Origin: Paenibacillus protaetiae
GTDB lineage: Bacteria; Bacillota; Bacilli; Paenibacillales; Paenibacillaceae
Direction: 5' to 3'
NCBI RefSeq assembly: GCF_004135365.1
Contig: NZ_CP035492.1
Location: forward strand, 2,340,001 to 2,404,000
Length of the DNA stretch: 64,000 nt
A program made the translations under genes and the position numbers. The notes beneath the pieces were generated by a model. It saw only the letters and a program-made list of their open reading frames with translations. It was not told the origin of the DNA and did not search any database. Shown piece after piece: positions 1 through 64,000 of this stretch (positions are counted from its first letter, which is position 1; each line of letters opens with the position of its first letter).

Positions 1-704
1 TTTTTGCTTGCCAATATATCGAGCAGCAGTGCACAACATGATTTCATTTTATTCATCACCGAAAATTCGCAGGCCAGCATAACCAGTTCCACTCTAAGCT
101 GCAACGACTCCGGACTTGCGGTGAGCTCTTCATACAACTTGTAGATGCCGGGATGCACCCTGCGCAATTGAACCCATAACGCATCGTCCGCTGTTAATCC
201 CTCTTCAATCAGTATAAGATGCGCCCAATGATGCAAGGCATGAACCACATGTGCGTGCGCATCTAAAATGTGATGTTCCCCCAAATGATGTTTGGCCAGC
301 AAATATTCCGATAAAAAGCCGGAAAACCGAGAAAGGAGCCTCCGCTCCTTCAAACAGTCTGCATTTATTGTTAATTGCTTTTGTGCGTTATGAATAAAAC
401 CTTCCGCGTCCAACCATATCTCCCCCTGAACTAGCCATTGAATAAAATCGCGATTTTCTCCTGTAAGTAGCTGATGCTGTATGCTTGCCCAGACAACCGA
501 TCGGATCAAAATGCGCTTCCCATTTATCATGACTAGCTCAGTAGCTAAAGCTGAATCGTTGTCTTCCTTTATAACAAGCAAAATTGAATCAAAACCGTTT
601 ATAGCGGTGGTACTCTGAGACTTCGGATGCTCCCAAAAAACAAGACCGATACAAACCGGGTAAGCCTTAAATCTGCTGATCAAATAATCCCTTGTTTGTT
701 CCAT
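1..704 (-). CDS. ygxA: YgxA-like nucleotidyltransferase-fold protein, C-terminus cut off by window edge
   Basis: One frame stays open from an ATG at 704 to the left edge, giving at least 234 residues (begins MEQTRDYLISRFKAYPVCIG). A GGAGG ribosome binding site sits 4 bases upstream. The sequence and the neighbourhood (ygzB next door and perR nearby) resemble Bacillus subtilis ygxA, whose product has a nucleotidyltransferase-like fold of unknown role. I see no obvious catalytic GS..DxD motif, so enzymatic activity is doubtful. The gene is divergent from ygzB, so the 705-856 gap should hold promoters for both. The family assignment rests on similarity from memory and on synteny. Confidence 0.7.
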   Translation of the reverse strand, partial: MEQTRDYLISRFKAYPVCIGLVFWEHPKSQSTTAINGFDSILLVIKEDNDSALATELVMINGKRILIRSVVWASIQHQLLTGENRDFIQWLVQGEIWLDAEGFIHNAQKQLTINADCLKERRLLSRFSGFLSEYLLAKHHLGEHHILDAHAHVVHALHHWAHLILIEEGLTADDALWVQLRRVHPGIYKLYEELTASPESLQLRVELVMLACEFSVMNKMKSCCALLLDILASK

Positions 705-856
705 GGTGCCTCCATATAGCTTTCAGTCCAAGCATTAAGCTATAATAATGATCTGTGGGATATGTTTTCGACAATAGCATATGAATTTCCTGCTTGTACA
801 GGAGAAATACCGCCTCAACCAATTACTGCCATACATATGGAAAGGACTGGGACGAA

Positions 857-1219
857 GTGAACAAATTCTTTTTTAAATCGGCGAAGATTAACGAATTTCG
901 TTTGTGGGGTTTAGTGTTTACTCTCATTGGAATGGGCGTTATGATTCTAGGAACAGCAGGCATTGTTTTTTGGGGGCAGGCAGGCAAAATTATGGCCGCC
1001 ATCTTTATGGTTATCGGCATGATATCCCTGCTTATCAGCGTAGCCGTCTACTTCTGGGCCGGAATGATGTCCACAAGCGCCACGATGCTGGAATGCCCGG
1101 AATGCGGCAAGCCAACCAAAATGCTTGGCCAAACCGACCGTTGCATGTTCTGCAAAACGATATTGACGCTTGACCCTGCACAGGCAACCCACGGGCATAC
1201 CCATACGACAACCAAGTAA
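857..1219 (+). CDS. ygzB: YgzB/UPF0295 family small membrane protein
   Basis: This 120-residue protein has two hydrophobic segments (about residues 13-35 and 42-65) and then a cytoplasmic or extracytoplasmic zinc-ribbon-like part with CPECGK and CMFC pairs, followed by LTLDP. This matches the UPF0295/YgzB family (about 117 residues), which is also found beside perR in Bacillus. I chose the GTG at 857 because AAAGGACTGGGACGA lies just upstream and the resulting N-terminus aligns with the family. An earlier in-frame start at 794 would add 21 unconserved residues. The function is unknown; the four cysteines suggest metal binding. Confidence 0.85.
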   Translation: MNKFFFKSAKINEFRLWGLVFTLIGMGVMILGTAGIVFWGQAGKIMAAIFMVIGMISLLISVAVYFWAGMMSTSATMLECPECGKPTKMLGQTDRCMFCKTILTLDPAQATHGHTHTTTK

Positions 1220-1237
1220 CTACATAAGATTATAAAA

Positions 1238-1272
1238 AAGAGGCCGTTCCGGAAAGAACGGCCTCTTTTTTT
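1238..1272 (+). terminator. Rho-independent terminator after ygzB
   Basis: A 10-bp stem (GAGGCCGTTC paired with GAACGGCCTC) is followed by seven T residues. The A-run before the stem means it could also work for transcripts from the right. Confidence 0.9.
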
Positions 1273-1401
1273 CTGTTCATCGGTTTATTGTGAACCGAGC
1301 AGCGCCGGCAGTCCGTCAATGCTCCGCATACCGCCTTCATTTCAAATCCCCCGATCGCTATATAGAAGGAGTACAAATGCTGCATGCAAAATGATGTATC
1401 C

Positions 1402-3126
1402 TTACGGATTATGAAGGGCTTGATTAATGGTATTCCAAATCGACTGCGTCTGGAAGTTTCTCTGCCAAGTGGCTACTCCGGCGATTCCGTATTTATGGGC
1501 GATCGCTATGCGTGCCTTGATGGAAGTATCATCTTCAATCCAAATCCGGTTTAACGAACCGTTTTCCGTGTATTCCACATAGTTTTGGCCGGTTTCTTCA
1601 TTAAAAACGGGCTTAAGCTTTTTGTCGGCGATAATGTTTTTCACTTTATCCATGCCTGCCGGCTTGGATGAAACTTTAATACCGCCTTTAGCATCTTTGA
1701 CTTCTGTCCAAATCCGGGTATATAGCGGCATGCTTAAAATCAGTTTGTCCGGCGGCACTTCATCTTCTTGAATAATCCGCGCTAATGATTGCTCCGTCCA
1801 GCTCAGCGATGCAACTGATCCTGAAGTTGGACTGGATGCCCAATGTTCATCGTAGGCCATCACCATCATATAATCCACCGCTTTGCCGAGCGCCTTCCGG
1901 TCAAGGAACAGCGACCACATTTCGCTGGTTGATTTCGGCGTAACATCAATAGAAACGACAAGGCCTTGCTCATGAAGCAGCGGGGTTAGCTCTTTTACAA
2001 ACTGAACCAGATTGGCTTTATCCGCAGTAGCGACGTTCTCAAAATCAATGTTGATCCCTTGTAAATCATACAGCTGAGCGAACGCAATGAGCTGCTGGAT
2101 CATTGAAAATCGGGTATCGGCATTCGCCAGCGCTGCAGTGGTCCTGGCCGGTTCAAAGCCGTTGCTGAACAAAGCCCACACCTGCATCCCTTGACTGTGC
2201 GCCCAGCGCACATACGCCGGATCAGCTTTGCCTTTGATCGTTCCTTTGCCGTCCTGAAGCTCAAACCAGGTTGGGCTGACAACATTCACGCCTTCCAGCT
2301 TGCCGATTTTGTTCGGGTCAGGTTTTACGTCGTAAACGGCTTCCCAAGTCAAATTAATCGGTTTGCCGGCTGTTTTCCAAGCAACAAACGGTTTATCTTT
2401 CTGAGGAGCGGCAACCTGCTCGATCCGGGTCAATACCGCGTCCGGCTTGGCCATATATCCGGGATGCCCGTCGGGGCCTTGTACGTAAAGCCAGCCTTGT
2501 TTTTCACCCCATATCCGGACTGTTTCGCCTTGCGGAACCTTCTCCACCATCGGCTTGCGGATACTCGGACCGGTCCGGATAGCCGATCCTTTGGTTTTGC
2601 CCGCTTCGGCAAGCTGAACGCTTTGCCCCGCAAGCAGCAGCGTTACAACCCCTGTATGCTCGGCATATTCGGCTTTGACGCCATATAGCTCTTGCACAGG
2701 AGTAATCGGCACATAAACTATTCCGTCTTTTTTCTCAGCGGCAACCGTCAGCTTGTACGGCTTCTGATTAATCGTTGCAGTCAGCGACTCTGTCCGCAAA
2801 TGAAGCACCTTGCTCGCTGTCGTCATCACGATGGAACCGGTAGCTTCTTCATAGTAGATAGGCTTGTCCGGCCCCAGCACGGTATTCAGCACATCAATCG
2901 GGAGCAGAATCTCCTCATTCTCCAGCAGCGCGCCTTCCGAAGCGGTTTCCCCTTGAACCATAATGGGATGCTGAAAACCATATTGAGGAAAAATTAGCTG
3001 CCCATTCGGAATAAACTTCAAATATCCAAACCAGCAAACAGCAAGCAGCATGCCGACCATAAAGAAAAAAGCAAAATACCTCCCGGTTCGTCTGCGCCTT
3101 CGGCGTGGCGGCATCCGGGTGTACAT
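1402..3126 (-). CDS. Membrane-anchored GH18 family glycoside hydrolase with stalk and SH3-like domains
   Basis: This is a 574-residue extracytoplasmic protein. An Arg-rich start (PRRRRRRTGR) precedes one transmembrane segment (FFFMVGMLLAVCWFGYL), then a copper-amine-oxidase-N-like region, an SH3b-like domain (SAIRTGPSIRKPMVEKV...GWLYVQGPDG), and a GH18 TIM barrel with the catalytic motif GINIDFENV. GH18 proteins of this kind in spore formers act on N-acetylglucosamine polymers such as spore cortex or wall peptidoglycan (compare YaaH/YdhD). I take the ATG at 3126, which has GGAG close upstream. A TTG at 3186 would add 20 residues with a poor ribosome binding site. The exact substrate cannot be read from the sequence. 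Confidence 0.8.
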   Translation of the reverse strand: MYTRMPPRRRRRRTGRYFAFFFMVGMLLAVCWFGYLKFIPNGQLIFPQYGFQHPIMVQGETASEGALLENEEILLPIDVLNTVLGPDKPIYYEEATGSIVMTTASKVLHLRTESLTATINQKPYKLTVAAEKKDGIVYVPITPVQELYGVKAEYAEHTGVVTLLLAGQSVQLAEAGKTKGSAIRTGPSIRKPMVEKVPQGETVRIWGEKQGWLYVQGPDGHPGYMAKPDAVLTRIEQVAAPQKDKPFVAWKTAGKPINLTWEAVYDVKPDPNKIGKLEGVNVVSPTWFELQDGKGTIKGKADPAYVRWAHSQGMQVWALFSNGFEPARTTAALANADTRFSMIQQLIAFAQLYDLQGINIDFENVATADKANLVQFVKELTPLLHEQGLVVSIDVTPKSTSEMWSLFLDRKALGKAVDYMMVMAYDEHWASSPTSGSVASLSWTEQSLARIIQEDEVPPDKLILSMPLYTRIWTEVKDAKGGIKVSSKPAGMDKVKNIIADKKLKPVFNEETGQNYVEYTENGSLNRIWIEDDTSIKARIAIAHKYGIAGVATWQRNFQTQSIWNTINQALHNP

Positions 3127-3268
3127 CGTCTCCAATCCTTCACTCTCCCGTATGTTTACTTGTTCGATCAAATTCTGCTTGCGCAACGCCCATAATGAAA
3201 AACGCGCAGACTAGCGATGATGACTTGATCGCTTTCCTGCGCGTTTACTTCAGGTTACCGCCATATCC

Positions 3269-3703
3269 TTAATGCTGGTGTACACCGCTGCAGGATTTGC
3301 ACAAACCGTATATTTCCATGCGATGCCCTTGTACAACAAAACCGGTTTCGGCTGACGCCGCATACTCCACTTCAACAAGCGGCGGATAATCAAAATCAAC
3401 AATGGACCCGCATTTTTTGCAGATCGCGTGATAGTGATTCGTTAAATCAGCATCAAACCGGCTGGAATCATCTCCAAACGTCAATTCTCTAACTAGTCCC
3501 GCATCTACAAATAACCTCAGGTTATTATAAATAGTTGCCACGCTCATACTCGGAAAATTAGGCGACAGTGCTTTATATATTTCATCTGCTGTCGGATGTG
3601 TCATCGAGTCCATCAAATAGCTTAAGATGGCGTGACGTTGCGGGGTCATTCGGACGCCACTCATTTTCAATTGCTCCAATGCTTCGTTAACGTTGGCTCC
3701 CAT
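3269..3703 (-). CDS. perR: Peroxide-responsive repressor PerR (Fur family)
   Basis: The 144-residue protein starts [16 protein letters not shown] and matches Bacillus PerR across its length. Visible landmarks are the winged-helix part [25 protein letters not shown], the regulatory metal ligands (His in THPTAD, HYH), and the structural zinc pairs CKKC and CKSC. PerR binds Fe or Mn and is inactivated by H2O2-driven histidine oxidation, which derepresses catalase and related genes. I place the start at the ATG 3703 because an upstream extension (to 3757) would overlap the candidate Per box at 3730-3745, and because 144-145 residues is the family length. Confidence 0.93.
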
Positions 3704-3729
3704 TCCCCTCACGCCTTTCCAAATATTAT

Positions 3730-3745
3730 TTAAGAATTGTTCTAA
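3730..3745 (-). promoter_or_regulatory. Candidate Per box upstream of perR
   Basis: On the minus strand the sequence TTAGAACAATTCTTAA agrees with the Per box TTATAATNATTATAA at 11 of 14 defined positions. It lies 27 bases upstream of the perR start, as expected for autoregulation. This is a hand match only. Confidence 0.5.
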
Positions 3746-3870
3746 TTTAGTTCTCATTTACTATTGTACGTGTTTTCAAAAGAATTTGTCAATGAAAGCG
3801 CCTCACTTCTACTATACGACTTTTAGGAGCCGCTCATGTTATATTGTTTTGTCCACGATTTCCGGCCCTG

Positions 3871-4578
3871 TTACTCTAGGCTAACGCGGCTAACGCCTTC
3901 CAGCTGCTTGATTTCGTCTAATACAACCCAATCCCCATCCGGCTTCGGGCTGCGTATATAAAATTGCAGCATCATCTGGGCGGGGCTGTCCCGCTCCGAA
4001 TCATCTTCAATAATAAGCTTTTTTACAATAATTTGCCGGTCGCTTAGCATGGCATGAATTGTTTTTAAAATAAACGGCCGGTCCGTTAATTGAACCTTCA
4101 GCAGCTTCTCCGTACGGGAAGCGATATACTTGCGCTCCAGCTTATTAAAGGTGTACAACACAAGCAGCATGATCAGCGTCACAGAAATAGAGGCGAAATA
4201 AAAACCTGCGCCGGTCGATAAACCGATTGCCGCAACGACCCACAGCGAAGCGGCTGTGGTCAAACCGGTAATTGACTTCCCTGTAAATAAAATGGTGCCA
4301 GCACCTAAAAAACCGACTCCTGTCACAACGGCAGACGCCAGTCGGGCAGGATCTACACGAACATTCGTCTCGTTCACAAACTCCGAGAATCCGTACATAG
4401 AAAGCAGCATCAGCAAACAGGAGCCGAGGCAAACCAAAATATTGGTGCGCAGGCCGGCTGCATGATTGGACTGCTCCCGTTCAAATCCGATTAATCCGCC
4501 CAATACGACGGCAAGCAAGAGGCGCAATAAAATATGCCAGTCACTGATTTGCCATGGCGTAGCAGTCATAACGTCCAT
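3871..4578 (-). CDS. MgtC/SapB family membrane protein
   Basis: The 235-residue protein has an N-terminal block of about five membrane helices with the family signature GGLIGFERE...AGLRTNILVCLGS...DPARLASAVVTGVGFLGAG. A soluble C-terminal ACT-like domain follows (about residues 150-235). MgtC proteins help cells cope with low magnesium or modulate the F1Fo ATPase; in spore formers the role is unclear. It stands alone between perR and gatB. The ribosome binding site is weak, so the start is only moderately certain. Confidence 0.85.
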   Translation of the reverse strand: MDVMTATPWQISDWHILLRLLLAVVLGGLIGFEREQSNHAAGLRTNILVCLGSCLLMLLSMYGFSEFVNETNVRVDPARLASAVVTGVGFLGAGTILFTGKSITGLTTAASLWVVAAIGLSTGAGFYFASISVTLIMLLVLYTFNKLERKYIASRTEKLLKVQLTDRPFILKTIHAMLSDRQIIVKKLIIEDDSERDSPAQMMLQFYIRSPKPDGDWVVLDEIKQLEGVSRVSLE

Positions 4579-4904
4579 TGTTACCGCTCATCCGCCCCTT
4601 CATCCAAATGATCATTGTTACATCATATGCAGGCGATGATCGCAATCGCCCTTTATTTGCATTAACGAAAATAAAAAAATAGCGCGGGCTTGTCCAATTT
4701 CAGTTAGCCGGCCTGTAAAAAAAGCCGCTCAGAACTGTTCTGACCGGCCATATACATCAAAAGCCTCCCGGGTGGGAGGCTTCAGATCCTTTCGCCGGCT
4801 GTCCAGGCCGGCTTCATACGCAGCTGTAGTAAACTAAGCGTTTAGTATAGCTGCATGCGTTATGGATGACAAGGCGATAAGCAGGGATGCTGCCGCTACG
4901 GCGT
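4579..4904. other. Intergenic region with gat terminator and an imperfect palindrome
   Basis: These 326 bases hold no convincing gene. They contain the terminator of the gat operon at 4758-4782 and an imperfect inverted repeat at 4820-4854 (GCAGCTGTAGTAAA paired with TTTAGTATAGCTGC, 12 of 14 positions paired). Confidence 0.7.
4758..4782 (-). terminator. Terminator of gatCAB operon
   Basis: A 9-bp perfect stem (AAGCCTCCC with GGGAGGCTT) is followed on the minus strand by TTTTG. It lies about 120 bases beyond the gatB stop. Confidence 0.75.
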
Positions 4905-6347
4905 TCAGCCGTTCAGCTTATCCATGAGCAGCTTATTAACGATAGCCGGATTGGCTTTGCCGCGTGTTTCTTTCATGATTTGGCCAACGAGGAATCCAAT
5001 CGCCTTTTCTTTGCCGGCACGGTAATCTTCCACCGATTGCGGGTTCGCTTCGACGATTTTGTCGACGATGGCAAGAATTGCGCCTTCATCGCTGATTTGC
5101 ACGAGGCCTTGCTCTTCGACGATTTGCTGCGGGCGTTTGCCGGATTCCAGCATCGCTTTGAATACCGTCTTCGCAATTTTGCTGCTGATTGTGCCTTTCT
5201 CAAGCAAGCCAATCATTTCGCCGAGGCCTTGGCCGGTCAGCTTCACTTCCGCCAGCTCCAGACCGTTTGTGTTCAGATAGCCGAGCAGGTCGCCCATGAT
5301 CCAGTTGGAGACGGCTTTGGCGTCCTTCGTGTAGTTCAAGCTTTCCTCGAACAGGTCCGCCAGCTTGATGGACGAAGTGATGACTTCGGCATCGTAGGAC
5401 GGCAGCCCGTATTCGGAAGTATAACGCGCTTTGCGGGCGTCCGGAAGCTCCGGAATTGATGCGCGCACGCGTTCTTTCCATTCTGCATCAATATGCAGCT
5501 GAACAAGGTCAGGGTCCGGGAAGTAGCGGTAATCATGCGCTTCTTCTTTGCCGCGCATCGAGAACGTTTTGCCTTGGGCTTCGTCCCAGCGGCGCGTCTC
5601 CTGCACGACTTCTCCGCCTTCGTCCAAAATTTGCGCCTGGCGGAACTGCTCGTACTCCAAGCCGCGCTGTACGCCGCGGAAGGAGTTCATGTTTTTCAGC
5701 TCGGCGCGGATGCCGAACTTCTCCTGGCCCCAAGGGCGCAGGCTGATGTTGGCGTCGCAGCGCAAGCTGCCTTCTTCCATTTTGACATCGGAAACGTCGC
5801 AATAGAGCATGATCGCTTTCAGCTTCTCAAGGTATGCCTTCGCTTCCTCCGGCGTACGGATGTCCGGCTCGGACACGATCTCGACAAGCGGCGTCCCGAC
5901 ACGGTTAAAGTCAACAAGCGATGCGTATCCGCCGTCTACGTGCGTCAGCTTACCCGCATCTTCTTCGAGGTGAAGGCGCGTAATGCCAATCCGCTTCGTC
6001 TGGCCGTTCACTTCGATGTCGATATAGCCGTTCTCGCCGATCGGCTTGTCGTATTGCGAGATTTGATATGCTTTTGGCGAATCGGGGTAAAAATAGTTTT
6101 TGCGGTCGAACTTCGTAACATCCGCAATTTCACAGTTCAAAGCCATAGCCGCTTTCATGGCAAATTCTACGGCTTGCTTGTTTAATACCGGCAGGACGCC
6201 GGGATGCCCAAGGCAGATCGGGCATGTATGCGTATTAGCCGGCGCGCCGAAGGACGTCGAGCAGCCGCAAAAGATTTTGCTTTTGGTATGCAGCTCCACG
6301 TGCACTTCGAGGCCAACTACGGTTTCGTATTTGGTCGCTTCAGACAT
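4905..6347 (-). CDS. gatB: Asp-tRNA(Asn)/Glu-tRNA(Gln) amidotransferase subunit B
   Basis: The 480-residue protein opens with the family signature ([20 protein letters not shown]) and has the zinc-site cysteines CGCSTSF and CPICLG, the [15 protein letters not shown] block, and a C-terminal YqeY/tail domain that binds tRNA. GatB holds the mischarged Glu-tRNA(Gln), phosphorylates it with ATP, and receives ammonia from GatA. It is the last gene of gatC-gatA-gatB, 54 bases after gatA, and has the ribosome binding site AAAGGAACG. The length is normal. Confidence 0.97.
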
Positions 6348-6401
6348 TGCTATCGTTCCTTTCGTTCGCTTCGCTTTGTAGGGGACTACGCCATAGGCCT
6401 T

Positions 6402-7859
6402 CTACAGCTGCGGGCGCTGCTTATGGTAATCGGTATGCTGCTCGAAAGCATGCGCCGCGCGCAGCACGGTCCGTTCGTCGAACGCTTTGCCGATAATTTG
6501 AAGACCGATCGGCAAGCCGTCCGCAAAGCCGCAAGGGACGCTGATCGCCGGAACGCCTGCAAGGCTGACCGGAATCGTACAAATATCGTTCAAGTACATC
6601 GTAAGCGGATCGCCCACTTGCTCGCCGATACGGAATGCCGGCGTCGGAGCCGTTGGCCCGATCAGCACGTCATATTGCTGGAACGCCTGGTCAAAGTCCT
6701 GCTTGATGAGCGTGCGGACTTTTTGCGCTTTCAAGTAATAAGCATCGTAATAACCCGAGCTAAGCGCATAAGTGCCAAGCATGATCCGGCGTTTTACTTC
6801 CGGGCCAAAGCCTTGACTGCGCGATTTGCGGTACAGGTCAATCAGGTTGTCCGGATTTTCAGCGCGAACGCCGTAACGTACGCCGTCAAAGCGCGCAAGG
6901 TTGGACGATGCTTCCGAGGAAGCAAGCAAGTAGTAAGTTGCAATCGCATAGTCGGTATGCGGCAGCGATACTTCCTCCCAAGTTGCGCCAAGGCTTTCGT
7001 ATACTTGAAGCGCAGCCATGACGGATTCTTTGACGCGCGGGTCGATGCCTTGCCCCAAATATTCCTTCGGCACGCCGATGCGCAGCCCTTTGACGTCGCC
7101 GGTCAATGCGCTTGTGTAATCCGGGATGTCCACGTTCGCAGAAGTGGAATCCATGTTGTCGTAGCCGGCAATCGCTTGCAGCACATAAGCGGAATCCTCG
7201 ACGTTTTTGGTGAGTGGTCCGATCTGGTCCAGCGAGGACGCAAACGCAACCAGGCCAAAACGGGATACAAGGCCGTAGGTCGGTTTCAAGCCAACAATGC
7301 CGCAATAAGCGGCCGGCTGGCGAATCGAGCCGCCGGTATCCGAGCCTAGCGAGAAATACACTTGTCCCGCTGCAACGGATGCAGCGGAGCCGCCGCTGGA
7401 GCCGCCCGGTACATGCTCCGTGTTCCACGGGTTGCGGGTTGGGTAAAAGCTGGAGTTTTCGTTCGAGCCGCCCATGGCGAACTCGTCCATGTTGAGCTTG
7501 CCGATCGTGACCGACTGGGCCGCGTTCAGCTTGCGGACAGCCGTCGCGTTATAAATCGGGTTATAGTTGCTCAGAAACTGGCTTGCACACGTTGTAAGCA
7601 AGCCTTCCGTTACAATGTTGTCTTTGATGCCGGCCGGCAGGCCAAACAGCAGGCCGCGCTCCGCGCCGTCCTGAAGCTGCTTGTCCAGCTCTTCTGCTTG
7701 TGCGCGCGCACCGTCTTCATTTAAAGTCAAAAACGCCTTAATGGAAGGCTCCGTTTCCGCGATACGGCGGTATGAAGCATCCACCAATTCTTGTACCGAC
7801 AGCTCTTTGCTGTTCAGCTTGTTATGTACTTCCTGAAGGCGCATATCAAACAATGCCAA
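6402..7859 (-). CDS. gatA: Asp-tRNA(Asn)/Glu-tRNA(Gln) amidotransferase subunit A
   Basis: This 485-residue amidase-signature protein carries the catalytic triad Lys79 (AGIKDN), Ser154 (PGGSSGGS) and Ser178 ([11 protein letters not shown]). It hydrolyses glutamine to supply ammonia to GatB. The start is TTG at 7859, with AGGGG six bases upstream; the next in-frame ATG is five codons later and lacks that spacing. It lies 32 bases after gatC. Confidence 0.97.
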
Positions 7860-7891
7860 CAGAAGCCCCTCCCTTCCTTCGTTCCAATCCG

Positions 7892-8179
7892 TTATTCGAG
7901 TACCGCAGGCACTTTAATCTGGCCATCTTCATCATCCGGCGCATTCAGAAGCACCTTGTCGATCGGCAATGACGGACGAACCTCGTCCTCGCGCATCACG
8001 TTGATGACCGGCAGCACATGGCTGGTTGGTTCAATATTATCGGTTTGAAGCTCATTCAGCTTCTCCGCATATTTTAAAATCGCATTTAGTTGTCCGTTGA
8101 ACGTCTCTTTCTCTTCTTCCGTCAGTTCAAGCCGAGCGAGCTTCGCAACATGCTCTACGTCCTGCATCGAAATGCTCAT
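7892..8179 (-). CDS. gatC: Asp-tRNA(Asn)/Glu-tRNA(Gln) amidotransferase subunit C
   Basis: The 95-residue protein ([20 protein letters not shown]) is a typical GatC, the small belt-like subunit that joins GatA and GatB. An ATG two codons earlier (8185) is possible, but AAGGAGG is spaced better (9 bases) for the ATG at 8179. It is the first gene of the operon. Confidence 0.93.
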
Positions 8180-8241
8180 TTGCATAAACCTCCTTCATCA
8201 TGCCAAAAATCATTCTTCCTATTATAGCGTAGAAGCTATGC

Positions 8242-8931
8242 TTATGACAAAGACAATTGTTCGCCAATCGCCAGTACTTGTCCGCGCATGCCGCGCTCTT
8301 TCAGTTTGTTTACAAAGCTTTCCGCATCCTGGCGGATAACGTCAAACGTATCGTAATGAACCGGCACGACCAGCTTCGCTTGATACCACTCCGCAGCCTG
8401 CAGCGCATCTTCCGGACCCATTGTAAATTTGTCGCCGATTGGCAGGAATACAACGTCGATGTCGTTGCGGTCGCCGATCATTTTCATATCCCCGTAAAGC
8501 GCCGTATCGCCGGTATGCAAAATCGTCAGCCCTTCCGCTTTTACCAGGTAGCCGCCGGGCTGCCCGCCATAAATGACGCTGCCGTCCTCAAGCGTAATGC
8601 CGGAGCTGTGAAAAGCCTGTACCATTTTCACTTGTGCAAAACCAAGGTCGACCGTACCGCCTGTATTGATCTGAACCGTCTGCAGCCCTTTTTTCTCAAA
8701 ATGGCCCGCAAGCTCAACCGCCGCTACAATCGGGGCATTGTTCTGCTTGGCAATCGGCTCGGCATCCAAAATATGGTCCATGTGCGCATGTGTAAGCAGC
8801 ACGTAGTCCGCTTGAATATCTTCGGGTTTCGCAACCGCCTGCGGATTGCCGCGAAGGAACGGGTCAATGACAAGCGCCTTGTCGCCGATTTGAATATGAA
8901 TGCTGGAATGGCCGTGATATGTAATTTTCAT
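8242..8931 (-). CDS. ytkL: UPF0173 metallo-beta-lactamase-fold hydrolase (YtkL-like)
   Basis: The 229-residue protein has the metallo-beta-lactamase metal motif LTHAHMDH, a later AFHSSG, the GDTALYGDM aspartate loop and VPVHYDTF. It matches the UPF0173 group of small metal-dependent hydrolases (B. subtilis YtkL) in length and end-to-end sequence. The substrate is not known. A perfect AAGGAGG lies upstream of the ATG. It is 57 bases upstream of gatC on the same strand and may be co-transcribed with it. Confidence 0.85.
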   Translation of the reverse strand: MKITYHGHSSIHIQIGDKALVIDPFLRGNPQAVAKPEDIQADYVLLTHAHMDHILDAEPIAKQNNAPIVAAVELAGHFEKKGLQTVQINTGGTVDLGFAQVKMVQAFHSSGITLEDGSVIYGGQPGGYLVKAEGLTILHTGDTALYGDMKMIGDRNDIDVVFLPIGDKFTMGPEDALQAAEWYQAKLVVPVHYDTFDVIRQDAESFVNKLKERGMRGQVLAIGEQLSLS

Positions 8932-9139
8932 TTAGAACTTCCTCCTTATATTCCGCTCCGGTATCGTGGAGAACGGTAATGATCTCATTGCTTTATTGTA
9001 CCTTTTTTTCATGCTCAACACCAAGCGCATCCGCCAGCGTTTTCCTTCGTATACAGATTGCCGGGATGCAAACAATACGAACAGGCTGGCCGCAGCTTCA
9101 ATTCTATACATGAGCACGAATGAAAGGAGGCTGAACATC

Positions 9140-9226
9140 TTGTCCAAACAGCAGGGACATGGCCGTAAAAATACGCAAAGCAAAACATCGGACAAAAAAA
9201 GCAACGGCTCAGGCAACAACCATTAA
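9140..9226 (+). CDS. 28-residue basic hydrophilic peptide, unknown
   Basis: A perfect AAAGGAGG precedes a TTG at 9140 by 9 bases; the frame encodes 28 residues beginning MSKQQGHGRKNTQSKTSDKK and ends at a TAA. The peptide is rich in Lys, Ser, Asn, Gln and Gly and has no hydrophobic segment. This composition resembles small acid-soluble spore proteins of the SspP/SspO/Tlp kind, but I cannot assign a family. The same frame extends upstream to 8966 without a ribosome binding site, so the short form is preferred. It is divergent from ytkL. Confidence 0.5.
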   Translation: MSKQQGHGRKNTQSKTSDKKSNGSGNNH

Positions 9227-9272
9227 TCTTCGCTCCCTCATCCACAGCAGTGCCTGGCAGGCCAGCTGTGGA

Positions 9273-9311
9273 TAAAATAAAAAGGGCGGCCCGTTACCGC
9301 GGGCGCCCTTG
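9273..9311 (-). terminator. Terminator after the 9321-9704 gene
   Basis: The stem AAGGGCGGCCCG / CGGGCGCCCTT (one bulge) is followed on the minus strand by TTTTTATTTTAT. It lies just past the stop codon at 9321. Confidence 0.8.
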
Positions 9312-9320
9312 CCATATCGC

Positions 9321-9704
9321 TTATATCCAAGCTTTCAAGTTAATTTGGCGGATAAAATCTTCCCGGCTTTGCCCTTCTTTGCTGCTGCTTTCAGCTTCCG
9401 GCTCTTCTTCCGTCTCCCCGTTCATAATCCGGTTAAACAGTTCTTCATTATAAGTTGCCAGCGCGTAATCAATAAGCGCTTCACGTTCAATCCGGTCGAC
9501 CTCCTGCTGAATAAGCAGATGCTCAAGTTCGATATCATCCTCCGGAACAAGAAAATTCCGATTCGCTCCCGGAATACGCACAACATAATCAAATACGTTA
9601 TCCTGATTGCGGTCATAAGCAATTATATAGCCATATTCCCCTACGGGAAGATTTTGTTCATATTGGTCTGCCACAATGACGATCTTAGACCCTAGCTTCA
9701 GCAT
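9321..9704 (-). CDS. Conserved Paenibacillaceae protein of unknown function
   Basis: This is a 127-residue soluble acidic protein. The N-terminal half (MLKLGSKIVIVADQYEQNLP...GYIIAYDRN) looks like a small beta-barrel of the KOW/SH3 sort. The C-terminal half is helical (LEHLLIQQEVDRIEREALID) and ends in a Glu/Ser-rich tail. The ribosome binding site AGGAGTG lies 8 bases upstream, and its own terminator follows. I recall highly similar proteins in Paenibacillus but no characterised one, so no role is proposed. Confidence 0.75.
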   Translation of the reverse strand: MLKLGSKIVIVADQYEQNLPVGEYGYIIAYDRNQDNVFDYVVRIPGANRNFLVPEDDIELEHLLIQQEVDRIEREALIDYALATYNEELFNRIMNGETEEEPEAESSSKEGQSREDFIRQINLKAWI

Positions 9705-9887
9705 GTCTATTCACTCCTGTCTGTCAGCCGCTATTCTATTAATCTTATCCTACTAAAAAATGATAGCGGTGTCCATTCCAAGCGGCGCTCGTCAGATTGG
9801 ATACCGATAAATCGAGTATCCGTATACCATTCTTATGTATGGAAGGAGAGGAATAGTACGGCTTCAGATCATCCATTTGCGAACAGC

Positions 9888-10376
9888 TTAAATCGCCAAA
9901 ACCAGCTCGGCTACTCCTTTTATTTCCCATGAAATGGGGTCCAGTACATGAAACGCCCGCGGATATGTCACCTTGGCAATCATGACAACGCCCGGATGTT
10001 TAAGCACAGTCTCATAATGGTACGTTTCATTAGTATAGAAATAAGGAAACGCATTGTCTTCATTAATAACGTCAAACAAAAGCACCTGAACAGCTTCCTT
10101 GAACGGAGATCCCGGAAGCGGTTCCCCCGTCTCGTCCAGCATTAAATTGCTTTGCAAATAAGCCTTTGCATATGCATAAGCCGCTTCCGGATCAATACGG
10201 GCATATCCGTCTCCCAGCGCTTCAAGATCAATTTGCTGAGCGCCTGCATGGGTAGCCCGGTTAACCGCAGATTTGCTTTGATTCAGCAGCTGAAGCGCCT
10301 GTTCCTCATCAGTTTGCAATGCGATCAGCGTTATCCAAAGCCCGGACATTACAATTAGGATCAACAGCTTAGCCAT
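9888..10376 (-). CDS. Tad-locus pseudopilin-like protein (TadE/TadF-like position)
   Basis: The 162-residue protein starts with a hydrophobic helix (MAKLLILIVMSGLWITLIAL) followed at once by Asp-Glu, and then a soluble domain (QQIDLEALGDGYARIDPEAA...). This is the layout of TadE/TadF-type minor pilins, although I do not see a clear prepilin-peptidase site. It is the last gene of the pilus operon. I use the ATG at 10376, which has GAGGGTG upstream, rather than the GTG at 10385. Confidence 0.6.
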   Translation of the reverse strand: MAKLLILIVMSGLWITLIALQTDEEQALQLLNQSKSAVNRATHAGAQQIDLEALGDGYARIDPEAAYAYAKAYLQSNLMLDETGEPLPGSPFKEAVQVLLFDVINEDNAFPYFYTNETYHYETVLKHPGVVMIAKVTYPRAFHVLDPISWEIKGVAELVLAI

Positions 10377-10394
10377 TAAGCACACCCTCGCATC

Positions 10395-10820
10395 TTAACG
10401 TACATACTCGCTCATTCGGATGCCGAAAGCATGAAGCTTCGCGCCTTTCTGAGGTTTATCAAACCCGATCAGCTGGTCAATCCGCAGCAAATCTTCGTAA
10501 GGGTATTCCGCTTCCAGACGCAGTCCCGTCCCTCTCGGGAGCGGATCGGCTGCGTCTGATGCATCAGCGCCGCTCGTTGATGATACACGGAACACAATGT
10601 CTTCCGGCTTCAAGCCGAATTGGCGCAGCCTGTCTTTGGAAGCCGTCAGCATCCCATTATCAATATATCCATAAGCGCCGCTCGCTCCCACCTCTAGCAA
10701 ATAATCTACCTCCTGCTGAAGCACGGCTTGCCGGACAATAAGAACGTGCCTGTAAACAGGCGAAAACATCATCCAGCAAACGATTCCCGAAAACAAAACA
10801 AACACTAGAATGCTCTTCAT
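10395..10820 (-). CDS. Tad-locus pseudopilin-like protein
   Basis: The 141-residue protein has an N-terminal hydrophobic helix (SILVFVLFSGIVCWMMF), then an amphipathic stretch (VLIVRQAVLQQEVDYLLEVGASGAYGYID) and a soluble C-terminal domain. The start overlaps the stop of the 48-residue gene upstream (ATGA), which indicates translational coupling. By position it should be a minor pilin or an assembly protein of the Tad system. Confidence 0.6.
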   Translation of the reverse strand: MKSILVFVLFSGIVCWMMFSPVYRHVLIVRQAVLQQEVDYLLEVGASGAYGYIDNGMLTASKDRLRQFGLKPEDIVFRVSSTSGADASDAADPLPRGTGLRLEAEYPYEDLLRIDQLIGFDKPQKGAKLHAFGIRMSEYVR

Positions 10821-10963
10821 GGGTTCATGCGGCGTATATAGCTTCCGACAGCTTCTCCGGTTCCTTTCACCTGCTGCTTCATGCCATGATCGCCTTCCGC
10901 TACGCTGTTATAAATCGCAATAACAGTAATAAGCAGCAATACTGTCACAAGCAAGCCGCGCAT
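10817..10963 (-). CDS. 48-residue Flp pilin-like small membrane protein
   Basis: GGAGGTG precedes the ATG by six bases. The peptide begins MRGLLVTVLLLITVIAIYNS and then has a charged tail (VAEGDHGMKQQVKGTG). The short basic start followed by one hydrophobic helix fits an Flp-type pilin or pseudopilin, but the usual Gly-x-x-x-x-Glu-Tyr processing site is not present. It overlaps the next gene by four bases. Confidence 0.6.
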   Translation of the reverse strand: MRGLLVTVLLLITVIAIYNSVAEGDHGMKQQVKGTGEAVGSYIRRMNP

Positions 10964-10998
10964 AGGTTCACCTCCGCCCTTTCGATAAATCGCATGGA

Positions 10999-11160
10999 TT
11001 ATTTGTCGTCATCCTCCAACAGCTCGCCGATCCGGGTGTTGGCGTTGCTTCCCTGCTCTTTAATGCGTGCCTGCGTTCCGGTTGAGTCTGCAGCAATGAC
11101 GCTGTTGAACAAAAGGACCACAACCACAATCATCATGACCGTTATTAAAATATTGCGCAT
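10999..11160 (-). CDS. 53-residue Flp pilin-like small membrane protein
   Basis: AAGGAGGTG precedes the ATG at 11160. The peptide begins MRNILITVMMIVVVVLLFNS and continues with a hydrophilic tail that ends in EDDDK. It resembles the 48-residue neighbour (short basic start, one helix, N-S just after it), so the two look like duplicated small subunits. A 98-residue reading of this frame from 11295 lacks a ribosome binding site. About 175 bases separate it from tadC, with no gene in between. Confidence 0.6.
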   Translation of the reverse strand: MRNILITVMMIVVVVLLFNSVIAADSTGTQARIKEQGSNANTRIGELLEDDDK

Positions 11161-11336
11161 ATTTTCACCTCCTTCATAGCCGGATGTTCCGCCGGCGGGA
11201 TGTTCCGCGCTCGCATGCGGATGTTTTCTGCGCGCAGCAGGTGCTGGCAGCATAAGCCTCAGCTTATTAAAGCCGCTTACAGCAGGCGCTGGCATGTGGC
11301 GGCTTATTAAGCTGCTTGCAGCCGTCTGCCCGCTGT

Positions 11337-12236
11337 TCAGCCAAGCGCGTCAAACAGCCTTTGCCCTTCCTGTACCCAAGGATAAATAAACACATCAAAC
11401 GTATATAGAATCGGAATTCCTGCCAGTACAAAAAGCACATAAGAGCTTGATTCCTTACGGCTCTCCTTCTCCAGCTCCAGCTTCTCCTTATAATCCTGGA
11501 TCCGTTCGCGAAGCAGCTCGTAATATTCGCGGCTTTCATGCTGGCGTATGGCGTCAATCGTTTCCGTAAAGCTCATTCCTTCATCCGTGCCAACTTTTCG
11601 CTTAAAGGAGCGCAGTGCTTCTTCCGGGTCGTGATACCACTCCGCGAGCAGCCGCTCCAGGTCGCTCCGGAGCAGCCTTGAAAAAGGAACGCAGCGCATA
11701 AGCTTGGCATGAATATGGAGCGAGGAATCCGCCAAATAAAGCAGCTGGCTGCTGATGATATAAATTTCTTTCGTGATTTGATGGGCGCGAAGCTTTCGGA
11801 CAGCGCGAAGCCAAGACATATCGAAAGATGCAGCCGCTATTAATAGAAGAAACGCGCCGCAGCAATAGGCGCTGGCTCCAGCGGCCAGCAGCCCTTGCGA
11901 ATTTGCCCAAAGCGCCAGCAGCAATAACGCCGGCAGCAGGAGCAGCATAAGCCTCCTGCCCAGCATGTACCAAGCCGGATCGGCGGTTACCCCGCAGCCG
12001 GACAGCAAAGCCTGGCGCTCTAAAAACGCGTGCTGCTTCCGGTTAAGATGCGCCAGCTTCAGCCATTTGTCCGGTAATTCACGGCTTCTCATCCGCTTAA
12101 GCGGAATATGGAGCCACCTTGGCCTTTTGCCAGGGAGCAGACGGAGCAGTAAAAACAAAGCAGCAAAACAAAATCCGAATTGGCCGGTTAAAGCGGCCGC
12201 ATCGACCAATGAGCCAACCGATAAATGAATGTGCAC
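11337..12236 (-). CDS. tadC: TadC-like pilus assembly inner-membrane protein
   Basis: The 299-residue protein has hydrophobic segments near residues 15-35, 100-150 and 270-290 around a cytoplasmic helical region (IYIISSQLLYLADSSLHIHAKLM...). This is the GspF/T2SSF-like layout of TadB/TadC platform proteins. It follows tadB on the same strand. The start is GTG at 12236, with GGAAGG just upstream. Confidence 0.75.
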   Translation of the reverse strand: MHIHLSVGSLVDAAALTGQFGFCFAALFLLLRLLPGKRPRWLHIPLKRMRSRELPDKWLKLAHLNRKQHAFLERQALLSGCGVTADPAWYMLGRRLMLLLLPALLLLALWANSQGLLAAGASAYCCGAFLLLIAAASFDMSWLRAVRKLRAHQITKEIYIISSQLLYLADSSLHIHAKLMRCVPFSRLLRSDLERLLAEWYHDPEEALRSFKRKVGTDEGMSFTETIDAIRQHESREYYELLRERIQDYKEKLELEKESRKESSSYVLFVLAGIPILYTFDVFIYPWVQEGQRLFDALG

Positions 12237-12264
12237 AACCTCCTTCCGAGAAGCAGCGAGGCTT

Positions 12265-13203
12265 TTACATCTTTTTGCGGGACAGCCACAAGCCCATCAG
12301 AAACGATATAAAAATAAGCAATCCCGCATTCAGCAGCATGTTCCGCCCTTGCGGGTCAACGACGTAATAGTAATAAGCGTTGGAACCGTCATAATGAATG
12401 TTGATGCCGATAAATAAGGCGAGAAAAAAAACCGGCGTAAAATTGGCGATCCGGATTTCCAGCAGCTTGCTCCTCTCCTGTTCATTAGCCCGCCGCGCTT
12501 TGCGCATGTCGGTAATGAGCTCCTTGAGCCCCTCGGTAATCGGCACGCCTTCGGTCAAGGCAACCCGCAGCAAATTTACAAAATAATCAGCCCAAACGCT
12601 GCCGATGGCGGAGGCGAATAAACGCAAGCTTTTCTCATCGTCATCCCGGACGGATAAATTCCGGTACAGCTGTTCAAATACAGGCTGCATTGGGCCGATC
12701 AGCCGCCTTTCGTCAATGGTCCGCTGCAAAGCAAGACGCAGCTGCTTGCCGCCCGTAATCAAATAACATTGATAAAACAGCTCTACAGAGGGCAAAAAAT
12801 CATTTTGCGTCTGAAGCCGGCGTTGTATTAAAATGGCGCGAAGCGTCATATACGGCAGCAGCGCAAAAACGCCGCCCATTAATATAACGCCTTTGGCGCT
12901 TTGAAAAAACAGCCCGCCGACCGCAATTCCTGCGATCATCAGCATTAAAGACAAGGCCACTAAGCGCACCGGCTGCGCATTCATCTGCAATGTCTCCAGC
13001 AGCTCCGACAAATGATTATAAGCCCGGCCGGCCCGCTGAAGCCGGCGGTCCAGCTTTTTGCTTAAAGAACGGTCTGCCCGGTAGGTCAGCCTGCTTTGCC
13101 TGCTGTGCGTATTCATAACCCCATGCAGCAGCTGGTACCATACATAACCAAGCAATAAAAACAGCAGCGCAGTTGCAGCATAAATGGATACGTCCAGCCT
13201 CAT
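12265..13203 (-). CDS. tadB: TadB-like pilus assembly inner-membrane protein
   Basis: The 312-residue protein has an N-terminal helix, a central helix pair (LVALSLMLMIAGIAVGGLFF) and a C-terminal pair, with the T2SSF-type cytoplasmic domain between them (FLPSVELFYQCYLITGGKQL...). In Tad systems TadB and TadC form the platform moved by the TadA ATPase. The ATG overlaps the tadA stop by four bases (13200-13203). Confidence 0.8.
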   Translation of the reverse strand: MRLDVSIYAATALLFLLLGYVWYQLLHGVMNTHSRQSRLTYRADRSLSKKLDRRLQRAGRAYNHLSELLETLQMNAQPVRLVALSLMLMIAGIAVGGLFFQSAKGVILMGGVFALLPYMTLRAILIQRRLQTQNDFLPSVELFYQCYLITGGKQLRLALQRTIDERRLIGPMQPVFEQLYRNLSVRDDDEKSLRLFASAIGSVWADYFVNLLRVALTEGVPITEGLKELITDMRKARRANEQERSKLLEIRIANFTPVFFLALFIGINIHYDGSNAYYYYVVDPQGRNMLLNAGLLIFISFLMGLWLSRKKM

Positions 13204-14576
13204 TCCATCACCATCCTGCTTCGCTGCCGCAGCCGAGCGGTCAGTTCCGGAACGTCCGGGTCCGGGTACTGCCAGTCATCCGCCGTCTCATCGTATACCG
13301 CCCAATTGCGGACAACCGTCTCTCCGCCTTCCCAAGCCAGCTTGCCGATTCGGGAGATGACCCGCCTCCCGTCCCCGATATTGCGCATTTCAATGCCCAC
13401 TTGCGTTACATATTGGGCAATGCGTTTCACGAGCCGGTCCGGATTAATGCCTCTGCCGTCCAGCATGCACATATCGGTTATCGCTTCCGGCACATCCTCC
13501 AGCGTGTTGGCGTGAACGGTCGTCATACTTCCCGAATGCCCCCGGGTACAAGCCCGCACATAAATATTGGCATCTTCATCGCGAATCTCCGCATGAACGA
13601 TCCGCTGCGGCGACTGGCGAAGCGCAAGCTTAAACGCCTGAGACGCTTTATGCAGCTGATCATCCTCATCCGCTTCATATTCGATTATGTTTCTGGAAGG
13701 AAAATCGCGGCTGAGCATCATTTCATGCCTGCCTTCGATCGTAATAATGCGCTCTTGTTCCGGCAGTTCCGCAATCAATGCTTTCATTAAATTGGTTTTG
13801 CCGGAGTTTGTCGGGCCGATAATGACGATATTCAGCCGTGCGGCAAGCACTTGCCGAAGCAGCCCGGCTATACGGCTGTTAATTGTGCGGTAGGCAGGCT
13901 GGCACAGCTCATCCAGGCTAAATGATTTAACCGTATAAAAACGAATGGTCAACGTCGGCTTGGACGTATAGCCGTAACCGGTCATCGTCACCCTGGAGCC
14001 GTCTCGAAGCATTACTTCCGCCCAGCGTTTGCGCGGATTAATCCGGTCATTGTTAAACAACACCAGATTTTGCTGAATCCGCTCCACCTCGCGTTCATGC
14101 TCAAACCGGTAAACGGAAGGAACAGCCGTACCGCCGCGCACTTCAAAAATAGCCGTACCGACAACCTGAATTTCCTCCAGCCCTTCTTTATGGCGAAGTA
14201 CAAGCTCAAGTACGTTAAGGCCGATAACCTCGGCAAACAGCGCTTCGGCAAGCGTCTCGTAAGGCGAATTGTATCCGTCCAGCTGGTGAATGCGCAGCCG
14301 GATGAGACGATCTGCAATCATCGCTAAAATGCGGTCTCTTTCCCGGCTGAAGCCAAGAACCGCCCGGTTCAGCGTCTCGTTATATTCCCGGCGCGCTTCC
14401 TCGTTTAACCCTTGCGGCGATGCTAAATAAGACCGGATATCCTCGGCTAATTGCTTGAAGTCCCGCGCCTCGGCGCCTGCAACCGGCCGGACAGATCCAG
14501 CGCCATCCGTCCCATCTTGCTGCCGAAGCTGCGCCGAATAACCGGCTGGAGAAAATTTATGCTCCGAGGGCTTCAA
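13200..14576 (-). CDS. tadA: TadA/CpaF-type secretion ATPase
   Basis: The 458-residue protein is a type II/IV secretion ATPase. Walker A is GPTNSGKTNLM, the Walker B/Asp-box region is RIVHAEIRDEDANIYV, and the His motif is GHSGSMTTVHAN. It powers assembly of the Tad pilus from the cytoplasmic face. I place the start at TTG 14576, which overlaps the tadZ stop as TTGA and has GGAGGGG seven bases upstream; a longer frame to 14729 runs antithetically through tadZ. Length and motifs are normal for CpaF. Confidence 0.88.
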   Translation of the reverse strand: MKPSEHKFSPAGYSAQLRQQDGTDGAGSVRPVAGAEARDFKQLAEDIRSYLASPQGLNEEARREYNETLNRAVLGFSRERDRILAMIADRLIRLRIHQLDGYNSPYETLAEALFAEVIGLNVLELVLRHKEGLEEIQVVGTAIFEVRGGTAVPSVYRFEHEREVERIQQNLVLFNNDRINPRKRWAEVMLRDGSRVTMTGYGYTSKPTLTIRFYTVKSFSLDELCQPAYRTINSRIAGLLRQVLAARLNIVIIGPTNSGKTNLMKALIAELPEQERIITIEGRHEMMLSRDFPSRNIIEYEADEDDQLHKASQAFKLALRQSPQRIVHAEIRDEDANIYVRACTRGHSGSMTTVHANTLEDVPEAITDMCMLDGRGINPDRLVKRIAQYVTQVGIEMRNIGDGRRVISRIGKLAWEGGETVVRNWAVYDETADDWQYPDPDVPELTARLRQRSRMVME

Positions 14577-15424
14577 GACCCTACCCCTCCCCGATGCTCC
14601 AGCAGCTTGCGGAACCACGGCTGGGCCGTAATGGCGCGTTTTCGTGTTTGAGCAAGGCCGTACCGGTTCACAATCGCTGCCGCCGGCTCCAGCATCGCTT
14701 TTTTGCCCGCCGGGTCGCTGCTCAGCCACTGCTCATAATCGCCCTTGTCCAGCGCCGAAAACATTCCGGCTGAAGTTTGAAATTCCCCCAGCTTCGCAGT
14801 CCCAATTTCTTTGCAAATCTCTTTCACACGATAACCTCCGTTCCAATAAGGCGAATGAATGATCACAGCTTCAAAATGATCCGGTGTAATGCCAAACGTA
14901 GGCGCAACTGCGGCAATCCATTGCTGCGCATCTTCTTGAAAATGGGACAATACCGTCGTAGTTACCAGCACTTTCATATCAGCCATACGCATCCCGACTA
15001 CCGTCGCCGCGTTATCCCAATACGCGCCGACATCAAGCACAATAACCGGAAACGCTTCCGCTGCGCAGGCGATTAAATGTTCCGCTTCTTCCGGCGTAAA
15101 AAACTCCGCTTGCTCCCGCTCCATGTTGCCAAATAAGACGGACAGCTTGGGCATGCTGCCGATGCGGTGCATCGAGCGAAGCAGCTTGTCCGGAGCCAGA
15201 CTTTGCGAACGCAGCTCCGGTCTAAGGCGGTCCAGCGAATCGGAAGGCTTGTCTATACCGATATAGCGATGGATTTTGGCGCTTTTTAAATGAAGGCAGA
15301 AATAGCCGACGCCTTGCCCCGTTGCTTCCGCCAGCCGGTAAGCCGCGGCAAAGGAAGCTGAAGTGGTGCCGATATTCGGCGTCGTTCCAACAAAGGCGAT
15401 AATTAACGGGGACGTTTCGCTCAA
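14573..15424 (-). CDS. tadZ: TadZ/CpaE-like MinD-fold protein with degenerate Walker A
   Basis: The 283-residue protein has a P-loop-like N-terminus, FVGTTPNIGTTSAS, where MinD/ParA proteins have KGGxGKTT: both conserved lysines are absent. Later blocks fit the MinD fold (VIVLDVGAYWDNAATVVGMRMADMKVLVTTTVLS). TadZ localises the Tad apparatus, and some TadZ proteins are known to be atypical ATPases. The start is TTG 15424, which overlaps the cpaB stop (TTGA) and has GGGGAGGAG upstream, the same coupling used for tadA. Confidence 0.7.
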   Translation of the reverse strand: MSETSPLIIAFVGTTPNIGTTSASFAAAYRLAEATGQGVGYFCLHLKSAKIHRYIGIDKPSDSLDRLRPELRSQSLAPDKLLRSMHRIGSMPKLSVLFGNMEREQAEFFTPEEAEHLIACAAEAFPVIVLDVGAYWDNAATVVGMRMADMKVLVTTTVLSHFQEDAQQWIAAVAPTFGITPDHFEAVIIHSPYWNGGYRVKEICKEIGTAKLGEFQTSAGMFSALDKGDYEQWLSSDPAGKKAMLEPAAAIVNRYGLAQTRKRAITAQPWFRKLLEHRGGVGS

Positions 15425-16140
15425 GGCCCATTCTCCTCCCCGAGTCCGTCCGCCTGCATCGTCTCCGGGCTGTACGCTATGACGAGCTGCTGTGTTCCAT
15501 CCTTGCAAGCGGCATCCACCTCCAGCCACTGCTCCTCGGTTAAATTCAAGTTGATGTAATCAATCATGCCGTTTGCATCCCTCCGCGAAGCATACATTTT
15601 CTCCTTGTCCCCGTCTGCAAGCGCCAGCAGGTTCGGATCCTCCTTATCGTCAATTTCAACATTGCTGGAGGATTTGACGGATGCCACCTTAACGGTTTGC
15701 TCAAACAGTCTTCTTGGCTCAGCTCCGGACAAATAAAGAACAACTTTATCGCCGGCCCGAATTCCGTTAGAGATGGAACGGATATACGATTTAGGGATTT
15801 GAAAGGTCGACTCCGCCGGCCCGGGCTGCAAAGTATAGCGGCTTACCTTCCAGTCATACAGCGGCTCGCCTTGTCCAAGCGGAATAAGCGTCTCCATTCC
15901 TTCAGCCGTTTCCTTGCGTGTCAGCATCTCCTTCGTAACCATATTGCCGGGAACCGGCTTATAGCTTAAATCCGACAGCTTGAGCCGTTCCCCCGCCCCG
16001 ATGAAACGGTTTGGCACAACAACGTTGACCATGCCTTTCCTTTCCTGCTCCTTCGTCTGCATCCAGCCGATGCCATAAACAAGCAGGCCGGATAAGATGG
16101 CTGCAAGGAGCGAAAGCAGCACATTTCTTCTTCGGTTCAT
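15421..16140 (-). CDS. cpaB: CpaB/RcpC-like SAF-domain pilus assembly protein
   Basis: The 239-residue protein has one N-terminal membrane helix (VLLSLLAAILSGLLVYGIGW) and a SAF-type domain (VVVPNRFIGAGERLKLSDLSYKPVPGNMV), with the RcpC-like part after it. In Tad loci CpaB/RcpC is an envelope component. The ATG at 16140 has AAGGAGAGG upstream. It is the first gene of the operon, whose remaining genes follow with overlaps. Confidence 0.75.
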   Translation of the reverse strand: MNRRRNVLLSLLAAILSGLLVYGIGWMQTKEQERKGMVNVVVPNRFIGAGERLKLSDLSYKPVPGNMVTKEMLTRKETAEGMETLIPLGQGEPLYDWKVSRYTLQPGPAESTFQIPKSYIRSISNGIRAGDKVVLYLSGAEPRRLFEQTVKVASVKSSSNVEIDDKEDPNLLALADGDKEKMYASRRDANGMIDYINLNLTEEQWLEVDAACKDGTQQLVIAYSPETMQADGLGEENGP

Positions 16141-16166
16141 CGCCTCTCCTTCCCTAAGCAGAGCCG

Positions 16167-16215
16167 CAAAAAAAAAGAACGCAGCTTCAGCCAAATGGCC
16201 AAGGCATGCGTTCTT
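16167..16215 (-). terminator. Terminator-like hairpin in the leader of the tad operon
   Basis: On the minus strand a 9-bp perfect stem (AAGAACGCA with TGCGTTCTT) with a small internal stem (GCC-ATTT-GGC) is followed by nine T residues. It lies about 27 bases before the cpaB start and downstream of the only space available for a promoter, so it may act as an attenuator rather than the end of another gene. Confidence 0.65.
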
Positions 16216-16270
16216 CGCATAGCACCGCTCAATATGTGTTGTTGGTAAATTTAAACATCTAATTGACGTA

Positions 16271-16300
16271 ATAATAGCAAATCAATAATAGAGTTGTCTA
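16271..16300 (-). promoter_or_regulatory. Possible sigma-A promoter of the tad operon
   Basis: The minus strand shows TAGACA, an 18-base gap, then TATTAT. If real, transcription would start near 16262 and pass through the hairpin at 16167-16215. The rest of 16141-16447 is AT-rich and holds no gene. Confidence 0.35.
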
Positions 16301-16447
16301 CATCTTTTTTATAAAAAAATACAGCTTTATCCTTTGTATGTAACTTGCCGGTAACTCTCTAACATTAAAGTGCGTACTTCCGCAATGTGAGATCCGGGAT
16401 TACGATAGAGCCATAATATGAATTCCCCAAACAAAGGAGAGAGTTGA

Positions 16448-17083
16448 ATGAAATTACAGTTAGCGCTTGATCTGGTCGATATTCCGGCAGCAAAGCTGGT
16501 GGTCAAAGAAGTAGCGGATTACATTGATATTGTGGAAATCGGTACGCCGGTCGTCATTAACGAAGGTCTTCGCGCAGTGAAAGAATTGAAAGCCGAGTTC
16601 CCTTCTCTTGAGGTGCTTGCCGATCTGAAAATTATGGATGCAGGCGGTTATGAAGTGATTAAAGCTTCCGAGGCAGGCGCGGATATAATTACTGTGCTGG
16701 CCGTATCCGATAATGACACAATCCGCGGAGCGGTGGAACAAGCACGCAAATTAAATAAAAAAATTATGGTCGATATGATCAATGTGCCGGATATCGCCGC
16801 CAGGGCACAGGAAGTCGATTCACTGGGCGTCGATTATATTTGTGTGCATTCCGGTTACGATCACCAAGCCGCGGGCAAAAATTCATTCGAAGATCTTGCG
16901 GTTATTAAAAGCGTTGTCCGGAACGCCCAAACGGCTATTGCCGGCGGCATCAAGCTTGGCACGTTGCCCGAGGTGATCAAGGCCGCTCCCGATCTCGTTA
17001 TCGTAGGCGGAGGGATCACCAGCCAAGATGATAAAAAAGCAGTCGCCGCACAAATGCGCCAGTTAATCGCACAAGGGCAATAA
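16448..17083 (+). CDS. hxlA: 3-hexulose-6-phosphate synthase
   Basis: The 211-residue TIM-barrel protein starts MKLQLALDLVDIPAAKLVVK and has the OMP-decarboxylase-suprafamily motif ADLKIMDAGGYE and the phosphate loops IAGGIKLGTL and VIVGGGIT. The enzyme condenses formaldehyde with ribulose 5-phosphate, the first step of the ribulose monophosphate pathway. AAAGGAGAGAG precedes the ATG. Only four bases separate it from hxlB. In Bacillus this pair serves formaldehyde detoxification and is induced by formaldehyde. Confidence 0.92.
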   Translation: MKLQLALDLVDIPAAKLVVKEVADYIDIVEIGTPVVINEGLRAVKELKAEFPSLEVLADLKIMDAGGYEVIKASEAGADIITVLAVSDNDTIRGAVEQARKLNKKIMVDMINVPDIAARAQEVDSLGVDYICVHSGYDHQAAGKNSFEDLAVIKSVVRNAQTAIAGGIKLGTLPEVIKAAPDLVIVGGGITSQDDKKAVAAQMRQLIAQGQ

Positions 17084-17087
17084 GGCC

Positions 17088-17642
17088 ATGAGCGCCGTTG
17101 CCGTATCTGCTATCGTTGACGAGCTTAGCCGGGTTTTGCAAGCTGTCCAGCCGCAGCAAACCAGCCAGCTTACCCGTTTAATTCTGGAGGCGAATGCCGT
17201 GTTTGTCGCAGGCGCCGGCCGCTCCGGCTTGATGATGAAAGCTTTTGCAATGCGGCTTATGCATGCCGGCATTCCCGCTTATGTAGTAGGAGAAACGATT
17301 ACACCCGGAATCGGGTCTAATGATCTGCTGCTCATCGGCTCCGGCTCCGGAGAAACGAAAAATCTGGCCGCAATGGCTGCGAAAGCGCAGAGCACCGGCG
17401 CGAGTGTAGCTGCCATCACCATTAAGCGGGACTCAACCATCAGCCGCTCCGCCAGCGTCACCGTTGAAATCCCGGCAGTAGCCAAGCATGCCGAAACCGC
17501 CTCATCGGTTTCCATCCAGCCGATGGGCAGTCTATTCGAGCAAAGCCTGCTGCTTGTGCTGGATTCAGTGGTGTTAGCCATCATGGAAAGTAAAAACCTG
17601 TACGCTGGAATGATGTACTCCCGGCATGCCAACCTGGAATAA
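17088..17642 (+). CDS. hxlB: 6-phospho-3-hexuloisomerase
   Basis: The 184-residue SIS-domain protein carries FVAGAGRSGLMMKAFAMRLMH, GSGSGETKNL and a C-terminal FEQSLLLVLDSVVLAIM. It converts hexulose 6-phosphate to fructose 6-phosphate, which completes formaldehyde fixation. It is coupled to hxlA and ends in a strong bidirectional terminator. Confidence 0.93.
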   Translation: MSAVAVSAIVDELSRVLQAVQPQQTSQLTRLILEANAVFVAGAGRSGLMMKAFAMRLMHAGIPAYVVGETITPGIGSNDLLLIGSGSGETKNLAAMAAKAQSTGASVAAITIKRDSTISRSASVTVEIPAVAKHAETASSVSIQPMGSLFEQSLLLVLDSVVLAIMESKNLYAGMMYSRHANLE

Positions 17643-17700
17643 TGGACTCCCCCAAAACGTCAAGCGGCAAGCAACGCTTCAACCCGGGGCGCCGCAGGGG

Positions 17701-17747
17701 AGCAAAAAGCCGGCTGGCGCTTAGAACTAAGCGCCAGCCGGCTTTGT
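17701..17747. terminator. Bidirectional terminator between hxlB and the IclR gene
   Basis: Perfect 19-bp arms (17706-17724 and 17727-17745) flank a two-base loop. A run of five T follows on the minus strand and TTT on the plus strand, so it can serve both convergent genes. Confidence 0.9.
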
Positions 17748-17813
17748 ACGGTTCAGGTCATTCGCAAGGTCCGGGCTCAATTTTCAGCGAGGCGATGCAG
17801 GCAGATGTCGCGG

Positions 17814-18587
17814 TTAATCCCGTACGCGGTACAGGCTCCGGTAACCCAACTCTTTGGAAATCTGTTCGGCGTATTTTTTGACGAAATAGCTGTACTTCTC
17901 AATTTTTTCCGGTGTAAACCGAATGGATGGGCCGGAACAGTTCAAAGAGCCGATTACAGTATTCTCAAATGAAAAGATCGGAGCTCCAATCCCTGTCGTG
18001 CCGTCCGTAGCTTCGCCGTTAGATATGGCATAACCAAGCTTCTGCGTTTGCTCCAGATCAGCTTCGATAACCTCGCGCGACAACGGCTTTAGGGAAGGAA
18101 TGCTGGACCAGTCGGCCTGCTCCAGAATCGTATCCCTGGCGCTGCGCGGCATATGAGCGAGTATCGCCCGGTTGGAGGCACCGATATACAGCGGAAGCCG
18201 AAGTCCAATCGGCTCGGAAATTCTTAAAATTTGCGGCGATTCGATACAATCAATATAGACGCCTTCGGTATTTTCACGGGCGGACAAATAAATGGTTTCC
18301 TTCGTCTGGCGAAGCAGTTCCTCCATAAACGGCCGGGCGATGGATCGCAGCATTAAGCTGTCCCACATCAGAAAACCGTATTTCATAATAGATAATCCAA
18401 GCTTATATTTTTTCGTTTTATTATTTTGCGAAACAAAGCCATGCTCGGATAACGAATTTAATATCCGGTGAACACTTTGGACGGGCATATCCAGCTCTCT
18501 GCTTAGCTCCGTGACGCTGATTTCCTTCTCACTGCCTTGCGGGACTAAATAATCCAGTATAACAATTGCTTTCGAGATGACGGACAT
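17814..18587 (-). CDS. IclR family transcriptional regulator
   Basis: The 257-residue protein has an N-terminal winged helix-turn-helix (EISVTELSRELDMPVQSVHR) and a GAF-like ligand domain (ETIYLSARENTEGVYIDCIE...). IclR proteins sense small carbon compounds and act on nearby operons. The ATG at 18587 has GGGGGTG six bases upstream; an extension to 18683 would cross the GlnR box at 18623-18639. It is convergent with hxlAB and upstream-controlled by a nitrogen box, so it may link C1/amine catabolism to nitrogen state; the effector is unknown. Confidence 0.85.
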   Translation of the reverse strand: MSVISKAIVILDYLVPQGSEKEISVTELSRELDMPVQSVHRILNSLSEHGFVSQNNKTKKYKLGLSIMKYGFLMWDSLMLRSIARPFMEELLRQTKETIYLSARENTEGVYIDCIESPQILRISEPIGLRLPLYIGASNRAILAHMPRSARDTILEQADWSSIPSLKPLSREVIEADLEQTQKLGYAISNGEATDGTTGIGAPIFSFENTVIGSLNCSGPSIRFTPEKIEKYSYFVKKYAEQISKELGYRSLYRVRD

Positions 18588-18622
18588 GAGCTGCACCCCC
18601 GTGCACAATAGTTCAACTCGCA

Positions 18623-18639
18623 TGTTAGATTTCTTTACA
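18623..18639 (-). promoter_or_regulatory. GlnR/TnrA box upstream of the IclR gene
   Basis: TGTAAAGAAATCTAACA (minus strand) matches TGTNAN7TNACA at every defined position. It lies 36 bases upstream of the start codon. Confidence 0.7.
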
Positions 18640-18707
18640 TTTGTTCTTTTCTCTATTTTGTACACATCGCCGGCAATTGGCAATACTTTATTTGGAAAAA
18701 GCCCTGT

Positions 18708-19060
18708 TTATTTGTGCAGCAGCACATTTCTGCGGTAGTTCCGCCCCCATTCAAACATTTCAGACAGCAGCGGCATTAAGCTTCTTCCATGCTCCGAAAG
18801 GGAATATTCCACTTTAGGGGGACAACAGGATAAACAGTCCGTTCCACGATCTGATCCTCCTCCAGCTGCCTTAACTGGCTTGTCAGCGTCTTGTGGGACA
18901 CTTGCGGAATAATCCGCTTCAGGTCGCTGAACCGTAATGTTCCTTCGTTGCCCAAGCTCCAGAGCAGCATCAGCTTCCACTTCCCGCCGACGACTGCCAT
19001 CGTCAGTTCCTTATCGCAGTTGATCTCGTTCAAATTGATCCGGTCTTTCACTTCCGTCAC
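18708..19060 (-). pseudogene. HxlR family regulator, frame broken at a C-run
   Basis: The N-terminal frame (GTG 19060, RBS AAAGAGGTG) encodes [40 protein letters not shown] and RTVYPVVP. The frame then breaks at a run of five C (18817-18821) and the rest ([30 protein letters not shown]) continues in the next frame. One added C gives a 117-residue protein, the normal length of HxlR/DUF24 winged-helix regulators. In Bacillus HxlR activates hxlAB in response to formaldehyde. Here the gene lies downstream of the amine oxidase and membrane protein on the same strand. Confidence 0.75.
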
Positions 19061-19124
19061 GACGGCACCTCTTTCCTGCAAAGTGATAAGAAAAGCTGAT
19101 GCCAAAAGACATCAGCCCCGAAGG

Positions 19125-19496
19125 TTACATCTTAAACATCAAATAAACGGTCATCGCAAGCACCAGCACGGAGCTTCCGGAGCATGCAAGCTTATGCAGG
19201 CTGTATCCGCCTTTCTGCCGATAAGCGGCAACAAGCTGCCTTACTGCAAAATAAACGCTGATTACATTCACGATAAACAGCAGCATCATTAATGTGCTTT
19301 GCAGCAGGGAGCTCCCCGGCTCCGCTCCGCCATGCTGATGATGAGCATGCATTTCCATTCCCGTCATGCTCTCCATTAGGGCCGGCGCTGCCAGCCAGTG
19401 AAGGAGATGCAGCGCCACAACTCCTGACAATGACAGCAGCGACAAAACTGAATATTTCGTTTCCATGCCCATATGGCGAACTTTGAATAATGACAT
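19125..19496 (-). CDS. Small four-helix membrane protein with a His-rich loop
   Basis: The 123-residue protein has about three or four hydrophobic helices (YSVLSLLSLSGVVALHLLHW; LMMLLFIVNVISVYFAV; SGSSVLVLAMTVYLMF). Between the first two lies MTGMEMHAHHQHGG, a Met/His cluster of the sort that binds copper. AAGGAG precedes the ATG by 9 bases. It lies 32 bases after the copper amine oxidase and 64 bases before the HxlR gene. I do not recognise a family; a role in copper delivery or tolerance is only a guess from the neighbour and the metal-binding residues. Confidence 0.6.
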   Translation of the reverse strand: MSLFKVRHMGMETKYSVLSLLSLSGVVALHLLHWLAAPALMESMTGMEMHAHHQHGGAEPGSSLLQSTLMMLLFIVNVISVYFAVRQLVAAYRQKGGYSLHKLACSGSSVLVLAMTVYLMFKM

Positions 19497-19528
19497 GGCG
19501 AACAACTCCTTCGCTTCAAGCTGGGCGA

Positions 19529-21469
19529 TTAATGGCAGCTGTCAGCCGGTTTTACGCTGCTGCTGCAGCTGTTCTTTTTCGGCTGCGGAGGCAAATTGAT
19601 GGCCGGGCTTTGGTTAAAGAAGCTGACCGGCTTCAGCATGAAGCCGATATACGCTGCCGGCATGACCGGCCAATCTTCCGGACGCGGTACATGTGTATGG
19701 CCCATCGTATACCAAACGACCACATCGGTATTTTTAATATTCCGGTCCTGTTCGGCCCATGCGGACAAGCCATCGCCGCCCTTATGCTGATTCGGATATT
19801 TGCCGGATGCGTACAGTTCATCTTCGTTATACGGCGTGACCCACAGATGATGTTTAATGAATCCGGCGCGTTTCAGGAGGCTCGAATTGTCCGAAGCAAA
19901 CGGGAAACAGTTTTCGCCGGTAACGATTTTATAGCCAACCGATTGGCCTAGTTCGTTTTTGACATTATCGTTCACAAATTTCCAATACCGCGCCGTCTCC
20001 AGCTTAATGTCGCGTCTCGCCTGAAGCTCGCTTTCCAGCAGCGTCGATTTGGCGTAAAACGCGTTTTCCCTCGGATTGTCTTCGCCCGTCTCCTCGGATA
20101 CAACGTTCACTTCATAGACGGAATTGTCGTTGCCGTCGATTTGCATGTCCATGCGGACGTTAAAGAAATGCTGATGATTAGGCGCATACAAATCCGGCCC
20201 TACCAGGTTTCCGTATTTTGGCGTTTCGCCTGGATGAAGCCCTGCCGTCGACAAGATTCCGGTCAACTTTACTTCAAATTGAATATTGCCATCTTGGTAC
20301 AAATACCAGAAAAACCCATACTCATAGTTGGCTACCGTCGAAATAGAGGAGATAACAAGTCTGCGGGAACGCCTTACCTCCACTTCGTTGGTGCGCCAGT
20401 CTGTATGCTTCCATAAAATGCCAAAATCTTCTTCATGCATGCAGATCGCATTTTTAATGACAAACAAGTCGCCTTTGCTGTCGGTCATAACGCCGTCAAA
20501 ATAACGGATATAACCTACGCAATCACAGCCAAGCTCCAGGCTGTTAGCCAGCTGGCCAATTCCGTATTCGCCGCTGTCAAACGCATTTTTCCGGTTTTGA
20601 ATCGGACCCGGGTCGCCATACGGCACAACCATCTCGGACAAAGCGGCGCGGTACATAATCGGGCGTTCGCGGCCCTCATCCAAATAGGAAATGGTATGCA
20701 GCGTCAATCCTTCGCGGGAATTGAAGCCGATGCGGAACTTCCAGTTCTGCCATTCCACTTCATGTCCATTTACCGTAAAGCTCGGCCCTTCCGGCTGTGT
20801 AATCTCCACTGGTTTAATGCCGGTGCGCAGTTCACCGACACGATCCGGCGTATAGTTAAACGATTTGGTTGGAAGCTTGGTATATTCATATTCTTCCACA
20901 CGCAGCACTTCCATCGAGTTCAAATCAACAATCGGAACGAGAGGCAGCGGACGCGCGTAGCCGTTATCTTTTTCATCGCTGCGCAAAAAGCAGAGCGGAC
21001 GAGCCAGCCGCCGTTCCTGATCTTCTTCCGTCCCCCAGTTGCCCGGCGACCATAAATCGACCATAACAAGCTCCGGCGTTTCGATGCCGAGACGCTCCAG
21101 CGCTTCAATAAACAGCGGGCTTTGGCGGACAGCCGTTTCACATTCCGACTGCTCATCAAGCATAATGGTCGGCTGAACGCCCGGAATATGCTCCCATGAG
21201 ACAACCTGCTGTTTATTCAAGGAAACAACGGCTTCATAAGTTGCATTCTCTTTGTTGTTCAAAATAATGATGAACGCTTCCCGTTCAAATGGCTGCGTCC
21301 CGTCAAACCCGACGACCGTTTCTTTTTTAGGCTCTTTCAATGATACAGATACGAAACGATCCGCTCCGGTTAGTTTCTTTTGCTCTTTCAAAATATGTAC
21401 AGCTGCGGTTATCTCTTCTTTGGACAGCGGCTCCAGCGGGTGATTGGCAAGCGTAATCAGGTGTGTCAT
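19529..21469 (-). CDS. Copper-containing primary amine oxidase (TPQ cofactor)
   Basis: The 646-residue protein has the topaquinone motif TVANYEYGF (the first Tyr is the cofactor precursor), the copper ligands NHQHFF and GHTHVPRPEDWPVMP, and a catalytic-base region YGDPGPIQNRKNAFDSGEYG. It oxidises primary amines to aldehyde, ammonia and H2O2. The ATG at 21469 has GAGGGAACG upstream. No signal peptide is visible, so the enzyme should be cytoplasmic like that of Arthrobacter. The last residues are Cys/His-rich (NSCSSSVKPADSCH), which is unusual. Neighbours (formaldehyde fixation, ammonium uptake) suggest a methylamine-like substrate, but this is inference. Confidence 0.92.
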   Translation of the reverse strand: MTHLITLANHPLEPLSKEEITAAVHILKEQKKLTGADRFVSVSLKEPKKETVVGFDGTQPFEREAFIIILNNKENATYEAVVSLNKQQVVSWEHIPGVQPTIMLDEQSECETAVRQSPLFIEALERLGIETPELVMVDLWSPGNWGTEEDQERRLARPLCFLRSDEKDNGYARPLPLVPIVDLNSMEVLRVEEYEYTKLPTKSFNYTPDRVGELRTGIKPVEITQPEGPSFTVNGHEVEWQNWKFRIGFNSREGLTLHTISYLDEGRERPIMYRAALSEMVVPYGDPGPIQNRKNAFDSGEYGIGQLANSLELGCDCVGYIRYFDGVMTDSKGDLFVIKNAICMHEEDFGILWKHTDWRTNEVEVRRSRRLVISSISTVANYEYGFFWYLYQDGNIQFEVKLTGILSTAGLHPGETPKYGNLVGPDLYAPNHQHFFNVRMDMQIDGNDNSVYEVNVVSEETGEDNPRENAFYAKSTLLESELQARRDIKLETARYWKFVNDNVKNELGQSVGYKIVTGENCFPFASDNSSLLKRAGFIKHHLWVTPYNEDELYASGKYPNQHKGGDGLSAWAEQDRNIKNTDVVVWYTMGHTHVPRPEDWPVMPAAYIGFMLKPVSFFNQSPAINLPPQPKKNSCSSSVKPADSCH

Positions 21470-21493
21470 TATCGTTCCCTCACTTTGTTTTAG

Positions 21494-21510
21494 TGTTAGA
21501 TTATATGACA
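21494..21510 (-). promoter_or_regulatory. GlnR/TnrA box upstream of the amine oxidase gene
   Basis: TGTCATATAATCTAACA (minus strand) matches TGTNAN7TNACA exactly. It lies 25 bases upstream of the start codon. The sequence downstream of the box is also alike between this site and the amtB site. Confidence 0.7.
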
Positions 21511-21547
21511 TATGATAGGGCGTATTTTTGGGGATCAAAATGCAATT

Positions 21548-21603
21548 TTCCCGAATAACGAGAAAATGAGAAAGTTATTGTACATTTTTCCGTTATTCGG
21601 GAA
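21548..21603. repeat. 13-bp inverted repeat between amine oxidase and amtB genes
   Basis: TTCCCGAATAACG (21548-21560) is the exact inverse of CGTTATTCGGGAA (21591-21603), separated by 30 bases of AT-rich DNA. It sits in the middle of the divergent control region. It has no T-tail for a terminator, so it is more likely a two-half-site regulator target. Confidence 0.6.
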
Positions 21604-21694
21604 TGATCTGAGTCATTTTCACGAGCGAAAATAGGAGAAATCTCGAATAGTGGGATGGAAGCATTTGTTGGATTTCTAATATAAGCCATAATTA

Positions 21695-21711
21695 TGTCAA
21701 GAAATCTAACA
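21695..21711 (+). promoter_or_regulatory. GlnR/TnrA box upstream of amtB
   Basis: TGTCAAGAAATCTAACA matches TGTNAN7TNACA exactly. It lies 21 bases upstream of the amtB start and just downstream of a possible promoter (TTGTTG at 21665, CATAAT at 21687). Such a position suits repression by GlnR when nitrogen is plentiful. Confidence 0.75.
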
Positions 21712-21732
21712 ATTAAACAGGAGAGTGAACGC

Positions 21733-23157
21733 ATGCGAACGAAATTATCAGCTGTAAAACGTTATTTATCGGTTGCATCTCTTCTTGCTTTGGGCTTAAC
21801 GGTGCTCCCCTTCTCTGCGCTAGCCGACGGCGATACCGCCGTGGCAGCGGTAGATACCGGCGACACGACCTGGCTGCTGGTCTCTACCGTGCTCGTCATG
21901 TTTATGTTCATGCCCGGACTTGCTTTGTTCTACGGCGGCATGGTCAGCCAGCGGAACATCTTGTCCACCGTCATGCACAGCTTAAGCGCATTTGTGATCG
22001 TTACCTTAGTCTGGGTGCTGTGGGGCTACAGCTTTGCGTTTGGCCCCGGCGTTGGCGGCGTGTTTGGCGGGTTCGACTTCGCAGGGTTCCATCATGTCGG
22101 GGTAGAAGCCAAAGACGGCTTAACGATCCCACACCTGCTGTTCGCCGTGTACCAGGGCATGTTTGCTTCGATTACGACGGCGCTCATTTCCGGAGGCGTT
22201 GCTGAACGGATTCGCTTCTCAGCCTGGATCCCCTTCACCGTCTTATGGGTGTCTCTCGTCTATGCGCCTATGGCTTATTGGGCGTGGGGCGGCGGCTGGC
22301 TGTCCAAACTGGGCGGACTGGACTTTGCCGGCGGTACCGTCGTCCACATTCTTTCCGGCGTGAGTGCACTCGTCGCCGCCCTCGTTGTCGGCAAGCGCCG
22401 TACATATCCGCATCAAACGACACCTCCGCATAATCTGATCTTCTTTATGATCGGCGGGATGTGCCTCTGGTTCGGCTGGTTTGGTTTTAATGCCGGCAGC
22501 GCATTAGCATCAGGCAGTCTGGCCAGCTTAGCAGTCGTCACAACACAGGTTGCCGCCGCAGCCGGCGGTGTCGTATGGATGGCAATGGAATGGAAACTTC
22601 GCGGCAAACCGACGCTGGTTGGCGCTGTAACGGGCGTTATTGCCGGACTCGTTGCTATTACGCCGGCAGCCGGCTTCGTATCCGTTCTGTCGTCTATTCC
22701 GATCGGAGCACTGGCAAGCGTAATCTGCTATTGGGGACTTCATGCCGTCAAAGCTAAGCTGCAGTACGACGATTCGCTTGATGTATTTGGCATCCACGGC
22801 ATCGGCGGTATCTGGGGGGCGATTGCGACGGGCATTTTCTCCAGCACGAAAGTAAATGCGGCCGGCGCCGACGGCCTCCTTCACGGCAACCCGGAGCAGG
22901 TCGTTATTCAAATCATCGACGTGCTTGTTGCAGTAGGCTTGGCAGCCGTCGGCACTTTCGTTATTTTGAAGGTAATCGGGTTGTTCGTTCCGCTTCGCGT
23001 AAGCGCCGAGCATGAGCTGACCGGCCTTGATCTCAGCCTTCATGGCGAAAATGCGTATAACACTTTTGAAGCGGCAAGCAGCGGGCTGCTCCGTGCTCAG
23101 CCGGAAGAGACCCATTCGGCCATTGCCAAAATCAAGCCTGAAATAACGGGGGTATAA
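21733..23157 (+). CDS. amtB: Ammonium transporter AmtB
   Basis: The 474-residue protein has a signal-like N-terminus (SVASLLALGLTVLPFSALA) and then eleven membrane helices with Amt signatures: FYGGMVSQRNILS, GGVAERIRFSAW, FAGGTVVHILSGVSALVAAL (first pore His) and DVFGIHGIGGIWGAIATGIF (second pore His). It takes up ammonium and is gated by the PII protein encoded next. AGGAGAGTG precedes the ATG at 21733; the longer frame from 21694 would include the GlnR box. Confidence 0.95.
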   Translation: MRTKLSAVKRYLSVASLLALGLTVLPFSALADGDTAVAAVDTGDTTWLLVSTVLVMFMFMPGLALFYGGMVSQRNILSTVMHSLSAFVIVTLVWVLWGYSFAFGPGVGGVFGGFDFAGFHHVGVEAKDGLTIPHLLFAVYQGMFASITTALISGGVAERIRFSAWIPFTVLWVSLVYAPMAYWAWGGGWLSKLGGLDFAGGTVVHILSGVSALVAALVVGKRRTYPHQTTPPHNLIFFMIGGMCLWFGWFGFNAGSALASGSLASLAVVTTQVAAAAGGVVWMAMEWKLRGKPTLVGAVTGVIAGLVAITPAAGFVSVLSSIPIGALASVICYWGLHAVKAKLQYDDSLDVFGIHGIGGIWGAIATGIFSSTKVNAAGADGLLHGNPEQVVIQIIDVLVAVGLAAVGTFVILKVIGLFVPLRVSAEHELTGLDLSLHGENAYNTFEAASSGLLRAQPEETHSAIAKIKPEITGV

Positions 23158-23162
23158 CAACG

Positions 23163-23507
23163 ATGAAACATTTGACGATTATCGTCCGGCCGGAGAGAGT
23201 GAGCAGCGTTACAGCCGCCCTGCAGGCCATTGGCGTGACCGGCATGACCATCAGCGATGTGCGGGGGCAAGGAACGCAAAAAGGAACCCGGACGTTATAC
23301 CGGGGCGTGGAATATCAAACCGATTTTATAGTAAAAAACAAAATCGAGACGATTATTAGCGACGGATTGTACGATCAGGCTGTCGAAGCCATTATTGAAG
23401 CTGCACGGACCGGATCGATCGGGGACGGCAAAATTTTCGTTTCGGAGATATCTGAAGTTATCCGCATCCGGACCGGAGAAACAGGGGAACACGCGCTTGG
23501 CAGCTGA
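23163..23507 (+). CDS. glnK: Nitrogen regulatory PII protein
   Basis: The 114-residue protein has the PII T-loop with Tyr51 (TLYRGVEYQTDF) and the B-loop ARTGSIGDGKIFV. It senses ATP/ADP and 2-oxoglutarate and closes AmtB when nitrogen is sufficient; in Bacillus GlnK also binds TnrA. It lies five bases after amtB and ends before a terminator. The start region (MKHLTIIVRPERV) is typical, although position 3 departs from the usual MKKI/MKLI. Confidence 0.93.
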   Translation: MKHLTIIVRPERVSSVTAALQAIGVTGMTISDVRGQGTQKGTRTLYRGVEYQTDFIVKNKIETIISDGLYDQAVEAIIEAARTGSIGDGKIFVSEISEVIRIRTGETGEHALGS

Positions 23508-23560
23508 GCCGACCGGCTCAAGGCAGGATCAGCATATCGTTCCGTTTATCTGATCTGTAT

Positions 23561-23607
23561 AAAAAAAGAATGCTTTGGCTCCCTTGCCGGGGGCTAAAGC
23601 ATTCTTT
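23561..23607. terminator. Bidirectional terminator between glnK and ndoA
   Basis: A 12-bp stem (AAAGAATGCTTT with AAAGCATTCTTT) is extended by GGCTCCC/GGGGGCT. A-runs and T-runs flank it, so it can stop both convergent operons. Confidence 0.85.
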
Positions 23608-23641
23608 GCGTATGCGCAATCCGAAACAGGAAGCGCCATAA

Positions 23642-23992
23642 TTAAAAATCAATTAATCCAACGCTGATTTGCAAGGCGTCATCCACTTTACGCATCGACT
23701 CATCGTCGAGATGCGTAATTTTATCGGTTAAGCGCTGCTTATCAATCGTACGAATTTGTTCTAACAGAACAACAGAATCTCTGTCGAAGCCATGTGTCGC
23801 CGCATCCATCTCCACGTGGGTCGGAAGTTTGGCTTTCTGAATTTGTGCGGTGATTGCCGCTACAATAACGGTCGGGCTGAAACGGTTGCCGATGTCGTTC
23901 TGGATGACCAATACAGGTCTGACGCCTCCTTGCTCCGATCCAACAACCGGGGACAAATCAGCAAAAAAAACATCGCCGCGTTTAACGATCAA
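23642..23992 (-). CDS. ndoA: Endoribonuclease toxin EndoA (MazF family)
   Basis: The 116-residue protein ([44 protein letters not shown]) is a full-length MazF/EndoA sequence. It cleaves single-stranded mRNA at UACAU and arrests growth when not bound by its antitoxin. It lies three bases after ndoAI. The order ydcC-alr-ndoAI-ndoA is conserved in Bacilli. Confidence 0.95.
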
Positions 23993-23995
23993 GAT

Positions 23996-24277
23996 CTACA
24001 CCCCGCTTACAAGACGGCCGAGTGTATGATCGGCCTCTTCCTCCGCTTGAAATGCTTCCGAAGCCATGTTCAAATTAATCTTGGCCATTTCCAGATACCC
24101 TCTTTGCATCGATTCACGGATTTGACGTTTTTTGCGTTCAACCAAGTATAATTTCATAGCTTGACGAATAAATTCGCTGCGGTTGGAATTCTCTTTTGCG
24201 ACAATTCCGTCTACCTCTTCCAGCAATTGATCCGGTAAGCTAATCATAATTCGCTTGGTATTCTGTATATTGGCCAC
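23996..24277 (-). CDS. ndoAI: EndoAI antitoxin (ribbon-helix-helix)
   Basis: The 93-residue protein has an N-terminal ribbon-helix-helix (NTKRIMISLPDQLLEEVDGI, NSNRSEFIRQAMKLYL) and a C-terminal helix that binds EndoA. It neutralises the toxin encoded next. The AAGCACCTCC complement upstream gives a GGAGGTGCTTG ribosome binding site. The 24278-24512 gap holds a small palindrome (CTCCAACATA-TC-TATGTGGAG, 24346-24366) and the alr terminator. Confidence 0.92.
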   Translation of the reverse strand: MANIQNTKRIMISLPDQLLEEVDGIVAKENSNRSEFIRQAMKLYLVERKKRQIRESMQRGYLEMAKINLNMASEAFQAEEEADHTLGRLVSGV

Positions 24278-24481
24278 CGAACAAGCACCTCCAAAACTTT
24301 TCCAACCTCATGGTATCATTATGACTTAATTAAGCTGCCTCTATACTCCAACATATCTATGTGGAGCGTATATCAATTATGCTGTATCGCCATCCGCTTC
24401 CTGAAAGCAGGTCCTGTCGAAAGCGGAAATAGCCTGTACTCATCATTTCGTTGTAAATCGGGGAAATCCTCTATGCCTCGC

Positions 24482-24513
24482 AAAAAAAGCCGCTGTTAAA
24501 AATAGGCAGCAGC
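24482..24513 (-). terminator. Terminator at the end of alr
   Basis: GCTGCTG and CAGCGGC pair with one G-U on the minus strand and are followed by seven T. The stem touches the alr stop codon. Confidence 0.6.
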
Positions 24514-25709
24514 TATTGCTGTCGAACAATCGGATTGTCGACAGCAACAATCTGGCCATTCTTGCGGTATACGCGCGGCACGCGCGCGCTGATCATGCAG
24601 GTCACCTCGTAATTAATCGTGCCCAGTTGGTCTGCAATATCATCCGCCGTAATAACGGAATCGCCCTGCCGCCCGATCAGCACGACCTCTTCCCCGTTAC
24701 GCACCGGATCATCTCCGCCGGCTTTATCGAGCGCGACCATACACTGATCCATGCAAATCGCGCCGAGAACCGGCGCCTTTACGCCGCGGATCAGCACCTG
24801 CGCTTTACCGGTAAGCATACGGCTGTAGCCGTCCGCATACCCCACAGGAAGGGTGCCGATCCGTTCCGTGCCTTGCGTAAAATAACGGGTGCCATAGCTG
24901 ATCCCCCAGCCTTCCGGCGCATCCTTGACATGGACAACCTCTGTCTTCAGCGACATGACCGGCTCAAGCTGGATCGTCTCCCGGCCAACCTCAGCTGACG
25001 GGTATAAGCCGTACATGGCGATGCCAAGGCGAACCATGCTATATGCAAACTCCGGCGTTTCCATTCCCGCCGCGCTGTTTGCGGCATGAATAAGCGGAAT
25101 CGGCAGCTGATGCCGTTTCACATAATCCGCTACTTCGCTAAACCGGCGGTATTGCAGCTCGGTATAGCTTTTGTCGGCTTCGTCCGCCCGCGCGTAGTGA
25201 GTGAACAAGCCTTCCACTTCAAGACCGGGCACCTGCATAGCCCGCTCGATAAATACGGAAGCTTCCTCGACGCCAAGCAAGCCAAGCCGGCCCATGCCGG
25301 AATCGATTTTGATATGCGCCTTCAGCCTTTTGCCTTCGGCGTCCGGCGGAAGCGCCGCTATTGCGTCCAATATATCATTCCGGTACAACGCAATCGTAAT
25401 GTTATGCTCGCGCGCGAGCAGCAGCCCTTCGGCCGGCACAAAACCAAGGACAAGGATCGGCTTGCGGACGCCGGCATTCCTTAATTGCAGCGCTTCGTCC
25501 AAAAAAGCGACCCCAAAATAATCAATGCCAAACGCTTCTGCTTCCTTGGCAATTTCCACGGATCCATGACCATACGCATTTGCTTTCACCGAAGCAAGAA
25601 TAAACATTCCTTCGGGCAACGCGGCGCGAAATGCGCTCAGATTATGTCTGAGCGCATCCAGCGATATTTCAGCTCTTGTTGGGCGATAATGCCGTTCCAC
25701 TTGCTTCAC
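24513..25709 (-). CDS. alr: Alanine racemase
   Basis: The 398-residue fold-type III PLP enzyme has the cofactor lysine in SVKANAYGHGS, the catalytic tyrosine in GWGISYGTRYF, and the AICMDQCMV block. It makes D-alanine for peptidoglycan and, in spores, limits germination by L-alanine. The start is GTG at 25709, preceded by AAGGAGAAG. It lies between ydcC and ndoAI, the standard Bacillus order. Confidence 0.96.
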   Translation of the reverse strand: MKQVERHYRPTRAEISLDALRHNLSAFRAALPEGMFILASVKANAYGHGSVEIAKEAEAFGIDYFGVAFLDEALQLRNAGVRKPILVLGFVPAEGLLLAREHNITIALYRNDILDAIAALPPDAEGKRLKAHIKIDSGMGRLGLLGVEEASVFIERAMQVPGLEVEGLFTHYARADEADKSYTELQYRRFSEVADYVKRHQLPIPLIHAANSAAGMETPEFAYSMVRLGIAMYGLYPSAEVGRETIQLEPVMSLKTEVVHVKDAPEGWGISYGTRYFTQGTERIGTLPVGYADGYSRMLTGKAQVLIRGVKAPVLGAICMDQCMVALDKAGGDDPVRNGEEVVLIGRQGDSVITADDIADQLGTINYEVTCMISARVPRVYRKNGQIVAVDNPIVRQQ

Positions 25710-25847
25710 CTTCTCCTTATTGCGGAAGCCGGTTCAATCCCGATCTGCAAACATGAATAGATTAATGTTATACGTTGCAGCATGGGCTGTCAATGAAATG
25801 GCCGCTTTCAAAAGCTGGAAGCTTATGGGCATTGTCCTGTTTTTTTG

Positions 25848-27041
25848 TTATTTACCCAATTCGCCTTGAACGGATTGAGCGATTTTGATCATTTCCGTCT
25901 CCGGCAAATCTTCGCTTGTCAGACGGAACAAGTTGCCTTCATACGTCCAGGTTAACGTCTGCTGCTCTGTTCCGCTCAGTTCGCCCAGCGTAAATCCAAG
26001 GTCAACCGGGATACCCGTGACAGCCGATACAGCTACGTCCGCAGGTTCCGTTTGAATCAGCGTGTAATGATAGGATCCTGTATAGCGGGTCATGACACCC
26101 GGATTGTCGCCATACACAATATCGAGCATGCCTTCATTTTGCTCAACGCCTGCCGGTGTATAAGACGGTTCAAACGGCTGCAGCACATTCGCTGCCGCAT
26201 TGCCGGCATCTGCCGATGTTTCGCCAGCTGCGGATTGACCGTCCGAATCCTTGCCGTCAGACTTGCCATTATCCGCTTTCGTATCTTTGCCGTTGTCTTT
26301 CGAAGCATCCCCGTTCGCCGCTGCCGAAGGATCGCCTTGCGCATTGTCGCTGCCGGCCGGCGCCACCGTAGTTGGCTGATCCGATCCGGAATCCGGCGAA
26401 GCCGAGGATTTCATATTGGCTTCCGTATCAAATGCGCTTTTGTCAAAATTGACGCCAAAATCAAATTTATCGAAGTTCACTTCAACCATCACCGCGGCAT
26501 TGGTATCGCTGACTTCTACATGAACAGGATGGAAGTCCGATTTGTTCAGCCAAATTTTTTGACGGGCGAAGGAACCGGTGTTATAGTTGGCCATCACGTC
26601 AAACACATAGGCATCCTTTTTCTCATCCACCGTAAACTGGCGGGAGTTGTCAACCAGAATGCTTTGCGCCAGCGTTTGGTACAAGTATACTTGCCCTTGG
26701 TTTTGCGGCCAGTCGCTTTGGAAACGGAACACTTTGTTCAGACGCGGTGTCAACACAAATACGCCTTCATCGTTACGAAGCACGATCTGCGAGATGTCTT
26801 TCTCGGCATTCGTAATTTTAATGCGGTAGTTCGTCGGTTTCAAATACGAAACCTCCACATTGTAGGTGAGCGGCTGCGTGCCGGTGTGAAGCGTCATCGT
26901 ACCGCTCGCTTGGTAGCTTTGCATGTTGTTGACAACCTTGTCCAGTTCCTTAACCACGGACTCGGCGTCCTTCGTTCCGCATGCGGACAATAAGAGTGAG
27001 AAACATAGCAGAATTACCGCTGTCCATGTAAAGCGACGCAT
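25848..27041 (-). CDS. ydcC: LolA-like sporulation-type lipoprotein (YdcC homologue)
   Basis: The 397-residue protein has a lipoprotein signal peptide with lipobox LLSAC (Cys21). A LolA-fold domain follows (SYQASGTMTLHTGTQPLTYN, KPTNYRIKI, NEGVFVLTPRLNKVFRFQS), broken by a 90-residue low-complexity insert rich in Ser, Asp, Gly and Lys (about residues 205-300). B. subtilis YdcC has the same place beside alr. The insert is longer than in Bacillus. The role in sporulation is known only from the family. Confidence 0.85.
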   Translation of the reverse strand: MRRFTWTAVILLCFSLLLSACGTKDAESVVKELDKVVNNMQSYQASGTMTLHTGTQPLTYNVEVSYLKPTNYRIKITNAEKDISQIVLRNDEGVFVLTPRLNKVFRFQSDWPQNQGQVYLYQTLAQSILVDNSRQFTVDEKKDAYVFDVMANYNTGSFARQKIWLNKSDFHPVHVEVSDTNAAVMVEVNFDKFDFGVNFDKSAFDTEANMKSSASPDSGSDQPTTVAPAGSDNAQGDPSAAANGDASKDNGKDTKADNGKSDGKDSDGQSAAGETSADAGNAAANVLQPFEPSYTPAGVEQNEGMLDIVYGDNPGVMTRYTGSYHYTLIQTEPADVAVSAVTGIPVDLGFTLGELSGTEQQTLTWTYEGNLFRLTSEDLPETEMIKIAQSVQGELGK

Positions 27042-27163
27042 GAATAATCATCCCCTCTTGTACATTGTTTTTCCAACTTGTACATGTGTATGAAGGGACT
27101 TGGACATTTATGCGGACTGGCAATGGCTTGGACGATTAAAAAGTTTCAATCCGAATTATACAC

Positions 27164-27236
27164 AAAAAAACGCCCCTGCCAGCCCTCCAGCCCGTAAACG
27201 GCTGGACCCGGCTTTTGCAAGGGGCGCTTTTTTTTT
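27164..27236. terminator. Terminator between the jelly-roll gene and ydcC
   Basis: CGCCCCT pairs with AGGGGCG and an inner stem CCAGCC/GGCTGG fills the loop. Nine T follow on the plus strand and seven T on the minus strand. Confidence 0.8.
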
Positions 27237-27262
27237 ATTGAGGGGGTTCTGCCGTACTGAGG

Positions 27263-27679
27263 TTACGGCGTAATTTCCGAGACGCTTAAGGAGATGTCCG
27301 AGAAAGGCCCGACGATCCCGCCAAGCTGGTCGACACGAAGCTGAAGAATGCTGTTCGGCACGGTTACGCTGAAGATGCAGTTGCCCGAAGCATGAGAAGC
27401 CCCATTAACTTCCGGGCCGCCTGCAAAGCTTTCCGAAAGAAACAGCCCGTTCAGAAACAACATCATTTTACATTGGGAAACGCCGTTAAATGGCTTCATA
27501 TTCCATGCCGACACGGAATAATTCACCAAATATCTCCCTGGCGCCAATACAATGTTGGTTGGTGCAAGGTTGGAGAATGTAATATTGGCCCCGACAATGT
27601 TGGAGGTTGCAAAAGGTACGGATGCCGTAGGGAACAAATCTCCTGAAGTAATGACCTGAAACTCACCGCTGCTTGCCAT
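27263..27679 (-). CDS. BclA C-terminal-like jelly-roll protein, probable spore surface
   Basis: The 138-residue protein resembles the C1q/TNF-like C-terminal domain of exosporium BclA proteins: LAPGRYLVNYSVSAWN, MMLFLNGLFLSES, and SVTVPNSILQLRVDQLGG. It lacks the collagen-like Gly-X-Y stalk that precedes this domain in BclA. No signal peptide is present, as is normal for spore-surface proteins made in the mother cell. It lies next to glycosyltransferases, as bclA does in other spore formers. Confidence 0.65.
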   Translation of the reverse strand: MASSGEFQVITSGDLFPTASVPFATSNIVGANITFSNLAPTNIVLAPGRYLVNYSVSAWNMKPFNGVSQCKMMLFLNGLFLSESFAGGPEVNGASHASGNCIFSVTVPNSILQLRVDQLGGIVGPFSDISLSVSEITP

Positions 27680-27889
27680 CTTAAACTCACTTCGCTTTCT
27701 ATAAAACTAGTAAAACTTCTCTATCAGCATATTCCAGCAGATTCATATTGTTATCAGCATTCCCCCTTTTTCCCCGAATGCCGCGCCCGGCCAGCATAAA
27801 TGTGCTTTCACCCTTCCTCGCTTTGCCTACAAGTTTTATAGTCTTTTGCATATGATGATTCGGAATGATGAAGAAAGGAGAGAAGCCAT

Positions 27890-29233
27890 TTGTTAATCGG
27901 AACGGCGGTAACGAACAGCCATCTGGCTCGGGCTAAAGTTCTGGCACAGTCGGTGAAGCTGCATCATCCGGAAGCCAAGTTTGTTGTCAGCCTTGTTGAG
28001 CGGGCGCTTGATCCGGATATACCTGAATTCCCTTGTTTTGATGAAGTGGTGCTGGCTAAAGATACCTGGAGCGGAAATTTCGATCAGCTCATCTTTAAAT
28101 ACGACACTTGGGAAGCCTGCTGCTTTGCAAAGGCGCCTCTGCTTGATTACGTTATGAACAAATATAAAGACGAGGACCAGGTGCTGTTTTTAGACAGCGA
28201 CATGGAGGTTCTTGCACCGCTTTATGATCTTGACCATCGTTTTAAGCAAAGCTCCGTAATCCTCACGCCGCAGCATATATACAGAGGCTCGGAATATGAC
28301 GACTTCAAGTACGGCGTGTTTAATGCCGGTTTTGTTGGCGTCTCCCGAAATGAAGAAGGGTTAAGCTTCATTAAATGGTGGCTGAAAAGACTGGAGAGGC
28401 ATGCTTATTTCGGCGATAACGATACATTATTCGCAGAGCAGAAATGGCTGAACCTCGTCCCGTCTTTTTTTGACCATACCGAAATCATTAGACATCCGGG
28501 CTACAATGTGGCCGGCTGGAATTTCGGCGAAAGAAAGATTACCCGCTCGGACAGCGGGCAATATTTGTCCAACGGCGAACCGTTGTACATTTTGCATCAC
28601 CATAGCATAAGCGAATTAGAAAAACAGATTGAAGACGAGTCCTTCCGGGGAGAACATCCGGTACTGTCCGAGCTCATCCAAAGTTATGCGGCCAAGCTTG
28701 ACCGGGTCGGACGGCGCAACACGGGGCTGATCCCATGGAGCTACCGTTTCTTCACAAGCGGAGAGATGATCCTTCGAGAATCGAGGCTTGTCTACCGCAA
28801 CAATTTATATTTGGAACAAAAATATCCGAATCCGTTTTTATTAAGCAATGCTTTTTTTGCAAATTATCCGCATGAAGAGCATGACGATGACGAAGCGGCG
28901 CTCCGTACGGCACCGCGTAAACGGAGACCGGTCCGGAGAGCGAAGCGGAAAGCTAGACGATCGAAAAAGAGGATATCGAAACAGCGCCTTAGGAAAGTGA
29001 AGCGGCCCGTCAAAAAAAGCCGCTCCCATGCGCCGCATAAGCCTGTAAACAACTTTTTGACGAAACCAACGCTGTTTATTCCGCAGCAGCAACGGGTCCG
29101 GCAAGCGCATCCGCAAATCCTTATCCGGCTGAACCTCAATCTGTCCCTCCGCTTGGCGCTAAACATCCAAATAAACGGCCGCGCCCGGCGGTCCCGAACG
29201 GTAAAACTGGCGGCTAAAGGGGGATTCCAATGA
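27890..29233 (+). CDS. Nucleotide-sugar glycosyltransferase with a basic C-terminal tail
   Basis: The 447-residue protein has a GT-A-like domain with the metal motif LFLDSDMEVLAP (about residues 100-111), VFNAGFVGVSR and the HPGYNVAGWNF block. After residue about 345 an Arg/Lys-rich tail begins (RKRRPVRRAKRKARRSKKRI) and runs for some 50 residues. The TTG at 27890 has AAAGGAGAG upstream. It overlaps the next gene by four bases. The tail may bind polyanions such as DNA or spore coat; nothing proves it. Confidence 0.75.
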   Translation: MLIGTAVTNSHLARAKVLAQSVKLHHPEAKFVVSLVERALDPDIPEFPCFDEVVLAKDTWSGNFDQLIFKYDTWEACCFAKAPLLDYVMNKYKDEDQVLFLDSDMEVLAPLYDLDHRFKQSSVILTPQHIYRGSEYDDFKYGVFNAGFVGVSRNEEGLSFIKWWLKRLERHAYFGDNDTLFAEQKWLNLVPSFFDHTEIIRHPGYNVAGWNFGERKITRSDSGQYLSNGEPLYILHHHSISELEKQIEDESFRGEHPVLSELIQSYAAKLDRVGRRNTGLIPWSYRFFTSGEMILRESRLVYRNNLYLEQKYPNPFLLSNAFFANYPHEEHDDDEAALRTAPRKRRPVRRAKRKARRSKKRISKQRLRKVKRPVKKSRSHAPHKPVNNFLTKPTLFIPQQQRVRQAHPQILIRLNLNLSLRLALNIQINGRARRSRTVKLAAKGGFQ

Positions 29234-30246
29234 TTATTTGCTCCACAGCCACATTCGCAACCGTTCCTTATGTATTGGAGATGGCGCGCTCGGCTAAGCA
29301 GCACTATCCGCACGCCAAAATCGTGCTTGCGCTTATTGAAGAAGAAATCCCGGATATGCTTACGCATTCTCCCTGGATTGACACCGTCCTTCTTGCCAAA
29401 CAATTGCCTATCCCTGACTTCAACCGCTTCATCTTTAAAATGACATCAACGATGAGCCTCAATACGATCAAAGCCCAGCTGCTTCAGCATTTGATTCATA
29501 CGGATGAACAAGCGGACATTCTTGTCTTCGCAGACTGCTATACGCAGTTTTTCGGACCGCTTCCCGAAGTGATGGAGCTGCTGGAGTCCCGCCCGATCGT
29601 ACTCATTCCCCATCTCGTAGACGTACACGCCACGGATGACTACGAGCGTGAATTAATGCTGCTGAACGACGGCACTTTTTTCGCCGGTTTTATCGCTTTG
29701 AAGCGAACCGATGAATCCAAACATTTTCTGGACTGGTGGTCCGACAAGTTAAACCGCGATATCCGCGATCCGTACGCCAGCGATTTTTTTGACCAAAAAT
29801 GGCTTAACTTTGCCAATGTGTTTTTTAACGCAGCCATATTGAAGCATCCCGGCTATCAGCTTGCTTTCTGGAATTTCCACGAACCGTCGAGGCGAATTAC
29901 GCACGCGGACGATCAAAGCGTTCAGCTGGCGGCAAACCCGCTGCGGCTGGTCAACTTCGGCAACGAAAACAACCAAATGGATTATTATTTAAAGTTGCTT
30001 CCCGGCAAACAGCACGAAGCATTCCTCCGCTTGCGGGACCGGTACGCCGCCAATGTAAAGAAACAAGACCTGCATGGCTATTTAAAGCATGTCGAGTGGA
30101 GTTACGACCGCTATACCAATAAAGAAAAAATCGCACTGGATATCCGGCTGAACTTCCGGTCGCTGCCGGATCAGCCTGCTAACCCTTTTGAGTACAGCAA
30201 TGCGCAGTTTAATCAAATGTTCGGGCGGGAGGAAAACGAGCGGTGA
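29230..30246 (+). CDS. Glycosyltransferase-like paralogue lacking the DxD motif
   Basis: The 338-residue protein is a paralogue of the preceding gene (matching MARSAKQHYPHAKIVLALIE; FFAGFIALKR; DQKWLNFANVFF; HPGYQLAFWNFHE). At the place of DSD it has VFADCYTQFF, so the metal-binding Asp pair is incomplete and catalysis is uncertain. It may be a partner or chaperone of the first enzyme. The basic tail is absent. ATGA overlap couples it to the first gene, and GTGA couples it to the third. Confidence 0.7.
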   Translation: MIICSTATFATVPYVLEMARSAKQHYPHAKIVLALIEEEIPDMLTHSPWIDTVLLAKQLPIPDFNRFIFKMTSTMSLNTIKAQLLQHLIHTDEQADILVFADCYTQFFGPLPEVMELLESRPIVLIPHLVDVHATDDYERELMLLNDGTFFAGFIALKRTDESKHFLDWWSDKLNRDIRDPYASDFFDQKWLNFANVFFNAAILKHPGYQLAFWNFHEPSRRITHADDQSVQLAANPLRLVNFGNENNQMDYYLKLLPGKQHEAFLRLRDRYAANVKKQDLHGYLKHVEWSYDRYTNKEKIALDIRLNFRSLPDQPANPFEYSNAQFNQMFGREENER

Positions 30247-31202
30247 GAATTGTGGTCGTCGCCCCAAATACAACGATATTGCCCCCTCCAAAGGACGGGG
30301 GAACCGAACGCGTCGTTTACGAGCTTAGCGAGCAATACGCGAAAAGAGGCCATGACGTTTTTTTATACGGGCGGGGCGGCAGCAGAAGCAGCGGAACGCT
30401 ATTCAGCTATCCGTTTGACGGATTCGGAGATGCGGAGATCCGCCGGTTTGTCGAGCATACGCTCCCGCCGGATGTCGATATTATTCACGATCATACGTTT
30501 GAATCCGCAGTCTCGTCCTTGGAGCTGGATATCCCCGTCATCAGCACCCGCCATATTCCGCGCCAAACAAGCGCCAGCCATCCGGTATATGTGAGCCGCG
30601 ACGCGCTCATGTCCATTGGCGGCGGAAACGGGATCTACATCCACAACGGCCTTGTTCCGGAGCACTATGATTTCCGTACGCAGAAACAAAATTATTTGCT
30701 GTTTATGGGCCGGATTGTACCCGAAAAAGGCGTCAGCGAAGCCATCGATATTGCGGAAAAAACGAACAGCCAGCTTATTATTGCAGGTCCCATTCACAAT
30801 GCCGGTTACTTTAATACCCGAATTAAACCCCGGCTGCGAAAAAACAAAATCACGTATGTCGGCCCGGTTGGCGCCCAGCAGCGCCAAGATTTGCTGAGCA
30901 ACGCCCGCTGTCTGCTGTTTCCCATCCAATGGCGCGAGCCGTTCGGGCTCGTAATGATTGAGGCCTTAGCGTGCGGCACTCCTGTTCTGGCCTTAAACCG
31001 GGGCGCTGCTGCCGAAGTGTTGAACGGGCTGCCGGATTTCGTCTGCCATTCGCTCAAAGAGATGGAGCGGAAAGTGGCAAATGTCCACTTGCGGCATGCC
31101 CCGGCGCAGTTACGCGAATATGTAGTCCACAATTTCAATCAAAATTCAACTGCGGACCAATACATTCAATATTTTAACGAGGTTATTGCGCAAAAAGCAT
31201 AA
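30243..31202 (+). CDS. GT4 family glycosyltransferase
   Basis: The 319-residue GT-B protein begins MRIVVVAPNTTILPPPKDGG (GTG start within GTGA), has the FMGRIVPEKGVSEAI linker and a donor-binding end EPFGLVMIEALACGTPVLAL (EX7E motif). It should transfer a sugar from a nucleotide donor to a surface acceptor. It is a little short for GT4 but complete. Confidence 0.85.
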   Translation: MRIVVVAPNTTILPPPKDGGTERVVYELSEQYAKRGHDVFLYGRGGSRSSGTLFSYPFDGFGDAEIRRFVEHTLPPDVDIIHDHTFESAVSSLELDIPVISTRHIPRQTSASHPVYVSRDALMSIGGGNGIYIHNGLVPEHYDFRTQKQNYLLFMGRIVPEKGVSEAIDIAEKTNSQLIIAGPIHNAGYFNTRIKPRLRKNKITYVGPVGAQQRQDLLSNARCLLFPIQWREPFGLVMIEALACGTPVLALNRGAAAEVLNGLPDFVCHSLKEMERKVANVHLRHAPAQLREYVVHNFNQNSTADQYIQYFNEVIAQKA

Positions 31203-31252
31203 GCCTTGCCCGGCAAATTTTCGGCAGCAGTTGTATTTTATTGGAGGTTATT

Positions 31253-32293
31253 ATGAAAGGCTTAATCTTATGTGCAGGCAAAGGGACCCGGCTTCAGCCG
31301 TTTACGTATACAAGGCCAAAATGCCTGGTCCCCATCAATGGCGAACCTATCCTGGTGTTAATTATAAAAAAAATGGCCGGCCTGGGCGTGGAGCATATCG
31401 GAATTGTCGTGAATGAAGCCACGTTTGATACAATCCGTGCCGTCATTGGCCGCGGAGAACAATGGGGCGTCACAGTCACTTATATTAGGCAGACGTCCGC
31501 TCTTGGCATTGCCGATGCCGTCAAAAGCGGCTACAGCTTCATTCAAGAGGAGCCTTTTTTGCTTATGCTGGGAGACAATCTGATCCAAGGGGATTTGCTG
31601 CCGTTTGTAAACGTCTTTCAAACGGAAGCTGCCGCAGCCACCATTCTGCTTGCGCCTGTAGCTGATCCGAGCCAATACGGCATCGCAACGATCGAAGGTG
31701 ACCAAATTGTTCAGCTGGAGGAGAAACCGAAGCAGCCGGCGTCCAATCTGGCCATTGTAGGCGCGTATTTGTTCCAAGACGCAATCTGGGATGCGATTGA
31801 CCAGCTGGTGCCTTCGGCAAGAGGCGAATACGAAATTACCGATGCGCTGCAAGCGATGATGAATCAAGGCGGCCGCTTGACGTACCATATTTTAACAGAT
31901 CCATTTTTTGACGTCGGCACGTTCAACGGCTGGCTGGAAGCCAACCGTTATCAAATGAATGCCGCTCCGGCACCGGTAACCAGCGCAGAATGGCTGGGCC
32001 GTACCGATGTGCGGATCATTCCTCCTGTATATATTCATCCTTCAGCCAAAATCTATCAAAGCGTCATCGGTCCTTACGCATGCATCGGCTCCGGCTCCGT
32101 TATTAACCATTGCAAAATCGAAAACAGCATCATTATGGACCAGGTGAAACTATCCCATCTGCACGCCGCGGACAGCATTATCGGCGACCGTGTCTATTTG
32201 TCCGGGACCGGTGTGCAAAAAGGGGCCGGGCAATATTTTCTTGGCGATCAGTCCGTTATCGACTTGAAAAATAACGATCTCCGCACATGGTGA
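31253..32293 (+). CDS. Sugar-1-phosphate nucleotidylyltransferase (RmlA/RfbA-like, long form)
   Basis: The 346-residue protein has the nucleotidyltransferase signature MKGLILCAGKGTRLQPFTYT, LLMLGDNLI and YEITDALQAMM, followed by a left-handed beta-helix (VYIHPSAKIYQSVIGPYACIG...). It likely makes dTDP-glucose or another NDP-sugar for the transferases upstream. GGAGG precedes the ATG at 31253; it is 50 bases after the GT4 gene. The long form with the beta-helix is that of StrD-like enzymes, so the exact nucleotide is open. Confidence 0.82.
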   Translation: MKGLILCAGKGTRLQPFTYTRPKCLVPINGEPILVLIIKKMAGLGVEHIGIVVNEATFDTIRAVIGRGEQWGVTVTYIRQTSALGIADAVKSGYSFIQEEPFLLMLGDNLIQGDLLPFVNVFQTEAAAATILLAPVADPSQYGIATIEGDQIVQLEEKPKQPASNLAIVGAYLFQDAIWDAIDQLVPSARGEYEITDALQAMMNQGGRLTYHILTDPFFDVGTFNGWLEANRYQMNAAPAPVTSAEWLGRTDVRIIPPVYIHPSAKIYQSVIGPYACIGSGSVINHCKIENSIIMDQVKLSHLHAADSIIGDRVYLSGTGVQKGAGQYFLGDQSVIDLKNNDLRTW

Positions 32294-32326
32294 CCGTTTC
32301 ATTCATGCACGGCCTAACCGAGAGAT

Positions 32327-32360
32327 AACCCGCCTTTCGCTGTACGAGGCGGGTTTTTTT
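32327..32360 (+). terminator. Terminator of the glycosyltransferase operon
   Basis: AACCCGCCT pairs with AGGCGGGTT over an 11-base loop, followed by seven T. Confidence 0.92.
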
Positions 32361-32466
32361 CCGTTTTCAAATGTGTACAACTGTTCACAATTTATGAATC
32401 AGGATCCGGAAACTTCACGTATAATAGAAATAGGTCTTTTGACCAAGGAAGGTGTGGCCTGCACAA

Positions 32467-33129
32467 ATGTTTCAAGACTTTCTCGATTTTCTCATGAAGT
32501 TTGGCCCTTGGGGGCTGTTTTTTCATGCGATGATAGACGCTATTATATTTCCGATCCCCGCTTTGTTCCTGCAAATCCCTCTCAGTCTGGTCAATCCGTC
32601 TAACGCGCTTGTGCTCGCTACGGTTGGTTATATCGGCTGCCTGATCGGCACCCCGATCGGCTATACGATTGGGTCGGTGCTCGGCAACAAAGTATTGTAT
32701 AAATGGCTGAAAAAAAGCTGGGTCGATTCTGCGACCCGCATGTTCCAAAAAAACGGGGAAGCCGCCATTCTGATCGGATCGTTTACGCCGATTCCTTTTA
32801 AAGTGTTTACGATTTTATCCGGCGCGCTGAAATTTCCGCTCTGGCGGCTGATGCTGTATGCGGCTGTCGGCCGCGCGGCAAAATTTTATCTCGTGGGAAC
32901 ATTATTTTACTTATACGGCCGTGCGGCAGAGGATATGGTAGAACATGTATCCGTCTATCTGCTGGCGATCGGCGTGCCGCTTGTAGTACTCTTCCTGTTT
33001 ATCCGCGCACGGCTCCGCAAGAAACGCCGCTCGGCGGCGGCAGCGGCTGAAGCTTCGGCAGCGGCCGAAGCTGCTGAAGCGGCCGAAGCCGCGGCGGCGG
33101 CGGAAAGCGCAGCGCCCGAACAGGCATAA
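32467..33129 (+). CDS. DedA/VTT-family membrane protein (YqaA-like) with Ala/Glu tail
   Basis: The 220-residue protein has the SNARE-associated/VTT domain: FFHAMIDAIIFPIPALFL, GYIGCLIGTPIGYTIGSVLG, GSFTPIPFKVFTILSGALKF. Members act as lipid flippases or exporters. The C-terminal 40 residues after RLRKKRRS are nearly all Ala and Glu (AEAAEAAEAAAAAESAAPEQ), probably a helical tail from a trinucleotide-rich DNA tract. An in-frame GTG at 32452 is possible, but AAGGAAGG suits the ATG at 32467 better. A TATAAT at 32420 may be its -10. Confidence 0.82.
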   Translation: MFQDFLDFLMKFGPWGLFFHAMIDAIIFPIPALFLQIPLSLVNPSNALVLATVGYIGCLIGTPIGYTIGSVLGNKVLYKWLKKSWVDSATRMFQKNGEAAILIGSFTPIPFKVFTILSGALKFPLWRLMLYAAVGRAAKFYLVGTLFYLYGRAAEDMVEHVSVYLLAIGVPLVVLFLFIRARLRKKRRSAAAAAEASAAAEAAEAAEAAAAAESAAPEQA

Positions 33130-33130
33130 G

Positions 33131-33598
33131 CTACAGCATCCCTTTGTATATGCCCGGCACGGAATCCGGAATTTCGATCGCACCGGCGGCTTTCTTATAG
33201 AAATCAACCGGGCCGGCACCTCCGATGATCGCGTAGCCATACCCGTCATTGCGCATCGCGCTGAGGCATGCGAGAAGCAACGCTTTGCCCGCTCCCTTGC
33301 CGCGCGCCTGCTCACTGACGCCGGTAGGGCCAAAAAAACCGCGGCATGTGGCGTCATAGCAGCCAAAGCCGATCAGTTCGCCTTTTTCGATCGCCAAATA
33401 AATACTGACCGGCACCCGGGCAAAAGCGGTTTCGCATTCATCCGCCCATCCTTCATTAAAATGCTGGCGCACCCATCGGAGAACCTTATGTTTCTCCGGA
33501 GCGATCGCCCTTCTAATTTCTATGGATTGTTCTTGCAGCGTATCCGGCAGCGCCTTGTATTCCGGCAGCTTGTACAACGGCACCAGCATATCGCTCAT
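33131..33598 (-). CDS. GNAT family N-acetyltransferase
   Basis: The 155-residue protein has the acetyl-CoA motif VSEQARGKGAGKALLLACLSAM, preceded by LAIEKGELIGFGCYD, and a distal GAGPVDFYKKAAGA. CAAGGAGG precedes the ATG by eight bases. The acceptor is unknown. It is convergent with the DedA gene, with the stops almost touching. Confidence 0.87.
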   Translation of the reverse strand: MSDMLVPLYKLPEYKALPDTLQEQSIEIRRAIAPEKHKVLRWVRQHFNEGWADECETAFARVPVSIYLAIEKGELIGFGCYDATCRGFFGPTGVSEQARGKGAGKALLLACLSAMRNDGYGYAIIGGAGPVDFYKKAAGAIEIPDSVPGIYKGML

Positions 33599-33694
33599 CG
33601 TTATTCCTCCTTGGATGTTGCACGGATTTATGAAATAACTATTTCGCCGCCGGCCGGCGATTTCCTCGAAAGGCGCGTATAAATGCGATCCAAC

Positions 33695-33778
33695 CGAAAA
33701 AAAACGGCTTTGGCTGTTAGAGGACTGATTCCTGTCTACGAGACAGGACATGCAGTTCCGGCAGCCAAAGCCGTTTTT
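33695..33778 (-). terminator. Terminator of the alpha-galactosidase gene, with nested hairpin
   Basis: A 17-bp perfect outer stem (AAAAACGGCTTTGGCTG with its inverse) encloses an inner hairpin CCTGTC-TACGA-GACAGG. Eight T follow on the minus strand. Confidence 0.8.
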
Positions 33779-33841
33779 GGTTTCGTTAATGCCGTTTGCG
33801 CCGTGAAGGTTCCGCCTTCCGGAGCGTTCACAGCGCCAAAC

Positions 33842-36034
33842 TCATTCCACTGCCCGGAAACGGTACACGGAACTTTGGAAATCTCCGTAAAAACCCGGAA
33901 CCGGAAGCCCTGCGTACATGAGCTCATCCCCTCCGTAAATGAGGCCGTTCTGCTCCAGCTTGTAATCTCTAGCCGGGTCAAGCCCTTTCAAGCGGAACCG
34001 GTCAAGCGGCGGATTAGGCTCCTGAAGCACGGCGGCATACATCACAAACGCCTCGCTCCGGTCTTTCGCTACAAACATCCATGCTGTACTATTGCCCTCA
34101 AACGGGCTAAGCAGACGGTAAAAATCGCCGAATTGCACGAGACGGCGAATCTCCTTGTACAATGCGATCTGGCCTCTGACCGTCTCTTTCTCTTCTTCCG
34201 TAAATGCCGTCAAATCGAGCTCGTAGCCGAAGTTGCCGGACAACGCGACGTTGCCGCGCGTCTCCAGCGGCGTTATCCGGTTCACCTGGTGGTTCGGAAC
34301 GGCCGATACGTGGGCGCCCATACTGCTGGCCGGGTAAACTAAACTTGTGCCGTATTGGATTTGCAGGCGTGAAATCGCATCCGTATTGTCGCTCGTCCAT
34401 GTCTGCGGCATGTAATACAACATGCCGGGGTCAAACCGGCCGCCGCCGCCCGAGCAGCTTTCAAACAGCACCTCCGGGAAAGCGGAAGTCATATGCTCCA
34501 GCACATGATATAAGCCAAGCATATAGCGATGGGCCGTCTCCCGCTGGCGCTCGGCCGGCAGCAGGGCGGAACCGATTTCCGTCATATTGCGGTTCATATC
34601 CCATTTCACATACGAAATCGGCGCATTTTGCAGTATCGAGCTTACAGCATCAATGATATATGCCTGCACATCGGGCCGCGACAGATCCAGCACCAGCTGC
34701 TGGCGGGCAGCCGTCCGGCGGCGGTCCGGCACATGCAGGCACCAGTCCGGGTGGGTGCGGTACAATTCGCTGTCCGGCGACACCATCTCCGGCTCGAACC
34801 AAAGGCCAAATTTCATCCCAAGCTTGTTGACGCGGGCGGCGAGATCTTCCAGCCCGTCCGGAAGCTTATGACGGTCTACGTACCAGTCGCCAAGCGAAGT
34901 GGTATCATCGTTCCGCTCGCCGAACCACCCATCGTCCAATACAAACAGCTCGATGCCTAGCGCTTGGCCCGCCGCGGCGATTTGCTCGATTTTATCGGCA
35001 TTAAAGCCAAAATACGTCGCTTCCCAGTTATTGATCAGAACCGGGCGCTCACGGTCGCGGTACACGCCTCTTGCAAGGCGTGTGCGATACAGGTCATGAT
35101 AGGTACGCGACATGCCGCCAAGCCCGTCCGTCGAATAGACAAGCACCGCCTCCGGCGTTTGGAACTGTTCACCCGGTTCCAGCAGCCAGCTGAAGTCAAA
35201 TGGATTGATGCCGATAAACAGGCGCGAAGCATGGAATTGATCCACCTCGACGCCGGCAATAAAGCTGCCGCTGTACACCAGGCTGACGCCATAGACGTCG
35301 CCGGCATCTTCCGTTGCCGTCTCGCCGAGCAGCGCAATAAACGGATTTTGCATATGGCTGCTTGAGCCGCGCCGGCTTTCCACCGACTGCATGCCTGGCG
35401 CCAGCTTGCGTGTATGCACGTAACGCTCGCGCGCCCAAGCGCCGGACAACTGCAGCATGCGATAACGGTCATGCGCCAGATCAAGGCTCATGCTCAGCGC
35501 ACGGTTCAGACGAAGCGGCGCCGTTCCATCGTTCACCATACGCGCGGAACGGGTAATGGCGTTATTATGCTCAAACACGGTATACAACAACTTGACTGTC
35601 AAGCCGGCGGCAGCGTCTTTCAGCGTCAGCTCCAGCGTCTGCGCTTCGTCATCCGATTCGGCATAAACGGCGGGAAGCCCGTCCAAAGCCGGTTTGCCGT
35701 TTAGAATCCGGTAGGAATCATACAACAGCTCCGCTACGCTTGTTCCATCCGGCAAAGATACCTCGAATGCGGGAGAGCGGAAATCCGAGCTTCCGTAGCC
35801 CGGGAATTCTTGCGGCAGCGTATCCAGCGATATAGCCGGGCAGCTGGCATCGGTCGTCGGCGAGAAAGACGCCCGCGCCTTCAGCTCAAGCAGACGCTCC
35901 GCCGGATTGCCGCGGATTTTGCGGCCCCAATAAACATGCGCCAGGTATCCGGCCCCAATTACTTGAATGACATAACTCGTATCCTTTGCCTGCAGATGAA
36001 AACATCTCGAAACTTCGTCCGCATGAATCGGCAT
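33842..36034 (-). CDS. Alpha-galactosidase, GH36
   Basis: The 730-residue protein has the three-part GH36 layout: N-terminal beta-sandwich, TIM barrel (FVLDDGWFGERNDDTTSLGD, KFGLWFEPEMV) and C-terminal beta domain. The nucleophile is in YVKWDMNR and the acid/base in TSDNTDAI. It hydrolyses raffinose-family alpha-galactosides. There is no signal peptide, so it works in the cytoplasm on imported sugar. GGAGGAGG lies 10 bases before the ATG at 36034. The regulator gene upstream is on the same strand. Confidence 0.95.
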   Translation of the reverse strand: MPIHADEVSRCFHLQAKDTSYVIQVIGAGYLAHVYWGRKIRGNPAERLLELKARASFSPTTDASCPAISLDTLPQEFPGYGSSDFRSPAFEVSLPDGTSVAELLYDSYRILNGKPALDGLPAVYAESDDEAQTLELTLKDAAAGLTVKLLYTVFEHNNAITRSARMVNDGTAPLRLNRALSMSLDLAHDRYRMLQLSGAWARERYVHTRKLAPGMQSVESRRGSSSHMQNPFIALLGETATEDAGDVYGVSLVYSGSFIAGVEVDQFHASRLFIGINPFDFSWLLEPGEQFQTPEAVLVYSTDGLGGMSRTYHDLYRTRLARGVYRDRERPVLINNWEATYFGFNADKIEQIAAAGQALGIELFVLDDGWFGERNDDTTSLGDWYVDRHKLPDGLEDLAARVNKLGMKFGLWFEPEMVSPDSELYRTHPDWCLHVPDRRRTAARQQLVLDLSRPDVQAYIIDAVSSILQNAPISYVKWDMNRNMTEIGSALLPAERQRETAHRYMLGLYHVLEHMTSAFPEVLFESCSGGGGRFDPGMLYYMPQTWTSDNTDAISRLQIQYGTSLVYPASSMGAHVSAVPNHQVNRITPLETRGNVALSGNFGYELDLTAFTEEEKETVRGQIALYKEIRRLVQFGDFYRLLSPFEGNSTAWMFVAKDRSEAFVMYAAVLQEPNPPLDRFRLKGLDPARDYKLEQNGLIYGGDELMYAGLPVPGFYGDFQSSVYRFRAVE

Positions 36035-36126
36035 AAACAGCAAACCTCCTCCACCATGTTAGCCAAGTGTGGCTTCAGTTATCGCAGATCTAGCCGGCCG
36101 GGAAGGCTTCAACTGCTGTAACCGGA

Positions 36127-37190
<1,064 letters not shown>

Positions 37191-37397
37191 TTAGTAAAAT
37201 TATTCGATTTCATTGTAACAATGGAAGATTGCTCCTGCAATACCAAATTTGCATGTTTACCTGCTTGTCAGCGGCTCCCTTAAAAACGCCGAACGCTAAA
37301 AAATCCGGCATTCTCTTCCGCAAACGGCGTAAGTAGCGCCATAAGCGGCTGCGAAGCCGGATCAGCTTCGAAACCTGTTCTTCTATTCCCGACAAAT

Positions 37398-38291
37398 TCA
37401 GAAATCTTTCCGGCGGATGACGAACAAGCCCGCAGCCAAAAAAAATAATAAATAACAAACCGAATAATAAATAAACGCGTTCGAAGGCGGGCTTACGATC
37501 GAGAAATACCCTAAAGAAGATGCAGCGTCAAACGTACCGGCAAGCTCCTTGACGGAAAGCAGCTCCGCCAGCATCCGCTGCTGCAGCGCATCGGTCGGAA
37601 TGAGAAGCCGGATCAGGCCCGAGACCGTCTCCAGCGTCTTGGAAGTTTGAGCCGCCTCCTCCGTATCGAACATGCCCGACTGGATGACCCGGTCCAGCAT
37701 CGTGCCAAGCCAGCCCATGCCAAACAGCATCACCATGGCAATACCGTTGCCTAACGGCGCAAGCCAGCAGGAAACAAGCATCGTCAGCGTCACCATCAGC
37801 AGCACCGGGGTTGTAAAAAACGCAAATCCCGCGCACATGGCGGACCAATCCGGCCGAAGGCCTGTCGCTTCATGAACAATGGCGATAATCGACACAAACA
37901 GCATAAGCGTGTACAGCAGCCCGTATGTTACAAACCCGAGCCATCTTCCCAAGTACCAGCGCGTACGCGGAATCGGCCTGGCCAATACGGACTGCAGCAC
38001 GCCGTGCTCCGCTTCACCGCTGACAGCGGAAACCGAGCTGAAGATCGCCAGAAAGCCTGTCGCAAACGAGCCGAAAAAAAAGCCGATCCACAACAAAACT
38101 GCGCTGTTCTCAAAACCGCGCAGCAAATCGTTTATGTTCGCAAGCGTGCTTGCCGTACCTGCCGGCGCGCTGCCCGCGCTTTGCGCAATGAAATAATAAG
38201 CAATCCAAAATATGACCGTCATCAGCAAGGTCATTAAAGTGACTCTTTTGCGGATCAGTTCCTTCCATGTCAGCATCCAAACGGCAATCAC
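37398..38291 (-). CDS. ABC-2 type transporter permease
   Basis: The 297-residue protein has six likely membrane helices (TLLMTVIFWIAYYFI; LLWIGFFFGSFATGFLAIF; LLYTLMLFVSIIAIV and others) and the ABC-2 motif GEAEHGVLQSVLARPIPRTRWYLG. The GTG at 38291 overlaps the stop of the ATPase gene (GTGA) and has GGGGGGAG upstream. It should export an unknown substrate together with the ATPase. The 37176-37397 stretch downstream has no gene. Confidence 0.85.
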   Translation of the reverse strand: MIAVWMLTWKELIRKRVTLMTLLMTVIFWIAYYFIAQSAGSAPAGTASTLANINDLLRGFENSAVLLWIGFFFGSFATGFLAIFSSVSAVSGEAEHGVLQSVLARPIPRTRWYLGRWLGFVTYGLLYTLMLFVSIIAIVHEATGLRPDWSAMCAGFAFFTTPVLLMVTLTMLVSCWLAPLGNGIAMVMLFGMGWLGTMLDRVIQSGMFDTEEAAQTSKTLETVSGLIRLLIPTDALQQRMLAELLSVKELAGTFDAASSLGYFSIVSPPSNAFIYYSVCYLLFFLAAGLFVIRRKDF

Positions 38292-39253
38292 CGGTTCTCC
38301 CCCCTGTGTTCCAAACCCGATACCGCCTGCAGAAACCATTCGTCGAGGCTTGATTTTACTTTGTGCGATTCGTACAGCGTTACGCCCTGCTCCATAATCA
38401 GGCGGTTGAAGTACCCGACTTGTTCGTCATCCTCCAGCTCCGCCTCCAGCCATAGCTCTCCCCAGGCCGGCGTTTCGCCTTCCTTCCAGGGTACCGTATG
38501 AACCGGGGCGGCGAATGCCTCCCGAAGCCAGTCAAGAAGTTCCGGAGCCATTCCGCCCACCCGGAAGCGCCAGCGCGACGCAGATGCCCGGAGAACATCC
38601 GATACACGGCCATCCGCCAATATGCGCCCGTTATTCAGCAGCGCGACATGATCGCACAACTGCTCCACGTCCTCCAGCAAATGCGAGTTCAGGAATATTG
38701 TTTTCCCTTCCCGGCGCAAACGCTGCAGCAGCTCGCGCACTTCGTGGCGGCCGACGGGATCGAGCGCGGAAGCCGGTTCATCGAGGAAAACGATGTCGGG
38801 GTCGGACAATAACGCGCAGGCAAGGCCAAGCCGCTGCTGCATCCCTTTCGAGTAGCCTTTAATGCGGTCGCGGCCTCTGTGCCCGATACCGACTTCATCC
38901 AGAAGCGTGTCGATGCGGCGTTTCGCATCCCTGCCGCGAAGACCGCATAGTTTGGCATGAAACCGGAGCGCTTCTTCTCCGCTCAGCCATCCGGGGTAGC
39001 GGAACAACTCCGGCAAATAGCCGATGCGGCGCCTCGCTTCCACGGATCCCGCAGGCTTCCCGAACAATAAAGCACGCCCGTCCGTCGGCGCCGTCAAGCC
39101 GACAAGCATTTTGACAATCGTACTTTTGCCTGCCCCGTTAGGGCCAAGGAAGCCAAAGGCTTCCCCGGCGGGAATACGGAGCGTGACGTCATGGCAGCCG
39201 CGCCCGTTCCCGTAATTTTTCGATAAGCTAAACGTTTCGATCGCATCGCTCAT
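38288..39253 (-). CDS. ABC transporter ATP-binding protein
   Basis: The 321-residue protein has Walker A GPNGAGKSTIVKM, signature YSKGMQQRLGLACALL, Walker B DIVFLDEPASALDP and the H-loop NSHLLEDVEQL. A C-terminal extension of about 100 residues (WRFRVGGMAPELLDWLREAF) is typical of ABC-2 exporters. Its ATG overlaps the end of the anti-sigma gene by four bases. Confidence 0.92.
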   Translation of the reverse strand: MSDAIETFSLSKNYGNGRGCHDVTLRIPAGEAFGFLGPNGAGKSTIVKMLVGLTAPTDGRALLFGKPAGSVEARRRIGYLPELFRYPGWLSGEEALRFHAKLCGLRGRDAKRRIDTLLDEVGIGHRGRDRIKGYSKGMQQRLGLACALLSDPDIVFLDEPASALDPVGRHEVRELLQRLRREGKTIFLNSHLLEDVEQLCDHVALLNNGRILADGRVSDVLRASASRWRFRVGGMAPELLDWLREAFAAPVHTVPWKEGETPAWGELWLEAELEDDEQVGYFNRLIMEQGVTLYESHKVKSSLDEWFLQAVSGLEHRGENR

Positions 39254-40416
39254 ACGCCAATCAATTCCTTCACGATCGTTTCGGCGTCCTCGCGGGTTTT
39301 CACATCATACATGGACACTTGCTTAATGACACCGCGCTCCAGCCAAGTGGCGCTCCAGCCGCGCCAACTGTCATTGTTCTCGAAATAGACATCGGCGCCC
39401 TTCAATTCCGTCTTGGTCACATGTCCGCCTACTACAAGCGGCAAAGGCAGCTCGCCTTCCGATATCCGGGTGCTCTTCATCAGCACGGATTTCAGATTAT
39501 CCGGCATGACCGGAAAACGGATTAAAGCTTCATATGCGTCCTTCGCATCGATGGACGGGTCCATGTCAAGCACAGGAACCGGCATGTAGCTTACGCCCAC
39601 ATAGTGGTTCACGTCAGCCGCTTCCGCAAACTGGTATTCGGCATAAACGCCGCTGCCGATCCGCAGTGAAATCGGCTTGCCGTCTACAGACGCGGGCAGC
39701 AGTTTCGCTGCGCCGAGTTTTTTCATGACGGTGTTAACCGCATCGACATTCAAGCGGAACGTCAGCGCTTCAGCCTGCTGTCCATGGATCCGAAGCTCGG
39801 TCTGCTCTCCTAACGGCGTTTCCAGCTTCTCCGGCACACGGATGCCGTATTGCTCGTAAGCTTGTGCGGCCGTTAATTCCGGATAAGCTTCTCCGCTGAC
39901 CGTACGCTCGAATTCACCGTATTTGTTCACAGATTCCGCGGATTCATCCGATCCGAAAAAACTTTGGAGTACGGTGTTAAAGTCGTCTTCCTGCACGACC
40001 GCCACCTGATTCATTTTGAATTTGCCCAAAATGGATGCCAGTGCATCGTTTGTGGACGGGATTGCGATCACCGCGCAAATGAGTACGGCAGCCGCGGCAA
40101 CGCCGGTTTTTACGCCGTATTTATTCAGCCAGCGGCGGCTTGCTGAAGCAGATCTTATCGTTTTAAGCTGCTCCGCGCTTGCGAAAGCCGCTTTATGCGG
40201 TTCGTAAAGCTCTCCTTGCAGCTGAGCTGCTCCGGCAGCAAGCAGTTCCGTATCCTGTGCGGTAATCCCTTGGCGGCTCCACTCCGCCCAAACCGGAGAA
40301 GCTTCCTCGCTATTCAGTTTGAGCTGCAGTTTTGCCCATGCTTCACTTGTTCCCTTTTCGGCAGACGGCAAGCCTGTCTGCTCCCGCTCCGTCCAATCAT
40401 CCGGTTGATTTGCCAT
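39250..40416 (-). CDS. Probable anti-sigma factor with large extracytoplasmic domain
   Basis: The 388-residue protein has a cytoplasmic N-terminus of about 95 residues, a single membrane helix (TGVAAAAVLICAVIAIPS) and an extracytoplasmic domain. Near the end lies NNDSWRGWSATWLERGVIKQ, which resembles DUF4367/DUF4179-type sensor domains. GAGGGG lies before the ATG at 40416. The position just after an ECF sigma gene (14 bases) supports the anti-sigma role; the zinc-binding HxxxCxxC motif of ZAS proteins is absent. Confidence 0.65.
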   Translation of the reverse strand: MANQPDDWTEREQTGLPSAEKGTSEAWAKLQLKLNSEEASPVWAEWSRQGITAQDTELLAAGAAQLQGELYEPHKAAFASAEQLKTIRSASASRRWLNKYGVKTGVAAAAVLICAVIAIPSTNDALASILGKFKMNQVAVVQEDDFNTVLQSFFGSDESAESVNKYGEFERTVSGEAYPELTAAQAYEQYGIRVPEKLETPLGEQTELRIHGQQAEALTFRLNVDAVNTVMKKLGAAKLLPASVDGKPISLRIGSGVYAEYQFAEAADVNHYVGVSYMPVPVLDMDPSIDAKDAYEALIRFPVMPDNLKSVLMKSTRISEGELPLPLVVGGHVTKTELKGADVYFENNDSWRGWSATWLERGVIKQVSMYDVKTREDAETIVKELIGV

Positions 40417-40429
40417 ATGCTTCCCCTCC

Positions 40430-40963
40430 TTATTCATGCGACCATTGGCTTTCGTTCTTATAAGCTTGTTTCCTTAACCGCTCGCCTGCCCGTTTCAGCA
40501 GCATCCCTACCTGGGGCTGCTGAACCTGCAGCTCCTGCGCGATTTCGGAGTAACTGTACCCGGAATAACGGAGCAGCAGCATCTCCCTGTCCCTCTCCGG
40601 CAGCGAGCTCAGCCAGCTGTGTACCTGCTGCTCTTCGTCCTGCTTGATAGCAGCATGCTCGCCGGACTGGGAAGACTGCGGCTCCGTCATCAGTTGCCGC
40701 TCCTGCTTCTGCACAAGCTGGCGCTCGCGGTTTTTTCCATCCAGATAGTCATAGGCGCTTCTTGTAAGCACCCGGTGCAGCCATGCCCCAACGGCTTCCG
40801 GCCGCGACGGCGGGTATTTGTACAGCTTCAGGAATACCTCCTGTGCCAAATCCTCGGCTGCTGCTTCGTCGCGCAGCAGCGCTGCCAGCTTCCGAAGGAC
40901 GGACGGATAATACTTGTGGAATATATCTTTAAACAAATCCGGCGCCGGATCGTAATTGTCCAT
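40430..40963 (-). CDS. ECF-type RNA polymerase sigma factor
   Basis: The 177-residue protein has region 2 (YYPSVLRKLAALLRDEAAAEDLAQEVFLKLYKYP) and region 4 (LPERDREMLLLRYSGYSYSEIAQELQ) with the usual linker. GGGAGGCAAAGGAC precedes the ATG at 40963. The downstream anti-sigma and ABC genes make one operon. The group cannot be named with certainty. Confidence 0.87.
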   Translation of the reverse strand: MDNYDPAPDLFKDIFHKYYPSVLRKLAALLRDEAAAEDLAQEVFLKLYKYPPSRPEAVGAWLHRVLTRSAYDYLDGKNRERQLVQKQERQLMTEPQSSQSGEHAAIKQDEEQQVHSWLSSLPERDREMLLLRYSGYSYSEIAQELQVQQPQVGMLLKRAGERLRKQAYKNESQWSHE

Positions 40964-41028
40964 GTCCTTTGCCTCCCTTATAATCATTGCCGTAACGCTT
41001 GCCCCGGGCTTAACGTTGACATCTATAA

Positions 41029-41055
41029 GACGGGGCACAGCCGTATTTTGTAACA
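41029..41055 (-). promoter_or_regulatory. Candidate ECF-type promoter for the sigma operon
   Basis: TGTTAC, 17 bases, then CGTC on the minus strand is like promoters of SigX/SigV/SigW type (TGWAAC...CGWC). It lies about 65 bases before the sigma start and could give autoregulation. Found by eye only. Confidence 0.4.
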
Positions 41056-41100
41056 CATTCCGTTCAAATTATGAGCAAGCAGCGCGGAAAAATCCAAAAT

Positions 41101-41127
41101 AAAAACCTTTCTCTATGGGAGAAAGGT
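41101..41127 (-). terminator. Terminator of the GGDEF-EAL gene
   Basis: ACCTTTCTC pairs with GAGAAAGGT over five bases, then TTTTATTTT follows on the minus strand. A second copy of AGAAAGGTTTG lies next to the stem (41133-41144). Confidence 0.8.
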
Positions 41128-41148
41128 TTGGCAGAGAAAGGTTTGCTG

Positions 41149-43512
41149 TTATGCGATTTGCTGTTTGTAAAGCTCCTCGAACCGGTCGGGCGGAACAGGC
41201 GGGCTATACAGGTAGCCTTGCACGGAGTCGCATTGATGGCTTTTGATAATGGCTAACTCCTCCGCCGTTTCCACCCCTTCGGTTACGACTTCCATATTTA
41301 AATTATGGGCGATGACGATTAATGATTTAAATATCATCTGCTTCCGGTAATCGTTCACAATATCATGAATAAACGTTTTATCGAGCTTCAAATATTGGAT
41401 TGGAATGCTTTGCAAATAACTGAGCGAAGAATACCCCGTCCCGAAATCGTCAAGCGAAAGCCGGACCCCAAGCAGCCTTAGCGCATGCAATATGCGAAGT
41501 GTATCGCCCGGATTGTCCATAAAAATACTTTCCGTCAGCTCCAGCTCGATACGCCGGGGATCAACTCCCTCCTCGGAAATGATTTGTTCGATCGTATGGA
41601 CAAGATGCTTCTGCTGGAACTGGATCATCGACAAATTAACGCTGACTGTCAAATCGTGAAGGCCCTGCCCGTCCCACTGCTTCAGCTGTTTGCAAGCCGC
41701 GCGCAGCACCCATTCGCCCAGCGGGATTATAAACCCGGTCTTCTCCGCCAGCGGAATAAAATCAAGCGGAGATACGATGCCGAACTCCGGATGTTTCCAG
41801 CGGATAAGCGCTTCGGCTCCGTATATTTTGCCCGATTGAATATTGACCTTCGGCTGGTAGTACAGCAGGAACTGCCCGTTCTCGAGCGCAGGCAGCAGGC
41901 CGGCTTCCAGTGCGGTTTCCTTGTAAGGCATTTCATTCATGGAAGGCGAATACAGCCGGCTGGTGTTGCGGTGTTTTTTGGCCATATACATCGCAACATC
42001 GGCTTCTTTCAGCAGCCTCTCGCCCATCTCCGCAGTAAGAGCCGGCTGCATGCTCATTCCGATGCTGGCCGTCACATAAAACATCCGGTCCTGCAGCTTG
42101 ATCGGCCGCGCAATTTCGAGCAGCAAATCTTCCGCCATCCGGTTGATTTGATGCAAATGCCCGATATTTTCAATCAGCACCACAAATTCATCGCTTCCGA
42201 AACGGAACACTTTGCCTTTGTCGTTCATGGTCTGGACAATACGGCGGGCAACCCGCTTCAGCAATAAATCGCCCATCGTATAATCCATCTTGTCATTAAC
42301 ATATTTGAACCGGTCCAGATCAATGTAAAGCAAAGCAGCGGGACGCGCAGCTCCCGGGCTCGCGGCCTGGCTTTCAACATACCGGTTATAGCCGTAACGG
42401 TTCGGCAGGGAGGTAAGCAGATCATGGGTGGCCTGATGGCGTACCAGATCTTCTGCTTCTTTGCGGTAATCTACCATTCGGTTAAAGTGGACGGCCAGTA
42501 CTTCAAACTCGTCTTTCGTCCGGATGTCGAGTTTATGATGGCCGCCCCCTTTAGCTAAAGCCGAAGAGACATGTACCACCTTCATAATATTTTGAACAAC
42601 TACTTTTTTAATAAGCAAAACCATAAGCGCCGTTAAAGCAGCCAAAGCTGCGATTGCCAGCACAACCGTCGTCCGCAAGCTGGCGTAAAAATCGTTCAGC
42701 GTGCTCGACTTGGAAACATGCAATTCAAACTGCCATCGGTTTGATCCGATCTCAAGCGGATAGAAATAATGGAAGTAACGGCCGCTGTCCCTTACCGGCT
42801 TCAGCTGTTCATTCGTGCCGTTTAACGCATAGACGGCACTGCCGGATGTGATCGCCGCATAGCTGCCAGGAGCACTTTTCCCCTGCGGGTAGTGCAGCTG
42901 CAGCTCCGTGCCGATGACGCCGGCCGCCTGTCCGTCTCTGCCCTTCCTGACCGGCATCAGCACGGATAGAGACGGCGTATCGACACCGCCTTGCTTGACT
43001 TCATAAGGACCCAGCACGACAGGTTCGCCGGATGGCTGCTGCTGCAGAAGGCTGAATCCTTCGCTTGCATTGCTGCGGCGTTCCTCCTCTTGTCCGGCAT
43101 CTCCACCGTCCCCATCCTTTTGCAGATATATATAGTAGGGCTCCGGCTGCTGATCCATCAAACCGGGCTGCCACATTGTAAATACATTGTGGATGCTTGC
43201 GCTTGAAGCCAGCAGTCCGGCCAAGCTATCCGACAGTTGCTGCTTGCTTTCCGGCCGGCTGCCGCTGCCTAACAGGGCATTGGAAGAACCGTACGCGTCC
43301 AGCACTGTTTCCAGCAAGGTGATTTTCGATTTCAGCGCACCCATATAAGCCAATGATTCGTGATCGGCAATCAGCTGCCCTTCACGAATTGCCATATGGT
43401 ATTGCTTGGTCAGCTGCAAAGCCGTAAGCCCGATGAAGGAACAGGTCATTAATAGTGCCAGCGCAAAAACCAGCTTTTGTGCAATCGTCAATCTCATGTT
43501 CAAAAAGTTCAA
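41149..43512 (-). CDS. Membrane GGDEF-EAL protein (probable c-di-GMP phosphodiesterase)
   Basis: The 787-residue protein has a first membrane helix (LVFALALLMTCSFIGLTAL), a periplasmic-side sensor of about 280 residues, a second helix (TTVVLAIAALAALTALMVLLI), HAMP, GGDEF and EAL domains. The GGDEF motif reads GSDEF, so cyclase activity is in doubt. The EAL domain keeps YGAEALIRW, NLS, LELTES and DDFGTGYSSL. TTG at 43512 has GAGGGA six bases upstream; the track of the frame reaches 43608, and an ATG at 43497 is the alternative. Confidence 0.88.
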   Translation of the reverse strand: MNFLNMRLTIAQKLVFALALLMTCSFIGLTALQLTKQYHMAIREGQLIADHESLAYMGALKSKITLLETVLDAYGSSNALLGSGSRPESKQQLSDSLAGLLASSASIHNVFTMWQPGLMDQQPEPYYIYLQKDGDGGDAGQEEERRSNASEGFSLLQQQPSGEPVVLGPYEVKQGGVDTPSLSVLMPVRKGRDGQAAGVIGTELQLHYPQGKSAPGSYAAITSGSAVYALNGTNEQLKPVRDSGRYFHYFYPLEIGSNRWQFELHVSKSSTLNDFYASLRTTVVLAIAALAALTALMVLLIKKVVVQNIMKVVHVSSALAKGGGHHKLDIRTKDEFEVLAVHFNRMVDYRKEAEDLVRHQATHDLLTSLPNRYGYNRYVESQAASPGAARPAALLYIDLDRFKYVNDKMDYTMGDLLLKRVARRIVQTMNDKGKVFRFGSDEFVVLIENIGHLHQINRMAEDLLLEIARPIKLQDRMFYVTASIGMSMQPALTAEMGERLLKEADVAMYMAKKHRNTSRLYSPSMNEMPYKETALEAGLLPALENGQFLLYYQPKVNIQSGKIYGAEALIRWKHPEFGIVSPLDFIPLAEKTGFIIPLGEWVLRAACKQLKQWDGQGLHDLTVSVNLSMIQFQQKHLVHTIEQIISEEGVDPRRIELELTESIFMDNPGDTLRILHALRLLGVRLSLDDFGTGYSSLSYLQSIPIQYLKLDKTFIHDIVNDYRKQMIFKSLIVIAHNLNMEVVTEGVETAEELAIIKSHQCDSVQGYLYSPPVPPDRFEELYKQQIA

Positions 43513-43654
43513 TAGAAGTCCCTCATCATTAAAATATATATTTTTCGACTTTTTCTGCCAAAATTTGATATTGCCTTTAGTATACTTGACCAGTTGAAAT
43601 AGATTCAATCAATATTTTTACAAATCATAGAAGCCATCTATCCAATTAAACAGG

Positions 43655-43736
43655 AAAGAGCCTCTCAGCTCCTTCACGCCATGGCATTCTGTTGCAGCAA
43701 CAGAATGCCATGGCGGTACAAGCTGCGAGGCTCTTT
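43655..43736. repeat. Large nested palindrome
   Basis: The inner part (43678-43714) is an 18-bp perfect inverted repeat with a one-base loop. An outer 10-bp pair (AAAGAGCCTC with GAGGCTCTTT) and an AGCT pair enclose it. The minus strand has only three T after it. It lies just past the stop of the 43752-44393 gene, which may use it as a terminator. Confidence 0.8.
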
Positions 43737-43751
43737 ATGATGAAATTGCGT

Positions 43752-44393
43752 TTATTTTTTTTCCTTGCCTTTATCTTTACCGCCTTTATCCTTGCCTTTT
43801 GGCTCTGGAGTAGGCGCAGGCGTTGGCGCTGCCGTAGGCGCAGGCTTTTCCGTCTCAATTGGCGCAACTGTTGGCGCTGGAGTCGGGGCAGGCGTTGGCG
43901 TTGGCGCAGGTGTCGGCTCAACAGCGCTTTCCGCCTGTGTACGCTTTTCTCCTTTTTCCGCTTGCTCTTTATGAAGCTTGCGGAGCTCATCGCGCAGCTG
44001 CTCGGCCGTTTTGCCTTCCGTTTCGATACCATGCATCGAAGCGATGCGGCGCAGCGTCTCCAGCCGTTTTGCTTTATGTTCAGCGACAAACGCATCCCAT
44101 TTGGCCTTATCTTTTTCGCGTGCAACTTCAAGCTCCTGCTTCAGCTGGTCGGCGTTTTTGCCATCGGTTTGAATGCCGAAATATTGCGCCATTTCGCGGA
44201 GCCGCTCAAGCCGGTGTGCTTCGCGCTGCTCTTGCGTCAGCTGTTTATTCCCTTCGCCATGCCAGTTCCTTTGTTCACCAGGGGCTTGCTCCGGGTTGCC
44301 TGGATGCGAACCTTGCGCATATGCGCCTGGGACCGCGGCGGAAGTGAGCAGCATAGCCGTCAGGCCCGCTGTCATCAACCATTTTTTGTTCAT
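43752..44393 (-). CDS. Secreted protein with helical repeats and Pro-Thr-Ala tail
   Basis: The 213-residue protein has a signal peptide ([22 protein letters not shown]) and two related helical units: [20 protein letters not shown]...L and [20 protein letters not shown]...L. A Pro/Thr/Ala repeat ([15 protein letters not shown]) and a Lys/Gly tail follow. It looks like a wall-spanning secreted protein. The family is not recognised. GGAAAGGTG lies 10 bases before the ATG at 44393. Confidence 0.7.
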
Positions 44394-44498
44394 CTCATTG
44401 CCACACCTTTCCATTCCACCTTGATAAGAGGACAGGACATGCCCTTCACTGGATTATTTTACCCACCCATCAAACGGAATAGACATGGTCCGGCAACT

Positions 44499-45590
44499 TC
44501 ATTCTGATGCGGCTGTTGCGGATTCAAGCAATGCCAGTTCGTCCAGCAGCTTGTTTTTGTCAAAATGCTCGCCGATAAATACCGCTACATCCGCCACATT
44601 GCCCTGCGGCGTGATGCGCAAATAATCGGATTCCCGGTACGCATATTGGAATAAAAACCGGCTGGCGGTATCCGTAAACGTCAAGATTCCTTTCGCTCTA
44701 TATACATTATCCGGCAGCCGCTGCAGGAGCGCCTCGAACGCTTCGCTGTCGACCGGGCCGCTCATATAGTGGGTCAGCACCATAACATGCTCATGGGAAT
44801 GATGCACATGCCCCTGCTTATGGCTATGCTCTTCTGCCGTATGCTCCCCGGCCGCTTCATGATGACCGCCGTCATGCGGATGCAGGCAATCCGGCCCGCA
44901 AACATGTTCCTGTACAGGAACATCCTGCAGCGCTGCGCCGCTCCCTATGCCACCGGTCACAGAGCGCTCGCCTGCAAGCCAGCTCCAGTCCCCGATCATG
45001 GAACGGACGGCTGGCGTGACAGGCGCATGCGCATTCAGCTCATGCAGCAGCTGCTGCGCCTCTACAAGCTCCTCCGGCCCCAGCTTGTCTGTTTTGTTCA
45101 GCAGCAGCTTCGTCGCGCAGCGGATTTGTTCCTTCATCAGCTTGTACGTCTGGCTGCGGCTCTCCCGGCTGCGCCGCAGCAGTTCGGGACCGTCAACGAC
45201 CGTGAGCACGGTGCGCAAATCAATGGGCGTATACATCGCGGCTTCCGTTACGCCGTCCATCATTTCCAGCGGATGCGCGGCTCCCGTCGATTCGATCAAG
45301 ATGACATCAGGCTGATGCTCCTGCACGAGATTATAGATTTGCATGCCCAGATCCGCCCGGATCGTGCAGCAAATGCAGCCGCCCAGCATTTCGGCCATCG
45401 GCACGCCGGCATCTACCATCTCCCCGTCCAAATTCACTTCGCCCAGCTCATTCATAATAACAGCGGCCTTCAGCCCTTCCTCCCGGCATCGGGCAATGAT
45501 CCGCGTAAGCAGCGTTGTTTTACCGCTTCCAAGGAAACCGGCCAGCAGATGGACCGGAACCAGCTTGGACAGCGCGTCTTTCTGTTCCAT
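44499..45590 (-). CDS. CobW/ZNG1-type metallochaperone GTPase with His-rich loop
   Basis: The 363-residue protein has Walker A GFLGSGKTTLL, the metal motif GGCICC, Walker B/ESTG (VILIESTGAAHP) and NKTD. A His-rich stretch (HDGGHHEAAGEHTAEEHSHK and HVHHSHEH) lies between the GTPase and the CobW-C domain. COG0523 proteins move zinc or other metals into target enzymes. GGAGG precedes the ATG at 45590; the open frame to 46001 is not coding. I saw no Zur box upstream. Confidence 0.9.
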   Translation of the reverse strand: MEQKDALSKLVPVHLLAGFLGSGKTTLLTRIIARCREEGLKAAVIMNELGEVNLDGEMVDAGVPMAEMLGGCICCTIRADLGMQIYNLVQEHQPDVILIESTGAAHPLEMMDGVTEAAMYTPIDLRTVLTVVDGPELLRRSRESRSQTYKLMKEQIRCATKLLLNKTDKLGPEELVEAQQLLHELNAHAPVTPAVRSMIGDWSWLAGERSVTGGIGSGAALQDVPVQEHVCGPDCLHPHDGGHHEAAGEHTAEEHSHKQGHVHHSHEHVMVLTHYMSGPVDSEAFEALLQRLPDNVYRAKGILTFTDTASRFLFQYAYRESDYLRITPQGNVADVAVFIGEHFDKNKLLDELALLESATAASE

Positions 45591-45756
45591 TTCATATCCT
45601 CCATTACGCTTTGCCAATCCATCGACATGATGCAGATCAGCTTGTTTCTTCCCTTCATTATAACGTGAAATTGCCGGCATTGCCTTATCGTCACGATTGA
45701 ATCGTCGAAGCTTGGAGCATAGTAAAAAGGAAAATGCATAAATTTGAGGTGACCCT

Positions 45757-46493
45757 ATGAACGTAATGAAAGGCGTGTTAGCCCAGATGCTGGCCGTCAG
45801 TATGCTCGTGTCCGCATTATGGCTTGTCTCAGCCTGCGGAAATAAACATGCGGAGCCAAACAACGGGCCGGCAGCATCTTCCGGTGCTGCGGCGGGAGCG
45901 GATGCCGGCGGAGGCACTGACTCCGGAGCAACAGGGTCCATACCCCGGCAGAGGCGGAAGAGGGCAGCAATGCCGGAGGCGCGCCCGGCACGGGCAAACA
46001 AGGAGCCATTCCCGGCATCTCCGCCTCTGATGCGGCAGTTAATATTATGTTTGCGATCCGGAGGCAGGACTTTGGCAATCTCGGCGCTTACATCGACCCG
46101 AAAAAAAACGTATTGCTATATCCCCATATTCAAATCGACAAGAAAAAAGCAGTTACGTTTCAAGCCGGCAAACTGCCCGATCTGACCGACGCCAAAACGT
46201 ATACTTGGGGCTCATCGCCGGACGGGAAAACAGTGAAAGCCACCTTCGGCGACTACTATTCGCATTATATCTATGATCAGGATTATGCCGCTGCCGGCCA
46301 AATCGGCAGAAATGAGCTGATTCAGCCGGATCAAGGCAAATCGAACATTGCTACAGTGTTTCCGGGCGCTTCTTATTTTGACTACTATATAAAAGATGCC
46401 AAAACGGGCGCTTGGAGCAGCCTGATTCTGGTGCTGGAGCAAACAGGCGATACCTGGTATTTAACCGGCATTTTGCACGACGAAGGAAAGTGA
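45757..46493 (+). pseudogene. Lipoprotein, frame broken at a C-run
   Basis: The start (ATG 45757, GAGGTGACCC upstream) gives a lipoprotein signal with lipobox VSAC. After a Gly/Ala linker the frame breaks at four C (45943-45946). The second half (ASDAAVNIMFAIRRQDFGNL, YPHIQIDKKKAVTFQAGKL, SLILVLEQTGDTWYLTGILH) continues in the next frame and ends at 46493. One added C gives 245 residues. The C-terminal part looks like a small secreted domain of unknown role. Confidence 0.75.
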
Positions 46494-46533
46494 TCCGGAA
46501 CCATATTTTCGTACAGCCAAGTTTCGCGCAAAT

Positions 46534-46566
46534 CAAAAAGGAGGTTCGGCAAAAGCCGCACCTCCT
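46534..46566 (-). terminator. Terminator of the 46583-48058 gene
   Basis: AGGAGGT pairs with ACCTCCT, extended by CGGC/GCCG over a small loop. Five T follow on the minus strand. Confidence 0.85.
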
Positions 46567-46582
46567 ATACGTTCCACTCGCT

Positions 46583-48058
46583 TTACTTCACTTCAAAACT
46601 TAAATGAATGGCGGGGATCCGGGATCCGGGATGATCCTGCTTGTACGTTAATTGCGGAGCCAGGTATATATCGGGAGTCGTTTTTTGTCCTCTATATATC
46701 CCGGGGTAAAGGTCAATAATATGATAGCCCGTTCCGCCTGTAGCATTAAACGTAAACTTGACCGTGCCCTGGCTGTTAAAACCGCATACATAACCTAAAT
46801 AATTGTTGTCGTAGGTCACATAATAGGCGTTATCAAACTCGGTCCAGCCGACGCCTTTCACTTCCAAAGTCACTTCCGTCCCGTTCGGCCCGGAAACCGG
46901 CGTCATACTGGCGATAGACGGATCAATGCGCAAATAAACTTGGCCGTATACGTCATTGCCGACTGCAAGGTCTAGCCGGTGCGGAATTCCCCCAAGATCA
47001 TCAGGCACTTTAAAGCTGTAATTCAGCTTGCCGCCCGAATCCGTTGTGACAGTGCCAAGCGTTACCTGCTTTTCTTCGAATCCTTTGCCCGAAACACGGC
47101 TGCCCACCATTGTATTCCAAACGAGGCTTATGTCTTGGCCAGCAGGCAGTCCTGCAGCGGCAAGAACGACATCTTCCCCTACAATGCCGGATTCCTTGTT
47201 CAACTTTGCCGTTACGCCCTTCTTAAACTTCGCATCCGGAAGCACAACGCCGCCGTTTGCAGCAGAAGCGGGAGCTTGCTCCACAACATTTTTCAGCTCT
47301 GGTTTTTCATTGGTAACTTCAAAGGAATAAGTGGGAACGGGCAAATATGAATTTGGCGCTTGCTGATGGTTTAAATAGGGAATCCCCAAATAACCGTGCC
47401 ATACGGTAATCGAATGTTTCCCGACCGGCCCAGCCGCACGGAACGTAGCTTTTGCTGTGCCGTTAGTCGATACGGCCGAAATAAGCCCGGTTAATTTATT
47501 ATCATAACTGACCTGCCAATTGCTTTCCATCGATGTCCAGCCGATTCCTTCTGCTTCGATCGTAATTTCAGTTCCGATCGGACCGGATGCCGGGGACATG
47601 GAAAAGGTGGTCTCTACAAAAAAGTTGGATTGCGCGACAAACTGGTTATTTTGACGGATGTAGACTGTGTGATCGCCGCCAAAATCAACCGGCACATGAA
47701 AGGTGCCTTCCCAGTTCCCGTTGGCATCGGTCGTCCCTTGAACAACAATGAGCTGCTTCTGTGTATATTCCGGCTGCACAAATGTATAAATGCCATCCAG
47801 CTTATAGCTGCCTTCAACATCCATCCAAACGGCTTTAACCGGCTTGCCAGGCGCAAGCCCGGAAGCTTGAAAGTGAACTTCTGAACGGACCGGACCGGCA
47901 TCCTGCTCCAAAACAAGCTTCCCGGTCATTACGGGAAAGCTGCTCCCGTTCTCCGCAGCAGACAGCGAAGGTGCGGCCAAGGCATATACACCCGCCACAA
48001 AAGTAAAAATAAGCGCATATTTGATCAAGAGGTTTGGCAGTTTCATAGATTGGTTCAT
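46583..48058 (-). CDS. Secreted protein with two tandem Ig/IPT-like modules
   Basis: The 491-residue protein has a signal peptide (YALIFTFVAGVYALAAPSLS). Two copies of a module follow; each has an Ig-like part (VHFQASGLAPGKPVKAVWMD; VVLAAAGLPAGQDISLVWNT) and an IPT-like part (SPASGPIGTEITIEAEGIGW; TPVSGPNGTEVTLEVKGVGW). It should be extracytoplasmic and may bind a ligand or wall polymer. The start is uncertain among 48085, 48058 and 48046, since GGGGA sits awkwardly for each. Confidence 0.7.
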   Translation of the reverse strand: MNQSMKLPNLLIKYALIFTFVAGVYALAAPSLSAAENGSSFPVMTGKLVLEQDAGPVRSEVHFQASGLAPGKPVKAVWMDVEGSYKLDGIYTFVQPEYTQKQLIVVQGTTDANGNWEGTFHVPVDFGGDHTVYIRQNNQFVAQSNFFVETTFSMSPASGPIGTEITIEAEGIGWTSMESNWQVSYDNKLTGLISAVSTNGTAKATFRAAGPVGKHSITVWHGYLGIPYLNHQQAPNSYLPVPTYSFEVTNEKPELKNVVEQAPASAANGGVVLPDAKFKKGVTAKLNKESGIVGEDVVLAAAGLPAGQDISLVWNTMVGSRVSGKGFEEKQVTLGTVTTDSGGKLNYSFKVPDDLGGIPHRLDLAVGNDVYGQVYLRIDPSIASMTPVSGPNGTEVTLEVKGVGWTEFDNAYYVTYDNNYLGYVCGFNSQGTVKFTFNATGGTGYHIIDLYPGIYRGQKTTPDIYLAPQLTYKQDHPGSRIPAIHLSFEVK

Positions 48059-48120
48059 TCCCCGTTTCAGCTTAATAGGTCGCATGTGTCATGGATTCCG
48101 GCATACCGGAATGAAATAAA

Positions 48121-48182
48121 TAAAAAACGGCCGGAGCGCGCTCATCCTCTATCTCGATGCACGTTCTCTCGGCCGCCGTTTA
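48121..48182 (-). terminator. Terminator of the 48223-48987 gene
   Basis: ACGGC-GGCC pairs with GGCCGT over a long loop; TTTTTTATTTATTT follows on the minus strand. Confidence 0.55.
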
Positions 48183-48222
48183 TCATGCAATATGATTTAC
48201 GAATCGTGATGAAAGTTCATCT

Positions 48223-48987
48223 TTAGTTCGCCGGTGCAGCTGTTTGGTCTGCAGCAACAATTGTAATCAACGAAGGCATAACGTTAAACGGTTTATACTC
48301 GCCTTTCAGCGTATCCGTCTCTGCCGTCACGGAATAATTCAGCGTACCGGTAGGCGTATCGCCCGTAATTTTGTAAGCGACTGTCCAAAACTTCTCTGCT
48401 CCCGGCGTTTCAGGCGGATGTTCGCCAAGCGTCATGTCCAGCACTTCACCGGTCGACAGATGCAATTGAAGTTTTGCATTTTCAGCTAATTGTCCGGTTT
48501 CAGAGTTAACAGCTTTCATGCGGAAAATGATGGTGTCTCCCACGACAAAGCGGTTTTGCACAATGCAGCCTCCGAGTTGGGATACGGTATCCCCATAGAC
48601 GACCAGCTTAGCGTTATACGTAATTTCAACGCTTTTTGTTTTGTTGTTCCAGTTCACTTTGGATGCTCCTGCAGCTTGTGCCAAATCGCGGGCAAGCGCC
48701 ACCGGCACGCCGTTGTTCAGCAGAACCTGAATCGTTGTGCCGTTGATTACAGCCGTTTTCTTGTCTGCACTAAGCGTGTACGATACGCCTGCCACACTGC
48801 TAAAAGCGGCGATATCCACATACGTTTGCCCGGCAGATGTTATGTAAGTACTAGATGATTGTACGGCTCTTCCGTTTACAGATACGTTAACGGATGCAGA
48901 ACTGCTTGCCATTGCCACCGCAGGCACTGCCAGTGCAATAGCCCCTGCCACGATCATGGCTTTTGTCAACTTGCCGGCTTTTAACAT
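48223..48987 (-). CDS. Secreted protein with copper-amine-oxidase-N-like stalk domain
   Basis: The 254-residue protein has a signal peptide (MIVAGAIALAVPAVAMA), a stalk domain of the Cu-amine-oxidase N1 type (VNGRAVQSSSTYITSAGQTY, VDIAAFSSVAGVSYTLSADK, ARDLAQAAGASKVNWNN) and a beta-rich C-terminal domain. Despite the name this domain is not an oxidase; in Paenibacillaceae it is a common surface module. GGGGGAAAAACG precedes the ATG at 48987. It lies downstream of the B12 operon but has its own promoter. Confidence 0.75.
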   Translation of the reverse strand: MLKAGKLTKAMIVAGAIALAVPAVAMASSSASVNVSVNGRAVQSSSTYITSAGQTYVDIAAFSSVAGVSYTLSADKKTAVINGTTIQVLLNNGVPVALARDLAQAAGASKVNWNNKTKSVEITYNAKLVVYGDTVSQLGGCIVQNRFVVGDTIIFRMKAVNSETGQLAENAKLQLHLSTGEVLDMTLGEHPPETPGAEKFWTVAYKITGDTPTGTLNYSVTAETDTLKGEYKPFNVMPSLITIVAADQTAAPAN

Positions 48988-49078
48988 CGTTTTTCCCCCA
49001 ATGAAATAATATGGCTGTTGAAGAAAGCAATTTCCGATAATTAAGAATATTTGGTTGATTCTTCCACATCCACGAAAC

Positions 49079-49107
49079 ATTGTACCAGAAAAATTTAAAA
49101 CTGAGAA
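49079..49107 (-). promoter_or_regulatory. Sigma-A-like promoter of the 48223-48987 gene
   Basis: TTCTCA, 17 bases, TACAAT with an extended TGG before it (minus strand). The start would be about 85 bases before the ATG. Confidence 0.5.
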
Positions 49108-49172
49108 GGACTAAAGTCTTATGTTTTTGATAAAATATTCCCTTGCAAAGTTTATGAAAATAAAATAAAATA

Positions 49173-49227
49173 CCCCGCACGCCAGGCGGCATCTCTTACG
49201 CGAGACCCAGCCTCCGGCAGTGCGGGG
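49173..49227 (-). terminator. Terminator of the B12 operon
   Basis: CCCCGCAC pairs with GTGCGGGG; TATTTTATTTTA follows on the minus strand. It lies 11 bases past the restored ecfS stop. Confidence 0.75.
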
Positions 49228-49237
49228 CTATCCTTGT

Positions 49238-49965
49238 TTACGGTTCAATAAGCCCGTATTTCGTTTTTATTCTTTCCAGCTTCTCCAGCATCGGCCTCGC
49301 GAGCACGAGCAGAAATAGAACAGTGGAAATCGCGTGCACCATATCAAACCAGAAGCCTGAAGCATACGCCGCCCATAAAGCTTCACGGGAAAAACGGGGC
49401 GTAAACATCATCACTGAGCCGATATTAATGATGCCGCCATAAATAAAAAAGGCAGCCAGCCCCCAAACAAAGCAAGCACAAGCCTGCTGCGCGGCAGCTT
49501 GCTCTTATGGAACAGCAAGCCTGCAGCAAAACCGATAATGCCAAAGCAAAACATTTGCCAAGGCGTCCACGGCCCTTGCCCGAAAAAAAAGTTGGATACA
49601 AACCCGGCCGTCGCTCCGACCAAAAAACCGGCTTCCGCTCCCAGGCTGACCCCGGCAATCATAACAATAGCGACAACCGGCTTAAACTGCGGCAGCATGA
49701 AAAAGGCCGCCCGGCCCGCCACGGCAATAGCTGCCAGCACGGCTATCACAATCAGCTCGCGCGCCTGCGGCTTTCGTCGTTCGAATACAAGCGCAAACGG
49801 CAGTATCGTGTACAAAATAATGAGCAGGCTTATAAAATAATATTTACGGTCGTTCAGCACAAATATGCCGAGCAAAATCGTGGCCGGAATTACAATTAGA
49901 ATTAATAGCGCCGCTACAAGCGTCCGGCGGTTTATACCGGCTCGTGCTGTTTGCTGCCTATGCAT
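49238..49965 (-). pseudogene. ECF transporter S component (putative cobalamin), frame broken at a G-run
   Basis: The first frame encodes membrane helices (LVAALLILIVIPATILLGIF, AVLAAIAVAGRAAFFMLPQF, AGFLVGATAGFVSNFFFGQGPWTPWQMF) typical of ECF S subunits. It breaks at five G (49460-49464). The next frame supplies the missing C-terminus (LAAFFIYGGIINIGSVMMFT, GFWFDMVHAISTVLFLLVLA) and ends at 49238. One added G gives 242 residues. The S subunit binds the vitamin and docks on EcfT. The ATG at 49965 lies inside the ATPase gene, with AGAGGAT upstream. B12 as substrate is inferred from the riboswitch. Confidence 0.8.
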
Positions 49966-51701
49966 AACCGGATCACATCCTCTACCGTTATTCCGCCTGG
50001 CCACTTGTGCCGGCTCATCCGGTTGGCGGCCGTCGTATAAAAGCTGTTGCCGGCAAAAAATGGCTTTGCGGTATCCGTCGCGATGATGCTTCCGTCAAAA
50101 AACAAGGAGCATACATCCCCGTATTCCGCGCAAAATTCAATGTCATGCGACACCATAATGATCGTAACGCCTTTATGTTTCAGCCTGCGGAGCAGCGCTG
50201 CCAGCTTCGCTTTAAAAAACGCGTCCAGCCCCTTCGTCGGTTCATCCAGCAGTAAAATAGCCGGTTCCGTCAGCATAACTTTCGCCAGCGCCGCCCGCTG
50301 CTGCTCTCCGCCGCTTAAATCGTACGGGTGGCTGTCCAGCAGCTGCTCCAGCTCGGTAAAACGGACCATGTCCGCAACCTTCGCCGCCCGCTCTTCCTTG
50401 GACAACTTCGATTGAGACAACATTTCGAGCAAATCCTGCCTGACTGTTTTTTTCACAAATAACGTTTGCGGGTTTTGCGGCAGCAGGCTGATGATGGGCA
50501 GAGGCGAGCGCGTTCCCTTGCCTGACTTCAGCAGGTTCGTTCCCCCGGCCGTGATTTTCCCCCTGTACGGGTGAAGCAGGCTGCCTATCAATGAAAGCAT
50601 AGTCGATTTGCCCGTGCCGTTGCCTCCAACGATGCAGTACAGCTCTCCTTTGCCTGCCTGGAACGACAAGCCTTTAATAATATCTGCGCCATGTTTGTCA
50701 TAGCGGAACCAGACATCTTTAAACGATACAACCGTTTCCCTCCCGCTTTCCTTTGGGCGGCCCGCTGTCCCGTTCCCGGCTGCTTCACCGGCGTTAAGGG
50801 CAGCGCCGGCATACGCGCTGCCGGATAGACTGCTCTGCCGGACATCCGATTGCTCCGGCTGCCCGCCCGCTGCGGTCCGGTTCAGCCATGCCCGCCCTTC
50901 CTTGACTGTAAGCGGAAGAGCAAAGCCTTCCCCTTCGCCAGCGCCGGCATATATCCGCATCGGGGAAGGCATAGCCGCAAACATCGGATGATTCATGCGG
51001 AGCAGCTTGCCGCCCGCTTCGCGGGGCGTATCGCTGGCGATGATACGCCCTTCATCCATGACGATCAGCCGGTCGGCAAGCGGAATCGCCTCCTCCAGCC
51101 GGTGCTCCGTCATCAAGATGGTAGTCCCAAGCTCCCGGTTGATTTTCCCCAATGTTGCCAGAAAATCAGCTGCCGCGATTGGATCAAGCTGAGAGGTAGG
51201 CTCATCTAATATAAGGACCCGCGGCTGCATCGCCATAACGGACGCCAGATTCAGCAGCTGCTTTTGACCGCCTGACAGCTCGCTGACATTGTGGAGAAAC
51301 CAGGTCTGAATGCCAAAAAAATGAGCCATTTCCGCTACCCGGAGGCGAATTTGCGGTGTGCCCCACCCCAGGCTCTCGAGCCCGAACGCAAGCTCATGCC
51401 AAACTTTGTCAGTGACGATGCCATTGTCCGGATTTTGCTGCACAAAGCCGATTTCCGCCGCTTGCGTGCGGAAGCCGATATCTTCGATCGGCTTCCCGGC
51501 ATAAAGGATGCGGCCTTCCCGTTTGCCATGCGGAGCAAGCACGGATTTGAGCTGGCGCAGCAATGTGCTTTTGCCGCTTCCCGATCTGCCGCAAATGACG
51601 GCAAATTGTCCCTGCGGAATGGAAAGATTTATGCCGGATAGAACCGCATTCTTTTGGCCGGGATAAGTAAAGGTTACATTTTGGATTGAATAGATTTCCA
51701 T
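49932..51701 (-). CDS. Fused ECF transporter ATPase (EcfA-EcfA')
   Basis: The 589-residue protein has two ABC domains in one chain. Domain 1: GRSGSGKSTLLRQL, LSGGQKQLLNLASVMA, RVLILDEPTSQLDP. Domain 2: GGNGTGKSTMLSLIG, LSGGEQQRAALAKVML, AILLLDEPTKGLDA. A linker of about 60 residues rich in Gly/Ser/Ala joins them. Most Firmicutes have separate EcfA and EcfA' genes. GGAGG precedes the ATG at 51701, which overlaps ecfT by 28 bases. Confidence 0.92.
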   Translation of the reverse strand: MEIYSIQNVTFTYPGQKNAVLSGINLSIPQGQFAVICGRSGSGKSTLLRQLKSVLAPHGKREGRILYAGKPIEDIGFRTQAAEIGFVQQNPDNGIVTDKVWHELAFGLESLGWGTPQIRLRVAEMAHFFGIQTWFLHNVSELSGGQKQLLNLASVMAMQPRVLILDEPTSQLDPIAAADFLATLGKINRELGTTILMTEHRLEEAIPLADRLIVMDEGRIIASDTPREAGGKLLRMNHPMFAAMPSPMRIYAGAGEGEGFALPLTVKEGRAWLNRTAAGGQPEQSDVRQSSLSGSAYAGAALNAGEAAGNGTAGRPKESGRETVVSFKDVWFRYDKHGADIIKGLSFQAGKGELYCIVGGNGTGKSTMLSLIGSLLHPYRGKITAGGTNLLKSGKGTRSPLPIISLLPQNPQTLFVKKTVRQDLLEMLSQSKLSKEERAAKVADMVRFTELEQLLDSHPYDLSGGEQQRAALAKVMLTEPAILLLDEPTKGLDAFFKAKLAALLRRLKHKGVTIIMVSHDIEFCAEYGDVCSLFFDGSIIATDTAKPFFAGNSFYTTAANRMSRHKWPGGITVEDVIRLCIGSKQHEPV

Positions 51702-52567
51702 TTCCGTTCCTCCGCGAGTTGAATACATACGGGCAGCAGGCAAAACACCGCATAAGCCGCGTACAGGATGATGCTGACTCCATCCGTTTCCGGCGTTTTC
51801 ACCGACGGGAAAAACCGGATTCGTGTCCGTCCAGCCGCCGCGCCTGCCGCCATAACAAGCAGCAGAACGGCCATGAACAAACCGGTGATTTTATCCCGGG
51901 AATCAAACCGGAACAGTGAGAAGCTGCTTCTGCCCGGCAACCCGTACCCGCGGGATTTCATCGAATCGGCCGTTTCGATCGCATTTTCAAGCGCCCAGGT
52001 GGTCAAAATCGAGACCATGGTCAGTCCGTTACGTGCCCGCTGCAGCAGATGGCCTTGTGTCATGTCTCTGCCGATTCCGCGCTGTGCTTTCGAAATGACA
52101 GCAAGCTGGCTGCGGTACCGCGGCACAAACCGGAGCGCCATTGATAACATTAAAGATAAGGCAGGCATAAGCCGGCCAAACAAATAAACGAATTTATCCG
52201 ATGTCATAACAGCGTTATAGCATGAAAACCAGATCAGCACGGTTACAAACATAAACCCTGCCGCCGCGCCGTACAATATGGATTCCAGCGTCACCGGATT
52301 GCCGCTGTGCAAATAAAACAATATCGTTACGCCGGCATGGTTAAATGCCGGATTCATCAAGGCTGTCGCAAACCATAACGGCAGCATGTAGAGCAGCAGG
52401 AAGCGGACTGCCCGCCTCCTGTTTAACAGGATGGAATAACTAGCCGCACTGCAAAACGAGATGATTTGAAGCACGGGATGCATAAACAGCATGGCAAACG
52501 CCAAGACGGCGGCAAAATAAACGAAGTTAACGGCCGGATGGAACGATGAGAAGCTGTCTCTTCTCAC
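51674..52567 (-). CDS. ECF transporter T component
   Basis: The 297-residue protein has about six membrane helices and the coupling-helix motif ETADSMKSRGYGLPG (the Arg-Gly that contacts the ATPases), as well as ALRFVPRYRSQL. It links the S subunit to the ATPase. Its ATG overlaps the stop of the DUF4430 gene (ATGA), so the two are coupled. Confidence 0.9.
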   Translation of the reverse strand: MRRDSFSSFHPAVNFVYFAAVLAFAMLFMHPVLQIISFCSAASYSILLNRRRAVRFLLLYMLPLWFATALMNPAFNHAGVTILFYLHSGNPVTLESILYGAAAGFMFVTVLIWFSCYNAVMTSDKFVYLFGRLMPALSLMLSMALRFVPRYRSQLAVISKAQRGIGRDMTQGHLLQRARNGLTMVSILTTWALENAIETADSMKSRGYGLPGRSSFSLFRFDSRDKITGLFMAVLLLVMAAGAAAGRTRIRFFPSVKTPETDGVSIILYAAYAVFCLLPVCIQLAEERKWKSIQSKM

Positions 52568-53639
52568 TGCTGACCGCCTGCCATGCTGTTATCGCCTACA
52601 TCCCGGCCAAGGTCGCAAGTATACACCCACTCCACGACGTCCCCGTCCTTCAGCTTATACCGGCTGCTGCCGTAATTCGGGAACCATCCGTTTACTTTGT
52701 ACATCCATCCGCTCAGCTCGCCGCAGTCAAATTCATAGATGTTGTTGATCCCTTCCACATAGTTGCTGTTGTAAATAGGAGTCATCTCGAACTCCATATG
52801 GATTTTGTTGTTTTTCATTTCCCGCAGCAGCACGTCAAATACCGATTCCCCTTCGTAAAAGGTCACCTTTTGCGCTTTATAAATGACGCCGTCCTTCGGC
52901 AGCACCTCTAGCTTATCTTTATTGAGCTGGTCCATATGGTTCAATATGGTTGCCGCCGATACGGAAAGCGTAGCCGTCAACGCCTTTTTATGGTTAATCT
53001 TCGTATCTTGCGGCTCTACCGGCTTTGGTTTGCCCTCCGGCACCGGATCGGTCAAGTACTGATACTTGCCCTCGTCCTTGTCCGGTTTGGCGGTTGAAGC
53101 GCCGCCGGAGCCGGGCTTTGCAGATCGGCTGCCCGTTCCAGGCTGGGCAGCGGCTTTATCCGGCGTGGAAGCTGCCGGCTTGCTGCCGGGCTTCAAGGCT
53201 GGCAGTGCGGAGGGCGGGCTTTCTTCGGAAGCAGCGCTAGGAGAAGCGGCAGCTGCACCAGACGGGCCAGCTTTCCCGGACTGTGTGGGCTGAGCGGACT
53301 GTCCGGACTGCTCTGCAGCAGTACCGCCGCCGCTGGCAACCGCGTTGGCTTCCCCTTGTTGCAAGCCCGGCAAGCTTTCCGCTGGCGGCGAATACGGAGA
53401 CGCGGCTGGCAGATCCGCCGCTGTACCGATACCGCCCGGCTCCGCAGACGCGGCGGCATTGCCCTGAACAGCGCCGGGAGCAGCGGAATTCCCCTGCTGC
53501 TCCGTGTCCGCCGCAGCCGTTGATACCGGCTTGCCGCTGCCGCTTTGTCCCCGCTGCCGCCCCAGAAAAAGGCGGCTGCCAAAACAGCGGCAACTGCAAG
53601 GCAGACCAGCCCTATTTTAAATTCCGAACGATTAATCAT
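52564..53639 (-). pseudogene. Membrane-tethered DUF4430 (transcobalamin C-terminal-like) protein, frame broken at a G-run
   Basis: The ATG at 53639 has AAGGAGACTTG upstream and encodes a signal anchor (IGLVCLAVAAVLAAAFFWGG). The frame breaks at four G (53549-53552). The next frame gives a Ser/Gly/Ala/Pro linker of some 170 residues and then a DUF4430 domain (VTFYEGESVFDVLLREMKNN, NIYEFDCGELSGWMYKVNGW, LKDGDVVEWVYTCDLGRDVG). One added G gives 358 residues. DUF4430 is the fold of the transcobalamin beta domain, so the protein may hold B12 at the membrane. It lies 11 bases after the SLH gene and overlaps ecfT. Confidence 0.75.
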
Positions 53640-53650
53640 GGCAAGTCTCC

Positions 53651-56600
53651 TTATGCAGCTTTAGGAGCTGCCGTTTGCACGACCACATCCGTCATATCAT
53701 AGAGACGGTTAAGCCCGTTCAAATAACGGTCATAAGCGACAAGCGCGTACATGGCCTGATCGGTCGCCATCAGGTCTACCATGCCCGGCTCCGCGCCGCC
53801 ATTGCCGCTTTGGCCCGGCTTGATGTGATAGAAACCTCCGCTGCCGGCTGCATAACTAAGCAGGACGCTGATCGCGGAATGCCCGTTTTTAATGAACCGT
53901 GCATCTTTCCCCGGATCGATACCGAGTCCGGCTAACGCTACAACCACTTGTGCGGTGCTTTCCGAATTTATGGAACCGCCGCTTGCAAATTCGCCGTTCT
54001 CGTCCTGCGCGGCAGATAACCAGGCAATTGCCAGGTCTACCGCTTGCTTCACCTTAACATCACTGTTGTAATACGGCGTAAGCGATTGGACGGCCATTGC
54101 CGTCACATCCGGATCAGGTACGGTTGCCGCACCATCCAGTGACCAGCCGCCCCCGGCAATTTCGCGGTTTAACATAAAGTCCATCAGAAGTTCTCTTGTC
54201 GTTTGGGTCTTGACGCCATTAACAACAGGAATATCATAATGACCGCTATCCAGTGCCAATAGCGCAAAAATCGGGCCGTTAATCCCTTGCTTGATTACAG
54301 TCTCAAAGTCGGCAAGCGGCGCCGACAGGTCGTAACCTGCAACGTTATGAATGTTGCCGCCCAAAGCCGTTAAAGCCAAAATGACTCTGTCATATTCCGT
54401 GTATTTGACATTGTGCAGCTTGCCGCCCTTTTCCTTCACTGTATTGACTAAATTGGCCTCATACTTGGCATAATAGCCGGCCGGTACCGGAATGCCGGAA
54501 CGGCTTAATCCCAGCACGGTCCACTCGCCGCCAACGCTGGCTACAACCGGATTCGTTACGCTGTGCTGTAAAAATGCTGCGGTTTGGGCAATTTGCGCCT
54601 CCACTTGCGGCTTTGCAGGATCTGCCGCATTTTGATGGGTCAGAAGGTACTCATACGACCGCATCGCGACAACCGCCGCCATCTCTCTCGTCACCGGATC
54701 TTTTGGCGCGAAACGATCGCCATAGCCGGACATGATGCCGGCCGCCGCTGCGGTTTGAACATCTTTCCGGGCCCATTCCGAAACCAGATTCAAATCGCTC
54801 AGGCCCGTTGCTGCTTCGGCCAGCGTCAGGCCAAGCGCTCTCACAATTGTTGCGGCCATTTGTTCCCTCGTCATCAGTGCATAAGGACGGAAGTATCCTC
54901 CATCGCCCTCCACAATGCCGTTCACATAAGCCGCATTGACATAAGGGGCATACCAGCTGTTTGCCGCCACATCTTTAAACGCACTGTCGCCAGCCGTTGT
55001 CTGCTTCAATCCTGATGCTTCAACGAGCAACTTCGTAAATTCGGCGCGCGTAACCGAAGCTTTCGGGCGAAACTCGCCATTGCTGCCTTGAACAAAACCA
55101 AGCTGCGCCGCTTTGCCAATCGCAGAGTACGCCCAATCCGAAATAGAGCCGCCGTCTTTATACAACTGCTCCAGCTTCACCGGAGGTTTCGTACCGTCTT
55201 GACCGCCGGTTCCTTGATCCGCTCCGGTGCCTCCGCCATCGGGATCTTCCGTTCCCCACTGGCTGTTGTCTGCTCCTAAATCTGTACCCAAATTAGTCGT
55301 ATACCGCCATTGCACCGTATCGCCGTCCTCCAGCTCATACAAAGACGCGCCAAACCCCGGATAATCGCCGTTTACGTTATACATCCAGCCGCTGCCGGTG
55401 CCATGGTCAAACTCGCCGTCACCATCAATGGATTCCACATATACGCTGTTATATTGTTCAGACCAGGAATAGTCGTAATGGATTCCCGGCCATCCAGCAC
55501 TCTTTGGAAAACAGTCCATACCGTATCGCCTGGCTGAAGCTCGACTTTAACTGGCGAGACCGTGTATCCGAGCTTAATTGTCTTTTTATCGACGGAAAAA
55601 GTGACATACGCTTTGGAGTCTGGCGGTGTTGCGGAACCTCCGCCTTCTTGGTTATCTTCTTTATCGCTTGCCGTGAATGCGGCATAGTCCGTAAAATGCT
55701 TGGTTTTGATAATAAGGTCAGTGCCGTTGTCATAGGCGTATTCCGGCTTGCCGGCAGCCTCCCCTTCGGAGTCATTCGCATATTTCTGAATAAGATGCGG
55801 AATGCCTTGTTCCAAATAAGCCGCTTGCTTGCCGGCCATGCCTGCCAGCGTTAACGTGACGTACCGGTCGAATTCGGCGCGGTCATTGCCGCCCATCGCA
55901 AATGCTGCTGCAACGCTATCCAGCTGTTTGCTGCTGCCTAGCAGCGATTGAAGCGTTGTTTTCAAGCTGGCATCGGCCGCATCTAGCGATGTTATTAGCT
56001 GCAAATCCAATCCGCTGCCGCTTGTCAGCTGCGTTCCTTGGGCAATAACAGCGGTAACGCCGCCTTTATGGGCTTCCAATTGCGGCAGTGCCGACAGTTC
56101 CGGCAGCGTTACGCGAACCGCACCCGTGCTCTCTTCCGGAATGGTGATCTGATACGTTTGATTGGAGTCCGATGCGTTTACCGTAAAGCTGTAATTCTCG
56201 TTGGCAGCCGGTTCGATAACAACCGGGCCGTCATTGCCCGGCTGTTCTGGCTGCTCCGGAGTGGCTCCCCTTCAAGCTCAACATCCGTCATGTCGTACAA
56301 ATTCGTGCCGCCGTTCAAGAAACGGTCATATGCGACCAGCGCATAAGTGCCTTGGTCCGTCGCCATGCCATTTACACCGCCGGTTGCGGTATGTTTGAAA
56401 CCGCCGGCAGGAACGGCATAAATGAGCATTCCATCTACTGCTGATTTGCCGTTTTTCATAAATCGCGGATCCGTTCCGGGATCAATGCCAAGCGAAGCAA
56501 GCGCTAATACAACCTGCGCCGTACTTTCGCAGTTGCTTAAATAATCGCCGGCTGCGCTTTGATTGTCCGATAACCAGACCAAAGCACGGTCAACGGCTTC

Positions 56601-57344
56601 TTTTACATCCGTACGGGTTGTATAGTATGGCGCCAAGCTTTGAATCGTCATAGCCGTCATATCAACGTCCGGCTTGCTTCCGAATAACGTCCAGCCTGCC
56701 GCGTTGGCAGTTGTGCGGTTGTACTCCAATATTTTGTCTATTAATTTGTCGCGGGTCGTTTGATTAACCCCATCCGCTTGCGGGATATCGTAGTTGTGCG
56801 AGTCCAAAGCAATCAGGGCAAATACCGGGCCGTTTAGCCCTTGTTTAAGCACATAATCAAAATCAGCAAGCGCGGTCAGCAAATTGAACCCTGCTACATC
56901 GGCCACATCTTTGCCGATTGACGTAAGTCCCAATATAGCGCGGGAATGCTCTGTGCTTTTTGTGGAATGAAGCTTCCCGTTGTAAGTCGCCATCAGCTGC
57001 GTAACGGCTTGCTCCACATTGGCGTAATAACTATCGTAATAATTAGCGGGTACCTCGTACCCCGCCCTTGCCAGCGATAAAATCGTCCATTCTCCGCTGC
57101 CGGTTCCAAATACAGGGTTGGCGACCGTCTTCACCATGTAAGCCAAACTGCTTTGCAGCTGCTGGCGAGCCTGCTCCACAACCGGATTCTGCTCCAGCTC
57201 TGTCCGGCTGCCGGCAGAAGACTGCCCGCTTAAAATTTGCGTGCCGTCCGCTTCGTCCGCAAATGCCGTATGTATGTTCGTTGAGCCAATCGAAATAAAC
57301 AGGCTGACCATTATCAGCCAAATGAATCCTTTATTTAATTTCAT
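53651..57344 (-). pseudogene. Giant SLH-anchored transcobalamin-like protein, frame broken twice
   Basis: Two one-base losses (runs at 56267-56270 and 55485-55487) split a gene that, with both restored, is 1,231 residues. In order: signal peptide (1-29); prenyltransferase-like alpha/alpha domain (about 50-355; GEWTILSLARAGYEVPANYY, DYVLKQGLNGPVFALIALDS); a beta-rich linker domain; DUF4430 (about 575-700; SGWMYNVNGDYPGFGASLYE); three SLH domains (about 720-915; YAPYVNAAYVNGIVEGDGGYF); and a second alpha/alpha domain (about 920-1215; GEWTVLGLSRSGIPVPAGYY). SLH domains tie it to the cell wall. The barrel-plus-DUF4430 order is that of intrinsic factor. It is first after the B12 riboswitch; the RBS is AAGGGG. 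Confidence 0.82.
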
Positions 57345-57390
57345 TCCTTCTTCCCCTTGTCTTTAATTTGAAATAAACCTCTCCGCAACA

Positions 57391-57423
57391 AAAAAACTTC
57401 TTAACCCGAAAGTTAAGAAGTTT
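57391..57423 (-). terminator. Terminator of the riboswitch expression platform
   Basis: AAACTTCTTAAC pairs perfectly with GTTAAGAAGTTT over a six-base loop; a further run of T follows on the minus strand. It lies between the riboswitch and the first gene, as expected for B12-induced termination. Confidence 0.88.
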
Positions 57424-57489
57424 AATAAGCGCATCGCAAATAAGCATGCACGAACAAACACCCTCCTATCCATCGTAGAATTTGCGGTG

Positions 57490-57662
57490 TAACGAATCAG
57501 GCAGGTATTCTGGCTCAAGCGTCATCGCTTCCGCGTCCTTCCCGGTTTCCCAGTGGTTTATCGCAGCAGCTCTTCTTATACAGCGGCGGGACCGCGCGAG
57601 ATTTTCACTCGCTTCCCTTTTAACCGGCCTGCAATTGGCAGCAATTGCTTCCGGCACCTGAC
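57490..57662 (-). ncRNA. Adenosylcobalamin riboswitch
   Basis: On the minus strand the order of conserved blocks is GGTGCCGGAAGCAATTGC, AAAAGGGAAGCGAGTGAAAA, CCGCGCGGTCCCGCCGCTGTA (read as CGCGGTCCCGCCGCTGTA), CCACTGGGAAACCGGGAAGG and GATGACGCTTGAGCCAGAAT followed by ACCTGCCTG, the B12 box and its partner. This is a complete class-I cobalamin element. A 101-residue open frame over it is a shadow. Confidence 0.93.
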
Positions 57663-57685
57663 CGTTGCTATTCAGTTTGTAAACC

Positions 57686-57714
57686 ATCTTATCTAATCCT
57701 ATAACATTTGTCAT
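57686..57714 (-). promoter_or_regulatory. Sigma-A promoter of the B12 operon
   Basis: ATGACA, 17 bases, TAAGAT on the minus strand, just upstream of the riboswitch. Confidence 0.6.
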
Positions 57715-57835
57715 GTATAAATGATCATTTTTGCCCGAATAAAGAAATGTTTTTTCCTGTTTTTGTTTCAAAAACAGCCCGGAAGCTTATATTAACTTTA
57801 ATAAGCAACCAACAAGAGCGGAGGAAACGAGATTA

Positions 57836-59095
57836 ATGATCGAAATCCAGAACGTCAATAAAATTTATCCCGATGGATATCATGCGCTTAAAAATATTAA
57901 TCTCACCTTTCACAAAGGTGAAGTTACCGTCCTGATCGGCCCAAGCGGCTGCGGCAAATCCACAACGATGAAGCTGATCAACCGGCTTATCCTGCCCTCG
58001 AACGGCAAAATTCTTATTAATGGAGACGATATTTCCACAATCGATCCGGTCAAGCTGCGGCGTAATATCGGCTATGTCATCCAAAGCATCGGCTTGTTCC
58101 CGCATATGACTATCGGCCGCAATGTCGGAGTCGTTCCCCATTTGAAAAAATGGGATAAACAGCGCATCGACAAACGTGTCGAAGAGCTGATGGACATGGT
58201 GGGCTTGTCCGCCAGCCAATATAAAAACCGTTATCCGTCCGAGCTGAGCGGCGGCCAGCAGCAGCGGATCGGCGTCATCCGCGCGATGGCGGCCGATCCG
58301 GAAATTATATTAATGGACGAGCCGTTCAGCGCGCTGGACCCGATCAGCCGGGAGCAGCTGCAGGACGATATCGTCCGCTTGCAGCAGGAGCTGCACAAAA
58401 CGATTGTATTTGTTACCCATGATATGGATGAAGCGCTCAAAATCGCCGACCGCATCGTCATCATGCAGGCGGGAGTTGTCGTGCAAAGCGACAAGCCGGA
58501 GCGCATATTGCGCCGTCCGGCCAATGATTTTGTCCGTTCCTTTATCGGGCAGCAGCGGCTGGAGCAGGAACATGCAGCCGAGACATCTTCATACGATATT
58601 CCGCTCGTCGACGACGTCATGATCCGCCAGCCGGTCACCATCTATCCAAACCGCGGCTTGGCGGAAGCAATTACCATTATGGAGCGGCGGCGCGTCGACT
58701 CGTTGTTTATAACCGACCGGAATCGAAAGCTTCAGGGCATTGTGTCCATCTTCAACGTGCTTGAACATTACGGCAACGAAGATATGACCGTCGCCGACGT
58801 TATGAAGCCCATTGCATACAGCTTGCCCTCCGGTACGCCACTGCCGAATGCTGTCGAGATGCTAAGTCTTCATCAGCTGTCCAATTTGGCTATCGTCGAC
58901 GGCACGAACCGCCTTGTAGGCCTCATTACAAGAGGCAGCGTCGTCCGGCATCTCGCAGAAGTGCTGCCGGTACTTCCGCCCGAACCGGAAGATTCGAACG
59001 AAGAATCGGCAAAAGAGTCCGGAACTCCGGATGAGACGCAAAATTCGTCCGCTGGCGATGCTGCAGCAGCTGACTCCTCCGGCAAGGAGGTGTAG
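57836..59095 (+). CDS. opuCA: Glycine betaine/carnitine/choline ABC transporter ATPase (OpuCA-like)
   Basis: The 419-residue protein has Walker A GPSGCGKSTTMKL, signature ELSGGQQQRIGVIRAM, Walker B EIILMDEPFSALDP and two C-terminal CBS domains (PVTIYPNRGLAEAITIMERR; VADVMKPIAYSLPSGTPLPN), which sense ionic strength in OpuA/OpuC. A 30-residue Ser/Glu/Ala tail follows. GGAGGAAACG precedes the ATG. It is the first gene of a four-gene osmoprotectant operon. Confidence 0.92.
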   Translation: MIEIQNVNKIYPDGYHALKNINLTFHKGEVTVLIGPSGCGKSTTMKLINRLILPSNGKILINGDDISTIDPVKLRRNIGYVIQSIGLFPHMTIGRNVGVVPHLKKWDKQRIDKRVEELMDMVGLSASQYKNRYPSELSGGQQQRIGVIRAMAADPEIILMDEPFSALDPISREQLQDDIVRLQQELHKTIVFVTHDMDEALKIADRIVIMQAGVVVQSDKPERILRRPANDFVRSFIGQQRLEQEHAAETSSYDIPLVDDVMIRQPVTIYPNRGLAEAITIMERRRVDSLFITDRNRKLQGIVSIFNVLEHYGNEDMTVADVMKPIAYSLPSGTPLPNAVEMLSLHQLSNLAIVDGTNRLVGLITRGSVVRHLAEVLPVLPPEPEDSNEESAKESGTPDETQNSSAGDAAAADSSGKEV

Positions 59096-59098
59096 GCG

Positions 59099-59758
59099 AT
59101 GACTGACATTGGCGCTTTCATTCAGGAGCGGTGGCCCGACATTGTGACGGCTCTTCGCGAGCACCTTATCATTTCGTTTACGGCTGTCGTATTCGGCAGC
59201 ATCGTCGCCATTCCGCTTGGTATTGTATTGGTGTATACCAAGCTGGGCTGGCTTCGTTCGGCTGTATTTTTTATCGCCAACATTTTGCAGACGGTCCCGA
59301 GCCTGGCATTGTTGGCTGTGCTAATTCCGCTGCTGGGCATTGGCGTAAAGCCGGCCATCCTGGCGCTGCTGCTGTATTCCATTATGCCGATTCTGCGCAA
59401 CACGTACGACGGGTTTAAAGCCGTTGATCCGCATGTGCTGGAATCGGCAAGAGGAATGGGCTACAGCACGATGCAGCGCATTTGGACCATTCAGCTGCCG
59501 TTATCGCTGCCGTACATGATGTCGGGCATTCGCATTACGACCGTCTATATTATTAGCTGGGCCACGCTTGCGACACTGATTGGCGCAGGAGGCCTCGGCC
59601 AGCTGATTGTGTCGGGAATGGGCGTCAACAAACCGGAGCTGGTTTTTGCAGGCGCGATTGGTGCGGTTGTGCTTGCTTTTATCGCGGATTTTCTGCTCGG
59701 GCTGCTGGAACGGTGGCTGTCCGGACGATTCGGCCGCACAGGGGGTGCCGCTGCGTGA
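59099..59758 (+). CDS. opuCB: Osmoprotectant ABC transporter permease (OpuCB-like)
   Basis: The 219-residue protein has five or six membrane helices and the permease EAA motif VLESARGMGYSTMQRIWTIQLPLSLPYM. It forms the channel with the second permease. GGAGGTG from the end of the ATPase gene serves as ribosome binding site. The stop overlaps the next start (GTGA). Confidence 0.92.
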   Translation: MTDIGAFIQERWPDIVTALREHLIISFTAVVFGSIVAIPLGIVLVYTKLGWLRSAVFFIANILQTVPSLALLAVLIPLLGIGVKPAILALLLYSIMPILRNTYDGFKAVDPHVLESARGMGYSTMQRIWTIQLPLSLPYMMSGIRITTVYIISWATLATLIGAGGLGQLIVSGMGVNKPELVFAGAIGAVVLAFIADFLLGLLERWLSGRFGRTGGAAA

Positions 59759-60660
59759 CCCGGCATTTTAAACTTAAACCGGCTATAGCCGGTCTGCTGA
59801 TTGCCGTTATTCTGCCGGCCGCCAGCGGCTGCGGCATTCGCAGCGACATTGTTATCGGCGCCCAGACGTTTACGGAAACGAAAATTTTAGCGGAAATGTA
59901 CAAAGCGCTTATTGAGGACCGGACGGACGCAACTGCAGAAGTCATTCCCGATCTCGCATCCAGTCCGCTTGTTTTATCCGCAATGAAAAAAGGCGACATC
60001 GACATTGCGACGTTATACAGCGGCGAAATATTCAACAACCATTTTCCAATCGAAGAAACCAAAGACCGGGCACGCGTGCTGGAGCAGGCGCAGCAGGGGT
60101 TCCTTAAATTTTACAACCTGAAATGGTTTGACCCGCTGGGCTTTGAAAATACGTATGCCTTCACCGTCCGAAAGGATGTAGCGGAGCAAAAAGGCTATAC
60201 GAAAATTTCCGATGTGAAGCCCGATGCAGGTTCAATGCGCCTCGGTGTCGACACAACTTGGCTGGAGCGGCCCAGCGACGGCTACCCGGCCTTCTCCAAA
60301 CATTACGGCATTACGTTCGGCACCATTTACCCGATGGAGCTTGCGCTTGTCTATCAAGCCGTTGCCAACCGGCAAGTGGATATCGTACTCGCTTATTCCA
60401 CCGATTCGCGGCTGAAGGCATACGATTTGAAAACATTGGAGGACGACAAGCAGTTTTTCCCTCCGTATGATGCTTCAACCGTTATGCGCGGCGATATCGC
60501 CAAGAAATACCCGGAAGCGGAAGCAGCCCTCACCAAGCTGATCGGAACGCTGGATGTCGAGACGATGGTCGATTTAAACTACCAGGTCGATATTGAGAAA
60601 AAAAGCGAGCGGGAAGTAGCCGTCAGCTATTTGAAGCAGGTTGGATTATTAAAGGAGTGA
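59755..60660 (+). CDS. opuCC: Osmoprotectant-binding lipoprotein (OpuCC-like)
   Basis: The 301-residue protein has a lipoprotein signal with lipobox AASGC and the OpuAC-type domain (IVIGAQTFTETKILAEMYKA, GDIDIATLYSGE, DIVLAYSTDSRLKAYDL). It captures betaine, carnitine or choline outside the membrane. The start is GTG 59755, coupled to the permease stop. Confidence 0.9.
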   Translation: MTRHFKLKPAIAGLLIAVILPAASGCGIRSDIVIGAQTFTETKILAEMYKALIEDRTDATAEVIPDLASSPLVLSAMKKGDIDIATLYSGEIFNNHFPIEETKDRARVLEQAQQGFLKFYNLKWFDPLGFENTYAFTVRKDVAEQKGYTKISDVKPDAGSMRLGVDTTWLERPSDGYPAFSKHYGITFGTIYPMELALVYQAVANRQVDIVLAYSTDSRLKAYDLKTLEDDKQFFPPYDASTVMRGDIAKKYPEAEAALTKLIGTLDVETMVDLNYQVDIEKKSEREVAVSYLKQVGLLKE

Positions 60661-60661
60661 C

Positions 60662-61369
60662 ATGGCGATGGCAGGACCACATTTGACGATCGGGGATTTT
60701 TTCAGCTACGTATCACGCAATCGGGCGATGTTATGGGAATATTTGTTCCAGCACATCATGATGGTGCTGCTTGGCGTCGGTCTGGCCATCATCATTGGCG
60801 TGCCGCTTGGGATATGGTGCAGCCGAAGTAAAGGAGCAGCCAAAATCATTATGGCCATTACCAACGTGCTGCAGGTTATCCCTAGTCTCGCCATGCTTGT
60901 GCTGCTTATGATGTGGCTTGGCCTCGGTATGATGACGGTCACGTTCGGGCTGTTCCTCTACTCGCTGAATCCGGTTGTGCGGAACACGTACGTCGGACTG
61001 ACGCAGGTGAATTCCAGCTACGTGGAAGCCGGAAGAGGCGTTGGAATGAGCCGCATGCAAATGCTGCTGCAGGTGCGCTTGCCGCTGTCGCTGCCTTACA
61101 TTCTATCGGGCATCCGCATCGCTGCAGTCATTGCCGTCGGCGTGGCAGCCATTGCCCCGCTTATTGGCGGCTCAGGCTTAGGCCGCGAAATCTACGCCGG
61201 CATTAACAATCAGAATCCGCTTCGGATTTACGCAGGAGCAATCCCGGCCGCTGTGCTGGCCATTGCCGCGGATATTGTGCTTGGCGCACTGCAGCGAAAG
61301 GTGAACATGGAACGGCGCAAGTCGCGCAAAAGCGATGCCGTCCCGCCTGTGCCAAAAACGCAAGGCTAG
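60662..61369 (+). CDS. opuCD: Osmoprotectant ABC transporter permease (OpuCD-like)
   Basis: The 235-residue protein has about six helices and the EAA motif YVEAGRGVGMSRMQMLLQVRLPLSLPYI. It pairs with the OpuCB-like permease. AAAGGAG precedes the ATG at 60662; a second ATG two codons later is possible. Confidence 0.92.
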   Translation: MAMAGPHLTIGDFFSYVSRNRAMLWEYLFQHIMMVLLGVGLAIIIGVPLGIWCSRSKGAAKIIMAITNVLQVIPSLAMLVLLMMWLGLGMMTVTFGLFLYSLNPVVRNTYVGLTQVNSSYVEAGRGVGMSRMQMLLQVRLPLSLPYILSGIRIAAVIAVGVAAIAPLIGGSGLGREIYAGINNQNPLRIYAGAIPAAVLAIAADIVLGALQRKVNMERRKSRKSDAVPPVPKTQG

Positions 61370-61376
61370 ACAAAAC

Positions 61377-61406
61377 AAGGCGGCACTAAGCTGTGCCGCC
61401 TTTCAT
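61377..61406 (+). terminator. Terminator of the opuC operon
   Basis: AAGGCGGCAC pairs with GTGCCGCCTT over a six-base loop and is followed by TTTC. Confidence 0.8.
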
Positions 61407-61677
61407 TGAACAAAATCACGTACAAAAGAGCCTAGGGCTCCTATATAAAAGGGACTTTGGCTCTTTGCTCCTGTCTGTTTTGAAATATGGAATATCAATG
61501 TGATGGATGATCCCCGATTCAAGAGTTCCAATTTGAACCCCGTAACTTCTTATCTAAATCTATGAATCTTTTAAATACGATATTCCTACGGCAAAGAGCT
61601 CCTTCCACAATTAGGATGAAGTAGATATAATGACCTATATACAATTCAAAATACCTAACAGAATCGAGGTCAAGACT
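61407..61677. other. AT-rich spacer with an inverted repeat before the nuclease gene
   Basis: No gene is visible. AAAGAGCC (61425-61432) is repeated in inverse as GGCTCTTT (61459-61466), with a smaller GAGCC/GGCTC pair inside. The base composition shifts towards AT from here to about 62.6 kb. Confidence 0.6.
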
Positions 61678-62457
61678 TTGGCAAGGAGACGTAAAAAAGA
61701 TCCTACATTCGTAGACATTGCATTGCAGCTTACACTTGGTTGCGCCTTTTTACTTGCATTCAACATCATCTTTAGCAAGTACGGAGCAACAATTGGAGGG
61801 GCATGGTTAAATCCACTTCTTATTTTCATCATTATCGTGCTTTCGACAAGTATTGGCTTACGCATCTACTATGTCCAGGAAAAGCTTAAGAAGGCAAATA
61901 TCCAAGAGATTGATAAGATGAGTGGAACGATGTTTGAGCGTTACTTAGAGCAGTTCTTTAAACGTCGGGGTTGGCAGGTAAAACGTACTGGTGGCAAGGG
62001 AGACTACGGTGCTGACCTCATAATAACTTCAGGAGCAAGAAAGGTTGTCATACAAGCTAAACGTTGGAAAAAAAACGTGGGTTATGAAGCAATTCAGCAA
62101 GCCTACACAAGCAAGGATGTATATGGCTGCCAAGAAGCATGGGTAATTACCAACAGCGGCTTTACAGAACAAGCTAGGGATGGCGCAAGGCGTCTTGGCG
62201 TAAAGTTATGGGATAGAGGAGTTTTAATCGAGCAGATGGCAAATGTTAATGCAGCACAGACGATAAAGGTTAGCGATCTTGAACCTGTTAATGAGATAGC
62301 TGCTTCGACTGTTACTTCTGACTATAGACAGGATGGTGATCTGTTTGTTTGCGCTAGATGCGGAAAGCCGGTTGCAAATAAAGTTAAAGAATACTGCTTA
62401 GCGAATCCCAAACGTTTCAATGGACGAATTTACTGCTATGATCATCAACGGCACTAA
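61678..62457 (+). CDS. Membrane-anchored Mrr-type restriction endonuclease-like protein with zinc ribbon
   Basis: The 259-residue protein has two membrane helices (IALQLTLGCAFLLAFNIIF; PLLIFIIIVLSTSIGLRIYY), then an Mrr_cat nuclease domain with GDYGADLIITSGARKVVIQAKRW (the D...QxK active site) and a C-terminal Cys/His ribbon (CARCGKPV...C...H). TTG at 61678 has GAGGT seven bases upstream and gives MARRRKKDPT; the ATG at 61630 is an alternative. Mrr-like nucleases cut modified DNA, and membrane-bound versions exist in Bacilli. The gene is AT-richer than its neighbours. Confidence 0.82.
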   Translation: MARRRKKDPTFVDIALQLTLGCAFLLAFNIIFSKYGATIGGAWLNPLLIFIIIVLSTSIGLRIYYVQEKLKKANIQEIDKMSGTMFERYLEQFFKRRGWQVKRTGGKGDYGADLIITSGARKVVIQAKRWKKNVGYEAIQQAYTSKDVYGCQEAWVITNSGFTEQARDGARRLGVKLWDRGVLIEQMANVNAAQTIKVSDLEPVNEIAASTVTSDYRQDGDLFVCARCGKPVANKVKEYCLANPKRFNGRIYCYDHQRH

Positions 62458-62557
62458 TCCTGGTTTTCTTTTGACTTGTTATCACCAAAACCTGATTGCA
62501 AGTCACGGAGTCTATGTCGAATAATTTATCTTCATCTAGATATTGAAACCGCAACAT

Positions 62558-62600
62558 AAAAAGACTACCTCCTCGAAATTAGGAAGTAGTCTTTTCTTGG
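62558..62600 (+). terminator. Terminator of the Mrr-like gene
   Basis: AAAAGACTAC-TCCT pairs with AGGA-GTAGTCTTTT and ends in a T-run. Confidence 0.85.
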
Positions 62601-62680
62601 TTGCATGACCAGTGCTCAATGAACCGAGCAGGGGCGGGAAAGCAGCTTGCGCTACTTTCCCAACATAAGGCTTATCAGCC

Positions 62681-64000
62681 TTACATCATGCCGCCCATAC
62701 CGCCCATGCCGCCCATGTCTGGAGCAGCAGCGCCTTTAGGCTCTGGCTTGTCGGCAACAACCGCTTCGGTTGTCAGGAACATCGCTGCAACGGAAGCTGC
62801 GTTTTGCAATGCGGAACGCGTTACTTTCGCAGGGTCAACGATACCCGCTTCGAACATGTTCACCCATTCGCCGGTTGCTGCATTGTAGCCTACGCCGATT
62901 TTTTCGTTTTTCAGACGTTCAACGATGACAGAACCTTCTTGGCCTGCGTTCGCTGCGATCGTGCGGATTGGCTCTTCGAGGGAGCGAAGCACGATGTTAA
63001 CGCCTGTTTGCTCGTCGCCTGCTGCTTGAACAGCCGCAACCGCTTTGTATACGTTCACGAGTGCCGTACCGCCGCCGGATACGATGCCTTCTTCCACTGC
63101 TGCGCGAGTGGAGTTCAGGGCATCTTCGATACGGAGCTTGCGCTCTTTCAGTTCAGTTTCCGTAGCTGCGCCAACTTTGATAACCGCTACGCCGCCAGCC
63201 AGTTTAGCCAGACGTTCTTGCAGTTTTTCGCGGTCGAAGTCGGAAGTGGTTTCTTCCAGTTGCGCGCGGATTTGGTTGACACGAGCCGTGATGTCGGCTT
63301 TGTCGCCAGCACCGTCAACGATGATCGTGTTTTCTTTCGTTACACGAACTTGGCGAGCGGAACCAAGCTGTTCCACAGTCGTCGATTTCAGGTCAAGACC
63401 AAGCTCTTCCGTAATCACTTGAGCGCCAGTCAATGCCGCGATATCTTGCAGCATCGCTTTGCGGCGGTCGCCGAAGCCAGGAGCTTTAACGCCTACGGAC
63501 GTAAACGTACCGCGCAGACGGTTCATGATCAGGGTTGCTTGTGCTTCGCCTTCGATATCTTCAGCGATGATCAGCAGTTGTTTGCCGGATTGAACCACTT
63601 TTTCCAGAACAGGAAGGATCTCTTGGATGTTGGAGATCTTTTTGTCTGTGATCAGGATAAGCGGGTTGTCCAGAACAGCTTCCATTTTATCCGTATCCGT
63701 AATCATGTACGGGGAGATGTAACCGCGGTCGAACTGCATGCCTTCAACCACTTCAAGCTCCGTCAGGAAGCCTTTCGATTCTTCAACCGTAATAACGCCG
63801 TCGTTGCCGACTTTTTCCATCGCTTCTGCGATCAGTTGACCAACTTCTTCGTCAGCTGCAGAGATCGAAGCAACTTGTGCGATCGATTGTTTGCCTTCGA
63901 TTGGTTTGGAGATGTTTTTCAGCTCGTCAACAGCCGCTTTAACCGCTTTGTCGATCCCTTTGCGGATAACCATAGGGTTAGCGCCAGCCGTTACGTTTTT
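62681..64000 (-). CDS. groEL: Chaperonin GroEL, 3' part only (gene continues past the right edge)
   Basis: The frame runs off the right edge and encodes the last 439 residues of the 60-kDa chaperonin, from [20 protein letters not shown] to the Gly-Gly-Met tail [11 protein letters not shown]. Conserved blocks include [28 protein letters not shown]-type [29 protein letters not shown] and [19 protein letters not shown]. It folds proteins with GroES in the cytoplasm. Codon use is that of a highly expressed gene. groES should lie to the right. Confidence 0.98.

Follow-up and report, generated by a model that had tools for sequence, protein, structure and literature searches.

A transcobalamin-like B12 clamp that appears to be split between cell wall and membrane beside an uptake pump in Paenibacillus protaetiae and many relatives

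Paenibacillus protaetiae and many related bacteria appear to split a B12 clamp resembling human transcobalamin into one half that is fixed in the cell wall and another that is tethered to the membrane, both encoded beside an uptake pump. The operon concerned lies in a window of 64 000 nucleotides (contig NZ_CP035492.1, positions 2,340,001 to 2,404,000). On balance, this operon is probably a scavenging system for B12 (or a cobamide) made from transcobalamin-type domains, with a cis site in the wall, a second site split between the C-terminal barrel of the wall protein (barrel 2) and the tethered DUF4430 domain of the next gene, and hand-over of the vitamin to EcfS. If this is true, B12 itself would join the halves of the clamp while entering the cell.

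Organization of the locus

The operon consists of a gene for a secreted wall protein (gene 1), a gene for a membrane-tethered DUF4430 protein (gene 2) and the genes of an ECF-type transporter (Table 1). An earlier note on this DNA had described two alpha/alpha barrels with shared sequence blocks in the wall protein, and this was borne out: both blocks (GPVFALIALDS and GPIFALLALDS) are present and the barrels are 55.6 % identical, with an alignment score of 721, whereas 200 shuffles gave at most 60. The described placement was also recovered, with barrel 1 before the DUF4430 and barrel 2 at the C-terminus, after the S-layer homology (SLH) repeats, which sit between the cis DUF4430 and barrel 2. 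DUF4430 (PF14478) has one match in the wall gene and another in gene 2, on its membrane tether, as had been stated, and no further match in the 4.23 Mb genome. Anchors and signal peptides were assigned by scripted hydropathy and reading by eye, with no trained predictor. The EcfT protein of the window itself had no Pfam (CbiQ) match; PF02361 scored above the cut-off in five of six EcfT orthologues at the same position.

Two proteins with B12-binding domains were identified in the genome, and the search for a single biosynthetic family, CbiD, gave no match in it. This pattern would be expected of a B12 user without anaerobic corrin-ring synthesis, as judged from CbiD alone.

Table 1. Features of the operon in the window of P. 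protaetiae
Feature	Position	Strand	Basis or description
Cobalamin riboswitch (RF00174)	57483-57676	-	Rfam 100.3 bits, gathering score 31.5; just 5' of the operon, same strand
Gene 1, secreted wall protein	53651-57344	-	Barrel 1, stalk, DUF4430, three SLH repeats, barrel 2; three frames
Barrel 1 (alpha/alpha toroid)	56280-57164	-	Profile match; groups in the tree with barrels preceding a cis DUF4430
Frameshift 1, gene 1	56256-56265	-	Adjoins a GGGG run; tblastn of intact relatives switches frame
Cis DUF4430, wall protein	55271-55581	-	PF14478 60 bits genome-wide, 56.7 bits in the ORF
Frameshift 2, gene 1	~55483-55486	-	Inside the cis DUF4430; tblastn against relatives
Three S-layer homology repeats (wall anchor)	54650-55150	-	PF00395 119 bits, three stretches
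Barrel 2 (C-terminal alpha/alpha toroid)	53684-54595	-	Member of a 31-row clade of barrels whose next gene is gene 2, SH-aLRT 99
Gene 2	52564-53639	-	N-terminal membrane anchor, low-complexity linker of ~200 residues, DUF4430
Frameshift in gene 2	~53560-53585	-	Between the membrane anchor and the remainder
Tethered (trans) DUF4430	52594-52932	-	PF14478 65.5 bits; alignment; fold of the model corresponds to the beta domain of transcobalamin
EcfT (CbiQ-like)	51674-52567	-	Position and homology to orthologues above the PF02361 cut-off
EcfA-EcfA', fused ATPases	49932-51743	-	PF00005 twice; TIGR04520 337.6 bits, cut-off 315
EcfS, predicted substrate-binding membrane component	49411-50004	-	PF07155 40.2 bits and PF12822 38.4 bits, both above cut-off

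Frame breaks in genes 1 and 2

The wall gene had been taken for a single gene, which does not hold in the assembly, where it runs in three overlapping frames separated by two breaks (Table 1). Relatives are continuous across both of these breaks by tblastn. Elsewhere in the window, a LacI-type gene (36130-37190, minus strand) is also divided between two frames, which carry adjoining halves of a single Peripla_BP_3 match. Since this unrelated gene is split in the same manner, the frame breaks are likely to be indels in the assembly rather than signs of operon decay. No second genome of the genus was available for comparison, and a frame scan of the window did not on its own tell operon borders from frameshifts. 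Decay of the operon in this strain, with genes 1 and 2 as pseudogenes and a non-functional system, would be in keeping with three frameshifts in two adjacent genes. However, besides the LacI-type gene, a similar pair of overlapping frames occurs at 45757-46490 (plus strand), where one frame has a lipoprotein-like start and the other is the remainder, resembling a frameshift; moreover, the tethered DUF4430 is up to 95 % identical to those of relatives and the EcfA, EcfT and EcfS frames are intact. Decay was therefore considered improbable.

Conservation of the locus in relatives

A similar barrel was detected in 85 of 199 genomes of the family. The scan of species genomes provided 76 named loci (numbered with the prefix L) from Paenibacillus, Lutispora, Tissierella, Clostridium, Terrisporobacter, Ruminococcus, Flavonifractor and others, whose domain layouts were derived with profiles built for this analysis. 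A stand-alone DUF4430 gene was present in all 63 named loci having both ecfT and a barrel, and the order of barrel gene, DUF4430 gene and ecfT was seen in 61 of the 63. No cis DUF4430 scored more than 60 bits in the barrel gene at 28 of these 61 loci, two of which are doubtful, L085 consisting of overlapping frames of an apparent fused gene and L103 lying on a short metagenome contig; L121 and L128 have weak remnants of a cis DUF4430. This solo form comprises a wall-anchored lone barrel adjoining a lone tethered DUF4430, and wherever the start of a solo barrel protein is complete, its N-terminus resembles a signal peptide. The fused form seen in the window is also that of most Paenibacillus. 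Cobalamin riboswitches were located directly upstream of the solo-barrel genes of L073, L076 and L124; in L086, one precedes the fused gene. Searches of plasmid and phage collections yielded only distant matches.

At the ECF loci of Paenibacillus paridis (L073), P. radicis (L076) and Paenibacillus sp. SY21-1 (L084), only the SLH repeats and barrel 2 are encoded. The first two of these species carry the gene for a barrel 1-DUF4430-SLH protein at another locus (L134 and L072). In L064 the two halves are separate neighbouring genes. Because the halves occur apart in relatives, the wall protein of the window looks like the product of joining a complete cis module to a lone barrel.

Gene 1 of many relatives has an extra degenerate DUF4430 at the N-terminus, before barrel 1 (L034, L035, L042, L043, L045, L047 and L048), which the window does not have. 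A further variation affects the transporter genes, with the ECF ATPases and the S component fused into a protein of ~760-1040 residues in L114, L117, L120, L121, L122, L124, L127, L129, L131, L138, L139, L140, L147 and L148.

The DUF4430 domains of gene 2 form a distinct and highly conserved set. All 67 were placed on one side of a branch with a support of 89, from an alignment of few columns, and their median identity was 73 %, compared with 35 % among the cis DUF4430s. The gene 2 anchor is kept across relatives, as an uncleaved hydrophobic helix or a lipobox, and the linker varies from ~80 to 290 residues. The lipobox replaces the anchor in Terrisporobacter and some other Clostridia (L098, L099, L104, L109, L112 and others), and these loci have a longer linker and a gap of 650-800 bases between the barrel gene and gene 2.

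Proposed pairing of barrel 2 with the tethered DUF4430

In a phylogenetic tree of 123 barrels, barrel 2 of the window grouped in the clade of 31 rows noted in Table 1, which contains only barrels directly upstream of gene 2 and in which fused and solo forms are mixed. Barrel 1 fell outside this clade, its closest neighbours being barrels followed by a cis DUF4430. By tree position, barrel 2 of the window is orthologous to the solo barrels of Paenibacillus. Because these stand beside the tethered DUF4430, the comparison of genomes supports this domain as the conserved partner of barrel 2, and a complex of the two is predicted. The proposal of the earlier note, that the C-terminal barrel pairs with the tethered DUF4430, was thus upheld as a conserved partnership, based on the solo barrels at 28 of 61 loci, the orthology of barrel 2, the single group of gene-2 DUF4430s and the riboswitches upstream of solo operons; its physical side stays a prediction. 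A second barrel lacking the necessary residues had been named as grounds for abandoning the proposal. Judged indirectly, from conserved columns, no such loss was seen, with all 39 columns that are conserved in both barrel groups being retained in barrel 2.

Distance matrices were compared across 43 fused loci. Correlations of barrel 2 with gene 2 and the ECF proteins were high (r 0.94-0.96), versus 0.41-0.46 with barrel 1 and the cis DUF4430. Among the 40 closer loci, with a distant group removed, the values were 0.63-0.70 versus 0.57-0.60. Most of the gap is due to the distant group, and these correlations give a weak hint in favour of pairing.

Barrel 2 may alternatively find its partner in the cis DUF4430 of its own or a neighbouring wall protein, with one DUF4430 swapping between barrels. 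The cis DUF4430 of fused proteins lies between both barrels, within reach of barrel 2, several clostridial solo-barrel loci adjoin an upstream wall protein with a DUF4430, and the genomes of such solo loci usually encode another DUF4430 protein elsewhere. However, the tethered domain is the sole DUF4430 in the fetched DNA around the solo barrels of L073, L076, L084, L104, L124, L129 and L133. Barrel 1 also tracks the cis DUF4430 more closely than barrel 2 does, by a small difference in co-variation (Spearman 0.68 versus 0.57). This indicates that a cis partner for barrel 2 has a low probability.

Structure models

AlphaFold2 was used to model barrel 2 of the window together with the gene-2 DUF4430 as one chain, with stops read through, one four-base step and 78 aligned sequences. 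The model consisted of two confident domains with a disordered linker between them (pTM 0.58). The pLDDT of barrel 2 was mostly >90, and its residues 3-302 aligned to the squalene-hopene cyclase barrel with a Z of 23.5. Rat, human and bovine transcobalamin, intrinsic factor and haptocorrin were the top Foldseek matches by E-value (3e-7 to 1e-4). No transcobalamin chain was among the top 50 of VIA-align for the fused pair, and PDB sequence searches with single sequences and profiles found no cobalamin binder. The modelled DUF4430 of gene 2 superimposed on the beta domain of transcobalamin (5no0) with a TM by target of 0.77 and an rmsd of 2.7 Å.

Comparison of both domains together, modelled free of ligand, with holo-transcobalamin gave a TM by target of 0.46-0.55 and an rmsd of 9.7-15 Å, the domains being placed otherwise, and a cis control behaved alike. 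This control, a cis barrel-DUF4430 pair of Tissierella with a short proline-rich linker, was treated identically, was modelled with a pTM of 0.77 and did not reproduce the holo arrangement either (TM by target 0.37-0.53 and rmsd ~10-13 Å against holo structures; 8.3 Å over 342 residues for intrinsic factor). As the cis control missed the holo geometry too, ligand-free prediction is no test of an interface in this barrel/DUF4430 family.

That AlphaFold2 yielded no docked model is compatible with a role of both parts in B12 uptake without a joint site, in which the DUF4430 would act as a simple shuttle, moving between wall and EcfS to deliver the vitamin to the latter, and barrel 2 would bind the corrinoid alone or dock the shuttle without sharing its ligand. 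The extreme conservation of the gene-2 DUF4430 is likewise as expected of a domain that contacts a membrane transporter. However, transcobalamin-type barrels bind cobalamin jointly with a beta domain (PMC5599065, PMC1796856), and at ECF loci solo barrels always adjoin solo DUF4430s. A shuttle of this kind was judged unlikely, with an appreciable chance of being correct.

Proposed mechanism

The proposal of a shared site in barrel 2 and the tethered DUF4430 draws on the vertebrate carriers. The alpha and beta domains of human transcobalamin, when expressed apart, assemble only with cobalamin, and intrinsic factor is alike in this respect (PMC5599065). Cobalamin is bound first by the beta domain, after which the alpha domain closes on top (PMC11107200). 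The affinity of full-length transcobalamin is sub-picomolar and is lower once the domains are separated (PMC5599065). The S component CbrT binds with ~9 nM (PMC5997447).

By analogy, we infer B12 binding, complex formation, an order of events and hand-over for the operon. The cobalamin riboswitch lends indirect support to the predicted binding of cobalamin between the domains. Barrel 1 and the cis DUF4430 would be a complete B12 capture site in the wall. Barrel 2 in the wall and the DUF4430 of gene 2, on the membrane with its long linker, would each supply half of a second site, formed only once B12 joins them. Following the transcobalamin analogy, the tethered DUF4430 would reach into the wall and take the corrinoid first, and barrel 2 would then clamp onto it around B12. 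Opening of this two-protein clamp beside the membrane may free the DUF4430, which would then deliver the vitamin to EcfS for import driven by ATP. The split pair is proposed as the transfer site and the cis module as the capture site because separating the domains lowers affinity and CbrT binds only in the nanomolar range.

More specifically, B12 may act as a molecular glue, with the lone wall barrel and the lone membrane-tethered DUF4430 assembling only around B12, so that the ECF transporter is fed by a two-chain site straddling the gap between wall and membrane that is conserved across several Bacillota classes. This is a tentative reading, held at slightly below even. A split site, if real, would show a Gram-positive route for a large and scarce vitamin across the wall. 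It would also explain how a very tight site can be opened beside a transporter of nanomolar affinity, since separated halves bind more weakly, and would provide a naturally occurring counterpart, in two chains, of the human B12 carriers.

Relation to known systems

Vertebrate transcobalamin, intrinsic factor and haptocorrin combine an alpha/alpha barrel with a beta-grasp domain of DUF4430 type and were the first Foldseek matches of the modelled pair. In these carriers both domains are in one secreted chain, whereas here the second pair is divided between two proteins with wall and membrane anchors and is predicted to serve a bacterial transporter. Passages of Burroughs et al. 2007 (PMC1796856) describe fusions of toroid and SLBB domains in bacteria, together with the CbiO/CbiQ operons of these fusions and second, paralogous SLBB proteins; surface complexes for B12 scavenging were proposed there from genomics. 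Those passages contain no lone barrels, no two-barrel SLH protein and no conserved pair of lone barrel and lone DUF4430, all of which were seen here. ECF-CbrT of Lactobacillus delbrueckii (PMC5997447) is alike in being an ECF-type importer (EcfT, EcfA, EcfA' and S component), in that case for cobalamin; the difference is that the ECF genes here are linked to two extracellular putative binding proteins. The surface-exposed B12 lipoproteins of Bacteroides, as presented in parts of PMC6143338, also capture B12 at the cell surface ahead of a transporter. They are from Gram-negative bacteria of the human gut, and the likeness is one of description, not of fold or sequence.

In a full-text literature search, DUF4430 was named in six papers, and the two of them that also mention cobalamin did not treat bacterial uptake in the passages and titles retrieved. 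The literature searched contained no description of an extracellular binding protein for an ECF transporter, and DUF4430 in a bacterial B12 system appeared only in the genomic prediction of 2007. Parts of the system have thus been known since 2007, and the conserved pair of lone wall barrel and lone tethered DUF4430 seems to be undescribed within the literature searched.

Neighbouring genes

Two more secreted proteins are encoded 3' of the ECF genes (46583-49080, minus strand), one of which resembles the copper amine oxidase N-terminal domain, while the other has a marginal TIG match just below the Pfam cut-off. A copper amine oxidase-like match was found at one other among the first 40 relatives' loci, so the pair is seemingly particular to this strain. 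A putative CobW/ZigA-type GTPase with a histidine-rich stretch adjoins this region (44499-46001, minus strand).
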